IMG/VR virus record: IMGVR_UViG_3300047095_000306
Coordinates: 1-40,262 of that record
Length of the DNA stretch: 40,262 bases
Source: a virus
Reading direction: 5' to 3' (one strand)
Made by a program: the position numbers and the translations under genes. Every line of letters starts with the position of its first letter. The first letter of the stretch is position 1. Below, in pieces: positions 1 to 40,262 of this stretch. The notes under the pieces were generated by a model. It made no database searches, had not been told where the DNA came from, and saw nothing but the letters and a program-made list of their open reading frames with translations.

Positions 1-127
1 ACATGGAAAATAAATTTCGATACCAGAAACAAGCTAAGGCCGAAGCCGAAGTCCGTCGCAAGAAGGTACGCGACCTATACAAGCTCGGCCATACATGGAC
101 AGAGATAGGCCGCTTGCTAGGCGTATC
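1..127. repeat. Terminal direct repeat, left copy
   Basis: These 127 bases are identical to 40136-40262 at the other end. 127 is a common maximum k-mer length in short-read assemblers, so the repeat most simply marks a circular contig whose ends overlap by one k-mer. A genuine short terminal repeat cannot be excluded from sequence alone. The break falls inside the small HTH gene. Confidence 0.97.
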
Positions 128-164
128 CCCTCAACGAGCGCAGCAGATAGGGGCAAAGAAATAA
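3..164 (+). CDS. Small HTH DNA-binding protein (53 aa)
   Basis: This 53-residue protein has a basic N-terminal half followed by a helix-turn-helix of the sigma-region-4 type: about residues 25-50 read GHTWTEIGRLLGVSPQRAQQ, with the pattern G-x-T-x-x-E-I-G-x-x-L-G-V-S. It is the first gene to the right of the palindromic promoter at 40093-40130. The -10 hexamer ends only 7 nt before the ATG and there is no Shine-Dalgarno, so the mRNA is probably leaderless. By position and fold it is likely the phage's early regulator and may bind the promoter palindrome itself; that role is inference. The 5' part is repeated at the right end of the window because of the contig overlap. Confidence 0.8.
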   Translation: MENKFRYQKQAKAEAEVRRKKVRDLYKLGHTWTEIGRLLGVSPQRAQQIGAKK

Positions 165-295
165 TTGAAGATGCAATCGGAGGCGGTAAGTTCGTTTCAC
201 TTCATAGGGATTCCGTATATTTAGGGAAGTGTGAAAGCTGCCCAGATCAGTGCGGAGTCGAACATTCAGCAGGACAAAATAGGGAAACAAAAGAC

Positions 296-1690
296 ATGAA
301 CAGCACCGTACATCAAGATCAAACCGCGCTCTTTAAGGAAGCGGTGGAATGGGTATATCTGAAAACCGTTATCGGTTCCGGCTACGAGGCAGACATTTCG
401 CGCTTGGCAATTGAGGATGTTATCGCCAAGCGCGCAGCCCGCAAGAACATGCAGATTCATTCGGCCATCGTGCTGAAAATCAATGACGAGTTCAGCGGGT
501 TTTTTACCTTCCAGCAGAACGATGTTTCGCGGGAATTCTGCCTGCTGCAATCAGTTATCGAGCCGGCGAAATACACGAAAGAACTGTATGCACAGATGGT
601 GCGCGAGGTGATAGCGCACAAGCCGGAAGATTACCCGGCGATGATTACGACGGACCCGAAAAGCAAGTTCGAGACGCCGGCTCTGTTCGAGAGTGTCGGG
701 TTCCAAACCTACCTGAAAATGTCCGGCTTTCACTACATGGTACATGGCCCGATTGAGTCGATGCGTATGAAACTGCTGGCGCATATCACCATGACAAACG
801 TCTGGAATTCCATCAAGGGAGATTGGTTGCGGTTGAAGAAGGAATGGCGCGAACGCATTGACGCATCTGGCGCGGCGGCAGGGGTCGAAAACCCGGCATT
901 CGCCACGCGGGAAGGCTGCTGGCAGGGCGAGCAAGGCATGGCGAACGTGGTAACACGCGACCCAACAAAGGCCGGCAAGGAAGAGGGCCGCGCCCACAAC
1001 GGGAACGCCTCTGTGCTCGATCCGGTGGCCTGCGAGGTCATTGCCCGTTTCTTCATGCCGAAGAATGGCCGGCGTATTTACAACCCGTTCGGCGGTGGTG
1101 TCCAAATGGGCTATGTTGCCGGCGGCTGCGGCTTTGAATATGTGGCGAGCGAGATTCGCCAGAACCAAGCCGACGCGAACAACAAGATTTGCAGCGAGTT
1201 CGAATCGGTGAAGTGGGTTCAGAGCGATTCGACTTCGTATGATCCTGACGGGATGTTTGATCTCGTGTTCAGCTGCCCGCCGTACTACAAAGTCGAAACT
1301 TATCTTGACTATGACGGAAATCCTCCGCCAGGAGAAATCAATTCTTTCGACACCTACGAGCAATTCCGAGATGTTCTTTTTGCCGGCTACAAAAAGGCCA
1401 TCGAACACCTGAATGACAATTGCTTTTTCGTGGTGATGACCGGCGACAGTCGGGATAAGAACGGTGCCTACTACTGCTGCGAATCCGAGCATGAACTGTT
1501 CTTCAAGTCACAGGGCTTGTCGGTTTATAACAAGATCGTTTATCTCGAATGCGAATTCACTCGGCTGGCCCATGCAAAGAAAACGCTGCATACCCGCAAG
1601 TTTCCCAAGCGTGAGCAGAAAATCATCGTCGCATACAAGGGGAAGATTGCCAACATCAAAGACCACTACGCGCCGATTGGCCGGTTGTGA
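296..1690 (+). CDS. GNAT-like domain fused to a DNA methyltransferase
   Basis: The 464-aa protein has two parts. Residues about 30-155 look like a GNAT acyltransferase fold, with a beta/alpha layout ending in ALFESVGFQ, the usual C-terminal GNAT signature. Residues about 230-464 are an amino-methyltransferase: NPFGGG (263-268) resembles the SAM-binding motif and SCPPYY (326-331) is the (S/D/N)PP(Y/F) catalytic motif of N6-adenine/N4-cytosine enzymes. The frame is open upstream to 95, but there is no ATG/GTG/TTG between the HTH stop and 296; the ATG at 296 follows AGGGAAAC. It probably modifies phage DNA against restriction. Whether the GNAT part acts on DNA, as the GNAT-fold Mom protein of phage Mu does, is unknown. 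Confidence 0.8.
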   Translation: MNSTVHQDQTALFKEAVEWVYLKTVIGSGYEADISRLAIEDVIAKRAARKNMQIHSAIVLKINDEFSGFFTFQQNDVSREFCLLQSVIEPAKYTKELYAQMVREVIAHKPEDYPAMITTDPKSKFETPALFESVGFQTYLKMSGFHYMVHGPIESMRMKLLAHITMTNVWNSIKGDWLRLKKEWRERIDASGAAAGVENPAFATREGCWQGEQGMANVVTRDPTKAGKEEGRAHNGNASVLDPVACEVIARFFMPKNGRRIYNPFGGGVQMGYVAGGCGFEYVASEIRQNQADANNKICSEFESVKWVQSDSTSYDPDGMFDLVFSCPPYYKVETYLDYDGNPPPGEINSFDTYEQFRDVLFAGYKKAIEHLNDNCFFVVMTGDSRDKNGAYYCCESEHELFFKSQGLSVYNKIVYLECEFTRLAHAKKTLHTRKFPKREQKIIVAYKGKIANIKDHYAPIGRL

Positions 1691-1691
1691 A

Positions 1692-1901
1692 ATGAACTGG
1701 CGCGGCTATGTACTTAAATCGTCGCGCCAGGCTCTTGACAGCGGCGAAGTGAAGGCGCATCATGAACGTTCAAGCCGTGACTGGCTTATTGGAGATCGTA
1801 TGAGTCTTTACAACCCTGCCCTACCTATCAGAGCCATCGGCGCGGCCCCGTCTCGCCTTCTCCGGCAACAGTCACCTGATAGTGTTTTCGGGCAGGGCTG
1901 A
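1692..1901 (+). CDS. Hypothetical protein (69 aa), doubtful
   Basis: This ORF starts with an ATG one base after the methyltransferase stop and ends 12 bases before the replication gene. The product is basic and has no recognised domain. Its last third overlaps a strong long-range inverted repeat (1814-1897), so this stretch may instead be a structured leader for the gene at 1914. There is no good Shine-Dalgarno; translation could be coupled to the upstream stop. Confidence 0.4.
   Translation: MNWRGYVLKSSRQALDSGEVKAHHERSSRDWLIGDRMSLYNPALPIRAIGAAPSRLLRQQSPDSVFGQG
1814..1897. repeat. Long-range inverted repeat upstream of the replication gene
   Basis: CCCTGCCC (1814-1821) pairs with GGGCAGGG (1890-1897), and immediately inside CTATCAG (1825-1831) pairs with CTGATAG (1876-1882). 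The two perfect arms bound an 84-nt folded unit that ends 16 nt before the GTG start at 1914. It could be a structured 5' leader, an attenuator or a protein-binding site. No T-run follows, so it is not a simple intrinsic terminator. Confidence 0.5.
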
Positions 1902-1913
1902 AAGGGCTTATCC

Positions 1914-2615
1914 GTGCATTACTACCAGTTCAACATCGCGGATTACCGCAAGGACACAACCCACCTGACCATGGTAGAGCATGCCATTTACCGGCAACTT
2001 TTGGACTGGTATTACTTGGACGAGAAACCGATTCCACTTGAAACCCAGTGGGTTATTCGTCGGTTTCCGTTGGGTTATGAACAGGTCGAAACCATCCTTC
2101 AAGAGTTCTTTGAAAAGCGCGAAGATGGGTGGCATCACGACCGCTGCGACATCGAAATCAACAACTATCAGCACAACGCAGAGAAAAACAGGCGCAACGG
2201 AAAGCTAGGAGGACGCCCAAGAAAAACCACTTGGGTTAATTTGGCTAACCCAAACGAAACCCAAACGAAAGCCAACCAAGAACCATTAACCATTAACCAA
2301 GAACTAAAAGAGTCAACTGCATTGTCTGGCAAGCCAGACGTTTTGCTTTCAAACGGTAAGCAAAAATTCAAAGCAGACGCACTTCAAATACTGGACTTCC
2401 TGAATATCAAAACCGGAAGCCGCTACAGACCCGTAGTTGCAAATCTTGAGTTGATTGCTGCCAGACTGAAAGAAGGGGCGACTTCGGATGAATGCCGCCA
2501 GGTCATTGCCAAGAAAGCAAGGGAGTGGAAGGGTACGGACATGGAGGGTTATCTCCGACCGGCTACCCTTTTCAACCGGACGAAATTTGCTCAATACCAA
2601 GGAGAGTTGATATGA
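1914..2615 (+). CDS. Replication protein, YdaU (DUF1376) N-terminus with phage TIGR02220-type C-terminus
   Basis: The 233-aa protein opens with the DUF1376/YdaU pattern (about residues 1-75, including HYYQFNIADYRKDTTHL and LLDWYYLDEKP). It has a basic hydrophilic linker (about 80-130) and a C-terminal domain of the phage replication-protein type (about 145-230, containing LNIKTGSRYRP, AARLKEGA and GYLRPATLFN). Such proteins stand where lambda O or DnaD-like initiators do and probably bind the phage origin. The start is a GTG with AAAGGG upstream. The stop overlaps the next gene's ATG (ATGA), indicating translational coupling. Confidence 0.85.
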   Translation: MHYYQFNIADYRKDTTHLTMVEHAIYRQLLDWYYLDEKPIPLETQWVIRRFPLGYEQVETILQEFFEKREDGWHHDRCDIEINNYQHNAEKNRRNGKLGGRPRKTTWVNLANPNETQTKANQEPLTINQELKESTALSGKPDVLLSNGKQKFKADALQILDFLNIKTGSRYRPVVANLELIAARLKEGATSDECRQVIAKKAREWKGTDMEGYLRPATLFNRTKFAQYQGELI

Positions 2616-2998
2616 ATTCATGCCCTGAATGTGGAAGTGCGCTTAACTACGGAGCGAAGTCCTGCTCCTGCGGTTGGGGAAAGGCAAAAAACAACGTGAT
2701 GTCTCAACCTGAAAAAGATCAATGGGATCGTGACCATAAAGCGGCCATGAAGATTCAAGAGGACATCGCAACAGAGCAAGCGCAAATCTGGCTGGAGAAA
2801 AACGGGATAGTCGGTCGCCACGTTAAGGGTATCGAGCGCAGGAAAGCCCTGCAAGCCTACTTGAAGCGTCTTAACTCCCTACCCCGCCCTGAATCAACGG
2901 CGTGGGCCTACGACATCGTTAGCCGGATTGCTGACGGAGAAATCGTCTGCGGTGAAGCTGAGAAAATGGCAATGAGCGTTGTCCGTGAAACTCTGTAA
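2612..2998 (+). CDS. Zinc-ribbon protein (128 aa)
   Basis: The first 20 residues form a zinc ribbon, CPECG then CSCG. The remaining roughly 100 residues are helical and charged with no domain I can name. The ATG lies 6 nt after AAGGAGAG and overlaps the replication gene's stop by four bases, so the two are co-translated. A replication accessory role is suggested only by position. Confidence 0.75.
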   Translation: MNSCPECGSALNYGAKSCSCGWGKAKNNVMSQPEKDQWDRDHKAAMKIQEDIATEQAQIWLEKNGIVGRHVKGIERRKALQAYLKRLNSLPRPESTAWAYDIVSRIADGEIVCGEAEKMAMSVVRETL

Positions 2999-3191
2999 CT
3001 GCGGCGGAGACTACCTGAGACACGGCATCCTCAGATACAAGTCAGGAGCCATAAGCTACCGCTATATCTGTCGGGATTGTCGAAAGACCATGATCGCCCC
3101 GATCACTGAAGACGTAGTTAAGGGGAAACTCTACTTCAATCCTACTGGACGACCTACCTTGAAAGACTGGCGCTTTGAAGTGGCAGCGTAA
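2985..3191 (+). CDS. Small zinc-finger protein (68 aa)
   Basis: It contains CNCGG near the N-terminus and CRDC in the middle, a four-cysteine zinc knuckle like those in InsA-type and other small phage DNA-binding proteins. The GTG start overlaps the end of the preceding gene; a TTG six bases upstream is an alternative. Function unknown; DNA or RNA binding is plausible. Confidence 0.65.
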   Translation: MKLCNCGGDYLRHGILRYKSGAISYRYICRDCRKTMIAPITEDVVKGKLYFNPTGRPTLKDWRFEVAA

Positions 3192-3198
3192 GGGTGAA

Positions 3199-3366
3199 AT
3201 GGGCGTCATATGCGAACCCTACCGGATAGGTAAATACCTAGTCGGGGATCACCTTGAATACCGCCTCTGGTACAACTACGAATTGATCCACGAAGGCAAA
3301 ACCTTCGAGTCCTGTAGCGAGGCAGCACAGAAACATCTTGACCTTTCCCTAAAATCGGACATATAA
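3199..3366 (+). CDS. Hypothetical protein (55 aa)
   Basis: This short protein of mixed beta/alpha character (GKYLVGDHLEYRLWYNYELI) matches nothing I recognise. I chose the ATG at 3199, which follows AAGGGTG at good spacing, over a TTG at 3175 that would overlap the previous gene. Its 3' end lies under the promoter that drives the next gene. Confidence 0.55.
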   Translation: MGVICEPYRIGKYLVGDHLEYRLWYNYELIHEGKTFESCSEAAQKHLDLSLKSDI

Positions 3367-3367
3367 T
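3338..3367 (+). promoter_or_regulatory. Strong sigma70-type promoter (TTGACC-18-TATAAT)
   Basis: TTGACC at 3338-3343 is followed after 18 bases by a perfect TATAAT at 3362-3367. Only five bases separate the -10 box from the ATG at 3373, so transcription would begin at or next to the start codon and the mRNA would be leaderless. The gene downstream indeed lacks a Shine-Dalgarno. Confidence 0.65.
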
Positions 3368-3372
3368 AAGAC

Positions 3373-3570
3373 ATGGATACTAAAACCGAAGTGAAGAAGC
3401 CAGGCCGACCGCCACTCCCTACCGACAAGGTGCTGTCAAGGTGCATTGAATTCCGGTGTACCGAAGCTCAGTACGCGGCTTACTTGAAGATCGGAGCGCA
3501 GGAGGCGTTGAGGAAGATTCTGGATAACGCTAACGTAACCGGCCTTGCGCCGGAAGGAGATAAATCATGA
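3373..3570 (+). CDS. Small basic protein with AT-hook-like start (65 aa)
   Basis: Residues 8-15 (KKPGRPPL) resemble an AT-hook or DNA minor-groove contact. The rest (IEFRCTEAQYAAYLKIG) could be a short helical or ribbon-helix-helix dimerisation unit. It is read from the promoter at 3338-3367 with no leader. A DNA-binding regulator is my guess; no family is certain. Its stop overlaps the next ATG (ATGA). Confidence 0.65.
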   Translation: MDTKTEVKKPGRPPLPTDKVLSRCIEFRCTEAQYAAYLKIGAQEALRKILDNANVTGLAPEGDKS

Positions 3571-3887
3571 GCACAGCGCCTATTGCGCAAGGTCCGGTTG
3601 ACGTAAATGTTAGAACTCAGGTTCCAATGCTTCCGTACAGAGAGGGGTCTGGCGGTGCAGCTTTTTGCTGCTCTCGATGCGGAATGATTTTCCGTGTTTT
3701 CGAGAAGCCGACGAGCAATATTTGTGTTCAATGCTCCACGGCGCTTAGAAAACACCCTGCATACGAAGAAGGATGGTTTGCGGCTCTTGAATTTATGGAA
3801 CAGTGGTTCCTTGGTGCAAAGTCAAAAAGCGGAAAAGGCGCGGCCATGAATTGCAAACGAGTACGGCTAGCGCGGATCGGGTTGTAA
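3567..3887 (+). CDS. Zinc-ribbon protein (106 aa)
   Basis: CSRCG and CVQCS, about 18 residues apart, make a C4 zinc ribbon at residues about 35-56, followed by a helical tail with a basic end. The Shine-Dalgarno GGAAGGAGA precedes the ATG at normal spacing. It sits in a compact run of small early genes. Function unknown. Confidence 0.65.
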   Translation: MSTAPIAQGPVDVNVRTQVPMLPYREGSGGAAFCCSRCGMIFRVFEKPTSNICVQCSTALRKHPAYEEGWFAALEFMEQWFLGAKSKSGKGAAMNCKRVRLARIGL

Positions 3888-3893
3888 ATCGTG

Positions 3894-4088
3894 ATGAAGT
3901 CGACCAAAGAGTTCAATGCTGCGTACCGATCTGAGCATGAGTTTTTGCGAGGTTTCCGCGCTGGGGTCATTGGGAATAGATACCTCGGAGGGTACGACAA
4001 CCCAAAATACAAGCAAGGGTTTGACGAAGGCAGAGTGATTTTTGTGAAACTCGTAGAGTCGGCGCAAAAGAGTTCTAACGCAAAGTAG
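3894..4088 (+). CDS. Hypothetical protein (64 aa)
   Basis: A short charged protein of unknown family containing GFRAGVIGNRYLGGYDN. A GTG three bases upstream is an equally possible start. The 3' end reads TCTAACGCAAAGTAG, which looks like the R'' end of an attC site (compare the ends of the genes at 5921 and 6741), but I could not find a matching R' core. Confidence 0.5.
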   Translation: MKSTKEFNAAYRSEHEFLRGFRAGVIGNRYLGGYDNPKYKQGFDEGRVIFVKLVESAQKSSNAK

Positions 4089-4142
4089 ACACCCTAAAAA
4101 CCCATGCTTTGCACCTAGTAGGTGGATAAACAGGAGAATGAG

Positions 4143-4718
4143 ATGACCAAAGACGAAGAAGCCCTTGCGCTGAAGCTCATCGAAGATTTCTTTGACGAAC
4201 ATACAGACTTAGATCATGTTGTCGCGTATGCCGCCGCTGTCCTCGACGCGATTCGGGCGCAGCAAGAGCCGGTGGCGTGGCGAGTTGAGTCTGAGATTCC
4301 TATGGAAACTGGGTACGACGTAGTGTTTGATTATGCGGAGTTTCCAATGGTGGGTGCTACTGCTTTGTTCACCACGCCTCCCGTTGCCGCGATACCTGAC
4401 GGGTGGATTAGCGTTACAGAACATTTGCCGGAAAGTGGTAAGCCTGTACTGGCACAAGTGGGGAGGCTGGTTATTCGTGCAGCCTATGCTGCCAAGTTCA
4501 CACTAGACGAGGAAAATTGGGGGTGGTGGAACGACGGTGACGGTGCTGATTACAACGAAGCTAATGACACAACATATTGGCCGGAGGGCTGGTACGAATG
4601 GAATCAACACGAGGAAATTCATTGGTCGGTCACTGATGTAACGCATTGGATGCCGCTGCCAGAGGCACCTAACGCCAAGGTAAGCGGCAGGCCGCACCAC
4701 GAAACTGAAAAGGAGTGA
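4143..4718 (+). CDS. DUF551-type protein (191 aa)
   Basis: The central and C-terminal parts carry the DUF551 pattern: WISVTEHLPESGKPVL at about 92-107, ending in DVTHWMPLPEAP at about 167-178. DUF551 proteins are common in phages and of unknown function. The N-terminal 50 residues are helical and acidic. The ATG at 4143 follows AGGAG at 8 nt and was preferred over a GTG at 4122. The coding end runs into a probable attC site (4667-4789), so this gene may itself be the first cassette or the junction with the phage backbone. Confidence 0.7.
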   Translation: MTKDEEALALKLIEDFFDEHTDLDHVVAYAAAVLDAIRAQQEPVAWRVESEIPMETGYDVVFDYAEFPMVGATALFTTPPVAAIPDGWISVTEHLPESGKPVLAQVGRLVIRAAYAAKFTLDEENWGWWNDGDGADYNEANDTTYWPEGWYEWNQHEEIHWSVTDVTHWMPLPEAPNAKVSGRPHHETEKE

Positions 4719-4789
4719 TGAAGGTGGAGCAACTACAAACCGAAAACAGCTCCGCTGGCGGCCTGTCCGACTTGACCGACGTGTTAGAT
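4667..4789 (+). repeat. Probable integron attC site (long form)
   Basis: The R'' core ACCTAAC (4667-4673) and R' core GTTAGAT (4783-4789) fit RYYYAAC and GTTRRRY. Inside, CAAG...CGGCAGGCCGC (4676-4695) pairs with GCGGCCTGTCCGACTTG (4758-4774) with a few extrahelical bases. At 123 bp it is within the usual attC size range. It ends 21 bases before the methyltransferase ATG chosen at 4811, and it contains the stop of the DUF551 gene. Confidence 0.55.
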
Positions 4790-4810
4790 GACGGCGGCAA
4801 GTGCCACACC

Positions 4811-5233
4811 ATGCGGGTGATGAGCAGCAGCGAGGACATGACCTGGGCAACCCCGCAGGAGTGGTTTGACTACCTGAACCTCGAATTCGGCTTCACGCTC
4901 GACCCGTGCTGCTGGCCGGATACCGCGAAGTGCAAGCGGTACTACACCCCAGAAACGGACGGACTTGCTCAAAGCTGGACAGATGAGCGGGTGTTTATGA
5001 ACCCACCCTATGGCCGAGAAATAGGCAAATGGATGAAGAAAGCCTATGAGGAAGCCAGAGACAGCGGCGCGCTTGTGGTTTGTTTTGTTACGGCGCGAGT
5101 GGATACGAACTGGTGGCACAGCTACGCGGCAAAGGCGACCGAAGTGCGTTTCCCGAAGGGACGAGTTAAGAACCCGACTGGGATTGCGTGGCCGTTCCCG
5201 GTTGCGGTGGTCGTGTTCAGGCCACGAGGATGA
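4811..5233 (+). CDS. Phage N6-adenine DNA methyltransferase (Dam/DNMT type)
   Basis: This is the compact phage Dam family. Early in the protein WATPQEWFDYLN is the usual opening block, LDPCC is followed by TAKC and YYTPETDGL, and NPPYG is the catalytic DPPY-type motif that flips and methylates adenine. The frame is open from a GTG at 4715 (172 aa), but the bases before 4790 look like an attC site, so I chose the ATG at 4811 (140 aa); an ATG at 4820 is also possible. It probably protects phage DNA or regulates by GATC-type methylation. It appears to lie within a gene cassette. Confidence 0.8.
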   Translation: MRVMSSSEDMTWATPQEWFDYLNLEFGFTLDPCCWPDTAKCKRYYTPETDGLAQSWTDERVFMNPPYGREIGKWMKKAYEEARDSGALVVCFVTARVDTNWWHSYAAKATEVRFPKGRVKNPTGIAWPFPVAVVVFRPRG

Positions 5234-5293
5234 AGTCATCTAACGTGAAAGTAACAGGCGCACCGGCCCACGGTGATTAAAGGAGAGAAGAAC

Positions 5294-5560
5294 GTGAAAC
5301 GACTGACACGCTATGCAGGACTGATTGCCGGTGCGTCCTTGTTGACTGTCGGGTTGGGGGGCTGTACTGGCTCCGGCATAACACAGGCCGACCAGTGCAT
5401 GAGGCGCGAGATTTTTATGCAGTGCATGGCGGCGCTCCCTGCTGGCCCGAAAGCGACGATGTACAACGATTGGGACGAAGTAGTGAGCCAGTGCGAAAGC
5501 GCGGCGTACTACCAGAGCCTGCGCGCTAAAAGCCAAATAAAGCCGGAGTGCAGAACTTGA
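5294..5560 (+). CDS. Small lipoprotein (88 aa)
   Basis: A basic start (KRLTRY), a hydrophobic stretch and the lipobox LGGC with Cys24 give a clear type II signal peptide. The mature part is about 65 residues with four further cysteines, which suggests disulfides in the periplasm. The GTG at 5294 follows AAAGGAGAG at the right distance and was preferred over a GTG at 5273. It directly precedes an attC site. Superinfection exclusion or envelope modification would fit a phage lipoprotein, but no specific function can be read. Confidence 0.7.
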   Translation: MKRLTRYAGLIAGASLLTVGLGGCTGSGITQADQCMRREIFMQCMAALPAGPKATMYNDWDEVVSQCESAAYYQSLRAKSQIKPECRT

Positions 5561-5561
5561 C

Positions 5562-5628
5562 CCCCAACGCATGAGGTGAGGAGCCTGAGCGCTCTTTGCG
5601 AAGGTCGCCTCGACCGACTGGTTAGGGC
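5562..5628 (+). repeat. Integron attC site A
   Basis: The R'' core CCCCAAC (5562-5568) and the R' core GTTAGGG (5621-5627, followed by C) are complementary except at one base. L'' GAGGTGA (5573-5579) pairs with L' TCGCCTC (5605-5611). The site starts two bases after the lipoprotein stop, the usual attC position. Predicted recombination point is between G5621 and T5622. Confidence 0.75.
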
Positions 5629-5651
5629 GCGGGTTGATAAGGAGAGAGAAG

Positions 5652-5921
5652 ATGACCGACGAACGATACAAGAAAATCATGGAAGACCTTGGTATGCCGA
5701 ACAGCCGTAGCTTGCTGGTTGCGCTGCAACAGGTGGCAAACGAAGCAGGGCAAGAATGCGCAGCAGCAGAGCGCGAGGCGTGCGGAGAGATTGCGAACAA
5801 AAAAGCCGCAGATGTGTTGGCGAAAAACAGATTCTTCGGAGACGCAACGGGCACTGCGCGTTTTGCCGCCGAAATGCTAGAGGATGTTGGGTTAAAAATT
5901 CGCATGCGCTCTAACGCATAG
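5652..5921 (+). CDS. Cassette gene 1: hypothetical protein (89 aa)
   Basis: A helical, alanine- and glutamate-rich protein; residues about 20-60 could form an amphipathic coil. No family is recognised. The ATG follows GGAGAGAGAAG. Its last codons and stop (TAG at 5919) lie inside attC site B, so gene plus site form one mobile cassette unit of about 369 bp (5622-5990). Confidence 0.65.
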   Translation: MTDERYKKIMEDLGMPNSRSLLVALQQVANEAGQECAAAEREACGEIANKKAADVLAKNRFFGDATGTARFAAEMLEDVGLKIRMRSNA

Positions 5922-5997
5922 CTCAGGCGAGCGGCGCGCGAACAGAAACGAAACAAGAAGCAGCTTTTACGCGTCGCTTGGAGCGACGGGTTAGGGC
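5909..5997 (+). repeat. Integron attC site B
   Basis: R'' CTCTAAC (5909-5915) and R' GTTAGGG (5990-5996). Inner arms GCTCAGGCGAGCG (from 5921) and CGTCGCTTGGAGCG (5972-5985) pair with small bulges, as expected for a folded single-strand attC. The 89-bp size is typical. Confidence 0.75.
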
Positions 5998-6013
5998 CAA
6001 TACGGAGAAAGAT

Positions 6014-6388
6014 ATGAGTGCAAATTACATGCTCGACGGGCATAAGGCAGTGAAATGTAATGACCTGATGAAGTGGGCAAAATGGTTCGGAAACGCTAAC
6101 AGGCTGGTTGCATCCGAGACAATTGGTAAGTCGCGTGTAAGCACCGTGTTTCTCGGACTCGACCACAGATTTGGTGAAGGCAAACCACTGTTGTTTGAAA
6201 CGATGGTATTCGGTGGAGATGGCGACGGTGCGCAAGATCGCTGCACCACTTGGGAAGAAGCCGAAGCTATGCACGCGAGGATGGTTGATCGAGTGAAGAA
6301 CGAAGCCCCTAACGCCGCTTTGAGGGGCGACAGCGGCCTTATCGCTGGCGTCCCGCTCGAAAGCACAGTTATGCAACAGGAGGGTTGA
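6014..6388 (+). CDS. Cassette gene 2: conserved hypothetical protein (124 aa)
   Basis: It belongs to a small family seen in phages and bacteria with the pattern YMLDGH...WFGNANR..., VSTVFLGLDHRFGEGKP, LFETMVFGG and TWEEAEAMHARMV; function unknown. The ATG follows GGAGAAA. The reading frame passes right through attC site C and stops at 6388, 18 nt beyond the recombination point, so the last few residues are encoded by the neighbouring cassette and would change if cassettes were shuffled. Confidence 0.75.
   Translation: MSANYMLDGHKAVKCNDLMKWAKWFGNANRLVASETIGKSRVSTVFLGLDHRFGEGKPLLFETMVFGGDGDGAQDRCTTWEEAEAMHARMVDRVKNEAPNAALRGDSGLIAGVPLESTVMQQEG
6307..6374 (+). repeat. Integron attC site C
   Basis: R'' CCCTAAC (6307-6313) and R' GTTATGC (6368-6374). 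The L'' arm GCTTTGAGGGGCGAC (6317-6331) and the L' arm GTCCCGCTCGAAAGC (6350-6364) are almost perfectly complementary, differing by small bulges. This is one of the two clearest sites in the array. Confidence 0.85.
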
Positions 6389-6390
6389 AC

Positions 6391-6741
6391 ATGCAGCAGA
6401 TGTTTGTTTGGACGTTTGGCGATGTAGTTGGAGTTGTGGCGGCGGTTGTAGTTGCGGCGACGTTCGCCACCATTGCACTGAAACAGTGGGTTACCTCTGC
6501 GATTTGCAAGCACGACGGAGCAGTGGATGAGACGATGGCTTGCGATGCGATCTGCCGGAAGTGCGGGAAGAACTTGGGCTTCATCGGCGCATGGCGAGAC
6601 GCGCACAAGAGTGCACATTGTATGTGCGACGCGTGCAAGGATGGGGATTTGCACTACAGCGACTGCGCCGTGCATAACGCGCCAGCAATACCGAGAGGAT
6701 CGTGCGACTGCGGCGCAGTGCATAACGCAGAGCTGACCTGA
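6391..6741 (+). CDS. Cassette gene 3: membrane-anchored zinc-binding protein (116 aa)
   Basis: Residues about 9-32 form one hydrophobic membrane segment. Behind it comes a small zinc-binding domain (CKH, then DAICRKCGKNLGFIGAWR, then further cysteines and histidines). A near-repeat, CAVHNA / CGAVHNA, ends the protein. An AGGAGGG Shine-Dalgarno lies 8 nt before the ATG, between the R' core of site C and the gene. The stop falls inside attC site D. Likely an inner-membrane protein; role unknown. Confidence 0.65.
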   Translation: MQQMFVWTFGDVVGVVAAVVVAATFATIALKQWVTSAICKHDGAVDETMACDAICRKCGKNLGFIGAWRDAHKSAHCMCDACKDGDLHYSDCAVHNAPAIPRGSCDCGAVHNAELT

Positions 6742-6785
6742 CTGCGCGGCTTTTCGCGCAGGTCAGGTCGAGCGCAGGGTTATGC
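6720..6785 (+). repeat. Integron attC site D
   Basis: The cores are perfect complements: R'' GCATAAC (6720-6726) and R' GTTATGC (6779-6785). The stem GACCTGACTGCGCG (6735-6748) pairs with CGCGCAGGTCAGGTC (6755-6769) with one extra G, an extrahelical base typical of attC, around a six-base loop. This 66-bp site is the best in the window. Confidence 0.9.
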
Positions 6786-6815
6786 GGCGCGACTACAACG
6801 AAGAAAGGAAAGAGC

Positions 6816-7103
6816 ATGAAGATTCAGGCACCGATTGAAGTAGAGATCAAGGTCAGCATCACCGATGGCGAATTGCAAGGAGTGGCGACCATTGGCCTCG
6901 GAAAAGGCAGCTACCCGACAGAAGAAAAGATACGCGAGGCGGTGGCGAAGTTTGAGCGCGAGGGCATGCCTGAAGGATTCCGGCTGATGACCAAGCGCGA
7001 ATGGTGGGACACGGTTTGCCCGCCGACTCACGAAGAGGGCGAGGACGGAAAGCGCCATCCGATGCGCTTTGCGGTGCCCGGTGGCGATGACTACGACGCA
7101 TAA
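6816..7103 (+). CDS. Cassette gene 4: hypothetical protein (95 aa)
   Basis: The N-terminal third is a beta-rich stretch (KIQAPIEVEIKVSIT), followed by a helical segment and a charged tail. No family is recognised. GGAAAGAG precedes the ATG. Its stop TAA is part of the R'' core of the next attC-like site, as in the other cassette genes here. Confidence 0.65.
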   Translation: MKIQAPIEVEIKVSITDGELQGVATIGLGKGSYPTEEKIREAVAKFEREGMPEGFRLMTKREWWDTVCPPTHEEGEDGKRHPMRFAVPGGDDYDA

Positions 7104-7143
7104 CGCGATGTGTACCCCAGATGGTGCGTCCACTGAGTTATAA
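7098..7143 (+). repeat. Possible short attC site E
   Basis: R'' GCATAAC (7098-7104) is perfect and GTTATAA (7137-7143) is a near-match to an R' core. The inner arms GATGTGTACC and GGTGCGTC pair only with bulges. At 46 bp it is shorter than most attC sites. It could be the eroded right-hand end of the cassette array, directly before ninB. Confidence 0.4.
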
Positions 7144-7146
7144 ACC

Positions 7147-7539
7147 ATGCTGTATCGCCTAGTCCATCCTGAAGCCCGTCAGAGGGCCATAGAAGCCATT
7201 AAACAGGCTCCTGATGGGTTTATCTGTCGTATCTCTGAGCCTACTCGCTCACTAGATCAATCGGCACGATTTCACGCCCTATGCGGGGATATATCGAAGG
7301 CAGGTATCCAATGGGCAGGGAAATCGAGGACAGCGGCACAGTGGAAGGTTTTGCTAGTCTCTGGTCATGCTGTAGCTACCGGAGAAGGTGCAGAGGTAAT
7401 TCCAGGGCTTGAAGGTGAGTTTATCAATATCAGGGAATCGACTGCATTGATGTCAAAGAAACGCGGGTCGAGCCTTATCGAGTATGCGACCGCTTTTGCG
7501 GTATCTAACGGAGTGAAATTCAGTGAAAGACAAGACTAG
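7147..7539 (+). CDS. ninB: NinB-type recombination protein
   Basis: This 130-aa protein matches the NinB family (lambda Orf), a single-strand DNA-binding recombination mediator that helps load strand-exchange proteins. Recognisable parts are YRLVHPEARQRA at the start, RSLDQSARFHALCGDIS (about 33-50), QWKVLLVSGHA and the end block RGSSLIEYATAF..NGVKFSER. It is followed by NinG, the usual pairing in lambda-like nin regions, and works with the ERF and SSB-like genes on the opposite strand. There is no obvious Shine-Dalgarno. Confidence 0.85.
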   Translation: MLYRLVHPEARQRAIEAIKQAPDGFICRISEPTRSLDQSARFHALCGDISKAGIQWAGKSRTAAQWKVLLVSGHAVATGEGAEVIPGLEGEFINIRESTALMSKKRGSSLIEYATAFAVSNGVKFSERQD

Positions 7540-7702
7540 AGCAATGGTGGATGAGCTTGGACACCTTTGGGTCAAGGACGCCCTAGAACACGCGCTCAAG
7601 ATGAAATACGCCCTGATGCTCATCAAGCAAAAGGCAGACGAAGGCATTGTGTCTGGAACCGAGATCATGGAAATCTGCGACCGTGCCATATCAAACCGCT
7701 GA
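7523..7702 (+). CDS. Hypothetical protein between ninB and ninG (59 aa)
   Basis: A helical, charged 59-aa product from a GTG overlapping the end of ninB by 17 bases; an ATG at 7544 would give 52 aa. It ends 7 bases before the ninG ATG. Its conserved-looking place in the operon supports it, but no domain is recognised. Confidence 0.5.
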   Translation: MKDKTRAMVDELGHLWVKDALEHALKMKYALMLIKQKADEGIVSGTEIMEICDRAISNR

Positions 7703-7709
7703 TGCACTT

Positions 7710-8348
7710 ATGGGAATATTTGGATTGAAGCGAGTCAAGCCTCGCAAGTGCCGGTATTGCAAGCAGCCGTTTAAGCAAGAGCGCCCATTGCAAACGATTT
7801 GCGGGTGGGAATGTGCTGCCAAGATGGTCGATAAGATCAAGCAGCAGGAACGGGCAAAGGCGGAAAAGATTGAACGGGCTGATATACGGGCTAGGAAACT
7901 GGAGTTAAAGCCGCTGCAATACTGGTTAAAACGGGCTGAGAAGGCTTTTAACGCATGGGTGCTAGTGAGGGATAGGGAACAGGGTTGTATCTCTTGTGGG
8001 CGGTTTGAGGCCCAAGCTTTTCATGCGGGGCATCATGTATCCGTTGGGGCATCCAGTGCTTTGCGGTTTGATCCGGCTAACGTCCATAAGCAGTGCAATC
8101 AATGCAACATCCATCTAGCGGGGAATCAGGAGCAATACGCTACCAGGCTACCGGCAAGGATAGGACAGGACGAAGTCGACCGCCTCAAGAATGCACCACG
8201 GTCGCGGAAATGGACAAGGGAAGAGTTACAGGCTATTGAGTCCGAGTACAAAGCCAAACTAAAGGAGTTCCAGAATGGAAAAGGCCGAAAGAAGGCAAGC
8301 AAGACTCGATATAAACAGGCTTTACAGCGTCGCAGACAGGCTCGATAA
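7710..8348 (+). CDS. ninG: NinG/Rap-type recombination endonuclease
   Basis: The 212-aa protein matches lambda NinG (Rap), which cuts branched recombination intermediates. The N-terminal CRYCKQPF...CGWECA is a zinc-binding segment. A central HNH-like block runs CISCGR, AGHHVSVGASSALRFDP, NVHKQCNQCNIHLAGN. The C-terminus is basic. The ATG at 7710 was chosen over a TTG at 7647, which would overlap the upstream small gene. Confidence 0.88.
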   Translation: MGIFGLKRVKPRKCRYCKQPFKQERPLQTICGWECAAKMVDKIKQQERAKAEKIERADIRARKLELKPLQYWLKRAEKAFNAWVLVRDREQGCISCGRFEAQAFHAGHHVSVGASSALRFDPANVHKQCNQCNIHLAGNQEQYATRLPARIGQDEVDRLKNAPRSRKWTREELQAIESEYKAKLKEFQNGKGRKKASKTRYKQALQRRRQAR

Positions 8349-8499
8349 ACTTACGGATGCCTATACTCTAGCTTTGGATGATTTAAGGATTGCAAGGCAG
8401 GGATTAAAGACCATAGCGACATGGGCGCGATGCGAGATTGATCCTGAAAAGATTCACTACAGGGCTATGGATACGCTTTCTATGATGTATCACAAGTAA
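8275..8499 (+). CDS. Hypothetical helical protein (74 aa)
   Basis: Starts inside the 3' end of ninG in another frame, with AAAGGAG at good distance from the ATG. The product is all-helical and charged (about residues 10-50 may be a coiled coil). It is the last gene of the left arm before the hairpin region. No function can be assigned. Confidence 0.55.
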   Translation: MEKAERRQARLDINRLYSVADRLDKLTDAYTLALDDLRIARQGLKTIATWARCEIDPEKIHYRAMDTLSMMYHK

Positions 8500-8504
8500 A
8501 AAAG

Positions 8505-8560
8505 AAGCCCCTGCAAGTATCTGAGGGGCTTGAAGCCGGGAGCAAGCTCACCGGCAGGGG
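8505..8560. other. Cluster of competing hairpins between left arm and late region
   Basis: AAGCCCCT (8505-8512) pairs with AGGGGCTT (8524-8531). The overlapping segment CCCCTGC (8508-8514) can instead pair with GCAGGGG (8554-8560), enclosing a GCCGG/CCGGC hairpin (8535-8555). The two folds exclude each other. On the leftward strand the first hairpin is followed by a T-run, so it could terminate leftward transcripts; on the rightward strand no T-run follows. Confidence 0.5.
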
Positions 8561-8588
8561 AGAATCTAAAGGGTAGCACCAAACCGGA

Positions 8589-8616
8589 TTGACAACAAGC
8601 CCAAAACAGGCATAAT
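8589..8616 (+). promoter_or_regulatory. Sigma70-type promoter for the late region
   Basis: A perfect TTGACA (8589-8594) is followed after 16 bases by CATAAT (8611-8616). It lies in the only gene-free gap between the ninG region and the radical SAM gene and would start transcription near 8623. It probably feeds the radical SAM, terminase and structural genes. Confidence 0.65.
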
Positions 8617-8654
8617 GAAGGTTGATTTCTAACGACCAGGCCAAGAGGCAGTCA

Positions 8655-9590
8655 ATGATTACAGATCGAATCGACGGGGTTACGGGGATTCCTCCTGAAT
8701 ACCGTAAAGCATCTATCCCTGCGCCGAAGTCGGTAAAGATTGAGCTGACTAGCAAATGCCCATACCGTTGTTCGTTTTGTGCCAACAAGGACATTACGGA
8801 CAAGGGAGAGATGACTTGGGAGACCTACACCGCTGTCGTGGATGAATGCCTAACCGTTGGAATCGAGGAAATAGGCGTTTTCCTGATCGGCGAGAGTTTC
8901 ATGTGTGATTGGTTGCCGGAAGCGATCAAGTACGCCAAAGACGCTGGTTGTAAGTACGTTTTCCTGACATCTAACGGCTATCTCTGCACTTCTGATCGGG
9001 TCCAAGCCTGCATGGATGCTGGCCTTGATAGCCTGAAGTTTAGTTTCAACTACTCGACCCCCGAGCAGTTGAAGGAAATTGCCAAGGTCAAGAAATCGGC
9101 CTTCGAGAAGGTAATACAGAACATCATCGCGGCAAGGGGAATCCGTGACGAAGGCAACTATCCATGCCGTCTGTACGCCTCAAGCATCAAGTTTGAGGGT
9201 GAGCAGATGGAACGCATGGCCCCTGTACTTGAACGAATTAGCCCGTACCTTGATGAAACCTATTTTCTGCCGCTTTTTAGTTTCTCGGATCAAAAGGTTG
9301 TAGAGACCGAGGGCGCACTAGGGTTCAAGCCTGTTGCTGGAAACCCTGGCAGGGCAGGGAATATGCGAGACCCGCTCCCTTGCTGGAGTGTAAGCCGGGA
9401 AATGCACATAGATCGGCACGGGAATCTTAACGCTTGCTGCTTTGGCGGCGACGATTTCATCATGGGAAACTTCAAAGACGGGATAATGAACGTCTGGAAC
9501 AACGAAAAATTCCAAAACCTGCGACTTGCCCATCTTGCAAAGGATGTATCGGGTACGCCTTGCGCCAAGTGCGCCGTAGGGGGTTATTAA
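8655..9590 (+). CDS. Radical SAM protein with SPASM-like C-terminus
   Basis: The 311-aa protein has the radical SAM cluster motif C35-x3-C39-x2-C42 (CPYRCSFC), a TIM-barrel-like body and a C-terminal set of cysteines (CWS near 250, CCFGG near 270, CAKCAVGG at the end) like SPASM/twitch auxiliary iron-sulfur sites. It probably makes a radical-based change in a small molecule, sugar or peptide. The ATG at 8655 follows AGAGGCAG. The stop overlaps the glycosyltransferase start (TAATG), so the two are coupled and may act in one pathway. It is not a QueE by its motifs. Confidence 0.85.
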   Translation: MITDRIDGVTGIPPEYRKASIPAPKSVKIELTSKCPYRCSFCANKDITDKGEMTWETYTAVVDECLTVGIEEIGVFLIGESFMCDWLPEAIKYAKDAGCKYVFLTSNGYLCTSDRVQACMDAGLDSLKFSFNYSTPEQLKEIAKVKKSAFEKVIQNIIAARGIRDEGNYPCRLYASSIKFEGEQMERMAPVLERISPYLDETYFLPLFSFSDQKVVETEGALGFKPVAGNPGRAGNMRDPLPCWSVSREMHIDRHGNLNACCFGGDDFIMGNFKDGIMNVWNNEKFQNLRLAHLAKDVSGTPCAKCAVGGY

Positions 9591-10261
9591 TGGAAATCTG
9601 GATAGGTTACGACCCCAGAGAAGCAATAGCCTTCCATACCTGCGTCAATTCGATAATCCGCCACGCATCCAAGCCGGTCACGATCCACCCTCTAGCTTTG
9701 AACAACATCCCCGGCTACGAGGAAAAGCACACGGACGGATCAAACCAGTTCATCTATTCCCGCTTCCTTGTCCCCTGGTTGATGTCTTGGAAGGGAACAG
9801 CGATATTCATGGATGGGGATATGGTCGTGACTGACGATATACACAAGATCACACAGAACATTGGCGGGAATCAACCCGTGCACGTGGTAAAACACGACTA
9901 CACCCCTAAAGACACGACCAAGTACCTTGGAGCCAAACAAACCGCCTACCCCCGCAAGAACTGGTCAAGCGTGATAGTCTGGAACTGCGACCACTTTGCC
10001 AACAGGAAGCTAACGCCAGAGTTCATCCAAGAAGCTACAGGAGAATACCTACACCGATTCCAGTGGTTGAAAGACGAACAGATAGGGGAACTAGACCCCG
10101 CCTGGAACTGGCTAAGTCAAGAGTTCGGCCCGAAGCCAGACGCTAAACTGATCCACTGGACTTGCGGAACTCCCTGCTTCCATGAGTACGCTACATCAGA
10201 AATGTCTAATATATGGCACAAGGAACGGATGCTTACAAACCACTCGGATCAAGTGCTATAG
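9590..10261 (+). CDS. Glycosyltransferase, GT-A fold (GT8-like)
   Basis: The 223-aa protein starts MEIWIGYDPREAIAFHTC, a common opening of small GT8-like enzymes, and has the metal- and nucleotide-sugar-binding D-x-D motif at 75-77 (FMDGDMVV). A later IHWTCGTPC block corresponds to the second metal site region. It would move a sugar from a nucleotide donor to an unknown acceptor. Translation is coupled to the radical SAM gene. Confidence 0.8.
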   Translation: MEIWIGYDPREAIAFHTCVNSIIRHASKPVTIHPLALNNIPGYEEKHTDGSNQFIYSRFLVPWLMSWKGTAIFMDGDMVVTDDIHKITQNIGGNQPVHVVKHDYTPKDTTKYLGAKQTAYPRKNWSSVIVWNCDHFANRKLTPEFIQEATGEYLHRFQWLKDEQIGELDPAWNWLSQEFGPKPDAKLIHWTCGTPCFHEYATSEMSNIWHKERMLTNHSDQVL

Positions 10262-10310
10262 TAGTAAATAAGAAAATGATAATTAATCAAATCCTTATAG
10301 ATAGCTGACA

Positions 10311-10601
10311 ATGCCTTGGGAACCGGGACAATCTGGAAACCCTGACGGTGCTAAAAAGCACAAGGTGTTCTATGCTGCTTTGAATCGGGCTATCCTTCAA
10401 GAGGATGGTCTGAGAGTCCGTAAAGCCGCTGAAAAGCTCCTAGACCTTGCCTCAGAAGGCGAGGCATGGGCAATCAAGGAACTACGGGATACGCTGGACG
10501 GGAAGCCCGGTCTTGCTATTGACTTGGGAAGCGACCCCGAGCGCCCGATGATAACCAAGCTGGTGCGAGAGATTGTCCGCGCTAACGATCAAGACCGCTG
10601 A
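10311..10601 (+). CDS. terS: Terminase small subunit
   Basis: A 96-aa protein whose start (PWEPGQSGNPDG) is the motif common to many phage TerS and DUF5681-like proteins, followed by helices (KAAEKLLDLASEGEAWAIKE) that fit the oligomerising and DNA-recognition part. TerS binds the packaging site and hands DNA to TerL. It directly precedes and overlaps TerL by 29 bases. About 50 AT-rich bases lie upstream with no clear Shine-Dalgarno. Confidence 0.75.
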   Translation: MPWEPGQSGNPDGAKKHKVFYAALNRAILQEDGLRVRKAAEKLLDLASEGEAWAIKELRDTLDGKPGLAIDLGSDPERPMITKLVREIVRANDQDR

Positions 10602-12720
10602 AGTCTTTGAACCTTTGCTGCATCCGGCCCGAGACAAAGCCGCCTATGGTGGCAGAGGTAGCGGGAAGTCAAACGTGTTTGCTGACATGCTCATTGAAGA
10701 CTCACTAGCCGAGCCTGGCGAGTCAGGGGAAGGTCTAAGGTCTGTCTGCATCCGAGAGATTCAGAAGGACTTGGCGCAATCATCCAAAGCCCTCCTAGAG
10801 TCAAAGCTTAGAAGTCTGGGTCTTGGAGAACCGGACGGGTTCAAAGTCTTTAGGGATGTGATTGAAACCCCCCAAGACGGAATCATCATCTTCAAGGGGA
10901 TGAACGACTACACCGCAGACTCGATCAAGTCCTTAGAGGGGTTTAAACGAGGTTGGTGGGAAGAAGCCCAAGGAGCTACACAGAACTCCATCAACCTGTA
11001 CAGACCTACGATGCGGGCTTCTGGGTCTCAGATGTGGTGGAGTTGGAACCCCAGACGCAAGACCGACCCTGTGGATATTATGTTTCGTGGTGAAGAAAAG
11101 CCTACCGGGGCAACGGTAGTCCATGCCAACTGGAGAGATAACCCTTGGTTCACCGCAGAACTGGAACAAGAGCGCCAAGACTGCCTGAGAATCCAGCCTG
11201 ACCAATACGACCATATTTGGGAAGGCGGCTACATTTCGATCATCGCCGGAGCCTATTACGCCAAGTCGCTTGCAGTAGCCAAAGGGGAAGGAAGGATTGG
11301 CAGGGTTGCTGCTGATCCCCTGATGACGCTCCGGGCTTTCGTGGATATTGGCGGGACAGGGGCGAGAGCGGACGCCTTCTCAATGTGGATCGGTCAGTTC
11401 GTTGGCCGTGAGATTCGAGTATTGGACTATTACGAGGCCATCGGACAACCTTTATCGGCTCACCTTAACTGGATGCGGGACAAAGGCTATACGTCGGATC
11501 GGTGCCAGTTCTGGCTACCCCATGACGGAGCGAGTAACGATAAGGTCTATGATGTGTCCTATGAGTCTGCTTTGATGGCCGCAGGGTACAAGGTCACAGT
11601 GGTCAAGAACCAAGGCAAGGGCGCGGCTAAAGCGAGAATAGAGGCAGGAAGAAGGCTATTCCCTCAGATGTGGTTCGACAACAAGACTCAACCTGGACTA
11701 GATGCTCTGGGCTGGTATCACGAAAAGAAGGATGAAGTCAGGGGAATTGGATTAGGACCGGAGCATGATTGGGCTTGCTTGGTTGGCAGCACGAAAGTCT
11801 TGACGCGTTACGGAATACATCAGATAATGGAGCTTCCTATTACTGGTGAGGTAATGACACCATGCGGCTGGAAGCGATACATAAATCCGAGGATCACTCG
11901 GCGGAATGCCCGACTTGTCGAGGTGCAATTCACAGACGGCCATACGGTGAAATGTACGGCGGATCATTTATTCTTGACGGCAAGCGGGTGGAAATTCGCG
12001 GGGTCGTTGCGGAAGGGTTCATTGACCCGATCTACCTTGACGCAGCAACACAGTATTTTGACGGCGGTTTATATCGCCTGTGGCCTAGTGACAGGTATTT
12101 CAGTAGGGGCGGTAGGAAGTTGCATAGAGATGTTTGGATTGGAGCGTTCGGGCCTATTCCGAAAGGCTGCCACATACATCACAAAGACAGCAACCCAGCT
12201 AACAACTCATTGGAAAACCTTGAGTGCATGGATGCAAGCGAGCATCTTCGGCATACATGGGCAACTGGCTCTAAGTCAAAATACGCGCCAGGGCAGCATT
12301 TCAGCGATACAGCAAGGCTTAAGGCAGCAGAGTGGCACGCATCTGAGGCCGGAAGGTTATGGCATCGCAGGCACGCAGAACGAAGCAAGTCATGGACAAA
12401 ATGGAAGCGGGAACCAAAGCCATGCCCTGAGTGCGGAAAAACGTTCGATGCTCTTGTTAGAAAGAGCGGGAACGCGCAGATTTATTGCGGCGAACCCTGC
12501 AAAGTGGCTGCGTATAGAAGGCGTCAAAAGGACGAACGAGCAGCAAGACGTATGGTGCTTAACGGTTCCTGATGTGCATTGCTTCTCATTGGCTAATGGG
12601 GCGGTCGTGCATAACTCGCATGGCGCGGATAGTTTCGGCTTGCTGTGTGTAGCTTACGAATTGCCCGACAAGAGCAAGGAAAAACCTATCCAATACCCCA
12701 AAAATAGTGGTATCGTATGA
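10573..12720 (+). CDS. terL: Terminase large subunit interrupted by an intein
   Basis: The precursor is 715 aa; removing the intein (residues 402-681) leaves 435 aa, normal for TerL. The ATPase part has Walker A GGRGSGKS (26-33) and a WWEEAQ Walker B-like block. The nuclease part starts at FVDIGG and ends with HDWA|SHGADSF, the conserved third metal-site motif, and the intein sits exactly at the bar. Splicing is therefore needed for a working packaging motor. The start is a TTG inside terS with a weak GAGAG upstream; no better start lies before the Walker A. Motor, DNA cutting and capsid filling are the expected roles. Confidence 0.92.
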   Translation: MSALTIKTAEVFEPLLHPARDKAAYGGRGSGKSNVFADMLIEDSLAEPGESGEGLRSVCIREIQKDLAQSSKALLESKLRSLGLGEPDGFKVFRDVIETPQDGIIIFKGMNDYTADSIKSLEGFKRGWWEEAQGATQNSINLYRPTMRASGSQMWWSWNPRRKTDPVDIMFRGEEKPTGATVVHANWRDNPWFTAELEQERQDCLRIQPDQYDHIWEGGYISIIAGAYYAKSLAVAKGEGRIGRVAADPLMTLRAFVDIGGTGARADAFSMWIGQFVGREIRVLDYYEAIGQPLSAHLNWMRDKGYTSDRCQFWLPHDGASNDKVYDVSYESALMAAGYKVTVVKNQGKGAAKARIEAGRRLFPQMWFDNKTQPGLDALGWYHEKKDEVRGIGLGPEHDWACLVGSTKVLTRYGIHQIMELPITGEVMTPCGWKRYINPRITRRNARLVEVQFTDGHTVKCTADHLFLTASGWKFAGSLRKGSLTRSTLTQQHSILTAVYIACGLVTGISVGAVGSCIEMFGLERSGLFRKAATYITKTATQLTTHWKTLSAWMQASIFGIHGQLALSQNTRQGSISAIQQGLRQQSGTHLRPEGYGIAGTQNEASHGQNGSGNQSHALSAEKRSMLLLERAGTRRFIAANPAKWLRIEGVKRTNEQQDVWCLTVPDVHCFSLANGAVVHNSHGADSFGLLCVAYELPDKSKEKPIQYPKNSGIV
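11776..12615 (+). other. TerL intein (280 aa) with nested out-of-frame endonuclease
   Basis: In the TerL frame the insert starts with Cys (11776) and block A (CLVGSTKV). Block B holds the T-x-x-H motif (CTADH). It ends in block F (VPDVHCFSLANGAVV) and block G (VHN) followed by Ser+1 at 12616. These are all residues of standard class 1 protein splicing. The middle, about residues 80-255 of the insert, is low-information sequence in this frame, but the same DNA encodes an HNH endonuclease in another frame (11952-12572). Confidence 0.9.
11952..12572 (+). CDS. HNH homing endonuclease nested in the intein, other frame
   Basis: Read one base out of phase with TerL, this 206-aa protein has a convincing HNH domain: RYFSRGGRKLHRDVW, FGPIPKG, HIHHKD (74-79), NPANNSLENLECM, SEHLRHTW. 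A C-terminal zinc finger follows (C158, C161, C179, C183) with a basic tail. Homing HNH enzymes cut intein-less alleles and copy the element in by repair. The frame is open from an ATG at 11862, but the segment before 11952 overlaps essential splicing blocks, so the ATG at 11952 is my choice. It stops inside block F of the intein. Confidence 0.85.
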   Translation: MYGGSFILDGKRVEIRGVVAEGFIDPIYLDAATQYFDGGLYRLWPSDRYFSRGGRKLHRDVWIGAFGPIPKGCHIHHKDSNPANNSLENLECMDASEHLRHTWATGSKSKYAPGQHFSDTARLKAAEWHASEAGRLWHRRHAERSKSWTKWKREPKPCPECGKTFDALVRKSGNAQIYCGEPCKVAAYRRRQKDERAARRMVLNGS

Positions 12721-12872
12721 ACATTAAGGATATTCTTACCGCCATTCGCAATCTACAAGATCGGGTAGCGAAGCTTGAGGAACAACTTAACTCCGTGCTG
12801 GAGCTAGAGAAGGCAAAGACCAATGGCAAAGAAAAACGACCTTACCGCAGACGAGATTCTAGCCAGAGTTGA
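12717..12872 (+). CDS. Small coiled-coil protein between TerL and portal (51 aa)
   Basis: The ATG overlaps the TerL stop (ATGA) and the end overlaps the portal start by 50 bases. The product is a short heptad-like helix (IRNLQDRVAKLEEQL) with a very basic tail (KRPYRRRD). Coupled translation and tight packing support it. Function unknown. Confidence 0.55.
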   Translation: MNIKDILTAIRNLQDRVAKLEEQLNSVLELEKAKTNGKEKRPYRRRDSSQS

Positions 12873-15144
12873 TTCTTTCGAGGCAGCTAGTTACGGGATC
12901 AATGATTCTTCATTGACCGCTGACCGTGCCGAGGCTTTCCGGTTCTACAATGGCGAGAAGTTTGGAAATGAGCTAGAGGGCCGCTCACAGGTTGTCAGTC
13001 GGGATGTGCTGGACGTAATCGAATCGGCACTTCCTCAACTTCTGAAGGTGTTTGTCTCCGGTGACGAAGTAGCGCGGTTTATCCCTCGCGGCCCGGAAGA
13101 TGAAGAAGCGGCAGAACAAGAGACAATGGCCGTCAATTACTACACGACGGAGAAAAATGACGGATTCAGCATCTTTTACACCTGGTTCAAGGATGCGCTT
13201 CTCTCAAAGAACGGCTATGTAAAGGTTTGGTGGGAAGAAGAAGATGAGACCGAAACCGAGTCTTATCAGGGTTTGACAGACGAGCAACTTGTTCTACTGC
13301 TCCAAGACGAACGAATTGAAGTAGTCGAACACACAGCCTATCCTGACCCAATCGACCAGCAGCAGAAGGAACAAGCCATTCAAGAATTGATGGCGCAAGG
13401 GCAGCAGGAGCAGGTTCAGCAGTTGATGATGCAACCGCCAAAGTCTTGCCACGATGTCAAGATTGAAATCACAGAGACAAAAGGTTGTATCAAGATCGAC
13501 AACGTAGCCCCTGAAGACATGCTTGTTTCGGTGGATACCAAGACGGTCAGCCTTCACGGTGCGAACTTCGTCCAGCATCGGTCTTTGATGACCGCCAATC
13601 AGATCGAAGAACAGGGCTGGAAAGTCCCTGAAAGCGCGGAGCAAGGTAACGAATCCTGGCTACAGGAAGAAGTCATCTCGCGGAATCTCTACAACGAGCG
13701 CGAAGAAAACAAGGGAATAGACCAGTTCCTTGTCAAAGATACCTACATCAACCTCGACGGCGACCTGATGCGGGTAGTTATCATCGGGAATGAAATTGTA
13801 GAGCAAGAGGACGCCGAGGTTATTCCTTTTGTCTGTATTACCCCGATGATTATGCCGCACCGTCACATCGGCATGAGTTATTCCGACCTGACCAAAGACA
13901 TTCAGATCATCAAATCCACCCTCCTGCGCGGTCAGTTGGATGCGATGTATCTCGCCAATTCTCCACGGTGGGCAGTATCGGATCGGGTCAATCTCGACGA
14001 TATGCTGACCTCTCGTCCAGGTGGTGTGGTTCGTGTGCAAGGCGAGCCGGGTAGTGCCTTGTTCCCGCTCCAAAGCCCTCCCGCACCGACTACAGGCTTT
14101 AGTCTCATCGAGTACCTAGACCGTGCGAAAGGAACGCGGACAGGCATCAGCGAGCAAATGGCAGGGATCGACGCCAACGCGCTCAACAAGACCGCGATGC
14201 AGGCGAACATCCTACAGAACAACGCGCAGGAGCGGATCAGTCTTGTAGCCCGGACGTTTGCGAATACCGGCGTTAAAGACCTGTTCATGCTTGTTCATAG
14301 AATGGTCAGGAAGTACAACACTCGCCCTGAAATCATCCGTATCGCTCAAAAGTGGGTGACGGTTGATCCGAGGGAGTGGAAAGAGCGCAAGGATATGTCC
14401 GTTTCAGTAGGATTGGGAACGGGGAACAAAGACCAGCAACTAGCCCACCTGATGACTATCCTGCAAGCCCAACGGGAAGCAATTCAGATCGGCGTAGCGA
14501 CTCCGCAGAACATCTATCACGCCCTGAAGAAGCTGACCCAGAACGCAGGATTCAAGTCTCCCGAAGAATTCTGGACTGATCCCGGTGAAGGCCCAGTTCA
14601 ACCGCCTGAGAACCCGCAACTGGCAATAAAGAAGATGGAACTTGAAGCCGACGCTCAGAAGTTCCAGGCGCAAACGCAAGTAGATCAACAAGAGGCCGAT
14701 AAAGCTTCGCAAATGGAGATGCAGAAGTTCCAAGCACAAGTCGAGATTGACCAAAGGCAGGCTGAACAACTGTGGCAGCAAGAACAGTTGAGGTCACAGA
14801 ATGACGTGGAGATTGAACGCGACAAGATCAGGTCGCAGGCTGAACTAGAGATGTGGAAGGCCAAACTGAACGCCGAAACTCAAATATTGCTTGAGCAGAT
14901 CAAAGCGCAAAACGGCATGAAGCTGGCAGCGTTTAACGTCAATGCGGCAAAGGAAGGCGAGACATTGACCGAGATGGGTGATGACGGCACAGAACGGCCT
15001 ACTTCAGCCCTAGCCGGGTTGGTAGAGGCCATTAACAACAACCTTGGAAGCCTGCTCATGTCGCAACAGCAACTGATGGCGCACATCGCCAGACCCAAGC
15101 GGATTGTCCGTGGTGCTGATGGTCGTGTAGCTGGAGTTGAATAA
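12823..15144 (+). CDS. Portal protein
   Basis: This 773-aa protein follows terminase, the usual place, and has the size and make-up of portals in short-tailed phages. The N-terminal part holds RSQVVSRDVLDVIESALPQL, the typical clip/wing opening. The middle has NPRW-like SPRWAVSDRVN and RAKGTRTGISEQMAG, widely conserved in this portal type. Residues about 590-705 are a Q/E/K-rich coiled coil. It forms the dodecameric DNA gateway at the capsid vertex. Confidence 0.85.
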   Translation: MAKKNDLTADEILARVDSFEAASYGINDSSLTADRAEAFRFYNGEKFGNELEGRSQVVSRDVLDVIESALPQLLKVFVSGDEVARFIPRGPEDEEAAEQETMAVNYYTTEKNDGFSIFYTWFKDALLSKNGYVKVWWEEEDETETESYQGLTDEQLVLLLQDERIEVVEHTAYPDPIDQQQKEQAIQELMAQGQQEQVQQLMMQPPKSCHDVKIEITETKGCIKIDNVAPEDMLVSVDTKTVSLHGANFVQHRSLMTANQIEEQGWKVPESAEQGNESWLQEEVISRNLYNEREENKGIDQFLVKDTYINLDGDLMRVVIIGNEIVEQEDAEVIPFVCITPMIMPHRHIGMSYSDLTKDIQIIKSTLLRGQLDAMYLANSPRWAVSDRVNLDDMLTSRPGGVVRVQGEPGSALFPLQSPPAPTTGFSLIEYLDRAKGTRTGISEQMAGIDANALNKTAMQANILQNNAQERISLVARTFANTGVKDLFMLVHRMVRKYNTRPEIIRIAQKWVTVDPREWKERKDMSVSVGLGTGNKDQQLAHLMTILQAQREAIQIGVATPQNIYHALKKLTQNAGFKSPEEFWTDPGEGPVQPPENPQLAIKKMELEADAQKFQAQTQVDQQEADKASQMEMQKFQAQVEIDQRQAEQLWQQEQLRSQNDVEIERDKIRSQAELEMWKAKLNAETQILLEQIKAQNGMKLAAFNVNAAKEGETLTEMGDDGTERPTSALAGLVEAINNNLGSLLMSQQQLMAHIARPKRIVRGADGRVAGVE

Positions 15145-15570
15145 TTGGCCGTATACATCAAATACCAGCTAGGCATCGAAAAGATGATGGAAGCCGGTAA
15201 CGCCGGCTCCGACACATGGCAACTCATCCTTTCAAACACCGCTCCGAACGTCGCTACGGATACTACTGCCGCGAGTGCTACTGAACTCGGAACGTCTGGC
15301 GGTTATACCGCAGGCGGGGTGAATTGCACCGTTACCTCTGCTGTGAGTACCGCAGGCGTCTATAAGTTGATCCTGGCGGCTCCTGCCTCTCCGACTTGGA
15401 CGGCTTCCGGTGGTGGATTCACTTTCCAGTATGTGATTCTCTACAACCTGACGCTGACTCAGTGCATCGGGTATTGGGACTACGGCTCTGCGGTAGTGAT
15501 GGACGGCGCTGTTGGAGATACCTTTACCCCCACCCTAGACGGGGTTGCTGGAACCTTCACGGTGACATGA
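15145..15570 (+). CDS. Minor virion protein (141 aa)
   Basis: A small, beta-rich, glycine/threonine-rich protein starting MAVYIKYQLGIEKM and ending with a WDYGSAVVM...TPTLDGVAGTFTV sandwich. Proteins of this shape lie near the portal or tail genes in many phages and are probably decoration or minor structural components. The start is a TTG immediately after the portal TAA; the MAVYIKYQ opening supports it over a later ATG. Confidence 0.65.
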   Translation: MAVYIKYQLGIEKMMEAGNAGSDTWQLILSNTAPNVATDTTAASATELGTSGGYTAGGVNCTVTSAVSTAGVYKLILAAPASPTWTASGGGFTFQYVILYNLTLTQCIGYWDYGSAVVMDGAVGDTFTPTLDGVAGTFTVT

Positions 15571-16118
15571 TGAAAGTCCTGAACGTCGGCGGTGGCCCTA
15601 CTCGACAACTCCCCCCTCAGTACGACGGGTGGAAACAGTGCTTGCTCGACATCGACCCCGCAACCAATCCAGACCTGTGCCTTGATGCGCGGGAACTCTG
15701 CACCCTTGACGCAAATCAGTTCGATGCGGTGTATTGCTCGCACAATCTCGAACACTACTACAAGCATGAAGTCCCTGTCGTCTTGAAAGGATTTCACCAT
15801 GTCTTGAAAGAGGGCGGGTTCGTTGATGTTTCCGTTCCCAATATCCGAGGACTGTGCAGCGCGATGATCGCCAGCAACCTCGACATCAACGACGTTTGGT
15901 ATCGAACGGGGCAGGGTGTCCCGATCACCTTTCACGATGTCATGTTCGGGTGGGGGCTACAAGTTGAGTTTGGGAATCCTTGGTATGCCCACAAAACAGC
16001 ATTCACCCCATTGAGCCTTTCAGAAGCCTTTAGTAGAGCAGGCTTTGCGGAAGTCATTGTTTCAGATCAAGGCAGTAATCTTTTTGCAAAGGCGACCAAA
16101 TCATGCCCGCAACCGTAA
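15567..16118 (+). CDS. SAM-dependent methyltransferase (class I)
   Basis: The 183-aa protein begins with the SAM-binding loop VLNVGGG (4-10), then LDIDPATNPD, the post-motif region DAVYCSHNLEHYY and a GFHHVLKEGGFVDV strand-helix typical of small class I methyltransferases. Such enzymes often methylate sugars or nucleotide sugars when next to glycosyltransferases, as here. The ATG overlaps the previous stop (ATGA); an ATG three bases later is equivalent. Confidence 0.75.
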   Translation: MMKVLNVGGGPTRQLPPQYDGWKQCLLDIDPATNPDLCLDARELCTLDANQFDAVYCSHNLEHYYKHEVPVVLKGFHHVLKEGGFVDVSVPNIRGLCSAMIASNLDINDVWYRTGQGVPITFHDVMFGWGLQVEFGNPWYAHKTAFTPLSLSEAFSRAGFAEVIVSDQGSNLFAKATKSCPQP

Positions 16119-17212
16119 GCCACATCAAGACGAGTCCGATAGCGGATTTCACCGGAACCGTTACTGTCGGGAACAGTAGCGGCGGGACGCAGACAATGCT
16201 CGCTTCCCAACTGGTGCTTCCTTCCGATTGGAACTCGGTGCATAGCGTACAGTTTCAGCTTACTGGCTCGGAAATCGGTTCGCTGTTCAATGCCGGTGGT
16301 GGTTTGTCTCTCTCTACCAATGCAGCAGGGGTGACGTTCGGAGAACAAATCGAACCCTACTTCGAGCCGTTTCCATTCCCGCTGACAGCCTCGACATCGC
16401 ACACTCCGGGTATCGGAACGTGGTACTTCGACCCGGTCAAGATTCCGTCCGGCTTGAGTTCAGGAGTGATTCGTACTCCGGTAACGTGCGGTGGTGCGTT
16501 GATGAACTCGCAATCGTTTGCGATGACCAACGCAAGCAATACCGGAGCGGCAAGCCACTGGGGAACCTTCTGGCACAACATCGCAATCTATGCCATTCAG
16601 TCGAACAACACGGCAGCAAGCACTGTCTGGACTAGACAACTCACGACCGGAATCACAAGATCACATACAGTCATTACCGGAACAGCAACAAGCAACATTG
16701 TCGTAAGCAATTACGCAACGATCAACTTCCCTGCCCAATGGGATACCGCTGGAGAAGTCACTTACTCATCTATCACGGCCTCTGGAGCGATTACCCAAGT
16801 AGGAACATCGCTCGCAGCGGCATCCATTGATTCATTGCTGGCGGCGGCGAATACCTACCTGACAGGTTCCCGAATGGACATCTTCGGGTTCAACACGACC
16901 CTCGGTGGGGATGCGTACATCTTGGCTCACCAGTTCATGTCCTCGACCTCTGGAGCAACGACAGGCGGGTATATCTTGGCGTCTGGAACTCTTATGAGTA
17001 CGAACGTCAGATCACCGATGATGCTCGAATTGAACTTCGCCGCTTACAGACAAGTCGGGAAGTCCTCGTCCAATACCTTGAGTCAGGCGTATCCGTGGCA
17101 TGGAGTCGGGACAGTCACTAACAGCCTTGCACCAAACCCGATTGGTACGGCAGACCTCCGTAATACTAACGTGAGGATGTACTGGAACTACAACAACATC
17201 CAAATCTCCTGA
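16103..17212 (+). CDS. Structural protein, probably exposed on the virion (369 aa)
   Basis: The sequence is Ser/Thr/Gly-rich and beta-rich throughout, with few charged residues, like phage fibre or decoration proteins. No family is certain. It lies between a methyltransferase and a glycosyltransferase with overlapping ends, so it could be the substrate of modification; this is inference. Start ATG at 16103 inside the end of the methyltransferase. Confidence 0.55.
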   Translation: MPATVSHIKTSPIADFTGTVTVGNSSGGTQTMLASQLVLPSDWNSVHSVQFQLTGSEIGSLFNAGGGLSLSTNAAGVTFGEQIEPYFEPFPFPLTASTSHTPGIGTWYFDPVKIPSGLSSGVIRTPVTCGGALMNSQSFAMTNASNTGAASHWGTFWHNIAIYAIQSNNTAASTVWTRQLTTGITRSHTVITGTATSNIVVSNYATINFPAQWDTAGEVTYSSITASGAITQVGTSLAAASIDSLLAAANTYLTGSRMDIFGFNTTLGGDAYILAHQFMSSTSGATTGGYILASGTLMSTNVRSPMMLELNFAAYRQVGKSSSNTLSQAYPWHGVGTVTNSLAPNPIGTADLRNTNVRMYWNYNNIQIS

Positions 17213-17934
17213 TGAAACCTCAACTCGTCCTCGCTGAACTCGCCACTGCGGGTCACCATAACGGTGACATCGGTAAAACACGCTCAAGGCTGGACAAGTC
17301 GAAGTCGTGGAAGCGCCAGCGGATCGTTGTCCTGATCCCCGCAGGTAACGACATCCCGACGAAGGTCTATCTGTCGCACATGAACCTGATGTATCCCCCC
17401 AACAACGGGGTAGCGAGGATCGCGGCTATCGGGATGGAAGTCGGAGAAGCCTTCAGTACGGCTATCGAACAAATCCTCGCCCACCCTGAACTCGGAACGT
17501 GGGAGTACATCCTCACCATCGAACACGACAATATGCCGCCTCCTGACGGGGTAATCAAACTTCTGGAACAACTGGAAGCACACCCCGAACTTGATGCGGT
17601 AGGAGGGCTGTACTTCACCAAGGGATTTTCTGGGTGCGCCCAAATCTGGGGCGATCCGAAAGACCCGGTGCTGAACTTCCGGCCTCAACTGCCCGACCCG
17701 CAAGGGGGATTGGTCGAATGCAACGGGACGGGGATGGGCTTCAATCTTTGGCGCATGAAGATGTTCCGCGACAAGAAACTCCGCAAGCCTTGGTTCGTCA
17801 CGCAGAAGAAGGACGGCGTTTCAACGCAAGACCTGTACTTCTGGTCTGATGCAAAGAAGAACGGATACCGCTGCGCGATAGATTGCTCAGTTAAAGTTGG
17901 TCACTTCGACAAAGAGTCGGACATTTGTTGGTGA
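17212..17934 (+). CDS. Glycosyltransferase, GT-A fold (GT2-like)
   Basis: Residues about 38-230 have the GT-A layout: RIVVLIPAGNDIP strand, ILTIEHDNMPPPDG with EHDN in place of the D-x-D metal motif, a GGLYF strand and GTGMGFNLWRMKMF, then TQDLYFWSDAKKNGYR near the catalytic base region. It would transfer a sugar to an unknown acceptor. The ATG overlaps the previous stop (TGATG). Confidence 0.7.
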   Translation: MKPQLVLAELATAGHHNGDIGKTRSRLDKSKSWKRQRIVVLIPAGNDIPTKVYLSHMNLMYPPNNGVARIAAIGMEVGEAFSTAIEQILAHPELGTWEYILTIEHDNMPPPDGVIKLLEQLEAHPELDAVGGLYFTKGFSGCAQIWGDPKDPVLNFRPQLPDPQGGLVECNGTGMGFNLWRMKMFRDKKLRKPWFVTQKKDGVSTQDLYFWSDAKKNGYRCAIDCSVKVGHFDKESDICW

Positions 17935-17959
17935 GTCATTACCATAAGGGGAACATAGT

Positions 17960-18445
17960 TTGGTAACCAAGAAAGCTCCAAAGCAACCAAAGGAAGTCAC
18001 GCTGAAATTCACGGTAGCCGAACTCTCGAAGCTACAGAAGAAACTCGTTCAGGCAAACGACTCCGTTGATAGCGTGGAATTGATCCACGTTCTCCCATAC
18101 CTGACGCCGGTTGAGCGAATCAACCTGATGAACGAACTCCAACGGGTACTCAAGAAGGGCGCGAAGTGCCAACTGGTCATGCCGCATTGGGCGTCCAACC
18201 GTGCCTATGCTGACCTGAGATTCCAATATCCTCCGGTGGCCGAATCGTGGTTCTTCAGTCTCAATGAAGACTACCGAAAGCAAGACCCGAATTTCGACAA
18301 GCGGTACAAGTGCAACTTCGACTTCACCTGCGGCTACAGTCTTCACCCTCATCTGATCTCTCGTAATCAGGAGTACCAGCAACACGCGATTACCTTCTGG
18401 AAAGAAGCCGCGCAAGACATGATAGCTACGGTGACCAAGCGATGA
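17960..18445 (+). CDS. Methyltransferase-like protein lacking the SAM-binding loop
   Basis: The 161-aa protein has the C-terminal half of a class I methyltransferase (VELIHVLPYLTPVERINLMNELQRVLKKGAKCQLVMP is the usual post-motif block, given here as the segment at about residues 40-75). Before it there is only a lysine-rich stretch rather than a Rossmann G-x-G loop. It may be a degenerate or partner subunit. The start is a TTG with AAGGGG nine bases upstream. Confidence 0.6.
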   Translation: MVTKKAPKQPKEVTLKFTVAELSKLQKKLVQANDSVDSVELIHVLPYLTPVERINLMNELQRVLKKGAKCQLVMPHWASNRAYADLRFQYPPVAESWFFSLNEDYRKQDPNFDKRYKCNFDFTCGYSLHPHLISRNQEYQQHAITFWKEAAQDMIATVTKR

Positions 18446-18936
18446 AAGAACTGGATGTAGCGTGGTTAGCGGGGATATTAGAGGGTGAAGGGTGCTTCCA
18501 CTTTAATAGAACCCCAAAAATTACCGTAGCAATGACTGATGAAGACGTTATTGCGAAAGTCGCTTCCTTGTTTGGGAAGGGGTATAGGCATAGGAAAAGC
18601 CGAAAAGAAGGCAACAAGGACGTTTACACAACAGAGGTGTTTTCTGTAACGGCCATAGAAATAATGAACAAAATCCTTCCTTACATGGGGATTCGCAGAA
18701 CAGAGAAAATCAAAGAGGTGATTCTTACGTCTGAAGGAAGGCTAGGAACCGCAGTTGGAGAACGAGCCGGTATGTCAAAACTCACAAACATTCAAGCAAG
18801 GGACATATATCAATCGTACAAATTAAATTCTAGCCGTGGGCAACAAACTCGACTTGCTGAAAAGTACGGAGTGACTTGTAGGGCGGTTAACTACATAGTT
18901 CGAGGCAAGACATACCAATGTGCAACGGCTGTTTGA
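18442..18936 (+). CDS. LAGLIDADG homing endonuclease (free-standing)
   Basis: Residues 9-17 read LAGILEGEG, the LAGLIDADG helix with its acidic catalytic residue, followed by the expected GCFHF strand. One copy of the motif means it acts as a dimer. The C-terminal part (LAEKYGVTCRAVNYIVRGKTY) is a helix-turn-helix-like DNA-binding segment. It is inserted with a four-base overlap between structural-region genes and does not interrupt a recognisable gene or intron. It probably spreads itself between related phages. Confidence 0.85.
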   Translation: MKELDVAWLAGILEGEGCFHFNRTPKITVAMTDEDVIAKVASLFGKGYRHRKSRKEGNKDVYTTEVFSVTAIEIMNKILPYMGIRRTEKIKEVILTSEGRLGTAVGERAGMSKLTNIQARDIYQSYKLNSSRGQQTRLAEKYGVTCRAVNYIVRGKTYQCATAV

Positions 18937-18962
18937 TAGCGACCATCATCAAGAAATAAATC

Positions 18963-19559
18963 ATGGCCTTTCAGAAGCCCCCATTCCAGCCAGACGCATT
19001 CGCAGGGTTACAGGTAAAACCCACTGCTGATGCGTTTCAACGTGATGCCTTTCAACCAGGGGCATTTCAGGAAGGGTCTGTAACCGAATCAGGCGGGGTA
19101 AAGGTCGATTACGCTCTTACCTGTGATTCAGGGGCTTACAGTTACTCAGGCGGTGACGCGACATTTGCTTTCTCTGGTGCCCCATCAGTTGCAACCGTAG
19201 CCCCTGCAAGTGGCGTTAGAGGAGCAAAGCGCAGGAAATCAGCAATTGCAGTAGTTGAATACGATGGTCGGGATTATCGGGTTCCTCTGGATAGCCTTGA
19301 TTCATTCCTGGAGCTAATCAAGCAAAAAGCCGAAACTCCAAAGCCGGTAAAGGTAATCGCAAAGAAGAAGAAAAAGACGCTCCAAGTTTCAACGCAGTCC
19401 CCAAGACTTGTAATCAAGTCTGCTCCTCCTGACTTTATGGCAGAGTTCCGGCAGTTTGTGGATAGGTCAAACGAGGTACTAGACAAGATTTGGCAAGGTC
19501 TCGTTTCGAGAGAATTGGCAGAGCTTGATGACGAAGAGGCCGTGTTGCTCTTAATTTGA
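18963..19559 (+). CDS. Virion-region protein with Phe-Gln repeats (198 aa)
   Basis: The N-terminal 40 residues carry short repeats (FQPDAF, FQRDAF, FQPGAF). The middle is basic with a KKKKK run and the C-terminal part is helical. AFQ-repeat proteins recur in phage structural regions, but I cannot name a function. The ATG lies 26 bases after the homing endonuclease stop. Confidence 0.55.
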   Translation: MAFQKPPFQPDAFAGLQVKPTADAFQRDAFQPGAFQEGSVTESGGVKVDYALTCDSGAYSYSGGDATFAFSGAPSVATVAPASGVRGAKRRKSAIAVVEYDGRDYRVPLDSLDSFLELIKQKAETPKPVKVIAKKKKKTLQVSTQSPRLVIKSAPPDFMAEFRQFVDRSNEVLDKIWQGLVSRELAELDDEEAVLLLI

Positions 19560-19566
19560 GGAAACC

Positions 19567-19848
19567 ATGACAGAAGCCGAAGAAATCAAGCGGGGTGAGG
19601 AAGCCAGGATTGTCCTGAATAATCCTCTCTTTGCCGAAGCGATCAAAGGTGTTCGGGATGGAATTGTGTCCAGTTTGGAGCAGAGTGCGTTAGGCGACGA
19701 GAAACTACACAATCGCTTGACCATTGCGCTTCAACTGTTGAACCAGATAGAAAAACAACTGAAAACGCACATGGAAACAGGTAAGATGGCGGTAATTCAG
19801 GCTGATGACCGCTTGGGACAGAAACTTAGACTGGCGGCGGGGTTCTGA
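19567..19848 (+). CDS. Conserved phage hypothetical protein (93 aa)
   Basis: A helical protein (EEARIVLNNPLFAEAIKGVRD, then LTIALQLLNQIEKQLKTHM) of a type often found just upstream of scaffold and capsid genes. GAGGAAACC precedes the ATG. It may be a small head-assembly or minor virion component. Its stop overlaps the next ATG (TGATG). Confidence 0.6.
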   Translation: MTEAEEIKRGEEARIVLNNPLFAEAIKGVRDGIVSSLEQSALGDEKLHNRLTIALQLLNQIEKQLKTHMETGKMAVIQADDRLGQKLRLAAGF

Positions 19849-20015
19849 TGCCCCCGCTGTACGAGTCAATCTGCGCGAAGTGCAAGAAGGTGCATGTTTA
19901 TCGCTCGCCGATTAACGAACGAGACAAAACGCCTCCGAAATGCTGCAATATGCAAACATTGCGGAAGATGGTTACACCACCAATGGCTAAAGTAATCGGG
20001 CCGGCGGCGGGATGA
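19848..20015 (+). CDS. Small zinc-binding protein (55 aa)
   Basis: CAKCKK near the start and KCCNM further on give a short C4-type zinc knuckle, reminiscent of FmdB-like small proteins upstream of phage scaffolds. The ATG overlaps the preceding stop, which supports coupled translation. Function unknown. Confidence 0.55.
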   Translation: MPPLYESICAKCKKVHVYRSPINERDKTPPKCCNMQTLRKMVTPPMAKVIGPAAG

Positions 20016-20097
20016 TGCCCTCCTGTAAGGGTTTTCGGGTCCGCAGTGATGCGCCCCAAGCGGTAACAGGCACTGCCGCTTTTGACGGAGATACATA

Positions 20098-21039
20098 ATG
20101 GATGACCAAGCAGAAATGCAGTCAGTCGAAGACAGGCTTATTGGCCTTCTCAGTGCTGAAGATTCCGATGGATCAGAAGTAACGGAAGATCAGGAAGACC
20201 AAGAAGCAGAAACCGAGGAAGTCGAAGGCGAGGAAACGGACGAGGACTCGAAAGAGGAACCGGAACCCGTTACCAAACTGAAACTAACTCGCAACGGCGA
20301 AGAAATCGAAGTCGATCTGGAGGAGGCTAAAAACCTCGCCCAGCAAGGCTACGACTACACGCAAAAGACGCAAAAGCTCGCAGACGAGCGTCGGCAAGTC
20401 GAGATGCAGACCCAGGCTCTAAAGGCCCAAGAGGACGCATTGAGGCAATCCGCGCAGACGCAGCAAGCGTTTATCAAAGACATCGCCAAAGTCACCTCTA
20501 TTGACGAGCAAATAGCTCAATATGAGGCGGTAGATTGGAATGCTTTGTCTGACAATGATCCGGTTCAAGCGCAGAAGCTGTATATCCAATATCAGCAACT
20601 GCAAAACAAGCGAACCCAGACATTGACCGAGATGCAACAGAAGAAACAGTACCTTGACCAGCAAGCGGAGATTCAAAGCAACTCCCGACTGGAAAAGGCG
20701 AAAGCTGAACTTCTGGAAGCCTTCCCGAATTGGAATGCAGACATGGCGCGTGAAATCCGCGAATCCGGTAAGTCCTACGGATTCAGTGATGACGAGCTAT
20801 CGACCGTTGTTGACCCGCGCATGGTGAAAGTCCTCCATGAAGCCGCTCAATATCGAAAGCTGCAAGCCCAGAAGGGGGCCGTAGAAAAGAAGGTAACAGG
20901 AAAACCCTCCGTGGTTAAGCCTGGAGCCAAAGACAGCGGTGCGAGCGTCAAGAGCAAGGATAACCAGCTCCGGCAACAACTGAAAAGGTCGGGCAGGTAT
21001 GAAGACGCTGCGGCACTAATCGAACGAACCCTGAAATAA
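20098..21039 (+). CDS. Scaffolding / capsid assembly protein
   Basis: The 313-aa protein is strongly acidic at the N-terminus (about residues 20-60 mostly E and D). It has a long Q/K/E-rich coiled coil at about 90-210 and a basic C-terminal end that would contact the capsid protein. It sits directly before the major capsid gene, the classic scaffold position. It guides procapsid assembly and is then removed. GGAGATAC precedes the ATG. Confidence 0.8.
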   Translation: MDDQAEMQSVEDRLIGLLSAEDSDGSEVTEDQEDQEAETEEVEGEETDEDSKEEPEPVTKLKLTRNGEEIEVDLEEAKNLAQQGYDYTQKTQKLADERRQVEMQTQALKAQEDALRQSAQTQQAFIKDIAKVTSIDEQIAQYEAVDWNALSDNDPVQAQKLYIQYQQLQNKRTQTLTEMQQKKQYLDQQAEIQSNSRLEKAKAELLEAFPNWNADMAREIRESGKSYGFSDDELSTVVDPRMVKVLHEAAQYRKLQAQKGAVEKKVTGKPSVVKPGAKDSGASVKSKDNQLRQQLKRSGRYEDAAALIERTLK

Positions 21040-21049
21040 GGAGCCAATC

Positions 21050-22012
21050 ATGGCTGTAGCAACCACCAGTACCGTCTCGAATACTTCGGGACTCGCCGAG
21101 AACTTCTCCGACATCGTTTGGGATGTTTCTCCTACCGAAACACCTTACCTGACGATGGCGAAGCGAATCAACGTAAGCGCCCGCGTCTACCAGTGGCAAG
21201 AAGATGCGCTGGAAGCCGCAACCGTCAATTACCAACAGGAAGGCGATGATGCCTCCTTCGTGACTTCGGCCCAGACCACTTCCCTGTCCAGCCCGATGCA
21301 GATCAGTCGCAAGACGGTCAATATCTCCGGCACTCTGGATGCGGTCAAGAAGTATGGTCGCAAGTCCGAGACCGCGTTCCAACTCGCCAAGGCCGGCAAA
21401 GCCCTGAAGCGTGACATGGAATACGCTCTGGTCCGCAATCAAACTGCTGTCCAAACCGGCACTACCCGTCAGACGGGTGGTTTCGAGTGTTGGATTTCCA
21501 GCAACGTGACGAAGGCGAACGATGCCCAAACGCAGGACTACTCTACTCGCGGCTTCTCGTCGGGTACGGTTATTCCTCCGCAGGACGGTTCGTTGGTGAC
21601 GTTCATCGAAGCCGACCTGAAGTCTGCTCTCGGTCTGGCGTGGGCTGACGGTGGCGACCCCTCCGTGATCCTGATGTCCAGCCGCAACAAGGGCTATTTC
21701 GACTCCTTCGCCGGGGTTGCCACCAAGTACCGTGAGGTAACGGGTAACAAGCAAGCGGCCATCGTCGGCGCGAGCGACCTGTATATCTCGTCCTACGGAA
21801 CGCACTACATCAAGCTGAATCGTTACATGCGCGATGAGGCTGTTCTGTGTATCGATCCAGATTATGTCGGTGTCGGTATTCTCCGCGACATTCAGAAAAC
21901 CGAATTGGCGCAGGTTGGCGACGGATCGAGGTGGATGCTCTTGGCTGAGTTCGGAAACGTGATTCTCAATCGTGATGCTCATTCGATCGTAGGCGGCTTA
22001 AAGAATAGCTAA
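21050..22012 (+). CDS. Major capsid protein (DUF5309 / SU10-like)
   Basis: The 320-aa protein opens with the DUF5309/SU10-type pattern (ENFSDIVWDVSPTETPYLT) and continues with QTTSLSSPMQISRKTVNISGT, a GRKSETAFQLAKAGKALKRDMEYALV spine-helix region and a C-terminal ILRDIQKTELAQVGDGSRWM block. This is an HK97-fold shell protein. AAGGAG lies before the ATG and a terminator follows immediately, which favours high, self-contained expression. Confidence 0.9.
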   Translation: MAVATTSTVSNTSGLAENFSDIVWDVSPTETPYLTMAKRINVSARVYQWQEDALEAATVNYQQEGDDASFVTSAQTTSLSSPMQISRKTVNISGTLDAVKKYGRKSETAFQLAKAGKALKRDMEYALVRNQTAVQTGTTRQTGGFECWISSNVTKANDAQTQDYSTRGFSSGTVIPPQDGSLVTFIEADLKSALGLAWADGGDPSVILMSSRNKGYFDSFAGVATKYREVTGNKQAAIVGASDLYISSYGTHYIKLNRYMRDEAVLCIDPDYVGVGILRDIQKTELAQVGDGSRWMLLAEFGNVILNRDAHSIVGGLKNS

Positions 22013-22019
22013 CGAAGTA

Positions 22020-22050
22020 CGGGGGTGGCCTTCGGGCTGCCCCCTTTTTT
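22020..22050 (+). terminator. Rho-independent terminator after the capsid gene
   Basis: GGGGGTGGCC, a TTCG loop and GGCTGCCCCC form a GC-rich hairpin with one mismatch, followed by TTTTTT. This is a textbook intrinsic terminator starting eight bases after the capsid stop. It would set the ratio of capsid to downstream tail transcripts. Confidence 0.9.
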
Positions 22051-22061
22051 CTGGAGGATTG

Positions 22062-22379
22062 ATGCGCTTACTATCAAGCGAAAACGGAATCGAGGAATGG
22101 TTTGAATACGACCCGATCACCGACAAGATGAATATCCAGACGCGCCAGGATGTGACTAGCCTTCTGGAAGCGATGAACGAGAAACGGAAGCAGGGAAAGT
22201 GGCACGAGGAAGTAAAAGCTGATTGGGTTCATGTCTGCAAAATCCCTCACGCGATTGAAATTGAATTGCACAACAAGGGGATTGACCTTCACGACAAGAA
22301 CTGCACGAAACGGCTTATGAAAGAAATTCAAACCAACTATCCTTATCTACTCTCCCATCATGGAAAACGGTTCGCTTGA
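22062..22379 (+). CDS. Conserved hypothetical virion-region protein (105 aa)
   Basis: The protein opens MRLLSSENGIEEWFEYDPITDKM and has helical stretches; similar small proteins follow capsid genes in related podoviruses. GGAGG precedes the ATG at 22062. It overlaps the next gene by 20 bases. A head-completion or tail role is possible but unproven. Confidence 0.6.
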   Translation: MRLLSSENGIEEWFEYDPITDKMNIQTRQDVTSLLEAMNEKRKQGKWHEEVKADWVHVCKIPHAIEIELHNKGIDLHDKNCTKRLMKEIQTNYPYLLSHHGKRFA

Positions 22380-23691
22380 CGCGGAAGAAGTAAAGAAGCT
22401 CCTCATGGCCTGCCATGAGTTGATGCTGGAAAAGAAGTACAACGATGCAATGCCACTGTTAGAGGTCGTTCTTGATGACGATCCTAACAACGCGATTGCT
22501 CTGAACATGACGGGCTACGTCTATCTGATGATCCACGATGACGTAATGGCCTATACCTTCCTCCGTAGGGCCGTCCAGTTGGAGCCTAACCGCGCTCCAG
22601 CGTGGTCGAACTTCGCTCTTGCTGCTCAACACTTGGGCAGGAACGAGGAGAGTCTGCAAGCCTGTCTAAAAGCCGTCGAGATAGACCCTAATTACTCGCT
22701 AGGCTGGACGAACGCTGCTGCTGCTCTAGTAGCTATGTCTCGATGGGGCGAGGCGGAAACAGCCGCTAAAGCAGCAATAGAGATAAACGCGAGCGAGCGC
22801 AATGCTGAGTGCAACCTTGCTCATGTTTATTTGGCTCAACACAAGTGGAAAGAAGGCTGGAAGCACTTTGAGCTTTCATTGGGTGGGCAGCAGAGAAAAG
22901 AGTGGTCTTACGGTGACGAGGCCCGATGGGACGGAACGAAGGGACAGGCAATAATCGTCTATGGTGAGCAGGGACTAGGCGACGAAATCATGTACTCCTC
23001 AGTTATCCCTGATGCGATCAAGGATTGCAAGAAAGTCATTATCGACTGCGATCCGAAGCTAGAGGGATTGTTCTCAAGGTCTTTCCCGAAAGCCTCTGTG
23101 CATGGTACTCGTAGAGACTCCACCCCTTCATGGTTGAAAGATGCAAAGATTGACGCACGCTGTTCTATCGGTTCTCTGCCGATGTTTTACCGTCAATCAG
23201 ACGATGACTTCCCCGGCACCCCCTACTTAAAAGCCGACCCCGACAAAGTTCTGATGTGGAAAGCCCTATGGAAAGCGAAGGGTAAAAAGGTTATCGGTAT
23301 CTGCTCCGAAGGCGGGGCGAAATACACCAACAAGAAGGGTCGGAAGATTCCGCAGGGTGCGTGGAACAATCTTCTGTCAAAGGATTATGTCTTTGTCTCT
23401 CTGGACTACCGGGATGGTATTGAACACCCGAAAGTACTCCAGTATCCGTCTATTACCAAGTCTGCGGATTACGACGATACAGCCGCATTGATCGCTTCCT
23501 TAGACGCTGTTGTTGGGGTGAATACTACCGCTATCCACTGTGCTAACGGGCTAGGGATTCCGACGCATATCCTTGTTCCTCAGTGGCATCAATGGAGATA
23601 TTGCGGAGATTACATCTGGTCAAAAACCGCGAAGCTGTATCACCAGAATGAAAAGCATTGGGGAGAGGTCATAGCCGAGGTTGAGCTATGA
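22360..23691 (+). CDS. TPR-repeat glycosyltransferase (GT9/GT41-like)
   Basis: Residues about 10-175 contain four or so tetratricopeptide units (NAIALNMTGYVYL, APAWSNFALAAQHLG, SLGWTNAAAALVAM). The C-terminal half (about 195-443) is a GT-B domain: YGEQGLGDEIMYSS is the nucleotide-sugar binding start, and VVGVNTTAIHCANGLGIPT is the conserved late motif of GT9/TPR-GT enzymes. TPRs usually bind a peptide acceptor, so protein glycosylation, perhaps of virion proteins, is plausible. It starts a five-gene run of sugar- and methyl-transfer genes. Confidence 0.8.
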   Translation: MENGSLDAEEVKKLLMACHELMLEKKYNDAMPLLEVVLDDDPNNAIALNMTGYVYLMIHDDVMAYTFLRRAVQLEPNRAPAWSNFALAAQHLGRNEESLQACLKAVEIDPNYSLGWTNAAAALVAMSRWGEAETAAKAAIEINASERNAECNLAHVYLAQHKWKEGWKHFELSLGGQQRKEWSYGDEARWDGTKGQAIIVYGEQGLGDEIMYSSVIPDAIKDCKKVIIDCDPKLEGLFSRSFPKASVHGTRRDSTPSWLKDAKIDARCSIGSLPMFYRQSDDDFPGTPYLKADPDKVLMWKALWKAKGKKVIGICSEGGAKYTNKKGRKIPQGAWNNLLSKDYVFVSLDYRDGIEHPKVLQYPSITKSADYDDTAALIASLDAVVGVNTTAIHCANGLGIPTHILVPQWHQWRYCGDYIWSKTAKLYHQNEKHWGEVIAEVEL

Positions 23692-24233
23692 AGGTTATGA
23701 CCAATATCAAAGTCCCTGACGAACCCGCAGGGATTCATTTGAACATCGCTTGCGGTGCGAAGATTTGGCCGGGGTTCGTTAATATCGACTTTCCCGGTAA
23801 CTGGTCAAAGATCAAGCCTGATGTCGAATGCGATGTCAGGAAATTAACACTACCTGATGACTACGCGGATACTGCCTACGCTATCCATATCCTTGAGCAT
23901 TTCTACCGATGGGAAACGATGGATGTCCTGAAAGAATGGCGAAGGGTGCTAAAGCCCGGAGGCAAGTTGGTTGTCGAGCTTCCATGCCTTGATCGAATCT
24001 TTCTGTACTTCAAGAGTTGCTTTGAGGAAAAGAAACCAGTTAATGAGCAGATGACTATGTGGGCGTTGTACGGAGACCCTGGTTATAACGATCCAACAAT
24101 GGTTCATCGGTGGTGCTTCTCTGCGGCTGAGTTGATCGAACTATTCTGTGAAGCCGGGTTCAAGGATGTCAGGGTTTCTCAACCGCAATACCATCATCCA
24201 GCGAGGGATATGAGAGTGACGGGGTTCAAATAA
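23688..24233 (+). CDS. SAM-dependent methyltransferase
   Basis: The protein (181 aa) has a LNIACGAKIWPGFVNID SAM-binding region, the DTAYAIHILEHFYRWE post-motif and LKEWRRVLKPGGKLVVELP, the typical class I signature. It overlaps the TPR glycosyltransferase by four bases and the next methyltransferase by one base. Sugar or small-molecule methylation is the likely role given its neighbours. Confidence 0.8.
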   Translation: MKVMTNIKVPDEPAGIHLNIACGAKIWPGFVNIDFPGNWSKIKPDVECDVRKLTLPDDYADTAYAIHILEHFYRWETMDVLKEWRRVLKPGGKLVVELPCLDRIFLYFKSCFEEKKPVNEQMTMWALYGDPGYNDPTMVHRWCFSAAELIELFCEAGFKDVRVSQPQYHHPARDMRVTGFK

Positions 24234-24727
24234 TGGACGAAGCAACGAGGGTTTGGTACAAGAAGCACAAAGGCAAACTTGGAGACAAGGTTCTTGAAAT
24301 TGGTAGTCTGAATGTCAATGGTGGCCTTCGGGATGTTATCCCTGTCACGGTAGGGATAGACATGCGGAAGGGCAAGGGGGTTGATGTAGTTTGCTCTGTT
24401 TCCGACCTGAAAGCCCATTTCGAGGATGGGCATTTCGACTCCTGTGTTTCTGCTGGGACTCTGGAGCATGTTGAGGACTGGAAGGGGTTTGTAAATAACA
24501 CCTGGGACGCTGTGAAAGAAGGTGGTTATCTGGTGCTAACGATGGCGGCTCTGTGGAAGAAACGGCACAACTACCCTAATGACTACTGGAGATTCACAGA
24601 AGATCAGATCAAGGAGATTTACCCTACTGCTGAATGGACAGGGCAAGTCGGCCCGGTTTCGATAGGGTGGATTGTGAAAAAGGAGGGAAATAGGCCGAAT
24701 GTCTCTGTTGTTCCAAAGGCTATCTGA
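24233..24727 (+). CDS. SAM-dependent methyltransferase
   Basis: This 164-aa class I methyltransferase has VLEIGSLNVNGG as SAM loop, VGIDMRKGKGVD with the ribose-binding acid, CVSAGTLEHVEDW and AVKEGGYLVLTM. The latter half (YPNDYWRFTEDQIKEIYP) matches a subgroup common in glycan clusters. Start and stop overlap both neighbours by one base (TAATG, TGATG), so the block is translated as one unit. Confidence 0.8.
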   Translation: MDEATRVWYKKHKGKLGDKVLEIGSLNVNGGLRDVIPVTVGIDMRKGKGVDVVCSVSDLKAHFEDGHFDSCVSAGTLEHVEDWKGFVNNTWDAVKEGGYLVLTMAALWKKRHNYPNDYWRFTEDQIKEIYPTAEWTGQVGPVSIGWIVKKEGNRPNVSVVPKAI

Positions 24728-25518
24728 TGAAAGTCACTTTTGCTGATTTTGGCCCAAGCCTAGCATCTGCAAGGCTTCGGGCAAAGATTCCCCAGCGAGA
24801 ACTAGCAAAAATGGGGATCAAAAAGGGCAATGACGTTCTTATTTACGGGAAACACTGGCTTACGGATCGAATTTTAGAGAGCTACAAGAAGCTGATTTAT
24901 GATGTCTGTGATGACCACTTCAAGAACAAAGAACGTGGAGCCTACTACCTCAGGCACACGTTAATGGCCGATGTTGTCACCTGTAATTCTGAAGTGATGA
25001 AGCAGAGGATTTTTGAAGAAACAGGGCGACACGCGGTCATTATCAAAGAACCCTACGAATCGGACGAAAAAGCCCCGAAAATCGGCCCTAATCTGCTCTG
25101 GTTCGGCCACAAGTTAAATCTTGTTGATTTGGAGCGAATAAGGTATAAACTAACGCAACCATTAACAATTTTGTCGAATCATCCGGATCATCCGAAATGG
25201 ACGCCGGAAACGTATCAAAGTGAAATTGCAAAAGACTGCATCGTAATCATTCCCACAGGGAAGTCGCTCGCCAAGTCTGAAAATAGAATGGTGGAGTCGA
25301 TCAGAAACGGCAAATACGTGTGCGCTGAACACTTGCCGAGTTACGAACAGTTGAACGCCTTTCCACTCGGGGACATCCCAAGTCACATTGATTGGGTTTT
25401 GTCGAATCCCGAGCAAGCGATAGAGCGTATTAAGGCAGCGCAATCCCTGATTCGTGAAAAGTATTCGCCCAAAACAATCGCAGCACAATGGCTAGAGGTA
25501 CTGAATGGCACTTGCTAA
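24727..25518 (+). CDS. Glycosyltransferase-like protein, GT-B fold
   Basis: The 263-aa protein has a GT-B look: an N-terminal Rossmann part (VTFADFGPSLASARLRAKIP, DVLIYGKHW, VTCNSEVMKQ) and a later NLLWFGHK...LTILSNHPDHP region like the donor-binding half of GT4 enzymes, but it is short for that family. It ends the sugar/methyl block and overlaps the adaptor gene by 14 bases. The acceptor is unknown. Confidence 0.6.
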   Translation: MKVTFADFGPSLASARLRAKIPQRELAKMGIKKGNDVLIYGKHWLTDRILESYKKLIYDVCDDHFKNKERGAYYLRHTLMADVVTCNSEVMKQRIFEETGRHAVIIKEPYESDEKAPKIGPNLLWFGHKLNLVDLERIRYKLTQPLTILSNHPDHPKWTPETYQSEIAKDCIVIIPTGKSLAKSENRMVESIRNGKYVCAEHLPSYEQLNAFPLGDIPSHIDWVLSNPEQAIERIKAAQSLIREKYSPKTIAAQWLEVLNGTC

Positions 25519-26086
25519 TTTTGCAGACCTTCAAGCATCGGTGGGTAACTATCTCCATCGAGGAGACCTGACCGCCATCATTCCCGACTTTGTTACGCTT
25601 GCCGAAGCCAAGATAAACCGTGAGCTTCGCATCCGTGCAATGGAAAACACAGCAACCGGGACGATGGCGGCGACTGTAGCCCTTCCTACTGGTTTCGTGG
25701 AGATGATATCTCTCACGGTTGAATCTGGCGGGGCTACTTGGCCGCTGATCTACGTCACTCCCTCCTCGATCAATACAAACTCATCCTCGCCGGTCAATTA
25801 TTCCATCGTCGGGGACAATATCCTGTTCGACTCGTCCGGTACGGGTTACACCTACAAACTGACCTACTACAAGAAGTTTGACGCTCTTTCCGCAGGGGTG
25901 AATTGGCTCATCACCAATGCGCCGGATATTTACCTGTACGCAACTCTGCTGGAAGCCTCACCCTACATCAAAGACGATGCGCGGATTTCAACATGGGCGC
26001 AGTTGCTTGTGGATTCCGTGGAGAGATTGAGGAAGGCTGACGGTAAGGATCGGTACGGGTCGAATCTGGTAGTGAGGCCGGCGTAA
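25505..26086 (+). CDS. Head-tail adaptor protein
   Basis: The 193-aa protein matches the adaptor family of short-tailed phages: LANFADLQASVGNYLHR, DFVTLAEAKINRELRIR and, near the end, DIYLYATLLEASPYIKDD with a basic tail. It forms the ring under the portal that connects to the tail nozzle. GAATGGC start; the preceding gene ends 14 bases inside it. Confidence 0.8.
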   Translation: MALANFADLQASVGNYLHRGDLTAIIPDFVTLAEAKINRELRIRAMENTATGTMAATVALPTGFVEMISLTVESGGATWPLIYVTPSSINTNSSSPVNYSIVGDNILFDSSGTGYTYKLTYYKKFDALSAGVNWLITNAPDIYLYATLLEASPYIKDDARISTWAQLLVDSVERLRKADGKDRYGSNLVVRPA

Positions 26087-26292
26087 TGGGACTGCTCGAC
26101 GCCTTTGAAATCATTAAAAAGCAAGGCATTCCCGGTATCCGCTACCTAGATGGAGGCTCACGTTCTGCCGGTCAAGGTTCAAGCAACTTCGTCGCCTTCG
26201 ATCCCGAAATGATTCGCATCCTTGAACGCAACGGGAAAGCGACTGGACTCCAACCGTGGAAGCCGGGAGAGTGGAAGGGGTTGCTAGAATGA
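26086..26292 (+). CDS. Fragment-like protein resembling the end of an ART/polyvalent domain (68 aa)
   Basis: The sequence IPGIRYLDGGSR, then SSNFVAFDPEMIRILERNG, is the C-terminal signature I associate with ADP-ribosyltransferase-like or polyvalent phage toxin domains, where it is normally the last 40 residues of a much longer protein. Here it stands alone, with one-base and four-base overlaps to its neighbours, so it is a maintained gene rather than debris. Function unknown. Confidence 0.55.
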   Translation: MGLLDAFEIIKKQGIPGIRYLDGGSRSAGQGSSNFVAFDPEMIRILERNGKATGLQPWKPGEWKGLLE

Positions 26293-27734
26293 CCGCATTC
26301 CTTGGCTTCTCGCCTGACCTTGATCCCGCTACGGAGGGATGTATCACCGACTGCTCTAACATCCTCCCGAATACCAAAGGATTGCAGTCTGCTCCAAGTC
26401 TTATCAGCGCGGGATTCTCTGCTCTTGCTACTGCGGCTAAAGGCTTTGCCGTTGTCAGGAAGTTGGATAACACAAAAAGAGTTTTCTGCGGCACGGCATC
26501 GAATCTTTACGAGGCGAGCGGTACAACGTGGTCGTCTGTCGGTGCTGGATTTACGGTAGGGACAGATAATCGCTGGAGATTCACACAGTTTGGCAATGTG
26601 ACCGTTGCTACAAACAAAGATACGAATATCCAAGGGTCAAGTGCTGGGGCTTTTTCTGCTCTCACTGGCGCGCCGAAAGCGGCCATTGTCGAGACTCTGA
26701 ACAATCAGATTTTCGCTTTCAATACGGATGACGTCGGCTACGGGGATTCCCCTGCGCGTTGGTGGTGTTCTGCCATAGGAGACGAGAACGACTGGACGCC
26801 TTCCAGTTCGACTCAATCGGCTACAGGACAGCTACTGGACGCTCCTGGCCCGATCACAGCAGGGAAAAGAATTGGCGACATTATCGTTGCTTACAAAGAC
26901 CGTGCAATGTTCCTTGGTCAGTATGTCGGGGTTCCCGTTATCTGGAACTGGATTCACCTGCCGGGGAATATCGGGACACCTTGTCAAGAAGCGGTAGTCA
27001 CTACCGGAACCGCTCACTTCTTCATCGGGCCGGATGACTTCTATATATTTGACGGCTCAAGAGCGCAGCCGCTTCAGAGTCCGTTAAGACAGTGGTTCTT
27101 TGACAACCTCGACCCTCAGTACGCATCTAAAGTGGTATCCGCTTACGATTCCATCAATGGACGAATTTTCTGGTGGTTTGTTTCCAAGTCCGGTGGGGGT
27201 GGAATCGACAAGGGAATCTGTCTTCATATCCAGACAAACAAATGGGGCCGGTTGGATGAGAATATCGAAGCCGCAGCAGAATACTTCGAGCCTGGAATCA
27301 CCTATGACGATCTAGGCACTCCGTATGCGACCTATGACGATCTCCCCACAGATATATCCTTCGATTCCCCCTTCTGGAGCGCAGGAAACGGCGTCCTGTC
27401 GGTTTTCAAGACGGATCACATAGCCTATACCTACTCAGGGACTCCAGCGGCTTCTAGCCTCACTTCTGGCCTTATTGGGGATGGGACTTCCTACACTGAT
27501 CTTCTAGGGGTTAGAGCAAGGTTCATTGTTTCCCCGACTACTACGGACATGGAACATTTTTACTCAAATCTCCAAAGCGATTCGATGACTGTTGGAGGCA
27601 CTTACAGCTATTCGACTGAGGGGAATTACGACATGCTTTGGTCTGCAAGGTGGCATAAGGTGAAACTGAACTTCACCGGAGCGCAGACACTTGCAGGAGT
27701 TGAGTACAACACGACGAACGGGGGTTGGGCGTGA
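26289..27734 (+). CDS. Tail nozzle / tail stabilisation protein
   Basis: The 481-aa protein is a beta-rich propeller-like sequence: TAFLGFSPDLDPATEGCITDCSN at the start is typical of phage tail-nozzle and stabilisation proteins (P22 gp10-like). The pattern NQIFAFNT...RWWCSAIGDENDW...GQLLDAPGPITAGKRIGD recurs in this family. It attaches to the adaptor ring and closes the portal channel. The ATG overlaps the preceding stop (ATGA). Confidence 0.75.
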   Translation: MTAFLGFSPDLDPATEGCITDCSNILPNTKGLQSAPSLISAGFSALATAAKGFAVVRKLDNTKRVFCGTASNLYEASGTTWSSVGAGFTVGTDNRWRFTQFGNVTVATNKDTNIQGSSAGAFSALTGAPKAAIVETLNNQIFAFNTDDVGYGDSPARWWCSAIGDENDWTPSSSTQSATGQLLDAPGPITAGKRIGDIIVAYKDRAMFLGQYVGVPVIWNWIHLPGNIGTPCQEAVVTTGTAHFFIGPDDFYIFDGSRAQPLQSPLRQWFFDNLDPQYASKVVSAYDSINGRIFWWFVSKSGGGGIDKGICLHIQTNKWGRLDENIEAAAEYFEPGITYDDLGTPYATYDDLPTDISFDSPFWSAGNGVLSVFKTDHIAYTYSGTPAASSLTSGLIGDGTSYTDLLGVRARFIVSPTTTDMEHFYSNLQSDSMTVGGTYSYSTEGNYDMLWSARWHKVKLNFTGAQTLAGVEYNTTNGGWA

Positions 27735-27985
27735 TAGAGACAAACCCCAGACTCCCCAGCTTGGGAGCGTCTGATTACGATAAGCAACTGAACTCACGGC
27801 TTTATGAGTTGTTGAGGCAGATGGCGATTCAGGTCAATGCCGTTACCTCTGGAAATCTTCCGGTAGTTACTACGGCAGAAAAAGGGAACCTGAATGTTAA
27901 AGAAGGCACGGTGGTATTTGATACCACATTGAACAAGGCTTGCGTTTATACGGGGGCGGGATGGGAAACGATAACCTCCGTCTGA
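27731..27985 (+). CDS. Small tail-region protein (84 aa)
   Basis: It starts with a GTG overlapping the nozzle stop. A helical N-terminus (YDKQLNSRLYELLRQMAIQVNAV) is followed by a short beta part with VVFDTTLNKACVYTGAGWETI, a motif common at the ends of small phage tail proteins. It overlaps the GNAT gene by 25 bases. Probably a minor tail component. Confidence 0.6.
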   Translation: MIETNPRLPSLGASDYDKQLNSRLYELLRQMAIQVNAVTSGNLPVVTTAEKGNLNVKEGTVVFDTTLNKACVYTGAGWETITSV

Positions 27986-28386
27986 TTCCCGTTCCGGCTC
28001 ACCAAGTAGATTACGCTTGGGCAGATGGAGCGGATTGCCTTGGCGAGTCCTGCGTGGATGAATGCACGATTGAGCAATTAAAGTTCATTCTTTCCAAAGG
28101 CGAAAGGCAGCTAGTCAGAATGGACGAAGATGGAAAGACTAAAGGATGGGGAGTGTTCAAGGTTGATGTACTCCCTAATATGCGAGTGTTTTTCGTTACG
28201 AATCTTGTTGCAAGAAACGCTGGTTTTGAGCGGTATTTCGAGGCTCTAGAATTGATGGCTAAAGACCTTGGATGCTCAAGAATTCGCTGCGCCGCCAAGC
28301 AAGCACAGGCAAGAATCTATGAATCGAAACTTGGATTCAAACCTGTTTATACTACTCTTGAAAGGGTAATTGTATGCTCTACCTGA
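27961..28386 (+). CDS. GNAT acetyltransferase-like protein
   Basis: The 141-aa protein has the GNAT layout: RVFFVTNLVARNAGF as strand 4 and the acetyl-CoA entry, a helix with YFEALELMAKDLG, and ARIYESKLGFKPVYTTLERVI as the terminal signature. It probably acylates a small molecule or protein; an N-acyl sugar role would fit the glycosyltransferases. Such genes recur between tail and ejection genes in podoviruses. Start ATG at 27961; a TTG at 27940 is less likely. Confidence 0.7.
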   Translation: MGNDNLRLIPVPAHQVDYAWADGADCLGESCVDECTIEQLKFILSKGERQLVRMDEDGKTKGWGVFKVDVLPNMRVFFVTNLVARNAGFERYFEALELMAKDLGCSRIRCAAKQAQARIYESKLGFKPVYTTLERVIVCST

Positions 28387-29117
28387 AACGTAAAATGCTA
28401 GGATTTGGATGCCCTGAAAAGGGCGGCGGCGGTGGGTCGAGCGGCGGCGGAACCTCTACCACGGTCCAGAATATCCCTGCCGAGCTAAAGCCTCTGGCAA
28501 CGGCCTACACGACGAAAGCTATAGGGCTTTCAAATACTCCGTATGTACCTTATTCAGGTCAAAGATATTCCGATCTGAATTCTGTTCAGAACGCAGGGCT
28601 TAACTCTACGATCAATCGTGCGGTGGGTGGTTCTGCGACGATGAACAACGCAGAGGGAAATCTTAATTCCCTGATGTCGAATCAAGAGAATCCCTACCTG
28701 CGCGGGATGGTGAATACTGCGATGGACGCGGCTAGGGGAAAGGTTCAATCTCAATTCAGCGGGTCGAATTACGGCACATCTGCGAATCAGGAACAACTGA
28801 CTAGCCAACTGATGAATGCGGCAAATCCTCTGCTTTCTTCTGCTTACGAGTCCGATCAAAACCGCAGACTCAACGCCATCGGACAGGCTCCGACCTTCGG
28901 CAACCAAGCTTATCAAGATGCTTCCCAACTGATGAACGCGGGTCAAGTGATGCAAGATCAAAGTCAGCAGGGTCTTGACTTCAACTATCAGCAGTTTCAA
29001 GAAGCTCAGAACAATCCCTATAAACAACTCGCTGCAATGGGCGGGGTGTTTGGTTCCAATCTCGGTGGGTCGAGTACGACCACTTCCGATCAACAATCTG
29101 GCGGAGGGGGTAAATAG
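28374..29117 (+). CDS. Internal virion / ejection protein (247 aa)
   Basis: The protein starts after a glycine- and serine-rich segment and is then rich in Gln, Asn and Ala (SQLMNAANPLLSSAYESDQN, QGLDFNYQQFQEAQNNPY), like the small ejection proteins of short-tailed phages that enter the cell with the DNA. AAAGGG precedes the ATG. It begins the run of four genes between nozzle and fibre that probably form the ejectosome. Confidence 0.7.
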   Translation: MLYLKRKMLGFGCPEKGGGGGSSGGGTSTTVQNIPAELKPLATAYTTKAIGLSNTPYVPYSGQRYSDLNSVQNAGLNSTINRAVGGSATMNNAEGNLNSLMSNQENPYLRGMVNTAMDAARGKVQSQFSGSNYGTSANQEQLTSQLMNAANPLLSSAYESDQNRRLNAIGQAPTFGNQAYQDASQLMNAGQVMQDQSQQGLDFNYQQFQEAQNNPYKQLAAMGGVFGSNLGGSSTTTSDQQSGGGGK

Positions 29118-29119
29118 CC

Positions 29120-29830
29120 ATGCCATTCGGAATAGACGACGCACTAATCTGGGGGCCGCTGATCGGCGCGGCAATGGGCGGATTGCTCAAAAAGAAAGAC
29201 CCTCTCAGCGGGGCTTTGATGGGCGCTGGATTGGGTCTTGGCGGTGGAATGTTGGCAGGGCCGGGGCTTTTAGGCGCTGCTGCCGCTCCTGCTGGAATTA
29301 CCGGAGCTTCTTTGCCTGCTGGTAGTGCCGCATTGCTTGGCTCTGGCGCTGCCGCTGCTCCTGTAGGTGTAGGCACTGCTGCCGCAAATAGTTCGTTAGC
29401 AAGTTATCTAAGCGGAGCTTCTGCTTCTCCTAGTGCGGGGTTGCTAGGATCAGGTCTAGGCGGCGCGGCTAGTGGTGGCGTAGGAATGGGCGTTAATGCT
29501 GCCATGCCAAGTCTTGTGAGTCCTGGAATGCTTGCCTCTGCTTCTGGTACTCCAGCACAGATAATGGCCGCTAATCCTTCGATGTTCAAACAGGCGATGG
29601 AGTTTGCTAAACCTGCAAGCAATGTTATGAGTGCCGCTAATTCGGCAAAAGGACTTCTAGTAGGAACTGATACTCCTTTGCCTCAAGTCGCTCCTGCTCC
29701 GGTAGCCACAGGGCAAGGTGGCGCTCAGGCTTTGGCTTCGCTTGTAAGTGGAAACGCGCAAAACGCACAGCAGATCGAAATGGATTTAGCGCAACGCAAG
29801 AAACGCCGCCAGCAGTTGATAGGAGCTTGA
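29120..29830 (+). CDS. Gly/Ala-rich internal virion protein (236 aa)
   Basis: Long glycine- and alanine-rich hydrophobic stretches (GPLIGAAMGGLL, GLGLGGGMLAGPGLLGAAAA) suggest insertion into the host membrane; the C-terminal tail is basic (AQRKKRRQQL). Proteins like this are delivered into the host envelope to form the DNA channel. No enzyme domain is visible. Confidence 0.65.
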   Translation: MPFGIDDALIWGPLIGAAMGGLLKKKDPLSGALMGAGLGLGGGMLAGPGLLGAAAAPAGITGASLPAGSAALLGSGAAAAPVGVGTAAANSSLASYLSGASASPSAGLLGSGLGGAASGGVGMGVNAAMPSLVSPGMLASASGTPAQIMAANPSMFKQAMEFAKPASNVMSAANSAKGLLVGTDTPLPQVAPAPVATGQGGAQALASLVSGNAQNAQQIEMDLAQRKKRRQQLIGA

Positions 29831-29831
29831 C

Positions 29832-31046
29832 ATGGGACTATTGGACGATTTCGCAGGGTTCGTTAAAACGCCCGAGGGTCAGGGGCTTCTATCCGGTGTA
29901 GCGGGATGGGCTGCGGGGGCCAGAAAAGGCACGCCGTGGAATAACGTAGGTCGAGGCGGTCTAGCCGGAATGATGGGCTATGGAAATGCTCTTGAACAGC
30001 AGATGCAAGCCGGTCAAGCGGAGCAGGCTAAAGCATTGCGGGCTTTGCAGATCAAAGAAGCAACGCAGAAGATGGCCGATGCTGACGCTATGCGTAACTT
30101 CGATTTCGGTCAGTATTACCAATCGCCTGCGACACAGGCACTAGCCGGTGGTGGTGGCCCGACTGTTGAGAACGCAGCCAAGATTCCTCTCTTGGCTCCG
30201 AGGCTCGATACGCAGGGTCTAGTAAGCGGGATGATGGCATCAAAGAACCCTGCATTGATGCAGCAAGGTCTTGGGATGCTGACGAAGGATGAAGCACCTG
30301 TAAAACTCGGTAAAGACGAGCAACTTCTGAGAAAGAATCCAGACGGAAGTTACAAGGCTGTTGCCTCGAATCTGGTTCAAGACGTGAAGAACGGCTATCT
30401 GTTGCCTGACGGGAAAGGTGGGTGGAGAGTCGACCCTGCTTTGTTCGCTGCCGAGAAGGAACTGAAGGCAACTGGTGCGCCTAAGGTATCGGTTTCTCCA
30501 ACTGTACGAGTAGGAAATACCTTTGGAGAAGGAGTTGCTAAACAAGCCGCAGACAGGCTCTTTGGGCAGGTAGAAGCCGCTTCCGCTGCTCCTGAAATGG
30601 CCGGATCAGCTCAACAGATTCTAGGGGCTATACAAACCGGGAAAGTAATGGCTGGCCCAGGGACTAGCTGGAAAGTTGCAGGGTCACAACTCTTTGGTGG
30701 CGATCCTGAAAAACTTGCTCAGACTAGAAAGACAATTCAAGGATTAGCAAACATTGCACTTGAAAGCCGTCAATCCCTTAAGGGGACAGGCCCGATTACT
30801 GAAGGTGAACAGAATCTTCTTAAAGAAGCCAAGTCTGGAAATATTGACAACATGAGCGTTGCTGAAATAGAACTAATTGCTCAAGGAGCTTTGCGGAGTG
30901 CAACTGCAATTCATGCAAGGGGGAAGAAGGCTTCGGCAGCTTTAAAATCCATGCCGGAATTTAACAGCATCGGGCCAGCGTTTGACCTGCAAGATTTGTC
31001 CGCTACTTCCTCTCCTCCTCCTGGTGCTGTTACGAGGCTTCCATAA
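29832..31046 (+). CDS. Internal virion / ejection protein (404 aa)
   Basis: It starts GLLDDFAGFVKTPEGQGLLSG and has a helical coil at about 50-80, a short strand-rich middle (KNGYLLPDGKGGWRV) and a long helical C-terminal part (TSWKVAGSQLFGGDPEKLAQTRK). No catalytic domain is recognised. It sits between the Gly/Ala-rich protein and the largest ejection protein with one-base spacing or overlap. Confidence 0.65.
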   Translation: MGLLDDFAGFVKTPEGQGLLSGVAGWAAGARKGTPWNNVGRGGLAGMMGYGNALEQQMQAGQAEQAKALRALQIKEATQKMADADAMRNFDFGQYYQSPATQALAGGGGPTVENAAKIPLLAPRLDTQGLVSGMMASKNPALMQQGLGMLTKDEAPVKLGKDEQLLRKNPDGSYKAVASNLVQDVKNGYLLPDGKGGWRVDPALFAAEKELKATGAPKVSVSPTVRVGNTFGEGVAKQAADRLFGQVEAASAAPEMAGSAQQILGAIQTGKVMAGPGTSWKVAGSQLFGGDPEKLAQTRKTIQGLANIALESRQSLKGTGPITEGEQNLLKEAKSGNIDNMSVAEIELIAQGALRSATAIHARGKKASAALKSMPEFNSIGPAFDLQDLSATSSPPPGAVTRLP

Positions 31047-32917
31047 TGGCTGATTCTAATTTTCTGGTAAAGATTGGAGATGCTCAATATAAGGTCTCTG
31101 CTCCAGACGAGAATACTGCATGGCAATGGGCTAATCAGACGCACTCTGAAAGTGCCAAGAAAACTCCAGAACCCTACGATATTCCTGCCGGACTGAAATC
31201 TTTGATGAATGTTGGTCAAGCCGTGTCTTTTGGGTTTGGCGACGAGATTGCTGGTGCGCTAGGTGCTGATAAAGAACGCTACAGATCGACAATTGACCAA
31301 TTCACAAAAGAATATCCAAAGTCTGCACTTTTAGGCACGGTATCTGGTTCTGCGTTGCTTCCATTCGGTGCGGGTAAATTAGCCGCTCAATCACCTTGGA
31401 CTGCCGCTGCTACAACTGGCGCAATTACTGGCGCACTACAAGGCGCAGGAGATGCTACTACACTTGAAAATACTCCTAACGAAGCATCAAGAGGGGCATT
31501 GTTTGGTGGAATAGCTGGCCCTGCGATTCTTGGAATGGCAAAGCCTGTCGGGTCTGCCGCATCGGCGTTGGCGACAAAAATACCTTACTTTGGCGATGAT
31601 ATTGCTAATCTTGTCGCAAGGAAGAATGTAGCAAGGGCATTTGAGAGAGATTCGACAGACGCGCAACAAGTAGGCCGGAGAATGGTTCAGATTGGGCCAG
31701 AGGCAAGAGTGGGCGATGCCGCTGGAGAAAGCACCAGAAATCTTCTCGACCTGAACGCAAATCTTCCAGGCAAAACCGCGACAGACCTTGAATCGACAAT
31801 CAGAGGCCGCATTGCTACTCGTCCTGATCGTATGGACAGTATGGTCTATGCGGTAAATGGCGGTTATGGTCGGGCAAAAGGGCTTGAGACTGCATTGACG
31901 CAGCAGCAAAGCCAAATAGCATCTCCTCTGTATCAAAAAGCTCATGCTATGGATGTTGCTCCTACGTCAAATCTTGTGCGCGATTTGGAAGCGGCGAGGA
32001 AATTGGGGGCTTTCTCGGAAGCGGAAAAAAGGGCGTTAGCAAATCCAGATAACGGGCCTTTTACGCTTGATGCTGCCCAACAGGTTCTAGGGAAGGGGAA
32101 GATTGCGGTCAGGGATATAGACCATATCAAGCAAGGAATAGATTCTCTGATTGAGACCAACACCGATGCCGTTACGGGGAAAGTTTCTGGATATGGCCGC
32201 GACCTTGTAAAGCTGAAGAACAGGATTCTTTCAGAGGTAGATGGTGCTGTTCCAGATTACAAAGCGGCGCGAGAAGCTTATGCCGGCCCTGCTGCCATGA
32301 AAACAGCAATAACCAAAGGCAAGGCCTTCTGGAATGAAGGCGCAGAAAGTCTTGGTGACACTATCGCAGGAATGACGCAAAGCGAACAGCAGGCTTTTAG
32401 AGTCGGTGCGTCTGAAGCCTTGCGGGAAAAGGTCGGGAGTCAGTCAGGGCAGACTCAACTATTGAATCTCTGGAAGGATCGTAATCTGCGAGAGAAGATG
32501 AGGGCGCTGCTTGGAAGCGATGTCAAATACTCAGAAGTTGAGGCGATGATTGGTAACGAGGCGACCTTGAAACGAATGGAGGCTCTCGGCCCTAGTCGTA
32601 ACTCAAGGACATTCTCCAGAGAAGCCGGAGCAGAAAATCAAACAGCGGAAGTAGCAGGCGACTTGTTGAGTGCAGGGATGAAAGTTAAAACAGGGCAGTG
32701 GTTGTCATTGCTTGGTGATCTGAAGCAACAGTCAGCGAGAATCGGTAGTCCTGAGCCTGTACGCGATGCTATTGGAAAGATTCTACTGAAGCAATATGCC
32801 CCAGAGGAAATGAGGGCTTTAATGGCCGCGCAAGAGATTATAAGGCGGCAGCAATCTGCGGCTTCTATTGGCGCAGGAGTTGCCGGTGGAAAATCCCGCA
32901 AAGGAATTCTTGAATAA
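31046..32917 (+). CDS. Large internal virion / ejection protein (623 aa)
   Basis: The N-terminal 45 residues (FLVKIGDAQYKVSAPDENTAW) resemble a small domain common at the start of podovirus ejection proteins. It is followed by a hydrophobic Gly/Ala-rich region (about 95-175, possible membrane segment) and long helices with Q-rich patches. This is probably the main channel-forming ejection protein. No transglycosylase motif is seen, unlike T7 gp16. Confidence 0.65.
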   Translation: MADSNFLVKIGDAQYKVSAPDENTAWQWANQTHSESAKKTPEPYDIPAGLKSLMNVGQAVSFGFGDEIAGALGADKERYRSTIDQFTKEYPKSALLGTVSGSALLPFGAGKLAAQSPWTAAATTGAITGALQGAGDATTLENTPNEASRGALFGGIAGPAILGMAKPVGSAASALATKIPYFGDDIANLVARKNVARAFERDSTDAQQVGRRMVQIGPEARVGDAAGESTRNLLDLNANLPGKTATDLESTIRGRIATRPDRMDSMVYAVNGGYGRAKGLETALTQQQSQIASPLYQKAHAMDVAPTSNLVRDLEAARKLGAFSEAEKRALANPDNGPFTLDAAQQVLGKGKIAVRDIDHIKQGIDSLIETNTDAVTGKVSGYGRDLVKLKNRILSEVDGAVPDYKAAREAYAGPAAMKTAITKGKAFWNEGAESLGDTIAGMTQSEQQAFRVGASEALREKVGSQSGQTQLLNLWKDRNLREKMRALLGSDVKYSEVEAMIGNEATLKRMEALGPSRNSRTFSREAGAENQTAEVAGDLLSAGMKVKTGQWLSLLGDLKQQSARIGSPEPVRDAIGKILLKQYAPEEMRALMAAQEIIRRQQSAASIGAGVAGGKSRKGILE

Positions 32918-32944
32918 ATAACGCCGAGAGGCGCAGGAGGCATC

Positions 32945-34114
32945 ATGGCCGTACCAACTACTATTACTGACCTTTCAACCACGGCAGCATCTAACTCACC
33001 GTCCGGTTCCGAGTCAATCGGGACTTCTTTAGATGACTACCTTCGCTCAGTTCAAGCGATCATCAAGCAGGGAGTATCTAAAGGCTCAGATATTACCGCT
33101 GCTGCTACGATTACCCCTGTCGCTACATCCTCATATTTTGTCGTTACGGGAAATACAGGAATCACTGCGATTGGAGAGACCTACTCATGGGTAGGTCGGA
33201 TAGTGGTTCTCAAGTTCTCCGGTACTCCGTTGCTTACTCATGCGGCTGGATTGATCCTTCCAGGGGCGGCGAATATCACCGCTGCAGCTGGTGACGTTGC
33301 GGCTTTCGTCAATGAGTCTGCCGGGGTTTGGAGATGTATTTACGGATTTGGGCTTTTGAAGTCTGGTGGAAACCTGACCGGCGTCCTAGGACTCTCAGCA
33401 GGCACCGCCCTTCTTCCCGCTCTCATTCCTTCCGGCGACCCCAACACAGGAGTCTGGTTCCCTGCTGCCGATACGGTAGCGGTGAGTACGGGCGGCGTTG
33501 AACGGCTACGTATCGCCTCGGGTGGAGAGCAAACACAGACCGCCAATGCAATAGACGGAATAACAAACAAGTACAACGCACGCACGTCAGATAACTACGG
33601 GGTAGTTAATCACTACAACTTTGATGGGACTACACTTCAAGCCTCGTTTTCATGGTCAGCGTCTGAGACTCGTTACACCGTAGTAAATGGAGTCGCTACG
33701 TTCTACACAGGCGCTACCGAAAGGATGAAGATTGATGCGAGTGGGAATGTGCTTGTAAATAGTGTTGCTGGCCTCGGCTACGGCACAGGCGCAGGTGGTA
33801 CGGTTACTCAGGGTTCTGGATCGGGAAAACAAACTGGTGTAACCCTGAATAAGCCGACTGGTGTGATTACGCTAGATACTGGCAACCTCAACGCAGGGGC
33901 GACGGTATCTTTTTTGTTTACCAATTCGATACTGGCAGCATCAGATGTGCTTATTGTCAATATGCGTCGTGGAACCGGCACAGCCGGTGGTTACTCGCTA
34001 GTGGCTGAAGTAACTGCCGGTTTAGCCAACATCGTCATCAAAAATGAAACTGCCGGTAACTTGGCAGAGGGATTCCAAATCAACTTCGCCGTTATCAAGG
34101 GAGTAACTTCGTGA
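32945..34114 (+). CDS. Tail fibre / tail spike protein (389 aa)
   Basis: The N-terminus (TTITDLSTTAASNSPSGSE, then SLDDYLRSVQAIIKQG) is the widespread virion-attachment segment of phage tail fibres. The middle has PSGDPNTGVWFPAADTVAVST and TERMKIDASGNVLVNS, typical repeats of fibre shafts, and the C-terminal part is a beta-rich knob. It is the likely receptor-binding protein. GGAGGCATC precedes the ATG. Confidence 0.8.
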   Translation: MAVPTTITDLSTTAASNSPSGSESIGTSLDDYLRSVQAIIKQGVSKGSDITAAATITPVATSSYFVVTGNTGITAIGETYSWVGRIVVLKFSGTPLLTHAAGLILPGAANITAAAGDVAAFVNESAGVWRCIYGFGLLKSGGNLTGVLGLSAGTALLPALIPSGDPNTGVWFPAADTVAVSTGGVERLRIASGGEQTQTANAIDGITNKYNARTSDNYGVVNHYNFDGTTLQASFSWSASETRYTVVNGVATFYTGATERMKIDASGNVLVNSVAGLGYGTGAGGTVTQGSGSGKQTGVTLNKPTGVITLDTGNLNAGATVSFLFTNSILAASDVLIVNMRRGTGTAGGYSLVAEVTAGLANIVIKNETAGNLAEGFQINFAVIKGVTS

Positions 34115-34542
34115 TCATCCTAAAGCAAGTCATTCATGACATTCCCACCAACTCAGTCGAAGCGACATGGGTTGATGGTGGCGTTCAAATCCGCTGCAAT
34201 TCTTACGCCGACCGGCAGATGCAGATGTTCCGCAATCATGCGGCTCTTGCGGGAACACCGCTCACAGAATATGAAGATTTGATCGCGCTGGTGGAATCAA
34301 ACATCCAGCCTATCCCGCCGCCCACGCAAGAGGAACTCGATGCCATCGCGCAAGCCGAAGCTGATGCTGCTGCTAAGGATGCCGCCAAAGCCGACAACGT
34401 AGTTCAGTACCTGCGCGACCACACGCCGGCAGAATGCTCTGACTACGTTCAGGACAACGTAACCGACCTTGCAAGTGCAAAAGCGTTTCTCAAGAAGGTG
34501 GCGGTCGTTCTCTGCGTTCTTTCAAAGCAGAGTCTTAGGTAA
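34111..34542 (+). CDS. Tail fibre accessory protein (143 aa)
   Basis: The GTG start overlaps the fibre stop. The N-terminal 70 residues are a compact mixed fold, followed by PIPPPTQEELDAIAQAEADAAAKDAAKADNV, a proline hinge and a long alanine-rich helix (described here as about residues 67-97). Genes in this place often encode fibre chaperones or a second fibre segment. Its family is uncertain. Confidence 0.55.
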   Translation: MIILKQVIHDIPTNSVEATWVDGGVQIRCNSYADRQMQMFRNHAALAGTPLTEYEDLIALVESNIQPIPPPTQEELDAIAQAEADAAAKDAAKADNVVQYLRDHTPAECSDYVQDNVTDLASAKAFLKKVAVVLCVLSKQSLR

Positions 34543-34581
34543 GCATCCACCCCACAGAGGGCAGGAAAGGAAGAATCACAA

Positions 34582-34839
34582 ATGGAAGACAAGCGCGCGC
34601 ACGAACGGATCAACTCTTTGGAGCAGGTCATGGCGGATCACATCGAGTCGCACGCCCAGATCGAGAAGGCGATCACGGAAAACACAGACTTGACCCGGAC
34701 TATCTCCGAGAACACCGGGGAACTGGTGGCCCTGGTGAAAGGCATCAAGGGCTTCCGGGCGTTCACCTTGTGGATGGCCCCTTTCGTCGTCGCGCTGCTT
34801 GCATTGTGGGCATGGCTCAAGGCGCAGGCGTCGTCGTGA
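34582..34839 (+). CDS. Holin-like protein with one C-terminal membrane segment
   Basis: The 85-aa protein has a long hydrophilic coiled-coil N-terminus and a single hydrophobic helix at about 62-81 (LWMAPFVVALLALWAWL) with a short tail. It precedes the endolysin directly, so a holin (or pinholin-type) role is likely. GGAAGAATC precedes the ATG. Confidence 0.75.
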   Translation: MEDKRAHERINSLEQVMADHIESHAQIEKAITENTDLTRTISENTGELVALVKGIKGFRAFTLWMAPFVVALLALWAWLKAQASS

Positions 34840-35381
34840 CCATCACGCTCGACCAACTCCGCGCCATCATGCCTCACGCGGGGAAGCGGGCTGAGGTATT
34901 TCTTGCCCCACTGAATTCTGCCATGACCGAGTACGAGATCAACACTCCAGTCCGTCAAGCCGCATTCCTTTCTCAGATAGCCCACGAATCAGGGAGCCTT
35001 CGTTATGTCCGAGAACTGGCATCAGGTGAAGCTTACGACACAGGCCGATTGGCGGAGCGCCTCGGCAACACGCCGGAAGCTGACGGTGACGGGCAGAGAT
35101 ACAAAGGGCGAGGACTTATTCAGATCACTGGAGCGACAAATTACGGCCAATGTTCTATGGCACTGTACGGCTTCCCTCGTCATTTGCTTGACCACCCTGA
35201 ACTATTGGAACTCCCTGATGCAGCCGCCCGATCCGCCGCGTGGTTCTGGCACTCCAGAGGATTGAACAAACTGGCTGATGAGGGCAACTTCCTACGGATC
35301 ACGAAGAAAATCAACGGCGGGACGAATGGGCTGGACGACAGAATCGCCTATTGGGACCGAGCAAAGAAGGTGCTGGTGTGA
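34836..35381 (+). CDS. Endolysin, GH19 chitinase-type lysozyme
   Basis: The 181-aa protein is a single GH19 domain: RQAAFLSQIAHESGSLRYVRE holds the first catalytic Glu, then LGNTPEADGDGQRYKGRGLIQITG with the second acid region, and AAWFWHSRGLNKLADEG. It cleaves the glycan backbone of peptidoglycan. No cell-wall-binding domain is attached, usual for phages of Gram-negatives. The GTG at 34836 overlaps the holin stop; an ATG at 34812 is less likely. Confidence 0.9.
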   Translation: MTITLDQLRAIMPHAGKRAEVFLAPLNSAMTEYEINTPVRQAAFLSQIAHESGSLRYVRELASGEAYDTGRLAERLGNTPEADGDGQRYKGRGLIQITGATNYGQCSMALYGFPRHLLDHPELLELPDAAARSAAWFWHSRGLNKLADEGNFLRITKKINGGTNGLDDRIAYWDRAKKVLV

Positions 35382-35785
35382 TCCACTATAAAGAGGGCTA
35401 CAAATACCAACTGACCCGCCCGTACTCCATACAGACAGGCATCTGCCCCCCTGCGACCATTGACTATCCGTACTGGACGCTGCACGACGATGGGTTGCTC
35501 GAGGTAAGCGCGGGGTTCGCGTGGGACGGCGCAAGTGGACCAACCCTCGACACGAAATCATCCATGCGCCCCTCGTTGGTACACGACTGTTTCTGCCAAA
35601 TGGCGAAGGACAGACGTTTGGATTACAAGACCTTCGCGCCGTTGTACAATGAGTTATTCCGTCGAATGTGCGAGGAAGATGGCATGTGGAAAGCAAGGGC
35701 CGCGATATGGCAGGCAGGCGTGATATTCGGGCGCGGCGGCGACCCTGACATCCCTGACGACAACCTGGAACAGACCGCACCCTAA
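35378..35785 (+). CDS. DUF1353-like protein (135 aa)
   Basis: The core reads LLEVSAGFAWDGASGPTLD, then RPSLVHDCFCQM, which is the DUF1353 signature (DGAS and a His-Asp pair). This phage family of unknown function is often near lysis genes and might act on the cell wall. The GTG start overlaps the endolysin stop. Its own stop directly abuts the last leftward gene. Confidence 0.7.
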   Translation: MIHYKEGYKYQLTRPYSIQTGICPPATIDYPYWTLHDDGLLEVSAGFAWDGASGPTLDTKSSMRPSLVHDCFCQMAKDRRLDYKTFAPLYNELFRRMCEEDGMWKARAAIWQAGVIFGRGGDPDIPDDNLEQTAP

Positions 35786-35947
35786 CTACTGAATCGTTTC
35801 CTTCCGAGCTATCGGCTTCGCCAGCAGGTACTTGTCGCCAAGCCACTCCCTCGCTTTGATGTACCCAAGTCTTAAAGCCTTGAGTTGCTGCTTATTGGCT
35901 AGATCATGGCGGGGCCATGCTTTAACTGCTTCGCGTAACAGGTTCAT
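35786..35947 (-). CDS. Hypothetical protein (53 aa)
   Basis: The last gene of the leftward arm. It is basic and helical (LLREAVKAWPRHDLANKQQL). GGAGGG precedes the ATG at 35947 at the right spacing, and it overlaps the upstream gene by four bases. Its stop touches the stop of the rightward DUF1353 gene with no intergenic base. Function unknown. Confidence 0.6.
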   Translation of the reverse strand: MNLLREAVKAWPRHDLANKQQLKALRLGYIKAREWLGDKYLLAKPIARKETIQ

Positions 35948-36273
35948 TTCAATCCCTCCTTCGCGGCATCCCGCATCTTTTCGACCAGACGTAGCAGGTA
36001 TGCCTCCACTACTGTTTCCAGCACAGGTATTCCCTCACTACCGGCCCACACTTCATAGACGTTACGCAGGGCTTGCTGAGATGCGGCGAGTTGGCCCTCA
36101 AGTTGAATCTGCGCAAAATGCCCTTGCGAGAGTTCCTCCACCTGTCGGCGCAGGGCGATTAACTCCAGACATTTATCAGCATACTGCTGCCGATGCGATT
36201 CAAGCAGCGTGGTCGTGGCGGCGAGTTGTTCGCGCAGGTCGGCAATCTCTTGCGGTGCGGTATCCCAGTTCAT
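35944..36273 (-). CDS. Coiled-coil protein (109 aa)
   Basis: Residues about 10-65 are a long coiled coil (DLREQLAATTTLLESH, LRRQVEELSQGHF). No membrane segment is seen, so despite lying next to the lysis genes it is not an obvious Rz. GTGGGAG precedes the ATG at 36273; a GTG at 36285 would add four residues. Overlaps both neighbours by four bases. Confidence 0.65.
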   Translation of the reverse strand: MNWDTAPQEIADLREQLAATTTLLESHRQQYADKCLELIALRRQVEELSQGHFAQIQLEGQLAASQQALRNVYEVWAGSEGIPVLETVVEAYLLRLVEKMRDAAKEGLK

Positions 36274-36386
36274 AGCAACTCCCACATGAACGCCACACTC
36301 GCCGCAACCACCGCAGCAAACGCCACGATGAACACTATCAAGCCGAAGTCGGTGAGCATTTCGGGGTAGTCGTCGGGGTCGGTCAT
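36270..36386 (-). CDS. Tiny membrane protein (38 aa)
   Basis: A 38-residue protein with an acidic start and one membrane helix (LIVFIVAFAAVVAASVAFMW). It overlaps the genes on both sides by four bases (ATGA), which is strong support for it being translated in spite of its size. Function unknown. Confidence 0.6.
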   Translation of the reverse strand: MTDPDDYPEMLTDFGLIVFIVAFAAVVAASVAFMWELL

Positions 36387-36610
36387 TTCGGCAAACTCCT
36401 TGTGTAATTGCGCCAATACTTCACATCACCCCTGCTCTCGTACATGGCGGCTTTCACCGGCTTGCAGGGCGGCGGATCGGCTTTCATCCTTGCCTCTGCG
36501 ACGAGGTAGCCAACAACGAAGCAACAGGCACCAAACAGCAAGGTGGCGACGAGTCGAGCGAGCATGAAGTCGGCTCTTGGGTATTGTGGATTCATTTCTT
36601 CCTTTGTCAT
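36383..36610 (-). CDS. Small membrane protein (75 aa)
   Basis: One membrane helix at about 20-38 (LVATLLFGACCFVVGYLVA), then a cytoplasmic or periplasmic tail with PPPCKP. The ATG at 36610 follows GGAGGGAG at six bases; GTG 36616 is the alternative. The leader just upstream carries an operator-like near-palindrome (36628-36644). Confidence 0.65.
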   Translation of the reverse strand: MTKEEMNPQYPRADFMLARLVATLLFGACCFVVGYLVAEARMKADPPPCKPVKAAMYESRGDVKYWRNYTRSLPK

Positions 36611-36627
36611 TATCACTCCCTCCAGTT

Positions 36628-36644
36628 GTCAAGGATTGCTTTAC
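36628..36644. promoter_or_regulatory. Operator-like near-palindrome, copy 1
   Basis: GTCAAGGATTGCTTTAC is nearly its own reverse complement and is flanked by CAGTT and TACTG. A sister sequence in opposite orientation (39846-39862) with the same flanks lies before the first leftward gene. Both sit about 20-30 bases upstream of start codons. Consistent with a regulator binding site; unproven. Confidence 0.45.
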
Positions 36645-36652
36645 TACTGAAT

Positions 36653-37399
36653 CTAGCAAAACATATCGTCTGTAAATTGTTCTTCAGTAAATCTCTCGGA
36701 TGAATTGAAAGACTCGACTTTTGCCATAATTACTCGCGCCCGCCAAGACGGCGACGATGGAGCGTATCTTCCGTCCCAAGCACGGTCTATTCCGCAGTTC
36801 CTACCGGCGTTTGTGCTGTCACCAGATGAGAACGGATACAACTGGAACATTTCAGGCGCAAGGCCGCGCAGCATGTGAATCTTGGTCTTTGGTTGATTGT
36901 TTTCATCGCAAATCAACTTCATGGCCCAATTCATTCTTTCCCGCCATTTGAAGCATCCGACTTGCGAGAAATCTCCACTTGATCCAATGGCAATTCGTTT
37001 GTAGGCGTGTGCAAGGTATTTAAGTTTTGTATCCGATTCGTGCATGTGCCAAACAGGTACGCCGAAGGACATCGCATCCTCGTGGAACCACTCAGACCAT
37101 CTAGCCATGAGCTTAAGGTTTGCCGTTTCATCTCCGTCGATCACATCGGGAATGACTGCCCAATCCACGCAGGGGTGCCGCATTAGTTTCTGAGCCCACC
37201 GGAAAAAATCGTCCCATTCGATAGCCTTTCCTGATTTCCATGCCGAGAATGCCCCGTTGTCCAAAGCAATTGACTGGCAAACCTCTAGGCATATCTGCAA
37301 CTGAGCAGGAGCAGCAAATGATACAAAGGCATGACGGCCTATCAACGCTTCGGCAGCTTCGGAGTTTGACCCACTAAACGGGGTTCCGTGGTATTTAAT
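36653..37399 (-). CDS. dpdA: DpdA-like DNA 7-deazaguanine transglycosylase
   Basis: The roughly 248-aa protein matches phage DpdA, a tRNA-guanine-transglycosylase relative that swaps guanine in DNA for preQ0 or related bases. Visible blocks are IIKYHGTPFSGSNS and RHAFVSFA at the start, IALDNGAFSAWKSGK, DWAVIPDVIDGD with candidate catalytic acids, VPVWHMHES, IAIGSSGDF and IHMLRGLAP. The conserved start lies before any in-frame ATG/GTG/TTG: only ATT (37399) or ATC is available. An ATG at 37407-37405 directly follows the queD stop but is one base out of frame, which suggests a one-base error or mutation. The first standard in-frame start, TTG at 37345, would cut off the conserved block. Confidence 0.8.
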   Translation of the reverse strand: MKYHGTPFSGSNSEAAEALIGRHAFVSFAAPAQLQICLEVCQSIALDNGAFSAWKSGKAIEWDDFFRWAQKLMRHPCVDWAVIPDVIDGDETANLKLMARWSEWFHEDAMSFGVPVWHMHESDTKLKYLAHAYKRIAIGSSGDFSQVGCFKWRERMNWAMKLICDENNQPKTKIHMLRGLAPEMFQLYPFSSGDSTNAGRNCGIDRAWDGRYAPSSPSWRARVIMAKVESFNSSERFTEEQFTDDMFC

Positions 37400-37407
37400 G
37401 ATGGCAT

Positions 37408-37812
37408 TTACTCCCTATGTGCCTTTGGATACATGCCTTGAGAGTTGATAACCTGCGCCCAACATTTCGCAGTCTCCCAGACCTTTACCGAGTACAGGTA
37501 TTTAATCGGGTATTGGTCTAAAATCCATGCAGCTATCAACTCTGCGGTAGGATTCTCCAGGCCAGGAATCTCGTTAAGAAATCTGTGGTCGAGTTTTTCA
37601 ATGATCGGCTTCATTTCTTTATCGACTGCGAGGAAATCAATGTTCGCGCAAAAGCCATCTTTCGGCGCAATCTCTCCGCGAATCTCTATCTCAACGATGT
37701 AGTTATGTCCATGAAGCCGTTTGCATGGATGCCCATCTGGAACATGCGGAAGTTGATGAGCAGCAGAGAATGCGTACTGTTTTCCTATCCTTGCTAGTTG
37801 CCAGTCTTTCAT
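37408..37812 (-). CDS. queD: QueD, 6-carboxy-tetrahydropterin synthase
   Basis: The 134-aa protein has all the expected residues: zinc ligands H19 (FSAAHQL), H34 and H36 (LHGHNY), the catalytic Cys30, D75-H76 (LDHRFLNE) and the NPTAELIA substrate-binding block. QueD makes the first committed pterin of the preQ0 pathway. Here it directly precedes dpdA, so it probably feeds DNA modification. No folE, queE or queC is present; the host would have to supply them. AAGGGG precedes the ATG. Confidence 0.92.
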   Translation of the reverse strand: MKDWQLARIGKQYAFSAAHQLPHVPDGHPCKRLHGHNYIVEIEIRGEIAPKDGFCANIDFLAVDKEMKPIIEKLDHRFLNEIPGLENPTAELIAAWILDQYPIKYLYSVKVWETAKCWAQVINSQGMYPKAHRE

Positions 37813-37829
37813 CTATTACCCCTTAGTCT

Positions 37830-37931
37830 TTAAGATTGCAGCCGAGCATTCCATCTTTCGGCGGCTTCAGTTTTATCCTCTCGCAGCGCCTGGCACTGAC
37901 AAGTATCGGGTTCTTGTCTAAAGTGGTTCAT
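37830..37931 (-). CDS. Very small protein upstream of queD (33 aa)
   Basis: It starts with an ATG inside the end of the preceding gene (14-base overlap) and stops 17 bases before queD. It contains CQC and is charged. The gap-free packing of this arm argues for translation, but so short an ORF remains uncertain. Confidence 0.35.
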   Translation of the reverse strand: MNHFRQEPDTCQCQALREDKTEAAERWNARLQS

Positions 37932-38061
37932 TGATGAGTTCCTTTGCCTGGTTGTATTCAGGAATCTTTATAGCCTTCTTGCAGTTTTCATCGCAGAGTT
38001 TCTCAATGACTTTAATTAGTCCTGCAATGGCTAGTCTGTAGGCGAGTTCTTTGTCTAGCAT
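37918..38061 (-). CDS. Small helical protein (47 aa)
   Basis: The product is a single amphipathic helix-rich chain (LAYRLAIAGLIKVIEKLCDE). The ATG overlaps the stop of the upstream gene (TGATG). Function unknown. Confidence 0.5.
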   Translation of the reverse strand: MLDKELAYRLAIAGLIKVIEKLCDENCKKAIKIPEYNQAKELINEPL

Positions 38062-38294
38062 CACAATATCCCTGCTTCCTTAAAGTCATCGGCAATATCC
38101 TCAACCGATGCATCAGCCGTATAAACCCCCACCAACCTCTCAGGAGTCAATCTGACCTGATTCTTGAAGCTCTCGGTAGTCACTCTAGTAATGACGTAGT
38201 GACCACACAAGGCGAAAACTGCGAGCGGAGTAGAGGTGCCAAGTAGCTTGGATTCAAGCCTCTTGGCGGCTTCTATGGTCTTTTCAGTGTGCAT
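38061..38294 (-). CDS. Hypothetical protein (77 aa)
   Basis: It has a helical start (KTIEAAKRLESKLLG), a hydrophobic strand pair (LAVFALCGHYVITRV) and an acidic helix at the end (SVEDIADDFKEAG). The ATG overlaps the ERF stop by one base. No known family. Confidence 0.6.
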   Translation of the reverse strand: MHTEKTIEAAKRLESKLLGTSTPLAVFALCGHYVITRVTTESFKNQVRLTPERLVGVYTADASVEDIADDFKEAGIL

Positions 38295-38974
38295 TACATC
38301 GCTCCAGCCAGATCGGGTGACTTCGCCGCTTCCAGTGCAGCTTTCCTTCTCTTGTCACCCTCGGCTTTAAAGGCGGACCGGGTCTTGCTATTCGGTTTCA
38401 TCAAGTCCCACAGAATGAGTTTCTGATCGCTATCCAGCTTCGCATATTCCAGTTTGTCGAAAGCGTGTTCCACTTGTCCGCGAGTTTCAACATCATCCAC
38501 CAGGCTTCCTGCGAGGTCTTTGAGATATTCCATATCCTCGTCGTTAGGAGGAGGTACAGAGGCAAGCGCGGCGGCTACAGGTGCGCCCTTATTGACTGAC
38601 TTCTTGCTTGCTGCGTTGCCATCATCGTCTTCAGGGGCTATGCCACAGGCCGCCATGAGGCTGTAGCGCCGAGAGTAGGTCAATGCTGACCCGTACCCCT
38701 GCGCGTCCTGTTTGGAGGCCGGTACATGGAGCTTCCCTGCGCTGATCTGCTCACCGGATTCATGGATGAAGATGGTTTCGATAATGACCCCATCCGAGCA
38801 TTCATGGGAAGTCTGCATCAGGAAGATGCCATTCTCGTTGAGAGCATCAATGACCGCTTCAACGCAACCCGCGAGGTCGACGTACTTCGACCGGAAGTGA
38901 GGATTGGTGCTTGTCTTGAGTGCGGGGGCAAAACTCTTTTGAGCCTTGACCAGTGCCGATGCGATAGTTTTCAT
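38294..38974 (-). CDS. erf: ERF-family single-strand annealing recombinase
   Basis: The 226-aa protein is ERF-like: LVKAQKSFAPALKTSTNPHF...YVDLAGCVEAV is the opening block, and GSALTYSRRYSLMAACGI is the family signature. The C-terminal half is a variable acidic/basic linker and tail. ERF proteins form rings that anneal complementary single strands during phage recombination and genome circularisation. The partners are the SSB-like protein just upstream and NinB/NinG on the other strand. Confidence 0.9.
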   Translation of the reverse strand: MKTIASALVKAQKSFAPALKTSTNPHFRSKYVDLAGCVEAVIDALNENGIFLMQTSHECSDGVIIETIFIHESGEQISAGKLHVPASKQDAQGYGSALTYSRRYSLMAACGIAPEDDDGNAASKKSVNKGAPVAAALASVPPPNDEDMEYLKDLAGSLVDDVETRGQVEHAFDKLEYAKLDSDQKLILWDLMKPNSKTRSAFKAEGDKRRKAALEAAKSPDLAGAM

Positions 38975-39303
38975 GCTCCATTCTCCCTTGCGGCCTTACG
39001 CAGATAGTCAGCCTGATCCGCCATCTTCTCGGCGTATCCGTCGCGTTTGTGCGGTTCCATGTCGCGCTCGTCGGTTGCTGCAACGTACTCGGCACGGTGC
39101 GATTCAATCTCCGCATCGTCTGCCGCTTCATGCTCAACGTACTCAAAGCGTTTGGAATCGTCGTAAGCCTGCAAAGCACGTTCGCACTCGGAATGCAGGG
39201 CGGTTAGCTCAGGCTCGGTCATCGGTATGCCGTCTGCTTCGGTGCAGAGCAAGAATGGATACTTGCCTTCGGGGTTAAACTGGACTGAAATACGGTAGCT
39301 CAT
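38971..39303 (-). CDS. Hypothetical acidic protein (110 aa)
   Basis: The first 35 residues form a small beta unit (YRISVQFNPEGKYPFLLCTEADG); the rest is helical and highly charged. It overlaps ERF by four bases, so it is likely co-expressed with the recombination genes. GGAGAGCG precedes the ATG. No named family. Confidence 0.6.
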   Translation of the reverse strand: MSYRISVQFNPEGKYPFLLCTEADGIPMTEPELTALHSECERALQAYDDSKRFEYVEHEAADDAEIESHRAEYVAATDERDMEPHKRDGYAEKMADQADYLRKAARENGA

Positions 39304-39312
39304 TTCGCTCTC

Positions 39313-39588
39313 CTAGAAGGGCATATCGAAATCAGGATCAGTATTCGCAGTAGATGGCTTCTCGGACTCTTTCTCTTTGGGCTTCCAAGTATTCTTGGCG
39401 GCGTACCACTTGCCAGTCTTACCCGATTTGATGTCGATGTTGATCCACTCAGGCTTATCCTTCAGTTGCTCTTTGAGCCAAGCAACGAATTCATCCGTCT
39501 TGATTGAAATGGATGCCTTGACGTAATCCGGCGCACCATCACGCGGGGGTTTTACGATCATGCCTGCTACGAATTCGATCTCTGCCAT
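39313..39588 (-). CDS. Single-strand DNA-binding-like protein (91 aa)
   Basis: A short beta-rich protein (FVAGMIVKPPRDGAPDYVKASI, given as about residues 5-27; later INIDIKSGKTGKWYAAKN) with an acidic, Phe-ending tail (NTDPDFDMPF) like the C-terminal tip of SSB proteins that recruits replication partners. Next to ERF this fits a phage SSB. AAGGAAG precedes the ATG at 39588; an upstream in-frame start at 39657 would overlap the neighbouring gene. Confidence 0.7.
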   Translation of the reverse strand: MAEIEFVAGMIVKPPRDGAPDYVKASISIKTDEFVAWLKEQLKDKPEWINIDIKSGKTGKWYAAKNTWKPKEKESEKPSTANTDPDFDMPF

Positions 39589-39590
39589 GT

Positions 39591-39827
39591 TTATCTTCCT
39601 TGGTTGATTGCCGAAGCCTCGGCACGGTTGAAACAGTTGAGTTCCTCCCGATCCCACGCATTCATGGTATCGGCGGCGTATTCGACCAGGTGCGGCCCCT
39701 CACAGGCACCGCTAAACTTACGGTGAGGGAAAGCGTAGGCATCGCACTCGCACGGTGTAGCCTTGATGTAGCCTTTTTTCACGGCGTCTTCACGGACGAT
39801 CTTCTTGGCGGTTTCAAAGTAGTCCAT
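39591..39827 (-). CDS. Hypothetical protein, first gene of the leftward arm (78 aa)
   Basis: It contains C-E-C-D, a His and a Cys (CECDAYAFPHRKFSGAC), which may bind a metal. AAAGGGG precedes the ATG. About 260 bases of leader with repeated operator-like elements separate it from the bidirectional promoter, so its expression is probably controlled. Function unknown. Confidence 0.6.
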   Translation of the reverse strand: MDYFETAKKIVREDAVKKGYIKATPCECDAYAFPHRKFSGACEGPHLVEYAADTMNAWDREELNCFNRAEASAINQGR

Positions 39828-39845
39828 CTCTTACCCCTTTCAGTT

Positions 39846-39876
39846 GTAAAGTAATCCTTGACTACTGCTATCAGTG
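39846..39876. repeat. Leader repeat, copy 1, with operator-like near-palindrome copy 2
   Basis: The 17-mer GTAAAGTAATCCTTGAC (39846-39862) is the inverted counterpart of the one at 36628. It runs into TACTGCTATCAGTG (39863-39876), itself partly palindromic (ACTG-CTAT-CAGT) and repeated exactly at 40005-40018. Confidence 0.5.
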
Positions 39877-39989
39877 CTATGTTCTGGCCTTTACGATCAC
39901 GAGGCGGCTCCCGCTTTACATCGGACGCTAAAGGTTCCAGACCTTTCGGAGAGTTCCCTAGCCGCATCCCATGCAAGATCGCTTTGCAT

Positions 39990-40018
39990 GTAAAGACTGT
40001 TCTGTACTGCTATCAGTG
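39990..40018. repeat. Leader repeat, copy 2
   Basis: GTAAAG followed after a variable core by the exact 14-mer TACTGCTATCAGTG (40005-40018), as in copy 1 some 142 bases away. A pair of binding sites for one regulator would explain the spacing and duplication. Confidence 0.5.
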
Positions 40019-40092
40019 ATCGCTCCAATCTACCGTGTCGGCGGTGCCATTGACGGGTTGTTGCTTGGTCGAAGCGCAGTGCTGATGGACGA

Positions 40093-40130
40093 AGATTACG
40101 CTTGACACAAGCCCTTGTCAAGTGTAATCT
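40093..40130 (+). promoter_or_regulatory. Palindromic bidirectional promoter, rightward reading
   Basis: Two 15-bp arms (AGATTACGCTTGACA and TGTCAAGTGTAATCT, one mismatch) flank an 8-bp centre. Read rightward: TTGACA (40102-40107), 17 bases, TAATCT (40125-40130). The start point would fall about 40136-40138, at the ATG of the HTH gene (40138, the same gene as at position 3). Confidence 0.75.
40093..40130 (-). promoter_or_regulatory. Palindromic bidirectional promoter, leftward reading
   Basis: On the other strand the same 38 bases read TTGACA (40121-40116), 17 bases, TAATCT (40098-40093), so the leftward promoter uses the same two hexamer types with exactly the same spacing. RNA polymerase can occupy only one direction at a time. 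Transcription would start near 40086 towards the recombination and dpdA genes. Confidence 0.75.
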
Positions 40131-40135
40131 GACCA

Positions 40136-40262
40136 ACATGGAAAATAAATTTCGATACCAGAAACAAGCTAAGGCCGAAGCCGAAGTCCGTCGCAAGAAG
40201 GTACGCGACCTATACAAGCTCGGCCATACATGGACAGAGATAGGCCGCTTGCTAGGCGTATC
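40136..40262. repeat. Terminal direct repeat, right copy
   Basis: Exact copy of bases 1-127, showing that the contig closes on itself. Confidence 0.97.
40138..40262 (+). CDS. Small HTH protein, 5' part (continues at position 3)
   Basis: The same gene as at 3-164, cut by the window end. This copy shows the real upstream context: the palindromic promoter, a 7-base gap, no Shine-Dalgarno, then ATG. Confidence 0.8.
   Translation, partial: MENKFRYQKQAKAEAEVRRKKVRDLYKLGHTWTEIGRLLGV

Follow-up and report, generated by a model that had tools for sequence, protein, structure and literature searches.

In bacterial integrons an attC site and its gene lie on one strand. Integrase-less clusters of attC sites (CALINs) are known from the phages TJE1, PH101 and P12002L, and five of six such phage attC sites tested recombined with attI1 (Qi et al. 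2023, PMC9892861). The locus described here resembles those phage CALINs as an integrase-less attC array in a phage genome, with a methyltransferase gene among its cassettes. When orientation was checked, the TJE1 attC sites were found to run with their genes, whereas the sites of the present array run against theirs; no usable orientation was obtained from P12002L or from the first 50 kb of PH101. No virus-only IntI lineage is reported in the accessible part of Qi et al. (2023, PMC9892861). In the reverse integrons of Treponema, intI is transcribed toward attI and the cassettes are canonical, a single direction being reached by flipping intI (PMC3607928, PMC7691350).

The window, i.e. the whole stretch of DNA analysed, is an uncultivated virus record of 40,262 bp with most genes on the plus strand. 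It encodes a terminase large subunit, portal, major head, scaffold and virion proteins, an endolysin and an Erf-like annealing protein. The stretch 3522-7104, situated amid small genes between the replication-protein region and the nin region, is very probably a CALIN of about seven inverted phage cassettes, served by an integrase acting in trans and kept in operon direction. A nucleotide search of isolate phages found no relatives of the window, and an Rfam scan of the window at the gathering cut-off gave no match. Elsewhere in the window, the terminase large-subunit ORF (10573-12720) appears, on reading the sequence, to carry an intein-like insertion, and an HNH-type ORF (11862-12572) is nested in it in a different frame. 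Radical-SAM-like and glycosyltransferase-like genes were recognised by the same means between NinG and the packaging genes (8622-10261).

The attC array and its cassettes

Sites were sought with a structural attC grammar (RYYYAAC and GTTRRRY cores, paired L boxes and an extrahelical base), in which the arm bearing the extrahelical base was set from bacterial loci; doing so exposed the inversion. In mirrored form the grammar found five sites in the window, against 0.05 per strand in random sequence of equal dinucleotide content. For attC training, 80 bacterial integron loci were collected through an integrase search. A covariance model, R1, was built in this analysis and differs from the published IntegronFinder model; its 20 attC sites share one spacer type; bacterial integrons supplied 13 of them, viral or prophage contigs with an integrase the other 7, and the window none. 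A mixed alignment (A2) was discarded, as its two spacer types threw the pairs out of register. Over the 40 kb, R1 detected seven sites between 3522 and 6785, all on the minus strand, five of them with E<=0.0023, one with 0.0084 and a weak one with 0.068. The sole extra match was the palindrome of the 6720 site on the plus strand (E=0.39). The features of the array and its right flank are as follows.

3522-3615, minus: attC A (R1 E=0.0023; fold z -3.3; crossover 3527|3528, GGATAA|C on plus)
3567-4718, plus: content of cassette A, ORFs 3567-3887 and 3891-4088 and DUF551 gene 4122-4718 (PF04448)
4667-4789, minus: attC B, long form (R1 E=1.1e-6; crossover 4672|4673)
4715-5233, plus: Dam-type DNA N6-adenine methyltransferase gene, cassette B (PF05869, E=2.4e-26; phrog_111)
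5238-5359, minus: attC C, weak (R1 E=0.068; fold z -2.7; crossover 5243|5244)
5285-5560, plus: small lipoprotein-like gene, cassette C (phrog_10627, E=1.5e-9, scanned as 5273-5560)
5562-5627, minus: attC D (R1 E=1e-7; crossover 5567|5568)
5652-5921, plus: 89-aa gene, cassette D
5909-5996, minus: attC E (R1 E=7.7e-5; crossover 5914|5915)
6014-6388, plus: 124-aa gene, cassette E, reading through attC F
6307-6375, minus: attC F (R1 E=0.0084; crossover 6312|6313)
6391-6741, plus: 116-aa membrane-protein-like gene, cassette F (phrog_14388, E=2.7e-8)
6720-6785, minus: attC G, near-perfect (R1 E=1e-8; crossover 6725|6726)
6816-7103, plus: 95-aa gene, cassette G
7098-7104, minus: R' box closing the array before NinB, half-site GCATAA|C, without R1 match
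7147-7539, plus: NinB (PF05772, E=7.3e-39), phage backbone right of the array
7647-8348: NinG

The sites show the cores, paired L boxes and extrahelical base of attC, and both the extrahelical C in L'' and the GCG|TTRRRY end read on the minus strand. Folded in isolation, the sites at 6720, 6307, 4667, 3522 and 5238 performed well, attC G reaching a z of -7.3 on the plus strand, which is the predicted recombinogenic strand; the sites at 5562 and 5909 folded no better than shuffled sequence. Two of the seven sites are weak by R1 and two good ones fold like shuffles, which counts against the reading given above. At 7098-7104 the remainder of the site is decayed or missing. Similarity to other viral DNA was found for attC F, which has 92% identity over 76 bp with a stretch of viral locus L217. 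The start of ORF 3567 lies inside attC A; for the Dam gene, the Shine-Dalgarno sequence, the start codon and the first residues are all contained in attC B. The cassette D gene had no relatives in the searches made, and that of cassette E had no family match in Pfam or PHROGs. The motif TTCTAACGC at 4075-4081, within cassette A, may be what is left of an attC that formerly lay between the ORFs of that cassette.

An earlier note on this DNA, drawn from the letters alone, had named attC D to G, and all four proved real, with R boxes, paired L arms and one extrahelical base; the covariance-model check that it proposed yielded the seven R1 sites. The further sites that it put at "probably two" exist and number three (3522, 4667 and the weak 5238). 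Its unit lengths of 369, 378 and 411 bp had been taken from right end to right end and become 347, 398 and 413 when measured from the left R' box crossover. It was also right that the sites all face one way, on the minus strand, a direction opposite to that of the plus-strand genes.

Gene direction in viral and bacterial arrays

As all seven attC sites lie on the minus strand and the genes on the plus strand, each gene is antiparallel to the attC that precedes it. The direction of the genes was anchored by Pfam matches (PF05869 Dam, DUF551 and NinB) and, for two further cassette genes, by PHROGs. R1 is strand-specific: within the bacterial integron loci all 53 matches, 13 of which are in the model, fell on the strand that does not carry intI, which is the canonical arrangement. 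The units of the window share with the canonical cassette the R''/L''/L'/R' organisation, the extrahelical base, the G|TT crossover, one small gene per site and stops near the core site. They differ in that the gene is not on the attC strand, and in that the attC precedes the gene and can supply its start. The integron layout claimed in the earlier note therefore stands for the attC array and not for the placing of the genes, which run against the sites.

Two pattern scans of IMG/VR together with covariance-model searches gave arrays in 87 viral loci, most of them selected by the two attC patterns. The pattern scans brought up dozens of viral contigs with such arrays, contrary to the earlier opinion that an array this clean is rare. 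Outside the window, gene direction was taken from an ORF of at least 60 aa that was preceded by a Shine-Dalgarno sequence and adjoined the site; identical sites were collapsed, and isolate L228 was left out, being a parallel array beside the prophage record of an isolate genome. The viral units were antiparallel in 173 cases and parallel in 8, as against 4 and 21 in bacteria (Fisher p=2e-18). Restricting the count to records in which TerL or a portal was matched left 70 antiparallel units and 3 parallel ones; TerL was matched in 21 of 48 records tested, with one family used, the phage status of the others being the IMG/VR assignment. A Shine-Dalgarno sequence plus start codon was found inside the attC in 13 of 259 viral sites.

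One named phage genome, Virus Rctr41k (KX853513), carries at 4680-9434 an integron integrase annotated xerD. Downstream of the integrase there are attC-like sites parallel to the genes, weak by R1 (E=0.08). This locus resembles a phage-borne reverse integron with parallel cassettes, and Rctr41k was for this orientation rejected as a named member of the inverted set.

Exchange breaks and integrases

Stretches shared by different phages often end at the canonical crossover (AA|C of the R' box), on the 5' side of attC sites. In the viral set, homology running in from the left had 11 of its 121 right ends in the first 5-nt bin past the R' box, where a 405-nt unit would give about 1.5, and homology carrying on to the right had 36 of its 132 left ends within 10 nt there (about 3.3 expected). 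The window and viral locus L241 have 202 nt in common (4476-4674 region), and this homology ends a single base beyond the R' box of attC B. Gene exchange with breaks at G|TT, for which the earlier note had suggested a comparison of related phages, was thus observed both for the window and for the set. If the unit were canonical relative to the gene, common upstream genes should bring the following attC with them, and mostly they do not. The breaks at the left R' box indicate instead a mobile unit made up of an attC and then its gene, with crossover at RYYYAA|C, which is what integron chemistry predicts for sites oriented in this way.

Filled and unfilled forms of one locus were present in four records with backbones about 90% identical: L044 lacks an array, in L046 the position holds a short stretch of other sequence, and one cassette is present in L032 and two in L031. 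The ends of L031 and L032 are not letter-perfect, about ten left-side bases being different. Judged by NinB (74% of residues), L003 stands closest to the window; two cassettes separate its NinB gene from the one that follows, a position at which the window carries no cassette. The L003 attC with 76% identity to attC B over 124 bp precedes a different methyltransferase; each of the two sites encodes the first residues of its own enzyme, and both flanking genes differ. Some viral pairs, such as the window and L003 at attC B, break at the right end of a common attC, so that homologous recombination or gene replacement is needed as well. Two different cassettes of L003 (2369-2460 and 2766-2913) have about 26 bases alike just after the attC (GCCGTRCCGCCAGAACCGACTTTTAA), one copy being translated into the start of the gene. 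The cassette G gene is also present in L322, where the match of 81% nucleotide identity spans the ORF and nothing more, and in L323; no attC was detectable in either, showing that one phage gene can occur in and out of cassette form.

In agreement with the earlier note, which saw an integrase-less array, the window has several close attC sites, no integron integrase nearby and no tyrosine recombinase of any kind in a record that is possibly incomplete. No recognisable attI was found in the window. An integron integrase above the family cut-off (450-472 bits) was present in 5 of 50 attC-bearing viral records of one search, and an integrase-side search added L143, L148, L149, L150, L155 and L166, in which the adjoining attC sites were mostly antiparallel. 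One of the five, G035, encodes TerL, major head and tail genes and is plainly a phage; its order, on one strand, is gene-attC-gene-attC-gene-intI. Just upstream of intI in L305, L306, L307 and L309, and as a variant in L308, stands RYYYAAC-TYAAATTC, a candidate attI-like site of canonical geometry. Related viral records such as G035 thus contain complete integrons, with intI and an attI-like site. These resemble the Treponema reverse integrons in that integrase and cassette genes share one direction. They differ in having the attI-like site at the 5' end of intI and flipped cassette genes, so that G035 is no reverse integron; nor is the window, which has no intI.

Eight integrases located beside antiparallel arrays, five of them with the attI-like site, form one virus-only clade (support 100/97, or 99/95 with IntI1 added) that is sister to gammaproteobacterial integrases. 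Two further virus-only clades also include antiparallel members; all three are virus-only relative to a bacterial sample obtained with one query. The phage integrase of L309 is 58% identical to class 1 IntI1, above its identity to a Shewanella integrase (44%); IntI1 itself lies outside the phage clade and serves canonical cassettes. The closest sequence to IntI1 was bacterial, L122 (60.8%).

Explanations and significance

Under the preferred reading, each cassette is an attC plus the gene after it, and that gene runs against the attC and with phage transcription. The integrase would be provided in trans, either by a co-infecting or co-resident relative carrying a member of the virus-only IntI clade or by the host. 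It would fold the plus strand of the attC and cut at the left R' box (RYYYAA|C), and whole attC-gene units would be inserted or removed. The phage would retain only units whose gene reads with its operon, with translation signals just after the attC or, in a few cases, inside it. Since attC orientation would be set by attI and intI and gene direction by phage transcription, the surviving cassettes would be inverted. The idea of the earlier note that a host integrase adds and removes genes, making the phage a shuttle, retains less weight than exchange within a phage cassette pool, because a host cassette inserted here would oppose phage transcription; catalysis by an integrase from related phages is no less likely than catalysis by a host enzyme.

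It is improbable that the sites are inert or decaying relics, formerly active attC sites that now serve as spacers while the phages vary through homologous recombination. The Erf-like annealing protein, NinB and NinG, the weakness of some sites by R1, and the differing genes on both sides of the attC common to the window and L003 would all fit such a history. It leaves aside the concentration of breaks at the R' box, the strong palindromy and extrahelical bases retained at 6720, 6307 and 4667, and the complete integrons with the same inversion in related viral contigs. Capture of an ordinary CALIN with canonical cassettes from a host integron, as in TJE1, has a very slim chance. The attC sites of the window resemble betaproteobacterial attC sites in sequence, and TJE1 shows that a phage can carry a canonical CALIN; the genes are, however, antiparallel in all seven units here and in 173 of 181 decided viral units, and homology breaks on the 5' side of the attC. 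Canonical capture from a host array was rejected on this strand test. That the hairpins only resemble attC and are RNA elements, leaders controlling translation or decay, is scarcely credible. Their position 5' of genes and the translation starts within a few of them speak for it, but the R boxes, the extrahelical C, the strand-specific match to integron attC sites and the crossover breaks would be left unexplained; an RNA role could be a second function.

Beyond the window, the inverted cassettes suggest, with fair probability, that phages own a separate integron lineage, of which the window would be a CALIN member. Such a lineage would comprise virus-only integrases, their own attI and an inverted, operon-codirectional cassette pool exchanged among phages and functionally barred by orientation from host integrons. 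In the literature searched, preprints aside, neither systematic cassette inversion nor an integron lineage confined to viruses was found described, and both appear to be new.

The strand selectivity of attC is considered indispensable if cassettes are to enter in the direction of the integron promoter (PMC8946536). Widespread cassettes following the opposite rule suggest that the transcription unit housing the array, and not recombination chemistry, determines which way a gene points. Phages would gain a site-specific route for swapping accessory genes such as methyltransferases. A host cassette entering such an array would be antisense, and a phage cassette placed in a host integron would not be expressed from the integron's promoter, so that a barrier between the phage and host cassette pools is predicted.

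Follow-up and report, generated by a model that had tools for sequence, protein, structure and literature searches.

A terminase mini-intein superimposed on an out-of-frame HNH endonuclease gene, a probable mobile element of phages

The gene for the large terminase subunit (TerL) of a 40 kb virus very probably carries a mobile mini-intein whose homing endonuclease, an HNH enzyme, is encoded as a separate gene superimposed on the intein out of frame. In the textbook picture an intein is a single polypeptide that holds its endonuclease in the same frame; in the arrangement described here an essential gene would shelter two selfish functions on the same bases, with the dose of nuclease uncoupled both from splicing and from the dose of TerL. 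The DNA was analysed as a single window, that is, the whole stretch of 40,262 nucleotides, to which the coordinates below refer; all features of the element lie on the + strand. A first-pass annotation of this DNA had placed a TerL intein at 11776-12615 with an HNH and zinc-finger protein out of phase within it, a description borne out by the open ORF, the motifs and Pfam matches in both frames. Its reading of the element as a mini-intein and an HNH gene superimposed gains support from the out-of-phase overlap and from the HNH gene's own conserved start.

Results and discussion

A mini-intein in the TerL frame

The TerL ORF (10573-12720; Pfam match Terminase_3) runs uninterrupted through the insert, and a split intein or fractured gene was rejected for this locus because of that continuity. 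The N-extein, which includes Terminase_3, spans 10573-11775 (ORF list, Pfam and empty-site alignment, with a putative TTG start called by the ORF tool), and the C-extein (12616-12720; ORF list and empty-site alignment), which begins SHGADSFGLL, surrounds the last conserved nuclease motif. Between them lies an intein of 280 aa (11776-12615), delimited by motifs, Pfam, alignment, AlphaFold and Foldseek, that starts with Cys1, has T-A-D-H at block B (11956-11967) and ends in V-H-N (His279-Asn280) before a +1 Ser. The insert in this frame matches Pfam Intein_splicing with an E of 7.6e-12, and residues C1, T61, H64, H279 and N280 are invariant in the family alignment. Thus the features of a class 1-like intein are present, namely Cys1, T-x-x-H, His-Asn followed by Ser, a predicted HINT fold, and exact insertion with intein-less alleles.

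AlphaFold gave residues 1-88 and 242-280 pLDDT values mostly of 92-97, which fall somewhat towards the inner edges, and most of residues 90-213 values of about 25-35; Foldseek searches with this model matched MchDnaB-1, gp41-1 (TM 0.86 by target), Mtu RecA and other inteins. Because of this pLDDT pattern and these matches, the TerL frame is modelled as a mini-intein with an unstructured middle: an N-terminal splicing (HINT) domain (11776-12039, residues 1-88, including block B; from pLDDT and alignment), a mostly unstructured middle (12040-12498) that acts as carrier for the HNH core, and a C-terminal splicing domain (12499-12615, residues 242-280; from alignment and AlphaFold) that overlaps the 3' end of the HNH gene. 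The intein is predicted to be spliced out of TerL. No endonuclease domain was found in the intein's own frame, and a canonical endonuclease-containing intein was rejected since the HNH lies solely in the offset frame. A group I intron was likewise rejected, as an Rfam search of the insert found no intron match, and hence no ribozyme fold, at E up to 1.

The superimposed HNH gene and the probable mobility of the element

The HNH homing endonuclease gene (11862-12572, 236 aa) is read one base off TerL and was delimited by the ORF list, Pfam, and stop, selection and codon tests. Its HNH_3 domain lies at 12117-12251 (Pfam E 9.7e-15 in the frame offset by one base) and its C-terminal zinc finger at 12423-12500; the alignment shows H106, H107 and N119 to be invariant, together with the four zinc-finger cysteines C188, C191, C209 and C213. 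The predicted structure is of medium quality (pLDDT 71.5), and its best PDB match, I-HmuI, is weak (E 0.15). The protein may cleave intein-less terL and probably helps the intein to spread.

Among the 80 nearest TerLs (70-81% identical), 78 have no insert at the site, which reads GLGPEHDW[AS]/SHGAD with the slash at the insertion point; this count includes one contig (L259) that stops two residues past the site without an insert, and holds only if that contig is accepted as empty. In another of the 80 (L242:3684-4217), an intein of a different family sits at exactly the same TerL site, itself with an out-of-frame HNH_3 gene that has its own Shine-Dalgarno sequence. The intein and HNH are 57-72% identical across phages whose TerLs share 22-30% (for example, HNH 69% vs TerL 27%). 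Together, the empty sites and an element whose similarity between phages far exceeds that of their TerLs point to horizontal transfer.

An accessory role of the nuclease in DNA packaging, like that of HNH proteins beside terminases in HK97-like phages and with no homing involved, is unlikely. Free-standing relatives of the gene do adjoin terL in phages PAE1, SN1, FBPa53, EauM-23, PhiSTP1, Poludnitsa and BP10, and both roles have been discussed for HNH genes near terminases (PMC10448857), but the sporadic distribution, with those 78 of 80 nearest TerLs empty, the disagreement between element and TerL similarities, and the placement within an intein at varying nearby sites all argue against it.

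The intein codons write the HNH translation start

In the window, the HNH ATG is formed by the intein codons CCA TGC (Pro-Cys) and stands 9 nt after a conserved Shine-Dalgarno-like GGTGAGGT (11845-11852) that comes from the intein codons for G-E-V. In the main clade of relatives, type A, it is the intein motif G-E-V-L-T-x-C-G-W that spells out GGAGAGGT, a 9-nt spacer and the ATG of the HNH frame. Of 69 codons directly preceding the Cys, 68 end in A vs 12.2 expected from each TerL's own codon usage, even though the amino acid encoded varies (P, S, L, Q, R, E and others). A Shine-Dalgarno match of at least 5 nt precedes 58 of 68 type-A starts vs 7.6% of extein ATGs in that phase, taken as controls. 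Further downstream, a CxxC pair in the HNH frame (Cys16 and Cys19, 11907-11918) overlies intein N-A-x-L-V through dual-coding codons, and the two codons that write these cysteines both end in T in 76 of 76 sequences (29.7 and 13.2 expected). P values for these signatures assume independent sequences and so are too small given shared ancestry.

A second in-frame Met codon (11952-11954), from intein AAA TGT, is retained in 77 of 80 sequences vs 22.4 expected. The first-pass annotation had begun the HNH gene there; this Met is indeed conserved, but it is the ATG at 11862 that carries the conserved Shine-Dalgarno sequence, and the Met at 11952 may be a second start or merely a required residue. 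A few type-A members lack an ATG at the position equivalent to 11862 and may start elsewhere. These signals give the HNH gene a conserved translation start of its own, from which it would be translated separately. The earlier claim that the nuclease can be made independently of TerL is upheld for translation signals only; the HNH gene and terL probably share their transcription.

Programmed ribosomal frameshifting from TerL, which would yield an N-intein-HNH fusion with no internal initiation, is very improbable. The two frames are co-oriented and overlapping, and HNH-frame openings extend well upstream of the ATG in some relatives, as a frameshift would allow; in the window, however, the HNH ORF opens only at 11850, and a stop 12 nt before the ATG leaves almost no room for a shift, while both the Shine-Dalgarno sequence and the ATG are conserved where the amino acids change. 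Both an in-frame HNH and a frameshift fusion were therefore rejected, given the offset frame of the HNH and the stop just upstream of its ATG.

Both frames are kept open, and both are constrained in part

When synonymous HNH codons of the window were permuted, with protein and codon usage preserved, 3.25 stops were expected in the TerL frame and zero stops occurred in 0.3% of shuffles (P(0) = 0.003). The first-pass figure of once in ten thousand for such openness by chance was too strong for a single copy, but the idea behind it holds for the family: across 55 related loci, of which many are related, a few are near-copies and not all are independent, the splicing frame has 0 stops vs 130.5 expected from synonymous shuffles. 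The third frame has about 20 stops per locus, and the frame kept open in the inteins is broken by 7-8 stops in nine free-standing relatives, so phase bias alone is insufficient and was rejected as a full explanation.

Substitution rates from five close pairs indicate purifying selection on the HNH core (omega_HNH 0.16). Over the overlap with the N-splicing domain (11862-12020), omega_HNH is 0.33 and omega_host 0.28, and both frames are thus constrained there. In the core (12021-12505), omega_host is 0.54, a value confounded by HNH codon position and no clean estimate; substitutions silent in HNH that alter the intein are 2.7-fold commoner in the core than in the N-overlap (P 2e-6, with P values for selection ignoring shared ancestry). 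The two-frame dN/dS proposed by the first-pass annotation has therefore qualified one of its own statements, that the splicing frame is constrained only to avoid stops, which roughly fits the core but fails over 11862-12020, and is contradicted as well by intein codons chosen to write the HNH start and the CxxC pair. The superimposed genes offer a large natural data set for overprinting and, for protein engineers, natural examples of entangled coding.

The overlap recurs in distinct phages

HNH- and intein-based scans over viral contigs and over phage and genome collections, which took up a proposed search of homologues for the same overlap, gave 203 loci. These hold 107 unique HNH sequences, or 95 clusters when grouped at 90% identity, and share one offset and a long open host frame throughout. 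The intein protein as a lone query had no match among viral contigs, and an alignment-based search proved necessary. Type-A insertions with both splice ends readable occupy several adjacent positions at the last conserved motif of TerL (HDW-SH-xDAF). Carriers among cultured phages and complete genomes are Tetrasphaera phage TJE1, Rhodobacteraceae phage LS06-2018-MD07 and Acinetobacter phage Highwayman, whose annotations give TerL alone at the locus; the overlap offers a reason why phage annotations miss such nucleases. In bacterial genomes, the scan found only 5 distant relatives, of which the overlapped ones are a gammaproteobacterial MAG (L218), Frankia (L219) and a Selenomonadaceae MAG (L222).

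Because over a hundred distinct relatives keep the overlap, the arrangement is real and selected, neither chance nor assembly error. A chance open frame, or an assembly or sequencing artefact of an in-frame HNH intein, has a negligible probability and is refuted by recurrence; one zero-stop frame (P ~0.003) is not negligible alone, but the same phase and boundaries return in >100 distinct sequences from separate assemblies and in the three named phages. No compensating indels that would put the HNH in the TerL frame appeared, and no broken HNH frame with an intact intein occurred among the type-A homologues examined, which are the two outcomes that the first-pass annotation had named as counting against it.

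Proposed mechanism, origin and variant forms

We propose that the TerL frame is translated across the whole element, and that the HINT halves would fold around the unstructured middle, splice the element out and restore TerL. On the same mRNA, ribosomes would start at the internal Shine-Dalgarno sequence and ATG within the N-splicing domain and produce the HNH and zinc-finger nuclease, which, when another phage infects the same cell, may cleave its intein-less terL at the conserved motif HDW-SHGAD. Repair would then copy the element into the cut terL, as the empty sites and the incongruent similarities suggest. The nuclease probably originated from free-standing HNH homing endonucleases flanking terL, and some copies may later become two-piece TerL genes.

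In the HNH tree, type A forms one clade (92/84) and overlapped type-B genes are interleaved with free-standing ones. Phage BP10, with a free-standing gene upstream of terS, pairs with Highwayman, where the gene is overlapped; their HNH proteins are 50% identical and their flanking DNA is 92-96% identical in parts. Two more distant phages have split TerL genes: Lactobacillus phage CL2 (L304:1562-2750) has an N-intein, a stop, an HNH ORF and a C-intein in another frame, and Brochothrix phage BL3 (L305:727-2607) has only C-terminal HNH zinc fingers between its TerL halves. Both TerLs, split within the intein, are probable natural split inteins and look like further stages of the same history. These forms are consistent with a route whose proposed direction runs from a free-standing HNH, through an out-of-frame gene in an intein, to a split intein, and that would concretely link free-standing endonucleases, mini-inteins and split inteins. 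With somewhat more confidence than doubt, we favour a widespread class of mobile phage elements that arose when mini-inteins, in at least two intein/HNH lineages, were invaded out of frame by a homing endonuclease gene that had stood free; one stretch of DNA then encodes a splicing domain and a separately initiated nuclease, the intein was reshaped to carry the ribosome-binding site, start codon and zinc ligands, and routes lead to free-standing and split-intein forms.

One further locus (L006:2983-3390) encodes a compact TerL mini-intein of 136 aa without an HNH, whose N-half is related to the window intein; it is a candidate ancestor or deletion derivative, and as a query it found nothing in viral contigs.

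Relation to known systems

Fractured genes, as in Dassa et al. 2009, which PMC10448857 cites, are reportedly inteins split in two, with an endonuclease gene standing free between the parts. The present element resembles them in that a separately translated endonuclease lies between two halves of a mini-intein, but the window TerL is one unbroken ORF, and it is the relatives CL2 and BL3 that are split. By their titles, a bioRxiv preprint of Gosselin et al. 2025 (2025.01.02.630785) is said to treat actinobacteriophage inteins of non-canonical architecture, and Gorbalenya 1998 reportedly deals with non-canonical inteins. In the papers covered by our literature search, no account of an intein whose endonuclease is out of frame came up. 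PMC11855218 cites both works near a sentence about overlapping frames, and this sentence and the titles suggest that they concern related architectures.

A close parallel described in that paper is the ShiLan domain, or Pacc40 insertion, an out-of-frame HNH in phage DNA methylases (PMC11855218). As in the window, HNH and zinc fingers are hidden in a frame other than the host's, which itself reads open through the insertion, and the insertion is sporadic and apparently homing; unlike the window element, ShiLan has no splicing domain or detectable ribosome-binding site, and a leaderless start has been proposed, whereas here a complete intein is joined to a conserved Shine-Dalgarno sequence and ATG. 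A ShiLan-type insertion was rejected for the window since the host frame has a splicing domain (Intein_splicing, 7.6e-12). Out-of-frame HNH insertion has thus already been published, though with no intein, and part of the present finding is possibly already described.

Canonical endonuclease inteins, such as SPbeta RIR1 and the mycobacteriophage TerL inteins with LAGLIDADG (PMC5050341), similarly pair a homing endonuclease with a HINT domain inserted at a conserved position in an essential gene, but there the endonuclease shares the intein's frame and belongs to the spliced protein, as was checked for SPbeta RIR1; this intein was rejected as an earlier case because it is an ordinary in-frame LAGLIDADG intein. 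One locus in our set (L018:305-3856) has a single ORF that unites an in-frame LAGLIDADG intein of the canonical kind with another intein whose HNH is out of frame. Group I introns with internal endonuclease ORFs and the free-standing endonuclease genes of collaborative homing (PMC10448857) also link a separately translated endonuclease to a self-removing element; unlike group I introns, the window element matched no Rfam intron and would be removed at the protein level.

Elsewhere in the window, a Radical SAM/SPASM protein (8622-9590) is encoded shortly upstream of the terminase genes, and an ORF overlapping its gene (9434-10261) has a sub-threshold Glyco_transf_8 match, an unusual cargo beside a packaging module. 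The product of 36653-37345 (- strand) matches a PHROG family of queuine tRNA-ribosyltransferases, possibly marking a DNA or tRNA base-modification gene.
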